Virus record (IMG/VR): IMGVR_UViG_3300038701_000757
Coordinates: 1 to 37,422 of that record
Reading direction: 5' to 3' (one strand)
From: a virus
Length of the DNA: 37,422 nt
Both the position numbers and the translations under genes were made by a program. Position 1 is the stretch's first letter. Every line of letters begins with the position of its first letter. The notes beneath the pieces are model-generated. The model did no database searches, was not told where the DNA came from, and worked only from the letters and a program-made list of their open reading frames with translations. Below, one piece after another: positions 1 through 37,422 of the stretch.

Positions 1-566
1 GAGGCACAGTTGTTGTGTGTAAATCCATCCTTATACATCTGCGGAATCTCAATTCCAAGTTCTTTGATAAAATCGAACATTGAATCACGTGTAACCATAT
101 TATCAATCAATGGGAAAACAGACTTACACCCAAGGCGCTCATAGATAGGAGTTATTCGTGCGGCACGGTGTATTTCTCCTGGGTCTATGCCAAAGTATAA
201 AGTATCGCCTTTATTGACAAACTTTTGCAACATTTCAGCTTTGAGAACCCTGCTACATATAGGCGTTCTGTTGCTCCCGAGCATACGTACATCATAAAAA
301 ACCTGTTCTGGTGTCCTCCCATCAGTGTCGCGGTATATCTCTATCCCTAACACGCGCTCGATATCGCCGAGAAATCTGTACAAGTCTTTGTGTTCCCATT
401 TTGTATCATTGAAGTAATATATCTTTTCGCCTTCGATGTTTTTTGATACCCAGGCCGCAACCCACGCCGAAGCTACACCGCCAGAAATACAAACGATATG
501 CCTATTGTTTTCTCCTGATTTGGCTATTGGCGGTTGCCACTTAGACAATAAATCTGATTTGCTCAT
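1..566 (-). CDS. PP-loop ATPase / PAPS reductase-like protein, N-terminal part
   Basis: The gene starts at ATG 566, preceded by AGGAGATAAAC, and runs off the window start after 188 codons. A PP-loop motif SGGVAS lies at residues 28-33 and the segment ends with GFTHNNC at about 181-187. Both fit the phage branch of the phosphoadenosine phosphosulfate reductase / adenine nucleotide alpha-hydrolase family, whose members adenylate or reduce a substrate using ATP. The missing C-terminal part appears to be the piece at 37180-37422, which begins in frame with CGCVRAG. That would give a protein of about 266 aa, a usual size for the family. Its phage role is unknown; sulfur chemistry on nucleotides, tRNA or DNA is possible. 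The family call is firm and the substrate is not known. Confidence 0.8.
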   Translation of the reverse strand, partial: MSKSDLLSKWQPPIAKSGENNRHIVCISGGVASAWVAAWVSKNIEGEKIYYFNDTKWEHKDLYRFLGDIERVLGIEIYRDTDGRTPEQVFYDVRMLGSNRTPICSRVLKAEMLQKFVNKGDTLYFGIDPGEIHRAARITPIYERLGCKSVFPLIDNMVTRDSMFDFIKELGIEIPQMYKDGFTHNNCA

Positions 567-584
567 GTTTATCTCCTATTGAAC

Positions 585-613
585 AGTCTATCACGCTATA
601 CCGTGGATGTCAA
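585..613 (-). promoter_or_regulatory. Sigma70-type promoter before the PP-loop gene
   Basis: On the minus strand TTGACA (608-613) and TAGACT (585-590) are separated by 17 bp. The -35 box overlaps the stop codon of the primase-helicase gene, and the ATG of the PP-loop gene lies about 20 bp downstream. The -10 box is the same as in the candidate promoter at 36247-36275. Confidence 0.65.
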
Positions 614-2340
614 CTTCTTTGGTAAAAAGTTTTATGCCGAAAGTTGAAGTGCATAGCCTCTGACCTGGTTACACCATGGACGCGGTTCTTGATCACACGC
701 CACTTAGTCGATGGCACGCTGCTCAACTGTATACCCTGCTTGTCTGCCTCCCTTGACAGAGCCTCATCAGATAGCCTATAGATGGATATTACATTATGGG
801 CCATATCGGTAATCTCACCCGCTCCCTTAATGCTTGACTTGTCTGGTATATCGCTGTCCTTCTCGCCCTTCCGAGGGTGTGCTACAAGATGCACATGACA
901 ATCAAACTTGTCGGCAAACCGGGCCAGCCTATCCATAAAAGCTTTCTGCGCCTCTAACGCATCATATTGCCGGTTAAGCCCGATACGCATAAGGCTGTCT
1001 AATACAAACACCTTGCAACCGTATTTCTGCGCAGCGAACTCGAACAAGTCGAATATCGTATCCTCGTTTACCTTGTCCTTGATGTTGACAATGTACAACG
1101 GCCACAAATAATCCTTGGCATACTGCCTGATTTCCTCCTCAGTCCACGCGCCATCTTCCCATGCCTTACCCTTTCCGGCGTTGCGGTAATAGCGTATCTG
1201 ACTTATGGCCCACTCAAGGAGCATCTCCGGCCTCATCTCGAAACTACCAATACACGCCGGGAGAAAGTTCCCCTTTTTGGATTGCTCTATAATGTCATAC
1301 ATCACAACCTGCATAAGGGCCGTAGTTTTGCCTGACGCGCTCCTGCCAGTCCATACCGTAACCTCTCCACCGCGCCATCCCTTGATTGTATCATCGAGAA
1401 ATGGAATCCCCGTATTCCTACCGTGGTACTTCTCCGGGTGAAGTATTGTATCTACCAGCTCGTCGGCATACTCTGAGGCGTTCCTAAGTTCCGGCCGCTC
1501 AAATCCATTGGCCGTTGCTATAGCGGCTTGGAACTTCTCCGGCGGCTCACCTTCAAGCAGGCATTCGTTAGCGTCCTTATAGGGTAGCTCAACACTATAC
1601 ACACGATAATTCCCTAACCGCTTTGCAATATCGTCAACCTCTTTTTGTCCGGCTTCGTCCATATCCATGGATAGGTAGATTTTCTTAAATCGTTTCAGCC
1701 AGTCCCAATTGTATTCTATCCACCGCTTATCTGATGCCCCGGAGTTGATAGATACCACATTCGGGAATCCTGATTGATGCCAGCTCATCGCGTCAATCTC
1801 ACCCTCGCAGATTACAAGCTCCTCTGAGTCCTCCGGTACATTATCACGGTTATACAGTACCGGGCGGGCTCCCTTCTCCTGGTGAAACTTCTTCTCCGTC
1901 ATTCCGCGATACTTAGCATTGACAAACTTACCATCTTCGAAGTACTTAAACGCTACCGCCGTTCTTAGCTTTCCAACCTTGAAATGCTCAACCGTTTCCC
2001 GTGAAATAAACCGCTTGCGGAAAAACTCGTAAACGTCTGCGCTTATCTCTTCTGGCGTGTGTTTGGGTAGCTGGTACTCCTTCTTCTTCTCCTTGAAGTC
2101 CCTGTCGCTTACAACGCTTTTCGGCGTGTCATTGTGGAATAACTGGAAGTCTCGAAACGAACCTTTCCAGCCGCACTTGTTAAGCCGCATACAGTTAAAG
2201 GCCCCGCTCTCAATATCAATCGCAAAGCTCTTGTCCCGGTCGTGGCATTTCGGGCATTCCATCACCGCGTTGTACCCGGACGGCCGCTTGACTACGTTGT
2301 AGCTATAGCCCTTGCTTGTTAGGTATTCCTGTACGTTCAT
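610..2340 (-). CDS. T7-type bifunctional DNA primase-helicase
   Basis: The 576-aa protein has the full layout of a T7 gp4/Twinkle-like replicative primase-helicase. An N-terminal zinc ribbon has Cys29, Cys32, Cys50 and Cys56. A TOPRIM domain shows EGE at 179-181 and DMDEAG around 226-231. A RecA-like DnaB helicase domain has Walker A GRSASGKTT at 332-340, Walker B VFVLDSL at 444-450 and HLVAHPR at 484-490. The protein would synthesise primers and unwind DNA at the phage fork. No DNA polymerase gene is visible, so the host polymerase is presumably recruited. It follows the DnaD-like gene with a 10-bp gap in the leftward early block. No strong Shine-Dalgarno precedes ATG 2340, so translation may be coupled to the upstream gene. 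Confidence 0.93.
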   Translation of the reverse strand: MNVQEYLTSKGYSYNVVKRPSGYNAVMECPKCHDRDKSFAIDIESGAFNCMRLNKCGWKGSFRDFQLFHNDTPKSVVSDRDFKEKKKEYQLPKHTPEEISADVYEFFRKRFISRETVEHFKVGKLRTAVAFKYFEDGKFVNAKYRGMTEKKFHQEKGARPVLYNRDNVPEDSEELVICEGEIDAMSWHQSGFPNVVSINSGASDKRWIEYNWDWLKRFKKIYLSMDMDEAGQKEVDDIAKRLGNYRVYSVELPYKDANECLLEGEPPEKFQAAIATANGFERPELRNASEYADELVDTILHPEKYHGRNTGIPFLDDTIKGWRGGEVTVWTGRSASGKTTALMQVVMYDIIEQSKKGNFLPACIGSFEMRPEMLLEWAISQIRYYRNAGKGKAWEDGAWTEEEIRQYAKDYLWPLYIVNIKDKVNEDTIFDLFEFAAQKYGCKVFVLDSLMRIGLNRQYDALEAQKAFMDRLARFADKFDCHVHLVAHPRKGEKDSDIPDKSSIKGAGEITDMAHNVISIYRLSDEALSREADKQGIQLSSVPSTKWRVIKNRVHGVTRSEAMHFNFRHKTFYQRS

Positions 2341-2350
2341 AGGCTACCCG

Positions 2351-3067
2351 TCAAAACTTTTTCCATTGCTCAAGCTCCTTGTCAACATCAGACTTTGTAT
2401 CCTTCCTCGTGTTATCGTTCCGCATAAAGTTTGCAGCCGCAGCAGCGTAATCCTTATACGGCTTCTTTCCCTTCGATTCTACATAGTCTACCACACGGCC
2501 GATATATTCGTCAACCATACTCTTGCCGTGTTCAGCTACAAGGTTGTCATAGCGCGTCTTGTTGATAGGTACTCCGTAGGTTGGATGTAATTCTTTAGAC
2601 AGCTCTTCCTTACCTGTTCCTTTACCCGTTCCTTTACCCGTTCCTTTACCCTTACCCTTACCTTGGGGGCATTGGTATGCCCATTGGATGCCCTCTCTAT
2701 GCCCATTAACTGTATCTAAGAATAACTCATACAACCCGTGTCCTTGTAATAAATTAACGTAACTTGCAAGGGCCTTGCTGTTTCCGCCTTCCGGGTTCTT
2801 TACAAGGTCTTGGTGCTGGAAGTAGCAAAAGTCTATCAGCCACCATTTGCCGTTTTCCATGACAAGTATGTTTCCGTGGCACTTTGCGGCGAACTTATCC
2901 CAATCGAGTTGCGAGCCTATGATAAACTCAGCAAGCCTAAAGTTTGGCGTCCATACTCCAACGTTGTCGCACTGGTCTTTTATGTAGAAAAATGATAGCT
3001 TCTCTGTTGGGGTCAAGTCCATAAACCACGGTTTCTTCCATAGCTCTGTGTCGGTAAATCTTTTCAT
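2351..3067 (-). CDS. DnaD-like replication initiator / helicase loader
   Basis: The protein is 238 aa from ATG 3067; an upstream in-frame TTG at 3073 overlaps the previous stop. The N-terminal half (FTDTELW, LTPTEKLSFFYIKDQC, VWTPNFRLAEF) resembles the winged-helix region of phage replisome organisers. A low-complexity GKGTGK linker follows at about 135-150. The C-terminal region (YIGRVVDYVESKGKKPYKDYAAAAANF) resembles DnaD-type helicase-loader tails that bind DNA. Its place directly before the primase-helicase supports a role in origin recognition or helicase loading. The family assignment comes from pattern and context, not from a database match. The linker is encoded by a 12-bp tandem repeat. 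Confidence 0.65.
   Translation of the reverse strand: MKRFTDTELWKKPWFMDLTPTEKLSFFYIKDQCDNVGVWTPNFRLAEFIIGSQLDWDKFAAKCHGNILVMENGKWWLIDFCYFQHQDLVKNPEGGNSKALASYVNLLQGHGLYELFLDTVNGHREGIQWAYQCPQGKGKGKGTGKGTGKGTGKEELSKELHPTYGVPINKTRYDNLVAEHGKSMVDEYIGRVVDYVESKGKKPYKDYAAAAANFMRNDNTRKDTKSDVDKELEQWKKF
2616..2662 (-). repeat. 12-bp tandem repeat encoding a GKGT linker
   Basis: The unit GTTCCTTTACCC (plus strand) occurs three times in tandem from 2616 to 2651, followed by two shorter TTACC(C) units. It encodes Gly-Lys-Gly-Thr repeats in the linker between the two domains of the DnaD-like protein. Because the unit is a multiple of three, copy number could change without breaking the frame. Confidence 0.9.
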
Positions 3068-3069
3068 TC

Positions 3070-3768
3070 TCAAACGCTGCCCTTTGTTATCTTTTCTACC
3101 ATTTCAAATACTCCCTTGTGGACAATCAGAACATCATTAAAAACCTCTGAACCGGAAAACCTCATTGTTTCTATGCCTTTTAACAGAAGGAATCTATCAC
3201 GCTCCTTTGCTTTGCGCACCTGTTCTTTTGTCTTCTCATGAAAATCGTGACCGTCAAGCTCTACTGCAAATTTTCCTATCATTTTACATTCTTCTTGATT
3301 GTCTTCTTTTGCAAATATGAAATACATAAAGTCAATCGTATACTTGTCAACCTTATATTGTGGACAGATTGTCATATAATATAAGGTTTTATCTTCAAAC
3401 GTATAGATATTGTAAAGTTCTATCGCTCCGAACCTTCCACGATAATTCTCACCTATTCCACGCATGAGGTGCGATGGTCTTATATTATTTATATATATCC
3501 CACCATAACACTCTACGAAAGGTAAAAAACCTTGGTCCATAACTAATAACCTATATTTTAAATCAACAATGTATCTCATTTCTATCGGCGAAACTGAATC
3601 AAAATCCAACGCAGAACCACCGAAAAACCCACAACAAACTTTATCCGCACCATTGAAATCAAGACCATCGCAACGGGCATCGTCAAAAAATTCACTGGAA
3701 AATGTGTTAGCTGCAAGCTGTGAGTAGTATTTAACTATCTCTGCATTTGCATTCTCATAACCACCCAT
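3070..3768 (-). CDS. Putative PD-(D/E)XK (DUF559/Vsr-like) endonuclease
   Basis: The 232-aa protein starts at ATG 3768 with AAGGAG upstream. The C-terminal third contains FAVELDGHDFHEKTKEQV followed by AKERDRFLLLKGIETMRFSGSEVF. This is the arrangement of DUF559/Vsr-type nuclease domains: E-x-D-G-x-x-H, a basic R-D stretch, then a strand ending in R-F-x-G-x-E. The N-terminal 130 residues are not recognised. A phage role in DNA processing or attack on host DNA is plausible. It lies between the small regulators and the replication genes, and its leader (3769-3908) is unusually structured. Confidence 0.6.
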   Translation of the reverse strand: MGGYENANAEIVKYYSQLAANTFSSEFFDDARCDGLDFNGADKVCCGFFGGSALDFDSVSPIEMRYIVDLKYRLLVMDQGFLPFVECYGGIYINNIRPSHLMRGIGENYRGRFGAIELYNIYTFEDKTLYYMTICPQYKVDKYTIDFMYFIFAKEDNQEECKMIGKFAVELDGHDFHEKTKEQVRKAKERDRFLLLKGIETMRFSGSEVFNDVLIVHKGVFEMVEKITKGSV

Positions 3769-3908
3769 AATATATACTCCTTAAATGAAAATACCCCTAT
3801 CCGGTGTTAGGGCACCATCAAGGGGCAGAAAAGCCAATTGGCCACGGCAGACGCACACCTCCCGCAGTCAATCACTGCATAGACTATAGCACGATATCAA
3901 AACCGTGT
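3769..3908 (-). promoter_or_regulatory. Structured 140-nt leader before the nuclease gene
   Basis: This is one of the larger non-coding gaps in the leftward early block. On the minus strand it holds a GCAGT/ACTGC hairpin with a 5-nt loop, a GCCAATTGGC palindrome, and a nested hairpin with CCCCT/AGGGG outside and GGTG/CACC inside. The last is followed by TATTTTCATTT and then the ribosome binding site AAGGAG. The final hairpin could act as a weak terminator or attenuator. An inverted repeat ATAGAC/GTCTAT spans 3885-3913. I do not recognise a known riboswitch class. Confidence 0.4.
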
Positions 3909-4079
3909 CTATACATCCTCCCAACTGTTTGGGTGTCCATATTGCATTATTAAATCTGTATAACACGTTCTCTTGGCACTTTTTCGTGGTGTGTTGTTAT
4001 ACCTATCCTTGAGCCTACCCAAAAGTTTGCCGTCCTTGCGTACCTGTTTGTAAATCTGGAAAGCTTCGCCGCGCGTCAT
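3909..4079 (-). CDS. Small basic protein of unknown function (56 aa)
   Basis: This short gene starts at ATG 4079 and overlaps the stop of the upstream 69-aa gene in an ATGA junction, so it is likely translationally coupled. The product is basic (MTRGEAFQIYKQVRKDGK at the start) and ends in NSWEDV. It has no membrane segment and no cysteine cluster. It is the second gene of the leftward early operon. The tight coupling suggests it acts with the putative regulator before it; no function is recognised. Confidence 0.55.
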   Translation of the reverse strand: MTRGEAFQIYKQVRKDGKLLGRLKDRYNNTPRKSAKRTCYTDLIMQYGHPNSWEDV

Positions 4080-4285
4080 GCGTCCTCCCCGTACAACTTA
4101 AGATGCCAGTACTTCCACGCGGCCGTATTAATCCGCCCGATTCCGTAGTACCAGTTTGTAACGCTCTTAGCAGATACCGAGTCACCGGATAAGTCTGCTA
4201 AATGTTTAAACGTCTTGTTCACTGATTGATTTGTGTCTTTCGCTACCCGTTCGACGAACTGACGATAGGCTTTGTTGGTTGGCAT
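4076..4285 (-). CDS. Small putative DNA-binding regulator (69 aa)
   Basis: I chose ATG 4285 because CAGGAGG sits 6 bp upstream; an in-frame start ten codons earlier has no such site. The protein is short and basic. LADLSGDSVSAKSVTNWYYG followed by INTAAWKYWHLKLYG looks like a helix-turn-helix with a helical C-terminus, as in small Cro-like or host-derived regulators. It is the first gene of the leftward early operon, directly downstream of promoter 4304-4332 and divergent from the rightward early promoter. That is the classic position of a regulator of both promoters. Both the fold and the regulatory role are inferred. Confidence 0.55.
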   Translation of the reverse strand: MPTNKAYRQFVERVAKDTNQSVNKTFKHLADLSGDSVSAKSVTNWYYGIGRINTAAWKYWHLKLYGEDA

Positions 4286-4303
4286 GTAGTCCTCCTGATG
4301 CTT

Positions 4304-4332
4304 ACAATACACCATACACGGCCCATTGTCAA
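4304..4332 (-). promoter_or_regulatory. Leftward early promoter
   Basis: TTGACA (4327-4332) and TATTGT (4304-4309) on the minus strand are separated by 17 bp. The sequence TATGG just before the -10 box supplies an extended -10 TG. It would start transcription just upstream of the 69-aa regulator gene. Confidence 0.7.
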
Positions 4333-4377
4333 CCTAAAATGGGGTTAAAAAGGTTTTAAAAAAAGCGTAGAAAAGAG

Positions 4378-4406
4378 TTGACAGGTTTCCTATCGTGGGG
4401 TATAAT
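4378..4406 (+). promoter_or_regulatory. Rightward early promoter (perfect sigma70 consensus)
   Basis: TTGACA (4378-4383) and TATAAT (4401-4406) are both exact consensus boxes with a 17-bp spacer. The first gene of the rightward block follows about 25 bp later behind AAGGAGG. The 45-bp stretch between this and the divergent promoter is A/T-rich, with GGGTTAAAAA and GGTTTTAAAA as imperfect direct repeats. Those repeats could be an operator or a melting site. Confidence 0.9.
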
Positions 4407-4430
4407 GTATATATGATTAAGGAGGAGAAA

Positions 4431-4550
4431 ATGAAATATTGCACCTACCTATATTTGGCACGGAGCTTTAGGCTCAAAGGCAACATGGTAACGGCTAACT
4501 ACTTTCTGAAGCGGGCACATGAGGAAATACTAAAGGCGGAGAAACGATGA
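4431..4550 (+). CDS. Small protein of unknown function (39 aa)
   Basis: This is the first gene after the rightward consensus promoter. It has a strong AAGGAGG ribosome binding site and starts at ATG 4431. The product is basic (MKYCTYLYLARSFRLKGN at the start, ending in EEILKAEKR). Its end contains GGAGAAACGATGA, which is at once its last codons, the ribosome binding site and the start of the next gene. First position behind a perfect promoter suggests very early, strong expression, as for small host-takeover proteins. No family is recognised. Confidence 0.6.
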   Translation: MKYCTYLYLARSFRLKGNMVTANYFLKRAHEEILKAEKR

Positions 4551-4759
4551 AACACTTTTTAAGTCATGCAGAAACACGGCGCTTCTGTGCGCTTGGTAAG
4601 GCGGAGGATGTAGCAATTGAGATTGCAGAGCGCGATAGGGAGATTGAACGGATGCGGGAGATGGTATTTCATTTCAATGCCATGCCGGAAGAAAAGGCGT
4701 TTATTAAAGAGGTGACCGACAAGTATATCCAATCTTTAGCACCGGAGGAGAAACGATGA
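4547..4759 (+). CDS. Small charged protein of unknown function (70 aa)
   Basis: The ATG overlaps the preceding stop in ATGA. The protein is mostly helical and charged, with a predicted coil in AIEIAERDREIERMREMV. It has no cysteine cluster and no membrane segment. It ends with the same GAGAAACGATGA seam as the gene before it, which leads directly into the next start. It belongs to the early rightward operon and its function is unknown. Confidence 0.7.
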   Translation: MKHFLSHAETRRFCALGKAEDVAIEIAERDREIERMREMVFHFNAMPEEKAFIKEVTDKYIQSLAPEEKR

Positions 4760-4935
4760 TTAAGAGCTACTACAAAGACGGGATAACGTATCTCTACAAG
4801 GTGACCGATGGGGAGGTCGGATTAATTGAGGTACATGCTGGGAGTGATTATATCCCGAAACATCAGTTAGATATAAAGCTGATTGAACAGCAGTTAAAGC
4901 AGATTGAAAGCGGCCAGGTTGGGGTTGAGGTATGA
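4756..4935 (+). CDS. Small protein of unknown function (59 aa)
   Basis: It starts at ATG 4756 inside the GAGAAACGATGA seam and ends at TGA 4935, overlapping the nuclease start at 4932. The N-terminus (MIKSYYKDGITYLYKVTDG) looks like a small beta-sheet and the C-terminus is an amphipathic helix with LIEQQLKQIESGQ. Tight coupling to the Cas4-like nuclease gene hints at shared expression but says nothing about function. Confidence 0.65.
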   Translation: MIKSYYKDGITYLYKVTDGEVGLIEVHAGSDYIPKHQLDIKLIEQQLKQIESGQVGVEV

Positions 4936-5915
4936 ATATAATTTCAAGCTTTGATGAATTTCTATTACAGAATGAGACACGGAAGAAGCGGACACACAAC
5001 CCGTCAGACCTTACCGCCTGCCTACGACAGCTTTACTACAAATGGAACGGTGTAGAGAAATCTAACCCACCGACGGCCGGGAATATTATCAAGATGCAAT
5101 TCGGTAACTTAGCCGAAGAGCTACTTGTGCCGTGGCTTGATAACGAGGTACACAAGGGCCGAATACAAGGCTATGAGCAACAGGTAGAAGTATGGAGCAA
5201 TGAGCCGGATTTAGAGGTTCAGCTACACGGCTACCAGGACTTTGTACTTACCAGGCCCGATGGTACGAAAGTCGGCCTTGAGTGTAAGTCAAGCTTTGGC
5301 CAAGGGATTAAATACATCCAGTCCACCGGGAAGCCTAAGCCGGAACACCTGGTACAATGCTACGCCTACATGAAATACGGTGAGCCAAAAGAGTATTGGT
5401 TATTCTATATCGGCAGGGACAATGGATACCGTACCTGCTTCTACTTGACGTATAACGAAACACGCGAAGCAATAACCTTTGATGACTTAGCAGATTTTTA
5501 TCATAAAAAAACAGGCGGTACTGCTAGGACAAAACCAATGGACTCAGTTGTAGAGTGGGCCACAAAGCAAGAAGAGATAGAATATGATGATGCAAATGAT
5601 TGTTATTATTTTAATGACTCCAAAAAGAATGGCTTGATGACCTGCGAAGGACAGCCGGTAAATATAGATTGGGATTACTACATTGGACGTATGCAGCTCA
5701 GTGAATCTACAATCGGCGGGGAGCTACCACCGGAGAGAGAGTTCAAGGCCGCCATCAAAGAAGGTAATCCTAAATATAGATACCAAAGAAACAATGTAAC
5801 ATATTCCAGCGATTATCAATGCATGTACTGTGATTGGCTTAATCATTGTTGGAAACCCTTGATTGAAGATTCAAAAAATGGTACTATGTACTATGGAGAT
5901 GAGGTAGTGGAATGA
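4932..5915 (+). CDS. Cas4/RecB-like PD-(D/E)XK exonuclease with iron-sulfur cysteines
   Basis: The 327-aa protein carries the RecB-family nuclease motifs. These are a helix with NPSDLTACLRQLYY at the N-terminus, HGYQDFV with the metal-binding Asp103, GLECKS with Glu117 and Lys119, and QCYAYM with Gln142. Four cysteines (Cys30, Cys297, Cys300, Cys306) are arranged as in Cas4 and AddB, one near the N-terminus and a C-x2-C-x5-C group near the end. That pattern predicts a 4Fe-4S cluster that staples the domain. Phage members act as 5' exonucleases in recombination, alongside ssDNA-binding proteins such as the one at 7650. It starts at ATG 4932, overlapping the previous gene by 4 bp. Confidence 0.88.
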   Translation: MNIISSFDEFLLQNETRKKRTHNPSDLTACLRQLYYKWNGVEKSNPPTAGNIIKMQFGNLAEELLVPWLDNEVHKGRIQGYEQQVEVWSNEPDLEVQLHGYQDFVLTRPDGTKVGLECKSSFGQGIKYIQSTGKPKPEHLVQCYAYMKYGEPKEYWLFYIGRDNGYRTCFYLTYNETREAITFDDLADFYHKKTGGTARTKPMDSVVEWATKQEEIEYDDANDCYYFNDSKKNGLMTCEGQPVNIDWDYYIGRMQLSESTIGGELPPEREFKAAIKEGNPKYRYQRNNVTYSSDYQCMYCDWLNHCWKPLIEDSKNGTMYYGDEVVE

Positions 5916-6100
5916 ACTTTTTGTGTAGAAACGGAGTGCATAATTTTAAACCAAGATATGACACAACCCCGCCCGACTTTGGCGAGTTTGAAGAAATGAA
6001 AGCATCGGAAAAAGCCCTTGATTTACTGTCCAAAAAAGTGTATGTAAAAGACGTATGTAAGCGGTGTGGTATGTCGATAGACAGGGAGGCAGTAGAGTGA
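5912..6100 (+). CDS. Small zinc-ribbon-like phage protein (62 aa)
   Basis: The start overlaps the nuclease stop. Cys5 and His10 at the N-terminus and Cys49/Cys52 (CKRCG) near the C-terminus make a plausible zinc-binding site. It resembles DUF1660-type small phage proteins, which have a C..GH..W start and a CxxCG end. The function is unknown. The end contains GGGAGG, the ribosome binding site for the next gene. Confidence 0.7.
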   Translation: MNFLCRNGVHNFKPRYDTTPPDFGEFEEMKASEKALDLLSKKVYVKDVCKRCGMSIDREAVE

Positions 6101-6378
6101 GTAAAGAAACAGGCGGACCGGCGTTTCCTTGTAGGGAAACTGTAATACAAGGATTTTCTACTAAAGGTAGCTGCGGGGCGTCTAAGATAGTAGACGGCAA
6201 ACCGGACTATCAAGAAGTGCAGCATGGAGGCATGACACTCCGCGATTATTTCGCTGGGCAGGCATTGGCAGGGATGTGTGCAAATGATAGTTTTGATTCT
6301 AAAGCGGAAAACATACGTGGTGCAGGGTTGGCGGCATACCTACTTGCCGATCTTCTCATCAAGGAGCGTGACAAATGA
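6097..6378 (+). CDS. Conserved phage protein with GGPAFP / GMTLRDYF signature (93 aa)
   Basis: I chose GTG 6097 because it overlaps the previous stop (GTGA) and has GGGAGG upstream; the longer frame has no site. The protein begins SKETGGPAFP and contains GGMTLRDYFAGQALAGM and a C-terminal AAYLLADLLIKER. This combination is widespread in phage early regions and has no known function. It is soluble, with no catalytic motif that I recognise. It is followed by a 4-bp overlap with the MazG-like gene. Confidence 0.8.
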   Translation: MSKETGGPAFPCRETVIQGFSTKGSCGASKIVDGKPDYQEVQHGGMTLRDYFAGQALAGMCANDSFDSKAENIRGAGLAAYLLADLLIKERDK

Positions 6379-6638
6379 GAGACATTGACAAGCTACTCGG
6401 CCGGGGAACAGCCCTACAAACCTACAAGCTTTTAGCCAACGCACACAAGGATGATTTCAACACGCTTAAAGTAGATGAGTTGTTTGCACTCCTTGAGGAT
6501 GAGATAGAGGAGTTGGCCGCAGAGGTATATAAATGGAAGAACGGAAAAGCCGATTTAATCGAGTTAGTATTAGAGGCGGCAGACGTTGCCAACTTTTCGC
6601 ACATGATTATTCTAAAAGCGGAGGAAGATAATGAATGA
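6375..6638 (+). CDS. MazG-like nucleotide pyrophosphohydrolase
   Basis: The 87-aa all-helical protein has EIEE at 43-46 and EAAD at 67-70. This is the E-x2-E ... E-x2-D magnesium-binding arrangement of the all-alpha NTP pyrophosphatase (MazG) superfamily. The spacing and the following VANFS stretch agree. Such enzymes hydrolyse NTPs or dNTPs to monophosphates. In phages they may clean non-canonical nucleotides or lower (p)ppGpp signalling. The length is that of a single-domain phage MazG. It overlaps both neighbours by a few bases within the early operon. Confidence 0.72.
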   Translation: MRDIDKLLGRGTALQTYKLLANAHKDDFNTLKVDELFALLEDEIEELAAEVYKWKNGKADLIELVLEAADVANFSHMIILKAEEDNE

Positions 6639-7014
6639 ATGGAAAGAATTAAACATAGACAATCTACCGCAGGATATATTTTCCGAAAAGTCATCTTATG
6701 AAGTAGAAGAGCTTGTCTTTGATATGATACTCCCGAGCAAGAGGTACGAACGCGGAGACTATCATGATGTTTTAAAACTTCTGATGTCGGGGTATCGGTT
6801 CAGGTACAGACGCAAACAAAAACCAGCGCCGACGCATGAGGAGATTCTGTCGAGGTGGTGGAAAACCGACAAGAATAATTGCTGGGTAAAACCTGTACAA
6901 TATATCGATGGATTTTATGGATTTGCTAATACTACCTATCCAGTCCCTGTAATTAACCAGCCAAAAGAATGGTTCAGGGGCCGCGAATCAGCCACAATCC
7001 CACCGGAGGAGTGA
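6631..7014 (+). CDS. Protein of unknown function (127 aa)
   Basis: It starts at ATG 6631, overlapping the MazG-like gene by 8 bp, with GGAGGAAGATA upstream. The protein is soluble and rich in aromatic residues (HEEILSRWWKTDKNNCWVKP, then YIDGFYGFANTTYPVPV). I recognise no family. The middle part GDYHDVLKLLMSGYRFRYR looks like the short Trp/Tyr-rich domain repeated in several phage early proteins. Its position suggests an accessory early gene. Confidence 0.7.
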   Translation: MNEWKELNIDNLPQDIFSEKSSYEVEELVFDMILPSKRYERGDYHDVLKLLMSGYRFRYRRKQKPAPTHEEILSRWWKTDKNNCWVKPVQYIDGFYGFANTTYPVPVINQPKEWFRGRESATIPPEE

Positions 7015-7017
7015 CAT

Positions 7018-7164
7018 ATGAAAATAGCAATGTTTGTGCTTGGTCTAATCATGATACTTAGTGTTAAAATTAACCAGCCAGTCTCTACACAGGATGCTTT
7101 TTCCTTTGTTGTATGGGTTATGGCTGCATTTGCTCTTATGGCCATCCCCGTCTTGGTACCCTGA
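7018..7164 (+). CDS. Small membrane protein (48 aa)
   Basis: It starts at ATG 7018 with GGAGGAGTGACAT upstream. Two hydrophobic stretches (about residues 3-17 and 27-47) are joined by a short polar loop with NQPVSTQD, so a two-pass inner-membrane protein is likely. The last codons run into the start of the next gene with one base between. Small early membrane proteins in phages often act in superinfection exclusion or membrane modulation. Nothing in this one shows which. Confidence 0.6.
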   Translation: MKIAMFVLGLIMILSVKINQPVSTQDAFSFVVWVMAAFALMAIPVLVP

Positions 7165-7165
7165 T

Positions 7166-7648
7166 ATGGATACTAAGTTTCGCGCCGTCCTGGTTAAGAA
7201 GTCACACGACGAACCGTCTATAACTGCCGGAGGTTTACTTAAAATAAAGCCCGCATCGCCTGAGTATGCTACACTACTTGTAAACGAGCTGAAGAAGTAC
7301 AAAGGCGAAGAGGTACAGGTTGAGATAAAGGACGGTGACACCTGGTCGGAACGGATGAACAAGCTCTTTCATGCCCTGGTGAGAAAAGTTGTATCATCCG
7401 GCCAATGCTCATATTGGAATCTACTCGGCCGTGACCCGCAATCATTCGACGAGGTTAAGGATTATATCAAGGTACAGTTCGGCGGGGCCAAGGTTGAGAT
7501 AGTCGGGGCGTGGTGTCACATCGAGTCATGGACTAACTTTTCAAAAAGGAGGAGTATTGACACGATAGATAAATTATTGCTATGGTGTATGGAACAAGGA
7601 ATTGATATAGATTCCGAGAAATTAGAACACGAGAGTTTAGGAGGATAG
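7166..7648 (+). CDS. NinB/Orf-like recombination protein (tentative)
   Basis: I take ATG 7166 as the start, giving 160 aa; an upstream extension would overlap the membrane-protein gene. The middle (GDTWSERMNKLFHALVRKVV, then YWNLLGRDPQSFDEVKDYIK) resembles the NinB/Orf group of phage recombination mediators and putative HNHc proteins. These usually lie next to exonuclease, SSB and NinG genes, as here. WSER and the conserved Trp/His residues (WCHIESWTNF) are the visible features. The similarity is by eye and moderate. There is no clear Shine-Dalgarno, so coupling to the upstream gene is likely. Confidence 0.5.
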   Translation: MDTKFRAVLVKKSHDEPSITAGGLLKIKPASPEYATLLVNELKKYKGEEVQVEIKDGDTWSERMNKLFHALVRKVVSSGQCSYWNLLGRDPQSFDEVKDYIKVQFGGAKVEIVGAWCHIESWTNFSKRRSIDTIDKLLLWCMEQGIDIDSEKLEHESLGG

Positions 7649-7649
7649 T

Positions 7650-8195
7650 ATGATTGTAGCAAAAGATGAAGGCGGGGGAGGAAGCTACCACAACCCGGAA
7701 CCAGGCTTGCACAATGCAGTCTGTGTCAAGATGTTTGACTTAGGCATGCAAGAAGGTTACGAGGGGAAGATGCAGCACAAGGTTGTTATCTACTTCGAGC
7801 TTGAGGACCGAATCCCCGATGGTGAGTACAAGGGTAAGCGGTTTATGCTGTCCCGTACCTACACCCTGTCATTGAACGAAAAGGCGAACCTGCGCAAGGA
7901 TTTAGAGTCGTGGCGGGGTAAGGCTTTTACCGATGAAGAGGCCAAGGGTTTTGACATTGAGAAGCTTGTCAACATTCCATGCACCCTTAACGTGATTATG
8001 CACACTGCCAACGGTAAGGAGCGGGCGCGTATCTCCGGCATCATGCCGAAGCAGAAAGCAGCCGAGCCTTTGATCCCTGAGCTTGAAAAAGACTGGTGCC
8101 CAAAGTGGATTGAGGAAGCCATGGGGAAGAGTCAGGAGGAAATGGTGCGGGATGTGTTTGTAGATGATGACCCTGACGGGGATATTCCGTTCTGA
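7650..8195 (+). CDS. Phage ssDNA-binding protein (DUF669-like) with acidic SSB tail
   Basis: The 181-aa protein is beta-rich (HKVVIYFELEDR, KGKRFMLSRTYTLSL) and carries NEKANLRKDLESWRGKAF, typical of phage DUF669-like single-strand binding proteins. It ends in DDDPDGDIPF (172-181), the acidic tip by which SSBs recruit partner proteins. It would coat single strands during replication and exonuclease-driven recombination, with the Cas4-like nuclease and NinB/NinG-like proteins nearby. It starts at ATG 7650 behind AGGAGGAT. A hairpin terminator follows its stop. Confidence 0.85.
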   Translation: MIVAKDEGGGGSYHNPEPGLHNAVCVKMFDLGMQEGYEGKMQHKVVIYFELEDRIPDGEYKGKRFMLSRTYTLSLNEKANLRKDLESWRGKAFTDEEAKGFDIEKLVNIPCTLNVIMHTANGKERARISGIMPKQKAAEPLIPELEKDWCPKWIEEAMGKSQEEMVRDVFVDDDPDGDIPF

Positions 8196-8239
8196 TGTGA
8201 CTAACCGACTACACTTATTGACAAGTGTATGCACTTTGT

Positions 8240-8264
8240 GGCCTCTTCGGAGGCCGTTTTATTT
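8240..8264 (+). terminator. Intrinsic terminator after the SSB gene
   Basis: A perfect 6-bp stem GGCCTC/GAGGCC with a TTCG tetraloop (8240-8255) is followed by GTTTTATTT. It lies between the SSB gene and the NinG-like gene, so it would end or attenuate transcription inside the rightward operon. Genes beyond it may need read-through or the promoter at 8634-8661. Confidence 0.85.
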
Positions 8265-8272
8265 GAGGTAAA

Positions 8273-8644
8273 ATGAAATCTAACCCACGGAAAAAAGCAG
8301 TCAAGAAAGCCGATGAATGGATGAGTAAGTATATCAGGGCAAGGGACAGGCATTGTGTTACAAGCGGCGCAACTGAGAACCTTACAAACTCTCATCTTAT
8401 TACAAGGAGTAAGTACGCCACAAGGTGGGACGAAATGAATTGCCACTGCCAATCATCAGGCGAGAATATGCGCCACGAATACCAGCCTGAAATATATACC
8501 GATTGGTGGATACGCAAGTATGGAGAGGAAGCATACCACGCGCTTGTACTCAAGAGCAACACGCCTGTTAAACTTACAACGCAAGACATCCTTGATATAG
8601 CAGAATACTATAAAGAAAAATATAAAGAACTTGTTGACGAATAG
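8273..8644 (+). CDS. NinG/Rap-like recombination nuclease with altered zinc site
   Basis: The 123-aa protein has the NinG/Rap pattern: SKYIRARDRHC at the start, then SHLITRSKYATRWDEMNCHCQ, MRHEYQPEIYTDWWIRKYG and a helical C-terminus. NinG-family proteins are HNH-like nucleases tied to phage recombination and Holliday junctions. Of the four cysteines I expect in the two C-x2-C pairs, only Cys28 is clear. The partners appear as Ser31, Ser61 and Glu64, with Cys57 and Cys59 nearby. His41 of SHLITRS is kept. The zinc site may be rebuilt differently or lost. It starts at ATG 8273 behind GAGGT, just after the terminator. Confidence 0.78.
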   Translation: MKSNPRKKAVKKADEWMSKYIRARDRHCVTSGATENLTNSHLITRSKYATRWDEMNCHCQSSGENMRHEYQPEIYTDWWIRKYGEEAYHALVLKSNTPVKLTTQDILDIAEYYKEKYKELVDE

Positions 8645-8661
8645 GGTATATGTGATATACT
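8634..8661 (+). promoter_or_regulatory. Internal rightward promoter
   Basis: TTGACG (8634-8639) and TATACT (8656-8661) have a 16-bp spacer, with TGA directly before the -10 box as an extended -10 element. It overlaps the end of the NinG-like gene and would restart transcription after the terminator at 8240 for the small genes from 8680 onwards. Confidence 0.6.
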
Positions 8662-8679
8662 TATAGGTAGGAGGACGAT

Positions 8680-8808
8680 ATGAGAGAAGAAAAACGCTTT
8701 CTATTTTGGCGCGTGGTTAGATGGACTTCACACGATGACGGCGGGGTAGACTTCTATGCCTTTGGTCGGCCGTGTGGTGAGACGTGGATTCATAGGAGGA
8801 TGATGTAA
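8680..8808 (+). CDS. Small protein of unknown function (42 aa)
   Basis: It starts at ATG 8680 with TAGGAGGACGAT upstream. The product is Trp-rich (FLFWRVVRWTSHDDGG at 7-22), soluble, and ends in WIHRRMM. The end contains AGGAGGATGATGTAATG, which holds the stop, the ribosome binding site and the start of the next gene. Nearly the same seam recurs at 8995-9008. No family is recognised. Confidence 0.6.
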   Translation: MREEKRFLFWRVVRWTSHDDGGVDFYAFGRPCGETWIHRRMM

Positions 8809-8996
8809 TGATTTTTTCAAAAATAGCATATACATCGGCAATTATTTCTATATCATTAATATCTTATATTAAGATCAGGACTGGATATGTAACCGCCGAA
8901 CAACTTGCGTGGTATGACACTCTGTCTGTTATGGTTTTTATTATATCTACTGTTGTTTTAATAATATCTGCCATCATTAGCATATGGGCCGATTAG
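8808..8996 (+). CDS. Small two-pass membrane protein (62 aa)
   Basis: The start overlaps the previous stop (TAATG). Two hydrophobic segments lie at about 5-22 and 40-60 and flank a polar loop with TGYVTAEQLAWYD, so a small inner-membrane protein with two spans is likely. Length and layout fit a holin-like or exclusion protein. Its early position, far from the lysis genes, argues against a main holin. Function unknown. Confidence 0.7.
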   Translation: MIFSKIAYTSAIISISLISYIKIRTGYVTAEQLAWYDTLSVMVFIISTVVLIISAIISIWAD

Positions 8997-9005
8997 GAGG
9001 ATGAT

Positions 9006-9374
9006 GTGAAAATTAGATACCCGGAAGAGTGGACGGATAAAGAATGGTCGGAGTTTGAGGAAGAGTTTGAGGAAGAGTTTGAGGATTTGTATGGGCACTT
9101 CACCGGATGCGAGATGTCTACAATTGCACGGAAAGCAATCTCTATCGCCACCAGCCCACCGCCCCGCCGAGAGATCGAGCCGGGAACGTTGGTGCATGTG
9201 GGTTATCTTACTAAACAGTGGGCAGACAACGGAGCTTTGGTAGAGTTTTATTTTCGACGTGACGACAATGGCGAGCATTTGTGTAATCAAGCTTCCTGGA
9301 AATACGCCCGCCCCGTTAAGCCCGGATGGAAGCCGGGTGACGAATTAACGCCCCCGAACGAAGGTGATCTATGA
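9006..9374 (+). CDS. Protein of unknown function with acidic EEF repeats (122 aa)
   Basis: The start is GTG 9006 behind AGGAGGATGAT. An acidic coil with repeated EEEFEEEFE follows DKEWSEF near the N-terminus. The C-terminal part (IEPGTLVHVGYLTKQWADNG, then WKYARPVKPGWKPGDE) looks like a small beta-domain. The last residues TPPNEGDL are nearly repeated at the end of the next gene, an HNH endonuclease. That suggests the endonuclease gene entered at this gene's 3' end. Function unknown. Confidence 0.7.
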   Translation: MKIRYPEEWTDKEWSEFEEEFEEEFEDLYGHFTGCEMSTIARKAISIATSPPPRREIEPGTLVHVGYLTKQWADNGALVEFYFRRDDNGEHLCNQASWKYARPVKPGWKPGDELTPPNEGDL

Positions 9375-9928
9375 CGAAGGTCATCCCTGGCTTTGACGGA
9401 AGGTATACTATATCCAACGATGGCGTTGTAATGAGCTATTCTAAACTTGGTTGCAAAGGTGGAGTTCTAAAAAATGGCCGCAAACTCTCAAGGCGACTCC
9501 TGAGTGGGTATTGGTGTGTTCGGTTATGGAAGGACAACCGAGAGCATGTTTATTCAATACACAGGCTGCTTGCTCAGGCATTCATTGATGGGTTCTCTGA
9601 GGAGTTACAGGTTGACCATATAAACAGAATAAAAACGGATAACCGATTGTGCAACCTGAGGTTGTGTACGTCGTCTGAAAACAATCGCAACACCAAAAAA
9701 CATTGCAGGTCAAGGAATAGATATAAAGGTGTCTACAAACGCACGGACAGGCCAACAAGCAAGAAACAGTGGGAGGCTAAGATCACAGTGAATGGCGCAT
9801 TCTATAATCTTGGAAGATACGCCTCCGAGGAAGAGGCTGTTATGGCCTACAACAATGCAGCGGTTAAACTTGGTGGCGAGTATTCCTACGTTAACGCGCT
9901 CGACCCGCCGAATGAGGGGGATTTGTGA
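9371..9928 (+). CDS. HNH homing endonuclease with NUMOD4 and AP2 domains
   Basis: The 185-aa protein has three recognisable parts. A NUMOD4-type start (VIPGFDGRYTISNDGVVMS) is followed by an HNH core (YSIHRLLAQAFI, LQVDHINRIKTDNRLCNLRL, SSENNRN). A C-terminal AP2/ERF-type DNA-binding domain has YKGVYKRTDRPTSKKQWEAK, YNLGRYASEEEAVMAYNNAA and a final YVNA. This is the usual build of free-standing phage homing endonucleases, which cut and spread their own gene. It ends in DPPNEGDL, matching the end of the preceding gene. It overlaps that gene by 4 bp. Confidence 0.92.
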   Translation: MTKVIPGFDGRYTISNDGVVMSYSKLGCKGGVLKNGRKLSRRLLSGYWCVRLWKDNREHVYSIHRLLAQAFIDGFSEELQVDHINRIKTDNRLCNLRLCTSSENNRNTKKHCRSRNRYKGVYKRTDRPTSKKQWEAKITVNGAFYNLGRYASEEEAVMAYNNAAVKLGGEYSYVNALDPPNEGDL

Positions 9929-10152
9929 TGAAAGACAGGGTAGCGGCAAAAGTGGCAAAAGAGCATTATGAGATGACGGAAGAGATTGCCCACCTCAAGG
10001 CTGAGATTGAGCGGAGGAATGTTGCTATAAGGAATCTAAAGAGATGGGCAAAGGCGTATCTAATGCAGTATACGCTACATGAGTCAGAAGAGTTCGATGT
10101 TGTTGATGACCTTGCTTATGCTGAGCAAGCCCTAACCGAGGAGGATACGTAG
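9928..10152 (+). CDS. Small coiled-coil phage protein (74 aa)
   Basis: I prefer ATG 9928, which has GAGGGGG about 7 bp upstream, over GTG 9925. The protein is a charged coil (EEIAHLKAEIERRNVAIRNL) ending in YAEQALTEEDT. A second early gene at 36594-36776 has the same design, with RLKAEIERKDAALERI and ARQALTEEDK. The two are likely paralogues placed in opposite early operons. The last codons contain GAGGAGGATACGTAG, which serves as ribosome binding site for the next gene. Function unknown. Confidence 0.7.
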   Translation: MKDRVAAKVAKEHYEMTEEIAHLKAEIERRNVAIRNLKRWAKAYLMQYTLHESEEFDVVDDLAYAEQALTEEDT

Positions 10153-10443
10153 ATGGATTTAGAACGCAAGAAAATAGAAGATGCTCTACACCGTATGCGT
10201 GGTGTACTGCACTTGTACGGATGGATAGAGCAGCACATCCCGTCGGTTAAGTTTGTTAACAACAAGCTTGTGATTCAGTGCGAGTCTATGGATCAAGTAT
10301 TTGAATACTCAACCATCCTCGATGAGATCATTGGGTGGGACGGTAGCAAGGTATTTTCTTTCGTGTCACTTGATGAGAGGATAACGTCATTCTCCGATGA
10401 GGATAATGATATGATTTCTATATGGTTAGTGAGGAAGATATGA
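10153..10443 (+). CDS. Protein of unknown function (96 aa)
   Basis: It starts at ATG 10153, directly behind the previous gene's TAG and GAGGAGG. It is a soluble alpha/beta protein. A helix (LERKKIEDALHRMRGVLHLY) is followed by strands with KFVNNKLVIQC and an acidic FSDEDNDMISIWLV near the end. I recognise no family. It overlaps the next gene by an ATGA junction. Confidence 0.7.
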   Translation: MDLERKKIEDALHRMRGVLHLYGWIEQHIPSVKFVNNKLVIQCESMDQVFEYSTILDEIIGWDGSKVFSFVSLDERITSFSDEDNDMISIWLVRKI

Positions 10444-10613
10444 ATAAATGCTTTTGGAAGGAAGATAGTAATGGCACGTGGTGGGCTGATTGTGAAGAAG
10501 CTTTCGGGTTTACCAACGGTAGCCCCCGTGAAAACAATATGAATTACTGCTGCTACTGCGGAAGAATATTAGAACAGTTACCCTATATCGAATTGGTGAA
10601 ACCTAATGATTAA
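10440..10613 (+). CDS. Small zinc-finger-like phage protein (57 aa)
   Basis: I use ATG 10440, which overlaps the previous stop and has GAGG upstream. Cys4, Cys18 and the CCYCG group (37-41) form a likely zinc site. The pattern W..DSNGTWW.DC...F.F..GSPREN....CYCGRILE is common in small phage early proteins of unknown function. It probably folds as a small zinc ribbon that may bind nucleic acid or protein. Confidence 0.75.
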   Translation: MNKCFWKEDSNGTWWADCEEAFGFTNGSPRENNMNYCCYCGRILEQLPYIELVKPND

Positions 10614-11073
10614 CTACATGGAGCGACCGGCACCGTCACGCCTTACGCCATGGCCCGGTAACGAAAAATTAACACTCCCGGAAGATATAGACCCTGAAGA
10701 TGGCCGCAAGGGTTACCACATGATGAAAGGCTGTGTATTACATTACGAGAACGGCGAGGAGTTCGAGTTTCAGTCCCTCAAGGCTGCCGCCGATCACCTT
10801 GGATTAAATAAGACAAGCTTTCGTAACTGTATCAACACCGGGAAGATTCCGCTAAAAGATGGGCTTGAAGGAATCACCTACCAGGATACTTTCTTGCACG
10901 ATGTAGCCATGGGAAACCGTAAGGCGTGTTATATAGTAACTGACAAGAGGCATACTTTTATATCATCGAGCGAGCTTGCACGTACCTTTGGAAAATGTGA
11001 GTCAGTTGTCAGGAAGTGGATCAAGCAAGGCCACTCACGCACCAACGGGATAATGGAGATAGGGTATCTATGA
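10606..11073 (+). CDS. Protein with two NUMOD1/HTH-like repeats (155 aa)
   Basis: Two similar helix-turn-helix-like segments are visible, FQSLKAAADHLGLNKTSFRN at about 51-70 and ISSSELARTFGKCESVVRKW at about 126-145. Each is preceded by a short beta part (CVLHYENGEEF and CYIVTDKRHTF). This tandem layout resembles NUMOD1 modules found in homing endonucleases, but no nuclease motif is present. A DNA-binding role, either regulatory or as an endonuclease remnant, is plausible. It overlaps the next gene by ATGA. Confidence 0.6.
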   Translation: MINYMERPAPSRLTPWPGNEKLTLPEDIDPEDGRKGYHMMKGCVLHYENGEEFEFQSLKAAADHLGLNKTSFRNCINTGKIPLKDGLEGITYQDTFLHDVAMGNRKACYIVTDKRHTFISSSELARTFGKCESVVRKWIKQGHSRTNGIMEIGYL

Positions 11074-11429
11074 CTGTTTTTTCATGGCTAATATTTATAC
11101 CGATTTTAGAACTCGCATACGTTGACAGCGCAACGGAAAACTTCTACCAGTTCCCGGAGCATACAATAGAGGCGACTGTGGGCGTTGAGGCCGTTGCATT
11201 GGATACGTTATACATTAAGGGAGGGAGCGTAAACTATCAGCAGTACATAGACGTAGACAGGTACGCGCCTTTTGTAGCTACGTACAAGATCGAGGCTGGG
11301 CTAAAGTATAAAGGATTTGAAGTTGGATATTATCACGAATGCACCCACGGCGTAGAAAGCAGCGTGGGGCCTGCACCGCTTAATGGTGGGATGACTAAAT
11401 ACTTTTTAAGATACGGAGGGAAGCTATGA
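11070..11429 (+). CDS. Putative exported beta-rich protein (119 aa)
   Basis: I use ATG 11070 in the stop/start overlap. The N-terminus MTVFSWLIFIPILELAYVDS is a signal-like hydrophobic stretch. The rest is beta-strand-like (TIEATVGVEAVAL, LYIKGGSVNYQQYI, GFEVGYYHECTHGV), ending in YFLRYGGKL. That looks like a small periplasmic or outer-membrane barrel-like protein. HECTH recalls the catalytic His region of PagL-type lipid A deacylases, but this is weak. A surface role such as receptor masking or superinfection exclusion is conceivable. Confidence 0.55.
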   Translation: MTVFSWLIFIPILELAYVDSATENFYQFPEHTIEATVGVEAVALDTLYIKGGSVNYQQYIDVDRYAPFVATYKIEAGLKYKGFEVGYYHECTHGVESSVGPAPLNGGMTKYFLRYGGKL

Positions 11430-11611
11430 CTATATTTGTTGGCATAGTTGCGTTTTTTGTAGGTAATATTATGATGTATGGTTTCATGCGTGGTGAACTT
11501 AACGACGCACTCAACCGGGCCGGTAGGCTCTGGAAAGAAAAAGAGCACTACCGCATCAAGTACGAGCAAAGAACGGAGCAAGTACGTAAAAAGTTCAAAA
11601 CAAAGAATTGA
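11426..11611 (+). CDS. Small single-pass membrane protein (61 aa)
   Basis: This is the last gene of the rightward block, starting in an ATGA overlap. One hydrophobic span (residues 2-20, with VGNIMMYGFM) is followed by a strongly basic, helical cytoplasmic tail (RAGRLWKEKEHYRIKYEQRT...VRKKFKTKN). It faces the metallophosphoesterase gene tail to tail with 5 bp between. There is no clear T-rich terminator here, only weak hairpins such as AGGTAA/TTACCT at about 11624-11638. Function unknown. Confidence 0.65.
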   Translation: MTIFVGIVAFFVGNIMMYGFMRGELNDALNRAGRLWKEKEHYRIKYEQRTEQVRKKFKTKN

Positions 11612-11616
11612 ACCTT

Positions 11617-12426
11617 TTAGTCAAGGTAATGAGTTACCTGATCAACCCTCTTGTGGCCCTTCCGCATATCAAGAAGTAATGAATAGTAAATAGGCGGTGT
11701 AGGTTTATATGGCTTCTTCCCGGCGTAGGTTTTAGGCCGCCTGAGGAATGAGCCCGGAAGCCATAGCCACACCGTTCTTTCCCTAACGCATTTATTAGAA
11801 ACATCCATCCTTGAAACACCGACCGGTAACACGCCTACTTGATGGTCGTGGCCCTTGGCTTTGATGTCTATCCCTTCTTGCCATGACCAGTTTGATTCCA
11901 TGTTATTTAAGGATAATCCTGCATTCTTGTGCCCGCTACCAGAGTGGCAAGCATACCACGTGTAAGCTGTGCCGCCGTCCCTCTCGTCTCGCTTGCTCAC
12001 AATACCGAATGATTCATAATCATCAGCTCCTGGTATCCCTAAGCGGTCTGCAAGCTCTAAAGAGAAATCAAAGTCTGATGTCTTTTTGGTTCTATCGTCG
12101 TGGTTTCCTGAGTTCCAGCCTATGCAGTTATGCTTTATTATGCTAAAATTATCATACAAGTACTTTAACTGATTATTGGGATTCATGGCCTGGTTTATTG
12201 AATCACCTACGGATGATTTATTGGCATTCTCCGGACCGTCTCCGTTGTAAAACCATAGTGCATCATTCTCATACACGAACTTTACAAGCTTCTCGAAATC
12301 CTTCTTACGGAATGCCGGATGCCCGCAGTGTATATCCTGCAAGCTTACCAAGTGCTGAAAATCTTTATCGGTAGACGCCTTGGATACGTCCCAAGAATCA
12401 CCACCGTTATGGAATGTTATTTGCAT
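11617..12426 (-). CDS. Calcineurin-like metallophosphoesterase
   Basis: The 269-aa protein has the ordered metal-binding motifs of the family: DIHCGH (31-36), NGDGPEN (61-67), SGNHDDR (106-112), a His in ACHSG (161) and GHDH (192-195). These enzymes use two metal ions to hydrolyse phosphodiesters or phosphomonoesters; phage members include SbcD-like nucleases and nucleotide phosphatases. It starts at ATG 12426 behind GGAGGATATTAG and has its own promoter (12445-12473). The substrate is unknown. It is the last gene of the leftward late block. Confidence 0.85.
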   Translation of the reverse strand: MQITFHNGGDSWDVSKASTDKDFQHLVSLQDIHCGHPAFRKKDFEKLVKFVYENDALWFYNGDGPENANKSSVGDSINQAMNPNNQLKYLYDNFSIIKHNCIGWNSGNHDDRTKKTSDFDFSLELADRLGIPGADDYESFGIVSKRDERDGGTAYTWYACHSGSGHKNAGLSLNNMESNWSWQEGIDIKAKGHDHQVGVLPVGVSRMDVSNKCVRERTVWLWLPGSFLRRPKTYAGKKPYKPTPPIYYSLLLDMRKGHKRVDQVTHYLD

Positions 12427-12444
12427 CTAATATCCTCCAAAGGT

Positions 12445-12473
12445 ATACTACTAAAAGAGTTAGATTTAGTCAA
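12445..12473 (-). promoter_or_regulatory. Promoter of the metallophosphoesterase gene
   Basis: On the minus strand TTGACT (12468-12473) and TAGTAT (12445-12450) are 17 bp apart. The start codon follows about 20 bp downstream with a strong ribosome binding site. The TTTTAGTAGTAT stretch resembles that of the promoter at 31966-31994. The 85-bp gap also holds AT-rich sequence with no gene. Confidence 0.5.
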
Positions 12474-12511
12474 CCCTTAGAGGTTATTTAACATAGTTCT
12501 AAAAATTATAT

Positions 12512-12892
12512 TCACTGGTCACCCGCTAACCCATGAAGCCGTGCGAATATTTCAAGCATACGGTCTTGCCGTGCAATGATTTCTTTATATTGGCTGTCCT
12601 GCGTTGTTTTAATATCATTCAGTGATTGGTAGATCATGGTAAAGCTTTGATCATGTGAGCGGTCGTTAGACTTCAGTTGCTCTATTTCTTTTTCTATGTT
12701 CGGGTATTGCTTGTGCTGGTCTCGCTGTAGTGATGCTATGTTAGACTGCATAAGGGCGATGTTCCCCTCTATTTTTGCAATCGCGGTCCGTGTTTGAACG
12801 GCAGTGATCAAAGCCCACACCGCCGCTATGACCGACATGACCACAGCTATCGGTATTCCTATTTGTACGAGGTAGTCTATAACTTCCATCAT
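12512..12892 (-). CDS. Membrane-anchored coiled-coil protein of the lysis region (126 aa)
   Basis: One N-terminal membrane span (about 9-32, GIPIAVVMSVIAAVWALITA) is followed by a long coiled coil (IAKIEGNIALMQSNIASLQ to QDRMLEIFARL). This is the layout of holin-associated or i-spanin-like phage proteins with the coil outside the membrane. It lies just downstream of the spanin-like pair and is probably part of the lysis set. The start is the ATGATG at 12892 behind AAGGATGG. The exact role is inferred from position. Confidence 0.6.
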   Translation of the reverse strand: MMEVIDYLVQIGIPIAVVMSVIAAVWALITAVQTRTAIAKIEGNIALMQSNIASLQRDQHKQYPNIEKEIEQLKSNDRSHDQSFTMIYQSLNDIKTTQDSQYKEIIARQDRMLEIFARLHGLAGDQ

Positions 12893-12907
12893 CCATCCTT
12901 TTTGTCC

Positions 12908-13333
12908 TTACTTAATAGCTATTATTGCTGCCTCAATAATCGCCACGGTTAGCAATCCCGCCGAACCGTATTTCAATAGCTTATTCTGACGTTCCGTTTT
13001 CTTCAATGAAAACTCTAAACTCGTTATTGATTCGCCCATATTCTCTAATTCCAGAATCAATGCGGTCTGCTGCCACCTCAACAGCCTTAATTCCATCTCT
13101 ATCTCGTTCATCCGCTGCAATAAAAGCTGCTTTGAAGCTTCCGAATTTTGTGATGATTCCTTCAATTTGTTTTTCAGATTTTCTTGCTCTTGCAAGAGCT
13201 GAATTTCGTTGGCTTCGTACCTGTTCAATAAGCTCTTGAGAATCACCGTCTGCTCGAAAGTAAGCTGCTCCCCAAACGAGGGAAGCAACAAGAGCGCCAA
13301 CAATAAAACTATAAATAACTTTCTGCATGTCAC
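12908..13333 (-). CDS. Spanin-like coiled-coil protein with signal peptide (141 aa)
   Basis: The start is GTG 13333, which overlaps the stop of the holin-like gene (GTGA). The N-terminus RKLFIVLLLALLLLPSFG is a signal peptide without a lipobox. A long coiled coil follows (IQLLQEQENLKNKLKESS, QRMNEIEMELRLLRWQQT), then a C-terminal membrane span (GSAGLLTVAIIEAAIIAI). That layout resembles unimolecular spanins, which join outer and inner membranes during lysis. Nearly all of the overlapping gene at 12981-13328 lies within it in another frame. Both proteins look genuine; assignment as a spanin is by layout and position. Confidence 0.6.
   Translation of the reverse strand: MTCRKLFIVLLLALLLLPSFGEQLTFEQTVILKSLLNRYEANEIQLLQEQENLKNKLKESSQNSEASKQLLLQRMNEIEMELRLLRWQQTALILELENMGESITSLEFSLKKTERQNKLLKYGSAGLLTVAIIEAAIIAIK
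12981..13328 (-). CDS. Overlapping i-spanin (Rz)-like protein (115 aa)
   Basis: This gene lies on the same strand in a different frame, almost entirely inside the spanin-like gene 12908-13333. ATG 13328 is only 5 bp from the other start. The N-terminus is a membrane anchor (VIYSFIVGALVASLVWGAAY). The rest is a charged helical periplasmic domain (LIEQVRSQRNSALARARKS, GIKAVEVAADRID) with no stop for 115 codons. Rz/Rz1 pairs are well known for such nesting. The order here is unusual because both starts nearly coincide. I rate it likely but not certain, since chance open frames of this size do occur. Confidence 0.55.
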   Translation of the reverse strand: MQKVIYSFIVGALVASLVWGAAYFRADGDSQELIEQVRSQRNSALARARKSEKQIEGIITKFGSFKAAFIAADERDRDGIKAVEVAADRIDSGIREYGRINNEFRVFIEENGTSE

Positions 13334-13530
13334 GGCTTCTTAAATCCACCTATGCCAAACGCCAGGAGGGACGCGGACATAGTAGTCCAGATTACATCTA
13401 TATTCACAGGTAGCGGGGTAAGATATGCAATAAGTAAGAAGAACGTGCAAGCCGTCCAGAATAAACCTATAACCGTCTGCTCATTTACTGAGTTGTCAAC
13501 TGCGATAAATCGCTTAATCCAGTCTTTCAT
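13330..13530 (-). CDS. Putative holin (66 aa)
   Basis: It is a small protein with two hydrophobic spans (about 20-37 with VIGLFWTACTFFLLIAYL and 45-62 with VIWTTMSASLLAFGIGG), a basic N-terminus (MKDWIKR) and a short basic end (FKKP). Size and topology match class II holins. Its neighbours are the DUF261-like peptidase upstream and the spanin-like genes downstream, which is the expected lysis order. The start at 13530 overlaps the upstream stop by 4 bp (ATGA). Confidence 0.65.
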   Translation of the reverse strand: MKDWIKRFIAVDNSVNEQTVIGLFWTACTFFLLIAYLTPLPVNIDVIWTTMSASLLAFGIGGFKKP

Positions 13531-13946
13531 TTTACCACCCTGAAAATCCTTTTACTAACCAAGCGCCCTTCTGTAACTGCTCTACTAATTCCCCAAGGGT
13601 CGTAGGCTACATTACCTTTCCCGTCACCCACTACAAAGTGACCACCGGCGGGGCCGAAAAAGTAGAGTATCTCTATCTCATCAGGCCCGCACACACGGGA
13701 AGGTCCCTCATGTTGGTCGGTATACTTAACCGGAAGGTTTAAATATTGAAATATAGCCTCCGGGTCAAGTATGTAGCAGTCACTACTCATGGCACCTACA
13801 GAGACGAGGATTTCAAATACCTGGTTGATAAACTCAGGGCTTAGCTTTATATTGGTATGCTTGTTCACAAGAAATAGGATGCTCATAAAATAGCAGCCTT
13901 CCTCTTGTATCTCTTTTCTCAAACGCTCGTCTCTTTGTAGTATCAT
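13527..13946 (-). CDS. DUF261-like cysteine peptidase, probable endolysin (139 aa)
   Basis: I place the start at ATG 13946, which has TAAGG upstream; an in-frame GTG at 13979 would overlap the fibre gene. The sequence has GCYFMS with Cys18, CYILDPEAIF, and GGHFVVG with His103 followed by AYDPW with Asp116. A Cys, His, Asp order fits a papain/C39-like peptidase. The pattern resembles DUF261, a family I know from Borrelia plasmids and phages and related spirochaetes. Its place between tail fibre and holin suggests cutting of peptidoglycan. The family call is by eye; the lytic role is inferred. Confidence 0.6.
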   Translation of the reverse strand: MILQRDERLRKEIQEEGCYFMSILFLVNKHTNIKLSPEFINQVFEILVSVGAMSSDCYILDPEAIFQYLNLPVKYTDQHEGPSRVCGPDEIEILYFFGPAGGHFVVGDGKGNVAYDPWGISRAVTEGRLVSKRIFRVVK

Positions 13947-13953
13947 ATTTACC

Positions 13954-14559
13954 TTATGTCTTAATGCAGTAATATACACCGGCTGCGAATGGTCTTGTCT
14001 CGTCTCCGGTGCGGGGGGTGCCGTTTGTGCCGTCTGTTATGATTCGCTGCGTTTCCCCTGACCCCCTATACCCGGATGCGGCACTATTTGATTGTGAGTT
14101 ATAATCTCCAGTATTTTGGCTTCCCGAACCAGCCCACTCTATGGCGAAGCCCTGCATCTGATCATCTTTATAGCTTCCAACAGCAGGACCGGCATAAGCG
14201 TTGCCATCTGCCATTGTTTCTGTGCCATGAGAGCCTGCACCACGGACGAACGCACCGCGCAGGTCTGGAAGATTGAAAGTTGTCGAACCGTCACCTGCTC
14301 CCCATGTAGTGCCTATTGCAGAGAATAGCCCCGCATAGGTTGCACGACTTACTGCTGAGCCATCTGCTAAAAGCCACCCGCTCGGGGCGGTAGACATTGC
14401 GAAAGGCATTATGGCACCAGATGGAGTTACTCCGAAAGAGGCGCTTGCATTCGCCGCAGTTATCTTTTTGTCGGTATCGTCAGAAACCTGTACAATATAA
14501 AATAAATCATCATCGGCCAAGCTTGTCAAAGCTGCAAAATCTGTTACCTTGTTACTCAT
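13954..14559 (-). CDS. Tail fibre with phage tail collar domain
   Basis: The 201-aa protein has the collar signature GAIMPFAMSTAPSGWLLADGSA, then TYAGLFSAIGTTWGAGDGSTTFNLPDLRGAFVRG and a C-terminal GTPRTGDETRPFAAGVYYCIK. Collar-domain proteins form the distal part of tail fibres and bind host receptors. It starts at ATG 14559 behind AAAGGAG. It lies after the larger fibre gene and before the lysis cassette. The short N-terminus (DDDLFYIVQVSDDTDKKI) probably attaches to that fibre. Confidence 0.88.
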   Translation of the reverse strand: MSNKVTDFAALTSLADDDLFYIVQVSDDTDKKITAANASASFGVTPSGAIMPFAMSTAPSGWLLADGSAVSRATYAGLFSAIGTTWGAGDGSTTFNLPDLRGAFVRGAGSHGTETMADGNAYAGPAVGSYKDDQMQGFAIEWAGSGSQNTGDYNSQSNSAASGYRGSGETQRIITDGTNGTPRTGDETRPFAAGVYYCIKT

Positions 14560-14570
14560 TTAATACTCCT

Positions 14571-15539
14571 TTATACGTAGAAAATAATTTCTTGTCCATT
14601 AAAAAGACTTGTGTCACTTAGGAATGACTCACGGCGTTCTGTTTGATAGCCATGATCATTTCCCCACCAGCCGCCTATATTATAAGATGCGGTTGTGTAC
14701 CAAGTTGTGAAGGTTTTCCAATTATGCGGATCATAACCATAGGCAAGAGTCATATATATATCTTTCTGTGCCCCTGCATTTGCAGAAATCATACCGTACA
14801 AATCGCAAAGTATGTCATATAGATTATTACTCGAAGATGGGGTTATGACATATTTTTTCACGTACGACCCACCACCAGCTAAATTTAAATCTCCGTTTAT
14901 CGTTGCATTTCCAGAGATGGATATATTACCACTTACTGATACATCACCTCCGGCTGATACATCACCTCCGGCTGATACATTGCCGTTTGACGATATGTTT
15001 GAAGCAGATACACTACTAAAAGTCCCGGCAGCGCCGGAAAGTAACGGAGACACACCGTTTATTGTTGATATAGATATATCGCCATCTTCTGCCAATACGG
15101 GAACTTTGCCATTGATTGAACTTATCCCGACTACATCAACGCCAGACTGTTCTATTAAATCACCGTCCTGGTCTTTGACTTTGTTTCCCGACAACGCGGT
15201 AAGGTGATGGTCCTCGTCCTCGATTGCTCTAATCTTGTCATCGGACACGATACGCCACTTACTGTTATCGTCATCGAACATTAAGTGGATAGCGGAGCTA
15301 TTCGTTATTTCACGAATAAGTACACCAGGAGTCGAGTCATCTGCCTTTTGGTGTAAGCTCATCTTCGAGCCGTTAGAAATACTCAATATGAGTCTTATTT
15401 CTTGATCTTCTACCGCAATGTCGCAATGTGGTAGCGTCATAGCTTGCAATATGCCGCTATCTAAAGTTATATCAAGACCCATGCTATTGGTGTTGCTTGA
15501 TAGTGTTGGCGCTGTATTTGTGTATTCGTACCAAGTCAT
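14571..15539 (-). CDS. Tail fibre / receptor-binding protein (322 aa)
   Basis: The N-terminal 120 residues are beta-rich (MTWYEYTNTAPTLSSNTNSM, LHQKADDSTPGVLIREITNS). A repeat region of alternating Ser/Gly/Asn strands follows (SSNGNVSAGGDVSAGGDV), typical of fibre beta-helix shafts. The C-terminal domain (YVITPSSSNNLYDILCDLYG to FNGQEIIFYV) is probably the tip. It comes after the tail-tip gene and before the collar fibre. The shaft includes an 18-bp perfect tandem repeat at the DNA level, where length could vary. Confidence 0.72.
   Translation of the reverse strand: MTWYEYTNTAPTLSSNTNSMGLDITLDSGILQAMTLPHCDIAVEDQEIRLILSISNGSKMSLHQKADDSTPGVLIREITNSSAIHLMFDDDNSKWRIVSDDKIRAIEDEDHHLTALSGNKVKDQDGDLIEQSGVDVVGISSINGKVPVLAEDGDISISTINGVSPLLSGAAGTFSSVSASNISSNGNVSAGGDVSAGGDVSVSGNISISGNATINGDLNLAGGGSYVKKYVITPSSSNNLYDILCDLYGMISANAGAQKDIYMTLAYGYDPHNWKTFTTWYTTASYNIGGWWGNDHGYQTERRESFLSDTSLFNGQEIIFYV
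14941..14976 (-). repeat. 18-bp perfect tandem repeat in the fibre gene
   Basis: The plus-strand unit ACATCACCTCCGGCTGAT occurs twice in tandem. It encodes the repeated SAGGDV segment of the fibre shaft. The unit keeps the reading frame, so slippage could lengthen or shorten the fibre. Confidence 0.9.
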
Positions 15540-15548
15540 TATTCCTCC

Positions 15549-17468
15549 TTATTCTCTCAACCATTCTGCGCTATCTGCTTTCTGTAAATACGGACCCTCA
15601 GCCGATTCTATAGGCTCGCCTGTTTCAGTTGATACAAACCAGTACCACTCGCTTAGTTCTTTGACAATAGAAGTATCTTCTATTCGTTCAACTTCAAGCT
15701 TAACTTCATATGCATTTAAGTCTATAGAAATGTTCCTAATAATCCCCTTGATATCACCGTAAAAGTTTTGTTCCTGCCTCTTCACCTCCACAAGCACATT
15801 ATTAAAAACCTCTAAATTGACATAATCACAATCGTCTATATAGGTTGTACTTATTGAGGACAGCGGAAGCGTAACCGGAAATATAGGCGGGATGTCCTGG
15901 TTGTCCGTAGCAATAGCAAGAGCATACGCCGCCGCATCCGTTGAACTTGTCAGCAGCGTATCGAACTCCTGATTGTTTGGTACACGGTACGTAGACAAGA
16001 CGGTTGCCTCAAGGCTTGTGTCCGTCTCGCTTCTATACTCTTTCTCGTCCAAATCCTCAGCATAGTTACACGTGGCAGAACTTAGGTATTGGAGTTCATT
16101 GTACTGTGCAAACTCTAAAGACAATTGATGTTTCTTCTGAGCATAGAACTTGGCGTTGTCCTCTTCCTTCTTGCGGAATGTTATCTTTCCGTCCGGCTGA
16201 TATATGAAGCTCCCTTGAAGTGTACGCGCTATTTTGACAAGGATATCCTCTATTTTCTCTGCCTTGCCCTGACCGCCTAATGAAATACCGATATCATCGG
16301 CGTCAGTCTCAGCAGCGGCCCACTCAGTCAGGTTATAATTGGCTGCTATGTAAGATGTACCCTCGTACTCCAAGAGTATTGCACGTGCTACTTCTAATCC
16401 GTTAGTGATAGCATCACCTGAGCCGTCTACTACTCCGATAAAATCAGCGGTTACTTTAAGATACGTAGAGCCGTCCTTTACTTCAGTATCAGCAATAGTG
16501 AACCCGCCATTAGCTAAATCATCAGAATAGGTAGCGTTAGAAACCCCGTCAACATATACGGCATCTATCTGCTTGATTCCGTTAGTGCCTATCGTGGTAG
16601 AGGTGTCGGCAAGCTTATATGTTACCGTACCAGCCGCCTCAGAGACCCTCACGGCCTCCTGGTTAAAGATTTGACCGAACGGTAGCGGATACGGCTTCCC
16701 TCGTTTCTTCTCGTCGTCAATCGTATCGGCGAAGAAATTTTCAGGAACCTTCCTTGTCAAGAAGGCACGCTCAGACTTCAAGGAAAAGTTTACTTCATCC
16801 TGTCCTACGCTCGGTATGTTTGCAATGCGCCCGGTGAATAGGGTTTTAAACTCAGTGAAGGCATCATCCGGTAACCCTATTTTTACACGTGCAGGAGAGC
16901 CGAACAGGTTGCGTGTTGCAATGTCGTCTATGTTCTCGCCTACGTCATTTAGTATCGTTGCACTTGCGCTCGGGTTCTGAGCCACGCCGAAAAAGAACGG
17001 GTCTATTGAATAGCTTATGTTTGAAAGGTTAGAAAGTCTCGGCTGAAAGAATATCCCGCCTTCTGTCGTATACCCTCCGCTTGTATCTTTACTGAAGCCT
17101 ATTGTATAGCCTATCTTCTTGTCAGTAAAAACATCGTAAGGATCAAGGCCGTCGAAGTGTACGTATATAGTCTGTGTGTCTACGTCAAATAGGAAGCTTT
17201 TATTCTGCGCTACAAGGTTAGCAAATGTTGATACCTCGGTATAGTCCTCGTTCTGGACAGCGAAAGACCCGACCTGAAACTTGATAGTATTATATCCTGT
17301 TACCCAGAAATCACCGAAGCCGAGACCTGTCCCGCCGTCTATTGCTATGGTTTTATACCAGTAGCCAGGCTCAAGCGTAGTAACCCCATCTGTTAGACCT
17401 GCGGCAGTATACCAGTCTTGTTGGTTGAGGAGTTGGTCAAGTTCAAGTATTATTATAGGGTTAATCAT
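15549..17468 (-). CDS. Tail tip / baseplate protein (639 aa)
   Basis: This large beta-rich structural protein follows the distal-tail-like gene and precedes the fibres, the position of tail hub or tip attachment proteins. The N-terminus (YTAAGLTDGVTTLEPGYW, IGYTIGFSKDTSGGYTTEG) and centre (PYPLPFGQIF, IKQIDAVYVDGV) resemble phage minor tail proteins that assemble at the tip. The C-terminal part has IIRNISIDLNAYEVKLEVER. I see no lysozyme or peptidase motif. It overlaps the upstream gene by 4 bp. Confidence 0.65.
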   Translation of the reverse strand: MINPIIILELDQLLNQQDWYTAAGLTDGVTTLEPGYWYKTIAIDGGTGLGFGDFWVTGYNTIKFQVGSFAVQNEDYTEVSTFANLVAQNKSFLFDVDTQTIYVHFDGLDPYDVFTDKKIGYTIGFSKDTSGGYTTEGGIFFQPRLSNLSNISYSIDPFFFGVAQNPSASATILNDVGENIDDIATRNLFGSPARVKIGLPDDAFTEFKTLFTGRIANIPSVGQDEVNFSLKSERAFLTRKVPENFFADTIDDEKKRGKPYPLPFGQIFNQEAVRVSEAAGTVTYKLADTSTTIGTNGIKQIDAVYVDGVSNATYSDDLANGGFTIADTEVKDGSTYLKVTADFIGVVDGSGDAITNGLEVARAILLEYEGTSYIAANYNLTEWAAAETDADDIGISLGGQGKAEKIEDILVKIARTLQGSFIYQPDGKITFRKKEEDNAKFYAQKKHQLSLEFAQYNELQYLSSATCNYAEDLDEKEYRSETDTSLEATVLSTYRVPNNQEFDTLLTSSTDAAAYALAIATDNQDIPPIFPVTLPLSSISTTYIDDCDYVNLEVFNNVLVEVKRQEQNFYGDIKGIIRNISIDLNAYEVKLEVERIEDTSIVKELSEWYWFVSTETGEPIESAEGPYLQKADSAEWLRE

Positions 17469-18223
17469 GCAAATGTTTGCTCTGAAAGCCTAAAATAGTT
17501 TACCGTTACAGATCCAGCAGTACAATTTATTCTAATGTTTGTTCCGTCGCTGAAAAACAAACCAAACCAAGAATCGCTATTCCCAAGAAAATGGGTCTGC
17601 AACCATGACGACGTACTAAGGAATATGTCTATTGTACCAGTACTCGCCCCACCCGTGGACAATGCAAGATAATATATTCCAGCATCAAGGGTTAACTGGC
17701 TACCAGAGGAAACAGAAGTATTCACGCGCACTCGATCACCAAGAGATGATATATTAGGGAATAACGACAATTCTCCTTTAATATCTAAGTCTGATGATAT
17801 ACTTTCTACGTTTTCAATAAATCCTCTCTTGTCATACTCCCCGCTTGAATCTTTATAAATCCTAAACAGCGCCCGGTCATTACCGTTATACCATCCCCGC
17901 TTTTCCTTATCAAAAGTCGGCGCAGTTGTAGAGGCTAAGAATACACCTGCAGAAACATCGAAGTACACATAGAACGTGGTACTGTTAGAAATCCCGGCAA
18001 TACCTGAAATAGACTCTGCTGCACCTGAGACGACATACAAGGCACCGTTATTATCAAACCGACTTCCAACAGCTACCTTCGGGGCCGTTGCGCCATCTTC
18101 GTAATCGTCAAGATCTACCTCGGCGAATCCACGAGAAGAAGCATTATCCCGTGCTATTGAGTTCTGCCAATCGGTAAGTGAAGGGTTAACCGTGGCCGGT
18201 TCTGTGTACTGAGTAATAGCCAT
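17465..18223 (-). CDS. Tail structural protein (252 aa)
   Basis: The N-terminal part (MAITQYTEPATVNPSLTDWQ, GFAEVDLDDYEDGATAPKVA, ALYVVSGAAESISGIAG) is a Ser/Thr-rich beta domain like those in minor tail or fibre-base proteins. The C-terminal part (LDAGIYYLALSTGG, WFGLFFSDGTNIRI) looks like a small beta-sandwich. It lies between distal-tail and tip genes. It starts at ATG 18223 behind GAGGAG and ends overlapping the tip gene. The exact role is unknown. Confidence 0.6.
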   Translation of the reverse strand: MAITQYTEPATVNPSLTDWQNSIARDNASSRGFAEVDLDDYEDGATAPKVAVGSRFDNNGALYVVSGAAESISGIAGISNSTTFYVYFDVSAGVFLASTTAPTFDKEKRGWYNGNDRALFRIYKDSSGEYDKRGFIENVESISSDLDIKGELSLFPNISSLGDRVRVNTSVSSGSQLTLDAGIYYLALSTGGASTGTIDIFLSTSSWLQTHFLGNSDSWFGLFFSDGTNIRINCTAGSVTVNYFRLSEQTFA

Positions 18224-18224
18224 T

Positions 18225-18959
18225 CTAAAGCTCCTCGATAAAGTCTATTGCAGTCGTGAATGTTCCCGCATCTATGCGCGAGAAGGCTAAATTATCCTGT
18301 CCGAATGTTACGTACAGAACATCGTACAACCCAGCCCCGCTCATAAGGTCAGCGAAGAAAGGAGTATACTGTCCTACGTCCTCGAACATGGTATTCAAAG
18401 TCACCCGGTTAGCGTTGGTTATATTGTTCGGCCATTGCACAGAGGCTACTTGATACTGTACGCCCTTAACGCCGAAGCTCTGCCCTGAGTTTGAACGCTG
18501 CCGAATACCGGTTGACTGAGTGTTAGCAGTTGGCCGTGGAGCGATAGCCGGTAATTCAGTGTACGTTCCCAAAGCCAAGCGCCCTACCTCGATAACCGTA
18601 ACCGTGGCGTCGGTAAACTCTACACGCCAATATTGCTCTGTCCTGGTTGCGCTGAGTTTGTGTAGGATTACATCGGCCGGGGTGATAGCCTCAGTAAACG
18701 TGTTAATAGTCCGTGCTGCATCAGAGTAAGCCTTGAGAGATATTGTCCCTGAGGACGTTACGTTACATATCAGCCCGAGTGCGTTGATAGCAGGAGCAGC
18801 AGCGAAGTCTATATCTATGTACTCGGAAGTATTCCCGGTAGCCTTGTACACAAATGTCTTATATTTGCTCTTGACGTTTCCAACCGGGAAGTTATCGTTC
18901 TGCGAGTTATAGTCAAGAGTTGCGCTGTCGCTCTGGAAATCATATAAAAAATATGTCAT
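18225..18959 (-). CDS. Distal tail protein-like (244 aa)
   Basis: It directly follows the tape measure gene, where siphoviruses encode the distal tail protein. The sequence is beta-rich: an N-terminal discoidin-like part (AINALGLICNVTSSGTISLK, YWRVEFTDATVTVIEVGRL) is followed by SFGVKGVQYQVASVQWPNNI and a C-terminal FADLMSGAGLYDVLYVTFG. Proteins with this pattern join the tail tube to the tip. It overlaps the tape measure stop by 4 bp. The function is inferred from position and overall pattern. Confidence 0.6.
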   Translation of the reverse strand: MTYFLYDFQSDSATLDYNSQNDNFPVGNVKSKYKTFVYKATGNTSEYIDIDFAAAPAINALGLICNVTSSGTISLKAYSDAARTINTFTEAITPADVILHKLSATRTEQYWRVEFTDATVTVIEVGRLALGTYTELPAIAPRPTANTQSTGIRQRSNSGQSFGVKGVQYQVASVQWPNNITNANRVTLNTMFEDVGQYTPFFADLMSGAGLYDVLYVTFGQDNLAFSRIDAGTFTTAIDFIEEL

Positions 18960-20836
18960 GTCGCTACTAACGCCCCTCTGTCAAGTGTTACTACCCTGTC
19001 CCTCGATAAGTCAAGAATCAGTTTCCCGAAAGCCCTGCCGTCAATGTTCAACGTTATATTCGCCATTTTAGTATCACCACGTGCTGAACGTGCCCGACTG
19101 TTTACCGTAACCTCTTCTCCAGGTTCAACCATGATAGGCTGTGAGTCGCGGCCCGGTGTTCCTGGTACGGTGAACGGCTGGCCTGCCGGTGTGCCCTGCT
19201 GGAAGTTTCCTGCTGCGGCTCTGACAGCTCCAGATGCAGCAAACGCCGCAGCAGACCCGGCAAGAGCAGGCCCCGCACCCGCACCACCGACGAACGGAGG
19301 TATAAAAGACAATGCCAACGCTTCGGCGGCAATAGCCGCAAGCTTTGCACCGAGGGCGCTTAATAGCTCCGAAAGTGCCGTAAGCCCTACTCGCGCAAAA
19401 GACTTATAGGCATCTTCTCCGCTTGCAAGCGCAAAGGTCAAATCTGATATAGCGCTACCCGCAAAGTTAAAAGCGTTCTCATAGCTTGCTTGTATCTTTG
19501 CCGCATTCTCTTCGTTGACTCTCCCGGTTTCCTCTGCGGCAGCTATCTGCTGTTGTCGCCATTCTTCGATCCAGTCGCCACGCTCTGACCATAGGCTTTC
19601 TTCTGTATTCCTAAGCTCGACTATCCTTTCTTGTAGTATCTCCATAGCAGCAATGCGCTCTTCTTCAAGCTTGCCACCGGCCCACGGACTACCAGCTAAT
19701 TGGTCATAGGTTTCTTGTAGTTTGTCGGCTTCTGTCTTTTCGGATTGCAGAACATCCACAACAAGCTTTCTTGCATCGGCATATTTCTCAGTCAACGCCG
19801 CTTCTCTTTCAAGCCTTTCCGCTTCTGCTTCTGCCGCCGCCTGCGCATCGTTACGCGCCTGAGTCTGTGCCCTTAGCTGTGAAGCCTCGGCCCTCTGTGC
19901 AGCCACAAGGTCCGTCTTAAGCTTTAACAGCCTTTCCTCTTCCTCGCGTAGTTGCTTGTTTACATTTATTCCGCGTAAGCTTTGAGCGTTTAACTCTTCT
20001 AACCTTTCTTCCTGACGTTCTATCGCGGTGCTAAGGCTTGCCGAGTCGTTCACCTGTCCCGCTATAACATCACGGAGAATCTTCTCTGCGGAAAGTGTAT
20101 TATTTATTTCTGTTAGTAGTTCCGTAAAGGCTCGTCTTACCGGCGTTAAACCTTCTGCTACATATGCACCCAATATTTCTTGAGTGTCACCTATGGCATT
20201 CTGGTATTGTTGCTGTGCTCCAATTGCTGTGTCGGCTTCTTTCTTCGCAACCTCAAAAGCATTGGCAAGCGACTGCTGAGCAATAGCAGCCTTCTCGGTC
20301 TCGTCCTTTGCGTTCTTTACGGCGGGGATATATCTATTTAATTGGTTAAAGTCGCCTTGTTGCGCGTTGGTGGTAGCCTTGATAGCTGCTTGTAGGTCAA
20401 CACCAAAAGCCTTTGATAGACCGATAGCATCCTTAGTAGCTTGCTTGGCCTGATCTGCACTCAACCCGGCGGACACGGCAAACTGAGTTAATTGTATCGA
20501 TGCCTCATCGCCTACGGTAGTAACGCCTTGCAATTCCGAAGCAAAGTCTTGTATCTCTTGACTTGTAGAACTGGTGAATTGCCCGGTTGCTTGTAGTGAT
20601 GCATTCAGAAGGGCTACCGCTTTTTCCTGCTGAAAGAATGCCTCTTCCGCCGCCTTTGCTCCCTTTGCCAAACCTACTATAGCAGCAGTAGCACCAGCAA
20701 CAGGTAGCAGGCTTTTAACAAGGTTCTTTGCAGACTTGCCGAGGTTATTTGTTTCCTTCTGCGTTTTCTTTAGATCGCGTACGGCCGAGTTAACCTTGGC
20801 ATCAACTAATATTTGTAACTCTTCGGCAATAGCCAT
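18956..20836 (-). CDS. Tail tape measure protein
   Basis: The 626-aa protein has a coiled N-terminus (AIAEELQILVDAKVNSAVRD, DLKKTQKETNNLGKSAKNL) and a first hydrophobic stretch (LLPVAGATAAIVGLAKG). A long Ala/Glu/Gln-rich coil follows. A second hydrophobic region near the end (LSALGAKLAAIAAEALALS, FVGGAGAGPALAG) precedes a short C-terminal domain. This is the standard tape measure layout. At about 1.5 angstrom per residue it implies a tail near 90-95 nm. It follows the chaperone frames, as expected, with a 1-base stop/start overlap. Confidence 0.88.
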   Translation of the reverse strand: MAIAEELQILVDAKVNSAVRDLKKTQKETNNLGKSAKNLVKSLLPVAGATAAIVGLAKGAKAAEEAFFQQEKAVALLNASLQATGQFTSSTSQEIQDFASELQGVTTVGDEASIQLTQFAVSAGLSADQAKQATKDAIGLSKAFGVDLQAAIKATTNAQQGDFNQLNRYIPAVKNAKDETEKAAIAQQSLANAFEVAKKEADTAIGAQQQYQNAIGDTQEILGAYVAEGLTPVRRAFTELLTEINNTLSAEKILRDVIAGQVNDSASLSTAIERQEERLEELNAQSLRGINVNKQLREEEERLLKLKTDLVAAQRAEASQLRAQTQARNDAQAAAEAEAERLEREAALTEKYADARKLVVDVLQSEKTEADKLQETYDQLAGSPWAGGKLEEERIAAMEILQERIVELRNTEESLWSERGDWIEEWRQQQIAAAEETGRVNEENAAKIQASYENAFNFAGSAISDLTFALASGEDAYKSFARVGLTALSELLSALGAKLAAIAAEALALSFIPPFVGGAGAGPALAGSAAAFAASGAVRAAAGNFQQGTPAGQPFTVPGTPGRDSQPIMVEPGEEVTVNSRARSARGDTKMANITLNIDGRAFGKLILDLSRDRVVTLDRGALVAT

Positions 20837-21132
20837 TATTTCCCCTTACCGTACTTTGCTTCTGTTTGTTTCCGCTTGTGCGAACTCCAAGACTCTACAC
20901 ACTCGTCTATAGTCTCTATTATTTCTACTACGTACTCGGGCTGTTCTGCCCAGCCACCGCCGAACGGCAACCCGAAACGCTTGAATCTGTTATAGATAGC
21001 CAAGCAGGAATAATAATAATCGTTAAAGTAAGACAATATTTTATCTCGCCCTACCGTCATACCGTTAAACAATGCAAGCGGCTTTTTCTTAGCGTCCCAT
21101 GTGGTAGGCTCGTATTCTCTATAGCCTTCCAT
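20836..21132 (-). CDS. Tail assembly chaperone, downstream (T) frame
   Basis: This 98-aa frame lies between the first chaperone gene and the tape measure gene and is probably expressed mainly as a -1 frameshift extension of 21147-21536. Reading across the slippery site gives Ser-Ile-Ala-Cys-Ala-Leu-Asp and then this frame without a stop, for a fusion of about 233 aa. The sequence (LALFNGMTVGRDKILSYFND, YYYSCLAIYNRFKRFGLPFG) resembles the T part of lambda GT-type chaperones, which bind the tape measure protein. There is no good ribosome binding site at ATG 21132, which supports the frameshift route. Confidence 0.75.
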   Translation of the reverse strand: MEGYREYEPTTWDAKKKPLALFNGMTVGRDKILSYFNDYYYSCLAIYNRFKRFGLPFGGGWAEQPEYVVEIIETIDECVESWSSHKRKQTEAKYGKGK

Positions 21133-21146
21133 ATCAAGGGCGCAAG

Positions 21147-21536
21147 CTATGCTAAAAAATCTTTGTCCACCTCCGGCGTAGCCGTCAGGAGATAGCTTTC
21201 TATCTCGACAACTAACGCACTCGGTACGCCGATAGTATCATATAGCGCGGCCCCGGTTTTAATGTTGACAGTCTTCCCATCTACATTTAACGCAAGGTTC
21301 TCAATCTTAGTGACAAGCGCCTTTACTAACCCCTGTTCATCCTGATGGTATACCCGGTCGGCGTTTGCAATCTTGCCTTCTCCGTCAAGCTTTAAATCAT
21401 CGAGGTAGATATAGCTCTTCCGCTCTCCGGCTTTCAGGAATCTATGAGTAACCCGAATCTGTTCTGACTCGGGCAACTCTCTATTACCGTTCCACTTAGG
21501 GACATATACTTTTTCTTGGACTACATCAACAATCAT
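21147..21536 (-). CDS. Tail assembly chaperone (G-like)
   Basis: The 129-aa protein follows the major tail protein and precedes the tape measure gene, the position of lambda gpG. It has a beta-rich N-terminus (MIVDVVQEKVYVPKWNGN) and a helical rest (EQGLVKALVTKIENLALNV, PSALVVEIESYLLTATPEV). The last codons GAT TTT TTA GCA TAG contain a canonical slippery heptamer in frame. A fraction of ribosomes would slip back one base and make the long form. Both forms normally act as chaperones in tail assembly and are absent from the virion. Confidence 0.8.
   Translation of the reverse strand: MIVDVVQEKVYVPKWNGNRELPESEQIRVTHRFLKAGERKSYIYLDDLKLDGEGKIANADRVYHQDEQGLVKALVTKIENLALNVDGKTVNIKTGAALYDTIGVPSALVVEIESYLLTATPEVDKDFLA
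21153..21159 (-). other. -1 programmed frameshift site T TTT TTA
   Basis: On the minus strand T TTT TTA is positioned as X XXY YYZ relative to the G-like frame, two codons before its stop. A one-base slip at TTT-TTA puts ribosomes into the 20836-21132 frame. A possible weak stem (ATAGC/GCTAT) lies downstream at about 21147-21119. The product would span 21536-20836. Confidence 0.85.
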
Positions 21537-22072
21537 TAGTACGCCTTTTTCGGTAGTACGTCCGTGTCCTGGGACTCGAAGTAAAGAAGGTCACCATTCA
21601 TAGTTCCCTCATACGTCCACCCTGATAAATCCCCACCGGAAACGTCAACGCCGAATCCATTCGAGAGCAGCTTAACGGTGAATGCTCCACCAGCTACCTC
21701 ATCAGAACTTGCGGCAGTATCAATCGGCTTGACTACCAACCGTGCATAAATATCTCCGTCCTGAATTGCAGCAGCATCTGAATCGCCGGTATCTCCGCTG
21801 GTACGAATCTTAGCAAAGCGGCCAATAAGCGAATACAGCCCGCCGGTGTCGTTGGTGCGAAAAGAACCAGAAGCGGAAATAGTACCGCCTACCAAGCCCT
21901 CTACATATTCTTTACTATTAGTGTTAATCTTAGTTACTTCGGCCAGGTCACGGGTCATAGAAACAGACCACGACTCGGTATAACCTAACTCGGTTCCCAT
22001 ACTGTCGGTCGATCCAGAGGAAGTACTAAAAAGCAAAACCCCTTCACGGCCATGAATTACATTACTCGGCAT
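21536..22072 (-). CDS. Major tail tube protein
   Basis: The 178-aa protein has the beta-rich pattern of siphovirus tail tube subunits (GREGVLLFSTSSGSTDSMGT, ESWSVSMTRDLAEVTKINTN, GSFRTNDTGGLYSLIGRFAK) and a C-terminal LSGWTYEGTMNGDLLYFES. Its neighbours, a tail terminator-like gene upstream and the chaperones downstream, place it as the tube protein. It starts at ATG 22072 and ends at the first base overlap with the chaperone start. Confidence 0.82.
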   Translation of the reverse strand: MPSNVIHGREGVLLFSTSSGSTDSMGTELGYTESWSVSMTRDLAEVTKINTNSKEYVEGLVGGTISASGSFRTNDTGGLYSLIGRFAKIRTSGDTGDSDAAAIQDGDIYARLVVKPIDTAASSDEVAGGAFTVKLLSNGFGVDVSGGDLSGWTYEGTMNGDLLYFESQDTDVLPKKAY

Positions 22073-22073
22073 A

Positions 22074-22460
22074 TTAAGACCTCCATGTTATAACGCCGTC
22101 CACTACAAAGTGAAACGGATCGCTTGCAGACTCCCTCTGTATTGTCTGCTCAGTTACGCCTTCTGTCACTAAATCAAAGCCACCTATTGACTCGTTTAGC
22201 GAATCTACTTTATCTCTCAAGGTGCTACGCAAGCGCACACCCCTAATCTTGTTTGAGTCCCACAAGTCAAACTGTATACGGGCTGAACCCTGCTTCGGTC
22301 TGTTTGTGAGCGTCTTAGTTCCTGCATCATCTACAAGCCAAAAGACTATGTACGGCTCTGTCTGTGCGTCCGCTTCCATCCAATAGACGGCTGAGAAGTT
22401 ACCCATGAATGTAGCGTCAGTTGTTAGGTATGTGTATACTGCTTCCTCTACGCTATCCAC
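22074..22460 (-). CDS. Tail terminator-like protein (DUF3168-type)
   Basis: The 128-aa protein begins DSVEEAVYTYLTTDATFMGN and contains AQTEPYIVFWLVDDAG, SARIQFDLWDSNKIRGVRLR and LRDKVDSLNESIGGFDL. This pattern matches small DUF3168-type phage proteins between the HK97 gp10-like gene and the tail tube gene, which cap the tail tube at the neck. It overlaps the upstream gene by 8 bp. Assignment is by pattern and order. Confidence 0.7.
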   Translation of the reverse strand: MDSVEEAVYTYLTTDATFMGNFSAVYWMEADAQTEPYIVFWLVDDAGTKTLTNRPKQGSARIQFDLWDSNKIRGVRLRSTLRDKVDSLNESIGGFDLVTEGVTEQTIQRESASDPFHFVVDGVITWRS

Positions 22461-22794
22461 GGAATACCCCTCTGAATATTTGACGGTACAAGCTTATGAG
22501 CTTTTTACGATTCTTGTCTAACGCTGTGCGCATAAACGGTTGGGCCTTCTGTCTCTTTGTTCCGTATTCAACATATGGTGCATACTCGGTAGGTGTAAAA
22601 ACCGTGGCCGTCTCTTTGTCGCTTCTCGATGATATACTTGCTCTTAGTCTCCCGGTGTCTACTGGGGTGTTACGCTTAGCTGCCCCTTCTATGAGAGCAG
22701 CAGCACTTGGCAGAAACTTAGCGTTAACCTTTGCGAACTCAGTAGGATAGTTTCTTGCCTTACTCCTAATCACCCGCGCACTAAGCACCGTCAA
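22453..22794 (-). CDS. HK97 gp10-like tail completion protein
   Basis: The 113-aa protein has the clear gp10 signature AAKRNTPVDTGRLRASI followed by FTPTEYAPYVEYGTKRQKAQPFMRTAL and a basic C-terminal helix. Proteins of this family sit at the head-tail joining region and are needed for tail completion. It overlaps the head closure gene by 14 bp and the tail terminator-like gene by 8 bp. Confidence 0.88.
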   Translation of the reverse strand: MTVLSARVIRSKARNYPTEFAKVNAKFLPSAAALIEGAAKRNTPVDTGRLRASISSRSDKETATVFTPTEYAPYVEYGTKRQKAQPFMRTALDKNRKKLISLYRQIFRGVFRG

Positions 22795-23113
22795 CCGCCT
22801 TTAGTAGTACCCTGAAGTGATGGTTTTTCTGTAGCGTGTTCTTTGGGCTCTCGGTGATGTAGTAATCATCCCCTTCCCATCTTACACGCCGGCCATAGTA
22901 GATTTCCGTACTTGGGTCGGTGTACATCTTGTACTCCGCTCTTACAGTTAGTCCGTCAGCGAAGAACCGCTCGCTCCCTTGTGCTTGGTTTATTGCAGCG
23001 GCTATAGCGTCACCCGTGCTGTAGTCTGGCCCGGTTGATGTACTCCAATATCCACCCGTAGACGTAGAGGCATCAAGCAATATAACCGTCTCACTGTAGA
23101 AATCACTTATCAT
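22781..23113 (-). CDS. Head closure / head-tail adaptor protein
   Basis: The 110-aa beta-rich protein (SETVILLDASTSTGGYW, FADGLTVRAEYKMYTDPS) ends with the stopper-like pattern YYGRRVRWEGDDYYITESPK and FRVLLKAVDG. Its order, after the connector-like gene and before gp10, is that of the SPP1 gp16 / HK97 gp7 type head closure proteins. It overlaps its upstream neighbour by 4 bp. Confidence 0.72.
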   Translation of the reverse strand: MISDFYSETVILLDASTSTGGYWSTSTGPDYSTGDAIAAAINQAQGSERFFADGLTVRAEYKMYTDPSTEIYYGRRVRWEGDDYYITESPKNTLQKNHHFRVLLKAVDGA

Positions 23114-23712
23114 GCAAACCTCGGCTTCCTGAACTTATCAAGAGCTGTAATTAAGCGCACCGGGTAAGCATTCGCACCGGCGTAAGTAATCGAGTAGTCG
23201 TCAAGGCTTTCTGATTGCACATCCGATACCTTTGCATTATCAATCTGATACCATGCCATCTTTGCAGCCGTTAGCTTTAACTCATCCGGCCATACCACAC
23301 GGCTGATTCTTACCAAGCCTATATAGTGGTCATCCTTGGTGTCGTCCTGATCCTGGTCTATCAGTACTCCGTACTCATCAAGCGTAAGCTTACCAGTAGA
23401 GGCAGATGATACCGTGTATATACCGACATTAGACCAGCCGCCTTCTATGGCGACATCCATTCCATCCCTAAAGCCCTTCTCTTTAAACTCGTTCTCTTCG
23501 TCGGTTATATAATCGTAAGTATCAGAATCACCACGTACAAAGGTGAAGTTGCTCGCACTCTCACGGTACACGTAGCCATCTTGAAAGGCGTGGCCGATAT
23601 AGGACACAATGTCTTTTTCAACAAGCGGCAGAAAGAAATCTAACTGTGTATCGTAAGTAGTCCCAGTGATACCTAATATTGTCTTGGCTTCTGCCGTTGT
23701 TACTATTGCCAT
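23110..23712 (-). CDS. Head-tail connector protein (gp6/gp15-like)
   Basis: The 200-aa protein begins with the helical connector pattern VTTAEAKTILGITGTTYDTQ, then LDFFLPLVEKDIVSYIGHAF, and ends with LKLTAAKMAWYQIDNAKV and the tail DKFRKPRFA. An inserted beta domain (RGDSDTYDYITDEENEFKEK to VGIYTVSSASTGKLTLDE) makes it longer than the usual 100 aa. It probably forms the ring below the portal. It starts at ATG 23712. Confidence 0.75.
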   Translation of the reverse strand: MAIVTTAEAKTILGITGTTYDTQLDFFLPLVEKDIVSYIGHAFQDGYVYRESASNFTFVRGDSDTYDYITDEENEFKEKGFRDGMDVAIEGGWSNVGIYTVSSASTGKLTLDEYGVLIDQDQDDTKDDHYIGLVRISRVVWPDELKLTAAKMAWYQIDNAKVSDVQSESLDDYSITYAGANAYPVRLITALDKFRKPRFA

Positions 23713-23716
23713 GTGT

Positions 23717-24451
23717 CTATTTAAACCCCGCTAATTTCTCGTATATCGCGTGCGCTTCGCTTATAGCACCCTCGGTCCGTAGCTTCCTTTCGGTCAAGTC
23801 GGTAATCTTTCGGTCTGCTTCTTTAACCCCGGCCTTGAGTCCAGATATGCGCCCCTGTAGATACTGCATAGCCTTAGTAGGCTCGGCGTACCCATACTCA
23901 TATTCTGCCTTCAGTAGTGCGCTTTGTTCTGCGATGTACAACCTATACGGCTTACCCTCTAAGATAAACCCGTGGATAATGCCAAGCGCCCAACTGCAAG
24001 AGCTACGCTGATACGCATACTCCGTCTCATGGCTCATGTGCACACCGTAAAGACTTATGTCGGTATACCCCTCATAGAGCGCAAGAAGGATCATCCATGT
24101 AATAGTGTTTGTGACATAGAGATTATCACCCATTGCGTCAAGGTGAAACCGTTCCTTAACTTCCTCGTAAGGATAGGAAACGCTGTTCGGTATCTCATCG
24201 TAATGGTCCTGCATGTACACGGGACCATCAAAATTAGAGTACCGCTCCGTCACCGCCGGTTGGCCCCAATACCTTTTAGGGTGCATCTCAAAGGCCCTGT
24301 CAGCACGCTCACACGCCTTGTGTGCTGTAGCAGTACCAACGGCCCACATCTCTACAGTCTCGTCACCAAATGGCGCATCCTTCAAACTCTCAGCTGTACC
24401 TAAAATGCAGAGCGGCGGTTTAATGCCGCCCTGCTTATTATTTGCTTTCAA
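23717..24451 (-). CDS. Rossmann-fold glycosyltransferase-like protein (GT42/DUF115-like)
   Basis: The protein is 244 aa from TTG 24451 (AAGGAG upstream). It starts with a nucleotide-binding loop PLCILGTAESLKD (13-25), then VEMWAVGTATAH and FEMHPKRYWG. LYGVHMSHETEYAYQRSS lies at about 134-151, and a C-terminal coil follows from about 195. This pattern resembles phage proteins related to CstII-type sialyltransferases and DUF115/Maf flagellin glycosyltransferases, both of which use CMP-nonulosonic acids. It sits among head genes, between the decoration-like protein and the connector. With the sugar operon at 32285-35889 it could attach the sugar to a virion protein. The fold call is moderate and the substrate is inferred. 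Confidence 0.5.
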   Translation of the reverse strand: MKANNKQGGIKPPLCILGTAESLKDAPFGDETVEMWAVGTATAHKACERADRAFEMHPKRYWGQPAVTERYSNFDGPVYMQDHYDEIPNSVSYPYEEVKERFHLDAMGDNLYVTNTITWMILLALYEGYTDISLYGVHMSHETEYAYQRSSCSWALGIIHGFILEGKPYRLYIAEQSALLKAEYEYGYAEPTKAMQYLQGRISGLKAGVKEADRKITDLTERKLRTEGAISEAHAIYEKLAGFK

Positions 24452-24470
24452 CTTTTTTTACTCCTTCATG

Positions 24471-24845
24471 CTACGGGAGAAGAATCGCCCGTGCGTAGAT
24501 TACCGAGGTAGACCCGGTAGTCCCTGCCTGAATGTTAATGTAACCGTCATCGTCCTTGAAGCGGTGAGTCTCCATAGGCCCAACTACATATTCGCCTGCA
24601 CCAGTGGTAGCAAAGGTGTAATCGCCAATGCCCTCGCCGGTGTACTCAGCGCCATTCTTGAAAGTTACATTAGCAGCCGCACCTGCGGTCTGCTCAACGA
24701 TGAAAATAACCTTAGAGGCATCTTCATCGCTTACGTCCAAATAAGCATTTGCGCCGGTGTCACTAAGACGAACCGACCCAGTACTCATCAAAGCTTTAGT
24801 ATTCCGTACTGCTTCAATAGCAGTAATTTCGCTTGATCCAGCCAT
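24471..24845 (-). CDS. Putative head decoration protein (124 aa)
   Basis: It is a small beta-rich protein directly downstream of the capsid gene, the common place for capsid cement proteins. It has ALMSTGSVRLSDTGANAYLD, then SKVIFIVEQTAGAAANVTF and a C-terminal TGSTSVIYARAILL. It is Ala/Gly/Thr-rich and free of cysteine. The many Ser/Thr residues would be possible glycosylation sites, since the glycosyltransferase-like gene follows. The role is inferred from position. Confidence 0.6.
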   Translation of the reverse strand: MAGSSEITAIEAVRNTKALMSTGSVRLSDTGANAYLDVSDEDASKVIFIVEQTAGAAANVTFKNGAEYTGEGIGDYTFATTGAGEYVVGPMETHRFKDDDGYINIQAGTTGSTSVIYARAILLP

Positions 24846-24856
24846 CTATCTACTCC

Positions 24857-25714
24857 TTAGCTCGTCAGCCCGGTAAAGTTTGCATATACAACCCCAAGAT
24901 GATCGGGACGTACAACTTTCGAACCATAAATATAAAGACCGCGGACACCATCGGCGAAGTAATCCTCGCGCCGAATTGCCTCAATGCGGTCTACCTGTCC
25001 TGCGTATGCGATCGCGTCGGAAGTGCCGAACATAATAGCATACTCGCTATTGGTGGAATCTACGGCCACATTGTTAGACTCGTAGAAATCAAAACCCATG
25101 CCGGAAGCCATACCCTCAAGCGCGGGGCTGTTGGGAGTGTCAAAGGTATTGGTGCCGTTGGTAATCTGAGCATACCGAAGCAGCTGCATAAACCAAGGCG
25201 GTGCTACACACCAAGGGCGACCCATAGCGTTGTTCTCTTTCAAGTAACGATGCATATAGGTAATCAAGTCGGGCATGTCATTAGCATACAGGTTAAGACC
25301 AGCGGACGCACTACCAAGGTTTGAGGCGTTAGTAATACCGGCCTCGGTGTACTTATCTGCAAGGTGCTGATCGATGGTGTCAGCCATTGCAAAAGCTGCC
25401 TTCTGCATAGCACCATCCATTACCCGTACGTTCATCTGTGCCTGATCTACGTCATCAATCGCAAAAGCGAAAGACTTTTTCTGATCGATTACAAGCTCAC
25501 GCTGTGCGTCGTCAACGTCCTGCCAGGTTACCCCGCCGGTTGCGCTGTACGAGGAGATATCAATATCCCCTATTTCGTTAATCTTCAGTACCTGTCCGGC
25601 CTGAATCTCGCCCTCGTAAGAGGTATCTACTACCTGCTTGAAAACAAGTGCTTTATCGGTGTTAACAATAAAGCGGCGACTCCATAGAGTCGGTTTGAAA
25701 AGCTCAAGTGCCAT
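24857..25714 (-). CDS. Major capsid protein (HK97 fold)
   Basis: The 285-aa protein has the start KPTLWSRRFIVNTDKALVFK and DTSYEGEIQAGQVLKINEIG, then DISSYSATGGVTWQDVDDAQ and LVIDQKKSFAFAIDDVDQAQ. This is the P22 coat-like branch of HK97-fold capsid proteins. The C-terminal half has YAIMFGTSDAIAYAGQVDRI and ends in VVYANFTGL. Gene order (scaffold upstream, decoration-like downstream) agrees. There is no protease gene, so maturation probably does not involve cleavage by a dedicated prohead protease. Confidence 0.9.
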   Translation of the reverse strand: MALELFKPTLWSRRFIVNTDKALVFKQVVDTSYEGEIQAGQVLKINEIGDIDISSYSATGGVTWQDVDDAQRELVIDQKKSFAFAIDDVDQAQMNVRVMDGAMQKAAFAMADTIDQHLADKYTEAGITNASNLGSASAGLNLYANDMPDLITYMHRYLKENNAMGRPWCVAPPWFMQLLRYAQITNGTNTFDTPNSPALEGMASGMGFDFYESNNVAVDSTNSEYAIMFGTSDAIAYAGQVDRIEAIRREDYFADGVRGLYIYGSKVVRPDHLGVVYANFTGLTS

Positions 25715-25724
25715 CTATTTACTC

Positions 25725-26318
25725 CTATGATTTTAGTTCCGCTTCCATAGCCGCTTCGACTACTTCAGACGGAATCTTGTTAAACTCTCCGGGAGATAGG
25801 GCCGACATTTCTTTATATGTCATTCCTCCATACCCGGTCGGGTCGGTCTTAGTTACTACACGTCCGTGCTTCTTTGCAACCTCGTCTTTCCCCTGAAGAA
25901 CTGCGGCCTGTTTGTCTGCGATGTATTCTTTAATCAGCGCTTCGGTAGTTTCGGCATCCTCACCAATGAGTCTGTCTAAATACTTGGGCGGTTTAAGTCC
26001 TACTTCGCTCAAAAGTTCAACCGCTACGCTACGCTGCAATGCAAGCTGCTTATCCCTGCGCTCTGCCTGTAGCTGGTTCTCGATGTCGGCCATCCGCTCG
26101 GCCATCTTCTCTTCTGCCGTTTTCTTTTCCTCTTCGGCGGCCTTCTCCCGCTGTTCCAAAAGCTTTGTAAGCTCCTGGACCCTTCGGTCACTTCCGCTCT
26201 GTGCGCTTCTCGTTTCTTCCAACTGTTTCTGTAATGCTTCAAGCTGCTTAGCCATTGCAGCCTGTTCGTTTGTCTCTTGCTCTTCCGTTCCTTCGACCGG
26301 ATTCGCTTCATCTGACAT
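25725..26318 (-). CDS. Capsid scaffolding protein
   Basis: The 197-aa protein is rich in Glu, Lys, Gln and Ala, with long coils (AKQLEALQKQLEETRSAQSG, VQELTKLLEQREKAAEEEKK) and a C-terminal part with GLKPPKYLDRLIGEDAETTE and YGGMTYKEMSALSPGEF. It lies directly before the capsid gene. This matches DUF4355-like scaffolds, which guide procapsid assembly and leave before maturation. It starts at ATG 26318 behind AGGAGACT. Confidence 0.85.
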   Translation of the reverse strand: MSDEANPVEGTEEQETNEQAAMAKQLEALQKQLEETRSAQSGSDRRVQELTKLLEQREKAAEEEKKTAEEKMAERMADIENQLQAERRDKQLALQRSVAVELLSEVGLKPPKYLDRLIGEDAETTEALIKEYIADKQAAVLQGKDEVAKKHGRVVTKTDPTGYGGMTYKEMSALSPGEFNKIPSEVVEAAMEAELKS

Positions 26319-26327
26319 AAAAGTCTC

Positions 26328-27335
26328 CTATAAAAAATTGTATCTTTGGCCGTGATCGTTCACGGTTAATCCCTGTTCTTGTACCCACTCTCGGGCAGTC
26401 TGGTAAGGTTGTAATCCTTGACCCCTTATCCTTCGTTGTTCGGGAGCAAAGCCTTCAACCTCGGGGGTAACGGTACACCGGCAGTTAATGTCCTGCTCAG
26501 CAATACCGTTTCTGTGCGGTCCGGGTGTTTCTCCCCAAGGTGCGCTAAACATCCCCGTCTCGTTATCCATCCTGCGGCCGTCCATCTCTACGTGGTCTGG
26601 CCGTGTGCGGGAATCAAGGGTAGCATCCCAAACTTCAACAATATTAACACCCTGGTCTGCCGACTCTTCATAGGCTATTTGGCTACCAAGGCTCATAGCT
26701 CTAAGGCCCTCTGTCCGTGCTATGGTCTCTGCTTGCCGTCTGCTGATGCTCAGGGCGTCCTGAAGGCGTTTTCTTATCTTCGGTATACCTTCACCCCTAC
26801 CAATGCCATCTGTGACAGCACGGCTTATTCTCCGCCTCATGTCGCCCGGATAGTTAACATCAAGCGCCCTGTCTAAAATACGCTTATGTCTTAAGGCTTC
26901 TTGTCGTGGCATGAACCCGGCCAAGGCTTCAACGTCTCCGCTTATCCCTACGGCTGCCGCTGCCGTCCTGTCATCAACACCGCCGAAAACCATTTGAAAC
27001 CCGGCGTACTGATTAACGGCCCAACCAGATGAAGCGTAAGAACCGTCTAAAGCAGCACGTGCTATGTTCTCTACGCTCTCCCGCGTCTGCCCTGCGAATA
27101 TCTCAACCCGTCTATTCAGTTCTGTTAAGATGTTGGTATTCCTAATCAACTGCGCCCGCTGTGCTTGGGTAAGCTCTGACGGGTCGATGTTAATCAACCG
27201 CGTTACTACGGCGACCGTTTCATCAAGCTGCCGTTGATATGCTTCCCTAAACTCGCGGGATGTTATCTGCTCAAGCCTCCGTTGTAGCTTCGCTTGGCTC
27301 GACTGTAGGTTCTGCTGTAAGTCCCTCGTCGCCAT
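26328..27335 (-). CDS. Minor head protein (SPP1 gp7 / Mu F family)
   Basis: The 335-aa protein has a helical N-terminus and the Mu F-type C-terminal signature: SRRQAETIARTEGLRAMSLG, VEVWDATLDSRTRPDHVEMD, MFSAPWGETPGP, INCRCTVTPE. These proteins bind the portal and enter the head in small numbers, assisting DNA delivery. It overlaps the portal gene by 65 bp, longer than other overlaps here. The C-terminal VNDHGQRYNF is short. Confidence 0.88.
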   Translation of the reverse strand: MATRDLQQNLQSSQAKLQRRLEQITSREFREAYQRQLDETVAVVTRLINIDPSELTQAQRAQLIRNTNILTELNRRVEIFAGQTRESVENIARAALDGSYASSGWAVNQYAGFQMVFGGVDDRTAAAAVGISGDVEALAGFMPRQEALRHKRILDRALDVNYPGDMRRRISRAVTDGIGRGEGIPKIRKRLQDALSISRRQAETIARTEGLRAMSLGSQIAYEESADQGVNIVEVWDATLDSRTRPDHVEMDGRRMDNETGMFSAPWGETPGPHRNGIAEQDINCRCTVTPEVEGFAPEQRRIRGQGLQPYQTAREWVQEQGLTVNDHGQRYNFL

Positions 27336-28701
27336 CCATCCCCCTGAACGGGTCGCGTTCCTGCTCTATTCTTTCCATCTCTTTTTCAGGCTGGTCGATA
27401 AAGCTCATCTGTGCAAAGGCCGTCTTAGTTGATACAGAATTAAGGAGCAATTGCAACGTCTCGGCCTCGGCCTTGATATCCTTCGGGAAGTTACGGGTGA
27501 AGGTGAACTCTAAATCATTCACGTCTACATCAACGCCCTTGAACTCTCTCCAATGGTCAGTAAGTATTCTGTACTGCTCCCGTAGTGCCCGCTTGAACTT
27601 CCGCTCGGTAATCTTGCAACTGTTCTCTAAGTTGAGTAATGCAACCTGCCAACCTATAACCCGCATCTCTCCGCCGAACTCTTTCGACATATCGATAGAC
27701 TTTGCGAATTGGTAAATATTACGCCGTATCTCTGCAAGTAGGTTATTAACCGGAGCGTCGGCTAATTGCTTATTGATAAACCCGACTTCCCCGTTCTCGG
27801 AGAGCGGGAAGATGCCAGTCTGTTCAAGACTCTGCATGAACTGTTTGTCAATGTAAAGGCCTGAGTCCTTGATGAACATATAGGCTAATCGTAGCTGTTC
27901 AATCTCACTCGTGGTAGCACTAATGATAGCATCATAGGCATCCATCAAATCGGTTACTTTGTAAGGCTCTGCCGTTTCGTATTCGTTATTCTTGAATAGC
28001 AAAATCGGGATACGGGAGAATAGGTTGTCTCTCCACTCATCTTCACGATAAGGCCGGAAGTTTAAATCCCCGTTGTCTATGTAGAATCTAACCGTATTGG
28101 AATCGTACCACTCGACCACGGTCACCTGCTTCTTGTTCCCGCCGTCCATTTGTGCCATTTCATAGTACCTGAGAACAAGCTGTGGCTCATCAAGGCTATG
28201 GTCTTTGATGTAGATGATTTCCCATGGGTCTATGTTCTGTATTCTAACCAGGCCTTCAGAATCAAGATACAACTGCCGATAGGCTTTACCGCACATTGCA
28301 GCCATCCTGACAAGCTCACTGTTGCGGTCTTCGGAGTCGTTGTCAAGGGAGAAGTTATTAAGCCACTCCATATCAGCTTCATAATCAGACTCATCGAATA
28401 CGCCGTCTCTGTCATAGGCTGCCCGGTCAAGGTCTACAGAAACGGAGTTCCCCATATACCCGGCTTTCGTATCTACAATGTCACCGTAGAAATCATTAGC
28501 GGTACGGCGGTCAATCTTCTCATAGGGTAACGGCTTACGCTCATAGATAGGGACGTTCTTAAGCATGTAACGCTTGTAGAGCTGCCGTAGGCTGTTACCC
28601 TCACCAAGCCGGTGAGTCTTAACCAAGTCCTCAAGCATCATGCTGATAGTGTCGAGGTTGTCGCTTTCTATCAATGTCAATATGTCTTGTGTAGTCTGCA
28701 T
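27271..28701 (-). CDS. Portal protein (SPP1 gp6-like)
   Basis: The 476-aa protein follows the large terminase gene and shows the SPP1 gp6-type pattern. The N-terminal part has YKRYMLKNVPIYERKPLPYE and NDFYGDIVDTKAGYMGNSVS. The wing region has EADMEWLNNFSLDNDSEDRN and MAAMCGKAYRQLYLDSEGLV. The clip and crown carry LNLENSCKITERKFKRALRE and FTRNFPKDIKAEAETLQLLL. It forms the 12-fold ring through which DNA is packed and ejected. The C-terminal tail is acidic and Thr-rich (EPTVEPSEATTEA). Confidence 0.9.
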   Translation of the reverse strand: MQTTQDILTLIESDNLDTISMMLEDLVKTHRLGEGNSLRQLYKRYMLKNVPIYERKPLPYEKIDRRTANDFYGDIVDTKAGYMGNSVSVDLDRAAYDRDGVFDESDYEADMEWLNNFSLDNDSEDRNSELVRMAAMCGKAYRQLYLDSEGLVRIQNIDPWEIIYIKDHSLDEPQLVLRYYEMAQMDGGNKKQVTVVEWYDSNTVRFYIDNGDLNFRPYREDEWRDNLFSRIPILLFKNNEYETAEPYKVTDLMDAYDAIISATTSEIEQLRLAYMFIKDSGLYIDKQFMQSLEQTGIFPLSENGEVGFINKQLADAPVNNLLAEIRRNIYQFAKSIDMSKEFGGEMRVIGWQVALLNLENSCKITERKFKRALREQYRILTDHWREFKGVDVDVNDLEFTFTRNFPKDIKAEAETLQLLLNSVSTKTAFAQMSFIDQPEKEMERIEQERDPFRGMDGDEGLTAEPTVEPSEATTEA

Positions 28702-28702
28702 C

Positions 28703-29890
28703 TTACCTCTTTATCGTGGCGCTTATCTGTGGGGCGGCCCGTCTCAATCCCTCTGTTGCATACCTAAGAGCATCAATCATATGATTATGCTTGTCCTCGA
28801 TTATCGGGAGTATATCACCGGTCAACTTGTCCCTCTTGTAGCTGTACAGTTTAAACTCATCTATTGTATGCTTGCACCGCTCGTGAATCACTATCTCCCG
28901 GAATGAACGCAAGAAGCTGATTCCATCCTCTATGCTATTCTTACCCTTAAGCGCACGCCGTAGCTTCGGGAAGCCGTGCCGCTGCATAAAGCTTATCGTT
29001 TCAGGACGTGCCGAGTCAGCGGTTACTATCCACTTATCAGCATCAGGAACAGTCTTAAACAGGTTAGGCGTAGCGTCTATGTCTACACCAACTCCATAGG
29101 CTTCCTGGTCAATATACAAACACCCGTCATCTATGAAGCACCGCACTAAGGTAGTCGGGTCCTGAGAAAAGCCCCAGTCTGCCCCGTAATAGAATGTCGC
29201 ACCGGGCGACGGATCAAAATTCGATACTCGATACTTGCCGTGAAAGACTTGTGCATCGGTAAACGTCCGACACTTCCCCTCCCATACATGCAGGTACTTA
29301 TCGGTATCATGCTCCCGGTCGTACTCCATTTCACTCCTGAGTACATCAGGGAAAAACGGATTATCTGTATGGTTTATCTGCTTAACTACGGCATCATCCC
29401 GCTTGTTAGTGATAAACATATCATACACCGGATCAGTCTCTTGGTCCGGGTTAAACGTAAACCATATCTCACTACCGGGCTTTCTAACCGTCGGTATCAA
29501 TAACTCGAGGCTTTCACGGCTTACCGCCTGTGCCTCTTCTACCCATGCAATGTCTATCCCTTCGGTAGACTTGATGCTATGGACGTTTCTATACAATCCC
29601 TTGAATATAAACCGGCTGCCATTCTTATACCGTATCTCTGTCTTGGTTATTTCCCATCCTGGCCGGTTAGATACCAATTCAGAAATCAGGGCATGGACAG
29701 AATCGCCTATGGAGTTCTGAATCTCACGGGCGCACAGTATAAGCATCTGTGCTTTATTCCGCTCTACTAAGTCAATAGCGAGCATAGCAAAGGATCGGCT
29801 CTTACCGCTTCCACGTCCGCCATATGCTACCTTGTACCGTGCGGGCTTGCAGAAATCCTTGAAGCACCCAGGAACTACCCAGTCGGCCAT
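28703..29890 (-). CDS. terL: Terminase large subunit
   Basis: The 395-aa protein has Walker A GGRGSGKS (24-31), Walker B IDIAWVEEA (112-120) and a nuclease domain beginning YYGADWGFSQDP with the metal-binding Asp238. A second acidic region contains IVTADSARPETI and a third has IEDKHNHMIDALRYA. This is the PBSX/SPP1-type packaging motor: the ATPase pumps DNA into the head and the RNase H-like domain cuts it. It overlaps the small subunit by 16 bp. Such terminases often package headful, which fits a circularly permuted assembly. Confidence 0.94.
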   Translation of the reverse strand: MADWVVPGCFKDFCKPARYKVAYGGRGSGKSRSFAMLAIDLVERNKAQMLILCAREIQNSIGDSVHALISELVSNRPGWEITKTEIRYKNGSRFIFKGLYRNVHSIKSTEGIDIAWVEEAQAVSRESLELLIPTVRKPGSEIWFTFNPDQETDPVYDMFITNKRDDAVVKQINHTDNPFFPDVLRSEMEYDREHDTDKYLHVWEGKCRTFTDAQVFHGKYRVSNFDPSPGATFYYGADWGFSQDPTTLVRCFIDDGCLYIDQEAYGVGVDIDATPNLFKTVPDADKWIVTADSARPETISFMQRHGFPKLRRALKGKNSIEDGISFLRSFREIVIHERCKHTIDEFKLYSYKRDKLTGDILPIIEDKHNHMIDALRYATEGLRRAAPQISATIKR

Positions 29891-30237
29891 ACAAACCCTA
29901 TCGGCTTACTCTCCCCGTTTTCCTCGGTTAAGTGGGTATATTCCTGTTGGTCCTTCCAACCAAAATTATTTTTAAGGCTGAATATGATACCCGTTACAGT
30001 AGACTGCCTGTACAGCTGCTCTTCAAGGTATTGGGCTATCTTGGACTTAGCCTTTTTTATAGTGGTAAGAAACTCCGGTTTGTCAGTCTCATAATACAGT
30101 AGACTGTGCCTATCCTCGAATCCAAGGTATAGAGCTAAACCTGTAACCGTTGGCTTATTCGTACTCTCAAAGTACCTATCTATGACGGCCTGCATCTCTT
30201 CTGGGGTTTCGTATTTTGGGGGCCGTCCGGTTCTCAT
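29875..30237 (-). CDS. terS: Terminase small subunit
   Basis: I prefer ATG 30237 (AAGGAA upstream) over GTG 30240, giving 120 aa. The protein has the pattern RTGRPPKYETPEEMQAVIDR, VTGLALYLGFEDRHSLLYYE, FLTTIKKAKSKIAQYLEEQL, IIFSLKNNFGWKDQQEY. It is typical of small terminases with an N-terminal helix-turn-helix that recognise the pac site. It is directly upstream of the large subunit. Confidence 0.9.
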   Translation of the reverse strand: MRTGRPPKYETPEEMQAVIDRYFESTNKPTVTGLALYLGFEDRHSLLYYETDKPEFLTTIKKAKSKIAQYLEEQLYRQSTVTGIIFSLKNNFGWKDQQEYTHLTEENGESKPIGFVWPTG

Positions 30238-30249
30238 CACTTATTCCTT

Positions 30250-31074
30250 CTAATCTACTATGTGCCCCTCGGCTATAACCTCAAATCTTGTTATGTCCGA
30301 TAGGTCATCCTGTACTATAAACTCTAAATCTTCACCCTTGGCAAGGCGCTGTGTAACACCAATCTTCCCCTGACTTGCAAAGGTTAACCGTGCATAGAAT
30401 CCGTTTTGTCCCTGCTGTGGGTTTGTAGCAGCTTCCGGTGTCCAGTCATACATAATCCCGGCTATATCGGCGTTAGTCTTAACGTTGAATATGTTGTAGT
30501 ATTCACCGTCCCGCTTTCTTAACACAAGGCCGTTTGCAATACCGCCCGCTATATCGCCAAAAGTGCTCAGGCTTACCGGGTCGGCAGTTTGAACGTCGAA
30601 TATAATCCGTGTAATATCGAATACTAAATCAACACCGGACGGGAGTACGTCTTGACCTCTAAGGCCGAATATCTGACTGGTGACAGATCCATCTACCGCC
30701 ATGTTGGTAACACCGGATGTAACAGCAGCACCGGTAGGTAGGATAGAATCTAATGGTGTATCCATAGTTAGGGTAGTACCTGCTATTGAAATAACATACC
30801 CTAAGTAGTATCTATCAGGGATAGGGCTATAGAGGATTATATAACTCCCCACCGCTATACCGGTCGCATCCGCTACGGATACCTCTTTACTTCCGACTAC
30901 CGTAGGAGCTGCGAGAGTAGTGACATTATCAATACGGTTGAACTTAGCTATAACGGCGGGGGTGGTCTGGTCTTGTATATATACATCACCAAGCGCCCTA
31001 CCCGCTGTAGTAACGATCATATTGCTACGACCGCCAAGCTCATTTTTGCCGTTTATCTCTGAATTAGTTATCAC
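30250..31074 (-). CDS. Putative virion-associated beta-rich protein (274 aa)
   Basis: The start is GTG 31074, sharing bases with the previous TAG; a later ATG at about residue 19 is possible. The protein is almost all beta (VSVADATGIAVGSYIILY, YYLGYVISIAGTTLTMDTPL, LVFDITRIIFDVQTADPVSL). It looks like a structural protein, for example a head fibre or neck protein, coded just before the terminase genes. I do not recognise a family. Its size and context favour a virion role. Confidence 0.55.
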   Translation of the reverse strand: MITNSEINGKNELGGRSNMIVTTAGRALGDVYIQDQTTPAVIAKFNRIDNVTTLAAPTVVGSKEVSVADATGIAVGSYIILYSPIPDRYYLGYVISIAGTTLTMDTPLDSILPTGAAVTSGVTNMAVDGSVTSQIFGLRGQDVLPSGVDLVFDITRIIFDVQTADPVSLSTFGDIAGGIANGLVLRKRDGEYYNIFNVKTNADIAGIMYDWTPEAATNPQQGQNGFYARLTFASQGKIGVTQRLAKGEDLEFIVQDDLSDITRFEVIAEGHIVD

Positions 31075-31307
31075 TACTTAGTATATCCTCGGATTACCGC
31101 AGCCACCCCGCCGTATTCTAACACACGCTTAAAATCGTCATCGGTTAGAAGCGTCCCCGGATAGTCACATATGTTCCAGGAGCAGTATACCCTCTTGTAC
31201 GCCCCGCCGTCCGGTAAATCAGCCTTGCGCGCCTTCTTGCTTGCTTGACGCTTGGCCCATGTATCATTGCGGCTATACTTAGGTATCTTCCGATAACTCC
31301 TGCTCAT
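31074..31307 (-). CDS. Small basic phage protein (77 aa)
   Basis: The protein begins MSRSYRKIPKYSRNDTWAKR, continues QASKKARK, and has YKRVYCSWNICDY. It belongs to a widespread small phage protein type with an MSRSxRK start, a basic N-terminus and a SWxICDY motif, often coded near terminase genes. A nucleic-acid-binding role is likely from charge, but no function is established. It starts at ATG 31307 behind AGGAGT. Confidence 0.7.
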   Translation of the reverse strand: MSRSYRKIPKYSRNDTWAKRQASKKARKADLPDGGAYKRVYCSWNICDYPGTLLTDDDFKRVLEYGGVAAVIRGYTK

Positions 31308-31497
31308 ACACCCTCTAAGGTATAGTTTCTAAATATACCCTTAAGGGTAATATTGTACGCTTTGTTAACATGACCCCGGTTTCATTGGTAAAATGTTACG
31401 ATTTATGTACACGTTTTGAGCGAAGTTTATATACTTTTTTCGCTCACACAAATATATAACACCACCGCCTGGTGCGCCTAAGCGTGCGGGGTCTTAT
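31308..31497. promoter_or_regulatory. Non-coding gap with operator-like palindrome
   Basis: A perfect 14-bp palindrome TACCCTTAAGGGTA lies at 31336-31349. A related half-site AAGGTATA lies at about 31318-31325, and TATACCC forms the left arm, so two or three copies of one half-site are clustered just upstream of the 77-aa gene. An 8-bp inverted repeat TTGAGCGAA/TTCGCTCA also lies at about 31417-31446, without a T-tract on either strand. I see no convincing consensus promoter within the gap, and no gene. Confidence 0.45.
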
Positions 31498-31674
31498 TCA
31501 ATACTCATTCGGGTCAGATGTAGATATGATTATCTCATTGAACCGATACGGGACGTAGTTATCTGCTACCACCCTATCCTTGTCGTCTTGCTCACCGTCG
31601 AAGTACCACGGCTCAAGCTCATAAGGTTTCAGCCTTAACCATTTGTTAAGCCCGATTTTCTTGTAGCGTGCCAT
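31498..31674 (-). CDS. Small protein of unknown function (58 aa)
   Basis: It starts at ATG 31674, overlapping the upstream gene by 29 bp, and ends at TGA 31498. The protein (MARYKKIGLNKWLRLKPYEL at the start, then WYFDGEQDDKDRVVADNYVP) is soluble with a basic start and an acidic end. There is no strong ribosome binding site, so expression would depend on coupling. No family is recognised and the call rests on an open, protein-like frame. Confidence 0.45.
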   Translation of the reverse strand: MARYKKIGLNKWLRLKPYELEPWYFDGEQDDKDRVVADNYVPYRFNEIIISTSDPNEY

Positions 31675-31957
31675 GCTCTATACTGTAGGCCTTAAATAGA
31701 CTCTCGGTATCGATTGCTTTGTTATAAAAATCCATCCAGTCGCAACCGAGCATTTCGGATATAATTATCTGCCCCTCAAACCAATTGTCCCTATTTAGCT
31801 TATATGGCATATTGTATTTTTTGCACCAATACTCACACCTTGAAGCTATTTCGTCCTCTGTGTAGTAGTTTTCCTCGGTTTTCTTGGCCCTGCAAAGCCT
31901 TGCGTATTGTGATTGTGTCATTTCGACACCATTATATAAAACTTTAGTTAATGCCAT
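31646..31957 (-). CDS. Protein of unknown function (103 aa)
   Basis: This is the first gene after promoter 31966-31994. The protein (MALTKVLYNGVEMTQSQYAR, then CEYWCKKYNMPYKLNRDNWF and IISEMLGCDWMDFYNKAID) is soluble and rich in Cys, Tyr and Trp. Its cysteines are scattered and do not form a clear zinc site. The MTQSQYARLCRA segment could be part of a small helix-turn-helix. First position in the late block could suit a late regulator, but this is a guess. Confidence 0.6.
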   Translation of the reverse strand: MALTKVLYNGVEMTQSQYARLCRAKKTEENYYTEDEIASRCEYWCKKYNMPYKLNRDNWFEGQIIISEMLGCDWMDFYNKAIDTESLFKAYSIEHGTLQENRA

Positions 31958-31965
31958 CTACTTTC

Positions 31966-31994
31966 AGTATACCATACTACTAAACATTTGTCAA
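31966..31994 (-). promoter_or_regulatory. Late-block promoter
   Basis: TTGACA (31989-31994) and TATACT (31966-31971) on the minus strand are separated by 17 bp, with TATGG directly before the -10 box as an extended -10. It probably drives the packaging and structural genes. The TATGGTATA core is shared with the sequence before the tmRNA-like RNA (36247-36275). Confidence 0.8.
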
Positions 31995-31997
31995 CCC

Positions 31998-32288
31998 CTA
32001 TATAGAGCTTAATAGGCTTGACACGGTGTTTTCTATAGACTCAATTATACCATCGTCGTCGTATGTGGCATTCTGCACAAAATCACATATCTCTTGTAAT
32101 GCATTATACATTTCTGGAGCTTTTTCTATTAAAGCTGCATCCCCTCCAAGCATTCTATTTTTCGCACCATACGAAAGCATCATTACTACACTCTGGTAAT
32201 CCATTTTTGATCCGTCTTCAGTATTCCAGTTTGAATTAAGTATATGTCTGTCCCACTTCCACGGGCCTTGCGTGTAATTACCATTCAT
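31998..32288 (-). CDS. Conserved phage protein of unknown function (96 aa)
   Basis: The protein begins NGNYTQGPWKWDRHI and contains MLSYGAKNRMLGGDAALIEKA followed by PEMYNALQEICDFV. The WxW start and DAALIExAPEMYxxL motif mark a family very common in phage genomes, of unknown function. The start overlaps the pseF-like stop (ATGA), with AAGGAG upstream. It is the last gene of the sugar operon transcript. Confidence 0.75.
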   Translation of the reverse strand: MNGNYTQGPWKWDRHILNSNWNTEDGSKMDYQSVVMMLSYGAKNRMLGGDAALIEKAPEMYNALQEICDFVQNATYDDDGIIESIENTVSSLLSSI

Positions 32289-32923
32289 AGTCTACTCCTT
32301 AGAAACTTCAATTTCGCAATCTGGAAATCAACCTCATCGTCGATATCTTGGGCCGACATCTCATCCACAAGACACCACTTTATACGCTGCATCGGTAGCG
32401 GGATGGTTAAAGTCTCAGGCTTAAACCACCGCAATGTCCCGGCATCGTGAAAGATAGCGTCGCAGTCCTGGGTGCGCTTGTGGACAAACTCAGGCTTCCA
32501 ATACCCGCCGTTAACAATACCACGCTGCGGAGGGTGCCTGTACTCCTGGCACTCCATGACAGAGTCGTGATTTTTTAAATATGCACTTGTTGAAATGATA
32601 CGTTTTGCACTGAGGAGGACAGAAAACGGATAGACGCGACAGAATGCTGTTTCTTGCTCGTATAGTTCCGTGATATGCTTAAGCACTAATGTCTCTGATA
32701 CATCCCCGCATAACTCATCAGGGCGCATGATAGCAGTTGCCCCGTAGAACTCCGCTATATCTGCAATCTCTTTTGAGTCGGTTGATACGATAATATTGTT
32801 GAAAATATCGGCCTTGATAGCCTCGACAATCGGATACGAAATTATCGGATGTCCGAAGAAATCAAGTATATTCTTGTTCGGTAGGCGGGTGGAACCGCCA
32901 CGGGCGGGAATGATACATATCAT
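32285..32923 (-). CDS. CMP-nonulosonic acid cytidylyltransferase (PseF/NeuA-like)
   Basis: From ATG 32923 (ATGA overlap with the acetyltransferase stop) the protein is 212 aa. It begins MICIIPARGGSTRLPNKNI, the CTP-binding P-loop of the CMP-sialic acid synthetase family, and has IIVSTDSKEIADIAEFYGA, the conserved sugar and nucleotide-binding strand. The end HDAGTLRWF and CLVDEMSAQDIDDEVDF agree. The enzyme joins CTP and a nonulosonic acid to give the activated CMP-sugar. The five sugar genes are in one tight operon. Exact sugar specificity (pseudaminic, legionaminic or another) cannot be read from sequence. Confidence 0.85.
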   Translation of the reverse strand: MICIIPARGGSTRLPNKNILDFFGHPIISYPIVEAIKADIFNNIIVSTDSKEIADIAEFYGATAIMRPDELCGDVSETLVLKHITELYEQETAFCRVYPFSVLLSAKRIISTSAYLKNHDSVMECQEYRHPPQRGIVNGGYWKPEFVHKRTQDCDAIFHDAGTLRWFKPETLTIPLPMQRIKWCLVDEMSAQDIDDEVDFQIAKLKFLRSRL

Positions 32924-33444
32924 AGGGCAAACCACATGCTATCGTAATAGTGTCCCTGCCAGAGCTTACGGTTAGGTAGCTTGGTAGCGTAACCCCCGAA
33001 CTGCTCCACAACTTTCTGCCAGAAAGCAACATTACCGCAAGTATACACCTCACCCCAAATAGTCTTGAGCCCCATGTTTAACTTCCCCTCGGTCACCAAT
33101 AGCTTGACAGACTCCATACCTAACCCCTCGCGGCGGTGTGCAGGATTGATTATCAGGCTGATTTCCCCGGTTGAATTTACCCAATCGATATTCGTAATCC
33201 CGCCCATTCCGATTAACTCACGCTCGAAATCGTCATCATCTATATAGGTATCGTAGGCATAATCGACATAACGGGCAATAGCAAAGTACCTATGCTGTGA
33301 GTTCCTATTGCAAACTACATCATGGTAAAAATCATCTTGCATATCTTCTGTGATAAAATAAGGAGTCCGTAAGAATTGGCGTTCATCGTTGCGCCATTCT
33401 AAAACCTCTAATACATCATCTTGGGTGAGTGCATCAAGCTTCAT
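32920..33444 (-). CDS. GNAT acetyltransferase, PseH-like
   Basis: The 174-aa protein has the GNAT acetyl-CoA motif RREGLG at about 108-113, preceded by GEISLIINPAH and followed by the typical IWGEVYTCGNVAFWQKVVEQ. The N-terminus (DVLEVLEWRNDERQFL) is the start seen in PseH-type N-acetyltransferases. In the pathway it would acetylate the 4-amino group of the sugar nucleotide made by PseC. It overlaps both neighbours by 4 bp. The GNAT fold is clear; PseH is supported by operon context. Confidence 0.78.
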   Translation of the reverse strand: MKLDALTQDDVLEVLEWRNDERQFLRTPYFITEDMQDDFYHDVVCNRNSQHRYFAIARYVDYAYDTYIDDDDFERELIGMGGITNIDWVNSTGEISLIINPAHRREGLGMESVKLLVTEGKLNMGLKTIWGEVYTCGNVAFWQKVVEQFGGYATKLPNRKLWQGHYYDSMWFAL

Positions 33445-34046
33445 AAAATCCTCACTAAATCCTCAGGAACACAAGCAAATACTCCCGCATCCGGGTTATT
33501 GTCGTTATGCTCTAATACGTAATGCTTCTCATATATTGCGGGCTTGTATTGATGGTAGAGCCTAAAGCCCTCCGTATGGTCACTTATTCCGGCATGTAGC
33601 TGTGCCCTGGTGAACTTACGTTCATACTCCTCAACGTCTGCCGGGTACTTTGATACGCAAGCCATCACATCGCCAAATGGTGTATTGGTAACATCGGGAG
33701 GGGTGCTTACAATAACCTTTCGCGCAGTCTTTAGGGCCAAGCTGTACAACTCAGGGCGGGCGGCAATCTTGATAAATGGGACCCTGAACGTATCAAGGAA
33801 CCTTAGGCTCTCCTCATCGAATACGCTCGCCGTGGTTTCGTATCCCCTGCTTTTTGCGTAGTCATATGCAAACTCAAAAACCTCATAGTCAAGCGGCAGG
33901 TTAGGCGGCGCGTCCTGGAATATCTGCCATTTTAACACAACCTCTTTTCGTCCGGTGTCGTTTTCCGCTACTCCGTCTATCATCTCCTTGACAATGCTAA
34001 AATCGTTCTGACAGGTATTTCCAGAGCCTAAGTCAAGTATAATCAT
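33441..34046 (-). CDS. Compact nonulosonic acid synthase (PseI/NeuB-like)
   Basis: The 201-aa protein carries the NeuB/PseI landmarks in order: VVLKWQIFQDAP (Lys39), FIKIAARPEL (91-100), VIVSTPPDV, GISDHTEGF (153-161) and YEKHYVLEHN (172-181). The family condenses phosphoenolpyruvate with a 6-deoxy-hexosamine. Cellular enzymes have about 340 residues, with a TIM barrel and a C-terminal SAF domain. Here the SAF domain is absent and the barrel is shortened, yet the active-site signatures are kept. It overlaps both neighbours by 4 bp. Whether it is active alone is unknown. Confidence 0.75.
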   Translation of the reverse strand: MIILDLGSGNTCQNDFSIVKEMIDGVAENDTGRKEVVLKWQIFQDAPPNLPLDYEVFEFAYDYAKSRGYETTASVFDEESLRFLDTFRVPFIKIAARPELYSLALKTARKVIVSTPPDVTNTPFGDVMACVSKYPADVEEYERKFTRAQLHAGISDHTEGFRLYHQYKPAIYEKHYVLEHNDNNPDAGVFACVPEDLVRIL

Positions 34047-34663
34047 GCCGTATGCCTCCTGAAATATTCAAACTGTGATATGTCAGGATACTCGCCTGGT
34101 ATTGGCTTATTGTGTTCTTTAAGACCAGCCATCAGCATCAACCCCCGTGCTGCTACATCCGGTTTTTGGTGGCAGTGCATAGACGGTAGTGCAAACTCGT
34201 CATCGAATACAGACTTCCCAGGCGTCCTACCATCAAAGCGCATCTGGCGTAAGTAGTCATAGGCGTTTTTATCGTCTGTTAGAATCATCCCACCATCGCC
34301 AACCGGCAACTGCTTGCTCTCATGGAACGACAAGCATAGAAAAGTACCAGGCTCGTACATATCCGAAGTAAGCCACCGCGCTGAATCAACTATCCGCGAC
34401 GGCCACAGCCTATACAACCCAATCCACTGGTAGTCCATCCATTTAATATAATGGCCGTTGTTGATTATGGCATGGGCAACCCCGACATAGGTATGTTTCG
34501 GTAGTTCTATATCGTCGGTAGACTTGATCTGTCCGATGATATTCTCATACATCAGAGAAAGAGCAATAGCGTTTGTGCATGAGTTCACGGCTACCCCGTA
34601 AGGAGCGCCAGCGTATTCAGCCATTCGTTTTTCGAACTCGTTAACCACGTCGTAGACGTTCAT
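34043..34663 (-). CDS. Compact DegT-type aminotransferase, PseC-like
   Basis: The 206-aa protein shows PLP-aminotransferase features: VAVNSCTNAIALSL (24-37), LPKHTYVGVAHAI, the cofactor-binding Asp93 in IVDSARW, and Lys117 in LSFHESKQLPVGDGGMIL. Full-length PseC-type enzymes have about 380 residues. This one keeps the large PLP domain and lacks most of the C-terminal small domain, ending soon after PDVAARGLMLMAGL. It would transfer an amino group to the keto sugar made by PseB. It overlaps the HNH gene by 23 bp. Confidence 0.75.
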   Translation of the reverse strand: MNVYDVVNEFEKRMAEYAGAPYGVAVNSCTNAIALSLMYENIIGQIKSTDDIELPKHTYVGVAHAIINNGHYIKWMDYQWIGLYRLWPSRIVDSARWLTSDMYEPGTFLCLSFHESKQLPVGDGGMILTDDKNAYDYLRQMRFDGRTPGKSVFDDEFALPSMHCHQKPDVAARGLMLMAGLKEHNKPIPGEYPDISQFEYFRRHTA

Positions 34664-35102
34664 TTATATCCAACCTCCCCATGTGAACCATCTTGTGGCA
34701 CTTTGCACACAACCACACAACGTCAAGTGGCTTTGAATAATCATCATGGTGCGCATGTATTTTGCTTTTACTGCCTCTCCCTTCAGAACCGCATACCTCA
34801 CAATTATAACGCCTAACTATAAAACCATCTTTTATCGCTTTCTTTAATTCGTTGTGCGCCAATAATTTTTCTGGATTTTTATTATAATATTTCATCGAAG
34901 AGCGCGTTAAAACGTGTGTATTTGCACGATGGTACTCTCTTTTTTGGGAAAGATACTTTTCGCTGTTGTCCTTATAGTTTTTATTTACTATCTTATGGTG
35001 GCAATCCTTACAATGTCTGTAAAAACCTGTCGTGCTTGAACTGCGCTTATAGTATTCTGATTGATCCTTTTCTTCCTTGCACATGCTACATATAAAAGTC
35101 AT
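34641..35102 (-). CDS. HNH endonuclease inside the sugar operon
   Basis: The 153-aa protein has two zinc-binding Cys pairs at the start (CSMCKEEK, CKDCHHK) and an HNH core (CEVCGSEGRGSKSKIHAHHD, DVVWLCAKCHKMVH). It resembles free-standing phage homing endonucleases. It is wedged between pseB-like and pseC-like genes, overlapping the first by 17 bp and the second by 23 bp. Both neighbours keep their frames. It is probably a mobile gene that settled at the junction without breaking the operon. Ribosome binding is weak. Confidence 0.85.
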   Translation of the reverse strand: MTFICSMCKEEKDQSEYYKRSSSTTGFYRHCKDCHHKIVNKNYKDNSEKYLSQKREYHRANTHVLTRSSMKYYNKNPEKLLAHNELKKAIKDGFIVRRYNCEVCGSEGRGSKSKIHAHHDDYSKPLDVVWLCAKCHKMVHMGRLDINERLRRG

Positions 35103-35889
35103 TTATCATGCCCCGTATTTCTTCAACTGTCATCTTTTCAGCGTCATCGGATGAAAAGTCTCTCCTCAACTTCTCACACAGCTTCTCACCTGGCTGTATC
35201 CCTATAACCTCAAATGTAGCGTCTTTGTCAAACGCTTGGGCCAAGTCGGTTATTCTGATAGCCTTTAGAGTGGCTATTGTATAGCTCGAAGGATCAGCTT
35301 CTAAGGCAGAGTCAACCAAATCCATAGCCTGGTCAAATGTTGCTATAAACCTAGTCATCCTTGGGTCCGTTATCGTGAACAGATGCCCCTTTGATGCCTG
35401 TTCCTTGAATATATGCAATATAGAGCCAGAAGAACCCCAAATGTTCCCATACCTTACTACTCGATGCCCACCATCAATGGTGAACTTCTCAGCTATCATC
35501 TTGGAAGCGCCGTATAGATTGACTGGCTCGACAGCTTTATCGGTTGAGAGTAAAACCATCTTAGCGCGGTTGACATTGGCGGCCGATACTACGTTTTTAG
35601 TTCCATCAACGTTAGTCTTGATAACCTCTACCGGCTGCTCTTCCCCGGTTCTGACGTGCTTTAGTGCTGCCGTGTGGACGATGTAATCACATCCAACAGC
35701 AGCCGCAACCGTTGCCGGGTAGTCTCTTACATCTCCTATGATGTACTCGGCCTCTGGTAGGCTCTTTCGCATTTCGAATTGCTTTAGTTCATTACGTGAA
35801 AAGATAACGGCCTCATCACCGCGTTCAATCAACCGCTTGGCGTATCGACTCCCGAAAGAACCTGTCCCGCCTGTTATTAAATACCGCAT
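35086..35889 (-). CDS. UDP-GlcNAc 4,6-dehydratase (PseB-like)
   Basis: I start at ATG 35889 (AGGTG upstream), because an in-frame ATG at 35901 lies at or before the likely transcription start. The 267-aa protein is a short-chain dehydrogenase with the NAD-binding GGTGSFG (7-13), TAALKHV and the active-site pair STDKAVEPVNLYGASK (115-130, with Lys118, Tyr126 and Lys130). The STDKA plus YGASK combination is typical of inverting PseB-type dehydratases, which begin pseudaminic acid synthesis from UDP-GlcNAc. It is slightly shorter than cellular PseB (about 330 aa). It opens the operon. Confidence 0.87.
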   Translation of the reverse strand: MRYLITGGTGSFGSRYAKRLIERGDEAVIFSRNELKQFEMRKSLPEAEYIIGDVRDYPATVAAAVGCDYIVHTAALKHVRTGEEQPVEVIKTNVDGTKNVVSAANVNRAKMVLLSTDKAVEPVNLYGASKMIAEKFTIDGGHRVVRYGNIWGSSGSILHIFKEQASKGHLFTITDPRMTRFIATFDQAMDLVDSALEADPSSYTIATLKAIRITDLAQAFDKDATFEVIGIQPGEKLCEKLRRDFSSDDAEKMTVEEIRGMINDFYM

Positions 35890-35905
35890 GTAACACCTCA
35901 TCTAC

Positions 35906-35934
35906 AATTTACTAAATATGTAATATTTTGTCAA
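35906..35934 (-). promoter_or_regulatory. Promoter of the sugar operon
   Basis: On the minus strand TTGACA (35929-35934) and TAAATT (35906-35911) are 17 bp apart. The leader to ATG 35889 is very short. It lies directly after the terminator at 35945-35982, so the sugar operon is insulated from the early block. Confidence 0.75.
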
Positions 35935-35944
35935 GACCTAACGC

Positions 35945-35982
35945 AAAAAAAAAGACAGACCCCATGAACCAAAGGGCCTGCC
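35945..35982 (-). terminator. Strong intrinsic terminator of the leftward early block
   Basis: On the minus strand a 9-bp stem (35974-35982 with 35954-35962, two G-U pairs) and an 11-nt loop are followed by nine T residues (35945-35953). It would end the transcript carrying the small early genes and the tmRNA-like RNA. On the plus strand there is no T-tract, so it is one-directional. Confidence 0.9.
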
Positions 35983-36063
35983 TCCTACTAATGATTTACG
36001 ATAGATAGTTGAACAATACAAATATTTGTGGGCTTATGCCCTCCCGGTCAACGACACGGGTGT

Positions 36064-36087
36064 TATCGGCGCACAGGCTAACCGATA
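36064..36087 (-). other. Hairpin directly after the tmRNA-like RNA
   Basis: TATCGG and CCGATA form a 6-bp stem with a 12-nt loop starting at the base after the discriminator A of the RNA. It could mark the 3' end for trimming and CCA addition, since no CCA is encoded. Confidence 0.6.
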
Positions 36088-36167
36088 TGGACGCGGGGGT
36101 AATCGAAACCCCGTCCGGTCTGTTCGCTATTCGCGATTTGCAAACCGTCGAAACCAATCACGCGCCC
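36088..36167 (-). ncRNA. Minimal tmRNA-like RNA lacking the mRNA-like domain (80 nt)
   Basis: Reading the minus strand, GGGCGCG (5') pairs with CGCGTCC (3') as a 7-bp acceptor stem with a G3-U70 wobble and discriminator A. These are the main identity marks for alanyl-tRNA synthetase, as in tmRNA. It is followed by TGATT and GGTTTCGACGG, the tmRNA D-loop signature. There is no D stem. The T arm GGGGT-TTCGATT-ACCCC (36096-36112) is standard. In place of the tag frame and pseudoknots there is only one arm: GGTTTG/CAGACC, then TCGC/GCGA closing a GAATA loop. It lacks a normal anticodon arm. It lies 6 bp after a small gene, with its own candidate promoter and a terminator downstream. It could be charged with alanine and bind SmpB, or act as a decoy. 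Confidence 0.72.
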
Positions 36168-36173
36168 GTCTCT

Positions 36174-36344
36174 TTACTCTCGCCACTTCATCATACTATG
36201 CACCCTATGCCACGGCAGAAAGTGCCAGTACTTACGCTCTTCTGGTAGTCTATACCATACGCCGTGAGTTGTCAAGCTTACCTTGTCGGCTGTTTCGCAG
36301 AATGTAGGCCCGGAGCATATCTGATATCCTTTACGTGGCCTCAT
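36174..36344 (-). CDS. Small basic protein of unknown function (56 aa)
   Basis: It starts at ATG 36344 directly after the previous gene's TAG, with GAGGAGGATAAG as the ribosome binding site. The protein has two cysteines (Cys10, Cys16) near the start and is basic and rich in Trp and His towards the end (YWHFLPWHRVHSMMKWRE). It ends 6 bp before the tmRNA-like RNA. A promoter is embedded in it. No family is recognised. Confidence 0.6.
   Translation of the reverse strand: MRPRKGYQICSGPTFCETADKVSLTTHGVWYRLPEERKYWHFLPWHRVHSMMKWRE
36247..36275 (-). promoter_or_regulatory. Candidate promoter for the tmRNA-like RNA
   Basis: TTGACA (36270-36275) and TAGACT (36247-36252) are 17 bp apart on the minus strand, about 80 bp upstream of the RNA and inside the 56-aa gene. 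The -10 region also reads TATGGTATAGACT, so TATAGA at 15 bp is an alternative -10. Confidence 0.55.
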
Positions 36345-36593
36345 CTACTTATCCTCCTCGGTGGTTAGATCCTCATCTATATATGATTCAATTGCTACTA
36401 CTATCCTGTCTCTGGTTTTTTCCACAATCTCAGCGAACGATCGTGACAAGAATTTTTTATCAACTTGATCATAAATTTCAGAGCATTCATAATCAATATT
36501 TATTTCCAGGTCATCAGAAACGTGGTCACACAATATATCATTGTCAGATTGTATAAACGTAATAATCTCATTAAGCAGGTCTTTATTATTCAT
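36345..36593 (-). CDS. Acidic protein of unknown function (82 aa)
   Basis: It starts at ATG 36593 behind GAGGAGGATAAGTAG of the previous gene. The protein is acidic and helical (LLNEIITFIQSDNDILCDHV, IDYECSEIYDQVDKKFLSRS), without membrane or metal motifs. The C-terminus DEDLTTEEDK is encoded by the same GAGGAGGATAAG seam that drives the next gene. Function unknown. Confidence 0.7.
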   Translation of the reverse strand: MNNKDLLNEIITFIQSDNDILCDHVSDDLEINIDYECSEIYDQVDKKFLSRSFAEIVEKTRDRIVVAIESYIDEDLTTEEDK

Positions 36594-36776
36594 CTACTTA
36601 TCCTCCTCGGTTAGGGCTTGGCGGGCTATAGTTCTATGCCTTTGACAGAGAGCATCAGTCGAAAAAGCGTCATCTATATTGCCATCAACAATCCTTTCCA
36701 ATGCCGCATCCTTCCGCTCAATCTCAGCCTTTAGACGGTCTATCTCCCTCAAGGCTGCTTCTTCAAGGTTTGTCAC
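36594..36776 (-). CDS. Small coiled-coil phage protein, paralogue of 9928-10152 (60 aa)
   Basis: I choose GTG 36776, which overlaps the preceding stop (GTGA) and has GGAGG 5 bp upstream. The protein is a charged coil (EIDRLKAEIERKDAALERI), ends in ARQALTEEDK, and resembles the protein at 9928-10152 in both parts. A Cys/His group in ALCQRHRTI lies between them. Function unknown. Confidence 0.7.
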   Translation of the reverse strand: MTNLEEAALREIDRLKAEIERKDAALERIVDGNIDDAFSTDALCQRHRTIARQALTEEDK

Positions 36777-36952
36777 AAGTCCTCCAATAGTGCATTCTCG
36801 CACTCCCTGAATGCCTTATCTGTAAGCATCTCGGTAATATCGTCACCGTCCGGGCTACAGACTGCCATGCCCTCGATAAAGTCAGGCTTACCATTAGAGT
36901 ATACAATTTCCCCTGCAATGTCAAGTCCTCGATAATACGCTGTAGATTTCAT
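36773..36952 (-). CDS. Small acidic protein of unknown function (59 aa)
   Basis: The start is ATG 36952, with GGGAGGAAGCG upstream, and overlaps the membrane-protein stop (ATGA). The protein (STAYYRGLDIAGEIVYSNGK, then DDITEMLTDKAFRECENALL) has a short beta start and an acidic helical end. It is free of membrane spans. It ends overlapping the coiled-coil gene. No family is recognised. Confidence 0.65.
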   Translation of the reverse strand: MKSTAYYRGLDIAGEIVYSNGKPDFIEGMAVCSPDGDDITEMLTDKAFRECENALLEDL

Positions 36953-37074
36953 CGCTTCCTCCCGTAAAATACTTGACACGCAATCAGTATAACAACCCCG
37001 GCGATAAAAACGCCGACAGATACACCAAAACCAAACACGATAGCCGTTAGAAACTCAACTATGAAATTAGGCAT
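36949..37074 (-). CDS. Small single-span membrane protein (41 aa)
   Basis: It starts at ATG 37074 with GGAGGATAA upstream and overlaps the upstream gene by 8 bp. Almost the whole protein is one hydrophobic span (FLTAIVFGFGVSVGVFIAGV and following), ending in a basic tail (FYGRKR). It is a probable inner-membrane protein with the tail in the cytoplasm. The role is unknown. Confidence 0.6.
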   Translation of the reverse strand: MPNFIVEFLTAIVFGFGVSVGVFIAGVVILIACQVFYGRKR

Positions 37075-37180
37075 TTATCCTCCAATCATCGGTTAACCAA
37101 TGGTAAACATAACCCTTAGCTCGTAATATATTCCTCGTGCGCTCAAACCTGATTATGCTATTCGGTATTATCTTAGGCAT
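37067..37180 (-). CDS. Small basic protein of unknown function (37 aa)
   Basis: The start at 37180 overlaps the PP-loop stop (TAATG), so it is probably coupled. The product (MPKIIPNSIIRFERTRNILR, then AKGYVYHWLTDDW) is basic and soluble. The end carries GGAGGATAAATG, the ribosome binding site and start of the next gene. It is short, and the call rests mostly on this junction pattern. Confidence 0.5.
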   Translation of the reverse strand: MPKIIPNSIIRFERTRNILRAKGYVYHWLTDDWRINA

Positions 37181-37422
37181 TAGTACATTACCCCGCAGTT
37201 ACCCATACATTCACCCTGCCATTCATCGTCTGAAAAATCAAACTCAACTTGCATATCAATTCCCTCGCGCAAGTCCTTAAGGCTCATATCTTTCATAAAT
37301 GTATACGGCTTACCGATCCACTCGGAAAACTCACGCTCTACCCTTTCGCGCTCTGCGTAGACTTCGGGGTACTTGTTATACAAAGATACCCATTGCTTCT
37401 TGCCAGCACGTACACAGCCACA
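37180..37422 (-). CDS. PP-loop ATPase / PAPS reductase-like protein, C-terminal part
   Basis: The frame is open from the last base of the window and begins CGCVRAGKKQWVS, then LYNKYPEVYAERERVEREF, SEWIGKPYTFMKD and finally ECMGNCGVMY. HNNC-x-CVxAG, a Pro-Glu-x-Tyr helix and a C-terminal Cys pair are the usual end of phage PAPS reductase-like proteins. So this is the second half of the gene at 1-566, not an independent gene starting at TTG 37383. Together they give about 266 aa. It ends in TAATG, coupled to the next small gene. The last bases may contain assembly errors. Confidence 0.75.
   Translation of the reverse strand, partial: CGCVRAGKKQWVSLYNKYPEVYAERERVEREFSEWIGKPYTFMKDMSLKDLREGIDMQVEFDFSDDEWQGECMGNCGVMY

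Follow-up and report, generated by a model that had tools for sequence, protein, structure and literature searches.

The window analysed here is a stretch of viral DNA of 37,422 nucleotides (IMG/VR virus record IMGVR_UViG_3300038701_000757, positions 1 to 37,422), the genes of which include phage terminase, portal, capsid and tape measure. Its minus strand carries an 80-nt RNA gene (36167-36088) in which the whole tRNA-like domain (TLD) of tmRNA is present, and in which a P2 stem of 7 bp and a small hairpin occupy the site of the tmRNA tag and pseudoknots (Table 1). Along the minus strand the order is GGGCGCG-UGAUUGGUUUCGAC-GGUUUG-CAAAUCGCGAAUAGCGAA-CAGACC-GGAC-GGGGUUUCGAUUACCCC-CGCGUCC-A; all seven acceptor pairs are formed, G3-U70 among them, and the CCA end is not encoded, UAU coming next. 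The original prediction had placed a tmRNA-like RNA of 80 nt at these coordinates, which are right, and had described a 7-bp acceptor with G3-U70, an A discriminator, a region without D stem, a T arm and a short hairpin; sequence and fold agree with this anatomy. On folding the 80-nt gene, a z value of -2.8 was obtained, with 3 of 200 shuffles equally good, and the TLD motif pattern matched once in the window and in none of 100 shuffled windows.

Table 1. Coordinates of the RNA gene, its parts and its flanking features in the window
Feature	Position	Strand	Basis
TLD-only (MLD-less) tmRNA gene, mature part without CCA	36088..36167	-	Covariance model R1, 58.6 bits; RF00023, 46.5 bits
Acceptor 5' strand GGGCGCG, holding G3 of G3-U70	36161..36167	-	7/7 pairing with 36089-36095 (CGCGTCC)
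D-region UGAUUGGUUUCGAC, no D stem, tmRNA type	36147..36160	-	Sequence
P2 5' strand CGGUUUG	36141..36147	-	Pairs with 36116-36122; covaries in relatives
Inner hairpin UCGC-GAAUA-GCGA, 4 bp, at the tag/pseudoknot site	36124..36136	-	Fold; hairpins of relatives
P2 3' strand CAGACCG	36116..36122	-	Fold and covariation
T arm GGGGU-UUCGAUU-ACCCC, standard T loop	36096..36112	-	5/5 pairs
Acceptor 3' strand CGCGUCC and discriminator A73 (36088)	36088..36095	-	Sequence
Intrinsic terminator, 14-bp hairpin then U8	35950..35986	-	Fold -20.5 kcal/mol, z -5.1
Possible sigma-70 promoter TTGACA-17-TAGACT	36247..36275	-	10/12 consensus matches
56-aa ORF upstream of the RNA, 6-nt gap	36174..36344	-	Translation; GGAGG precedes ATG

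The terminator that had been predicted downstream is strong and lies about 100 nt from the RNA. The predicted promoter box (TTGACA/TAGACT) is likewise present; since it sits inside the 56-aa ORF, it is weak evidence and may be a chance match. This ORF and the RNA are possibly co-transcribed. No SmpB was found in the window, and the portal protein led to no close relatives of the window phage among the viral contigs. Elsewhere, a Cas4-like exonuclease is encoded at 4932-5915 on the plus strand, and the segment just downstream of the RNA (32920-35901) holds an epimerase, an aminotransferase, an HNH endonuclease and, as a weak match only, an acetyltransferase.

When the short stretch alone was searched with cmscan, the tmRNA model RF00023 aligned end to end (model 1-371) with 46.5 bits and an E-value of 5.4e-18, omitting 310 of its 374 positions. 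The cut-off is 47 bits, and the RNA was missed at the Rfam gathering threshold. ARAGORN made no call at it, and its identification as a tRNA was rejected, there being no D stem or anticodon arm. Among the traits of canonical tmRNA, the TLD with G3-U70 and A73 is present; the pseudoknots, for which there is no room, are absent (310 model positions are omitted), and so is the tag reading frame, the P2 strands being only 18 nt apart. A tag within the hairpin was considered, as the window has GCA AAU CGC GAA UAG there, and was rejected because the frame is not kept in relatives: their inter-P2 stretch holds any GCN-to-stop frame in only 22 of 96 cases and no stop codon in any frame in 15 of 96. 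The RNA shows the traits of a TLD-only class, namely a complete tmRNA TLD with little else, located in a phage genome.

On a BLAST comparison of the 80-nt RNA with phages, only Pontimonas phage phiPsal1 aligned over most of the length, with a weak E-value. Viral contigs were also searched with a pattern describing a TLD with a gap of 15-45 nt and an unrestricted 5' acceptor, which gave 101 viral stretches, 92 of them pairing at 7/7 acceptor and 5/5 T-stem positions, whereas one control pattern, scrambled but alike in composition and with its layout unchanged, matched nowhere. A second pattern, with the 5' motif fixed and position 70 free, gave at least 120 matches; among those listed, 103 loci were new and 96 of these passed the acceptor and T-stem test. 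Altogether, at least 147 unique TLD-only RNAs (7/7 acceptor, 5/5 T stem) were collected, mostly of 75-82 nt and almost all viral, which form at least 109 clusters at <85% identity. In the D-region the GG-U context is retained in most relatives, UUCGAC itself being a component of the search pattern. A pattern with a longer gap yielded a few RNAs of 109-124 nt. Intermediate TLD RNAs of 113-124 nt, with extra hairpins replacing the message, were seen above the RF00023 cut-off at loci L299, L304, L312, L318 and L326.

Bacterial and archaeal genomes (257 billion bases) gave 85 matches, just four of which were TLD-only; the other 81 fail the acceptor or T-stem test and are for the most part either 3' pieces of genuine tmRNA or chance matches. 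The genomes of these four also carry a full tmRNA (>130 bits), and the surroundings of the copies gave no demonstration of a prophage setting. The TLD-only form is strongly enriched in viruses.

Across 96 representatives, every T-stem pair and pairs 4-7 of the acceptor change with full compensation; the acceptor and T stems had served as match filters, by which few matches were lost, and P2 had not been used for selection. The seven P2 pairs covary in these representatives with z values of 5.6 to 11.8 against shuffles. Covariation was computed on a segment-wise alignment and on a further alignment, A2, because MAFFT (alignment A1) misplaced the 5' acceptor owing to the varying length of the D-region. 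In A2 (25 sequences) the covariation is 0.688, as against 0.155 after shuffling and at most 0.147 after sliding, and none of 500 shuffles was as high; the copies that neighbour a relative of the capsid gene of phiPsal1 gave 0.602 against 0.194. The inner hairpin has the form AA-CC-loop-GG in 70 of 96 relatives, where 12.4 are expected from shuffled sequences. A covariance model, R1, was built from A2 with the window left out and scored the window at 58.6 bits (E 3.5e-12), which indicates family likeness and not independent discovery, since the relatives had been found via motifs of the same RNA type. Searches with the Rfam tmRNA models and with a TLD-only model had been proposed at the outset; the former gave the end-to-end match described above and the latter this score.

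It had also been proposed that the RNA is a working one and not decayed, and that covarying acceptor and P2 pairs be sought in related loci. Both stems covary, homologues with a systematically broken acceptor were looked for and none appeared, and the many compensated changes strongly support the view that this is a working RNA under selection rather than a decayed fragment. A decayed tmRNA, or the attachment site of a phage integrating in ssrA, is hardly credible as an explanation: subcluster K1 mycobacteriophages do integrate at the tmRNA gene (PMC10865867), and tmRNA 3' ends stand beside the integrase in related phages, but here the TLD has both its halves and P2 is closed, and stems that covary across lineages already contradict decay. 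An attP in ssrA was rejected for the window on account of both TLD halves and the lack of a match to tyrosine integrase (PF00589) in it.

The family model scored 59-89 bits in the Streptomyces phages LuckySocke, pSt2308, BRock, Alone3 and Riptide, and also in Pontimonas phage phiPsal1 and Stenotrophomonas virus Jojan60; no tmRNA is annotated at the site of the TLD RNA in any of them. The next-best model matches (≤31 bits) resemble tRNAs and portions of tmRNAs, full or permuted. The RNA lies within tRNA clusters in the Streptomyces phages; in phiPsal1 and some dozen relatives from metagenomes it stands between the genes for prohead protease and capsid, and in yet other phages its position differs. 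About one fifth of the copies have a tRNA gene no more than 200 nt away, and 31 of 32 tRNA neighbours are on the same strand as the RNA. An intact TLD RNA is present in 10 of 80 capsid relatives, that is, the gene comes and goes. These positions, flanked by protease and capsid genes in some lineages and among tRNA genes in other lineages, might suggest a cis-acting processing element, a tRNA-like structure that punctuates the phage transcript with the help of RNase P and 3' processing. This is very unlikely, since position differs among phages, presence is patchy, and RNase P needs neither G3-U70 nor the tmRNA D-region.

Each of 50 carrier contigs gave a short match to RF00023 above the cut-off, and a full-length tmRNA and SmpB were each found in none of the 50, although the contigs may be fragments. 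A version with full tag and pseudoknots, which was looked for as the possible source of a deletion, was thus seen in none of the carriers examined.

The 136-kb viral contig IMGVR_UViG_3300027749_000047 (loci L231 and L256) bears two TLD-only RNAs that differ from each other and are separated by about 67 kb. Hypothetical-protein annotations, possibly false ORFs, overlap the TLD RNA in Jojan60 (L328:889-1080) and in Streptomyces phage GiJojo (PP725410, 17025-17102). Unlisted permuted tmRNA genes (RF04321, 71-119 bits) were observed in Pseudomonas phage SM1, Achromobacter phage JWDelta, Xanthomonas phage Rb1 and a Bohxovirus (crAss-like), the loci being L190:1474-1773, L333:970-1354, L334:973-1278 and L193:1469-1658. 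Gordonia phage GMA2 has, among its tRNA genes, a full tmRNA of 94.6 bits and a match to the Pistol ribozyme of 56.8 bits (L332:621-1032 and 1342-1398).

G3-U70 is the alanine signal. Among the matches listed for the pattern with position 70 free, pair 3:70 is G-U in 75 of 75 unique sequences, corresponding to 47 cluster representatives, whereas the neighbouring acceptor pairs 4-6 occur as four or more pair types. Selection for charging is the simplest reading of this invariance, which suggests that charging matters.

tmRNA is the bacterial RNA that rescues stuck ribosomes, and trans-translation is nearly universal in bacteria and is a drug target. The window RNA is probably a phage TLD-only decoy of the DS6A type, a rival of host tmRNA for binding to SmpB and to stalled ribosomes. 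It would be matured by 5' and 3' processing and by CCA addition in the host, charged by alanyl-tRNA synthetase via G3-U70, and bound by host SmpB and EF-Tu, as expected from the conserved determinants and from what is known of tmRNA. It would then compete with the tmRNA of the host for both SmpB and the stalled ribosomes, a step suggested by the inhibition of tmRNA by a similar RNA in the work of others. As there is no message, no tag would be added to the nascent chain and trans-translation would be blocked, which may spare truncated phage proteins and restrain host quality control during infection. According to PMC4131195, which cites Mao et al. 2009, and PMC11915505, a molecule similar to the DS6A RNA strongly inhibits tmRNA in E. 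coli whether it can be charged or not, and the former paper gives titration of SmpB as perhaps the cause. By analogy, this backs the interference with trans-translation that the original prediction had envisaged. The patchy presence among the capsid relatives counts against the decoy.

The published molecule inhibits without charging, and hence simple titration of SmpB fails to explain the invariant G3-U70. An alternative is that alanyl-TLD and SmpB enter the stalled ribosome, take the nascent chain onto alanine and aid its release without a tag, which would help translation of phage mRNAs broken in infection; a parallel could be imagined for the message-free mitochondrial tmRNAs. We regard such rescue as rather unlikely. 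The alanine signal is kept although, according to PMC4131195, inhibition does not need charging, a mitochondrial tmRNA without tag frame is retained together with SmpB (PMC11915505), and the tRNA neighbours noted above, with their shared strand, fit it as well; against this, the similar molecule inhibited tmRNA in E. coli, and, there being no stop codon, no known step releases peptidyl-alanyl-TLD. The contrast between inhibition independent of charging and an alanine signal that never varies, despite the turnover of neighbouring pairs, allows for an active function of the message-free RNA on the ribosome. It is conceivable, if doubtful, that phages widely use an alanine-chargeable, message-free tmRNA in peptide transfer, the chains being released or trapped untagged, and not as a passive SmpB sponge; this would amount to a viral message-free ribosome rescue or a ribosome trap.

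The RNA might instead titrate some other partner of tRNA-like molecules (EF-Tu, alanyl-tRNA synthetase, RNase P, or a defence factor with which the host recognises tmRNA or SmpB) and not act on trans-translation as such. The TLD and tRNA have common binding surfaces, and CoCoNuT systems bear SmpB-like domains predicted to meet tmRNA (PMC11090510); this explanation is nevertheless improbable, as the RNA retains the D-region specific to tmRNA (GGUUUCGAC, without D stem), which would be superfluous for a mimic of alanine tRNA. With the decoy as the preferred reading, the occurrence of the form in at least 109 clusters and in cultured Streptomyces, Pontimonas and Stenotrophomonas phages would make ribosome rescue a recurrent target in phage-host conflict. 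The cultured carriers are laboratory phages in which this can be tested, and the invariant G3-U70 makes the question of decoy versus active rescue decidable by one mutation.

The claim that no phage RNA of this form had been described proved wrong, as PMC4131195, with reference to Mao et al. 2009, lists Mycobacterium phage DS6A as having a 'TLD only' tmRNA (tmID 11587), and a paper of 2025 (PMC11915505) gives it as the phage example of a tag-less tmRNA form. It is the single phage RNA of the TLD-only form reported in the literature consulted. The breadth of the family, the covariation of P2 and the invariance of G3-U70 were not found in the open-access literature searched, a weak absence on which the family breadth and the invariant G3-U70 may be taken as what is new here. 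With the tmRNA of RF00023 the window RNA has in common the acceptor with G3-U70, the stemless D-region, the T arm and the start of P2; it differs in having neither tag frame nor pseudoknots and in a score just below 47 bits. The full or permuted tmRNAs of Bxz1, Bacillus phage G and Pseudomonas phage SM1 are likewise encoded by phages, but these keep the rest of tmRNA, the permuted form of SM1 scoring 118.6 bits. Mitochondrial tmRNAs without an mRNA-like region (jakobids, oomycetes; RF02544) and plastid forms of about 65 bp (PMC11915505) also lack the tag frame and retain the TLD; however, the mitochondrial genes are usually permuted, unlike the window RNA, which is one collinear phage RNA with a closed P2 hairpin. 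Compared by its published description, the DS6A RNA is also phage-borne, with little beyond the TLD and no tag frame, whereas the window phage, whose proteins have only remote relatives, encodes a portal and a terminase of the SPP1-like kind. The window RNA is an additional TLD-only tmRNA of the type known, by description, from DS6A.
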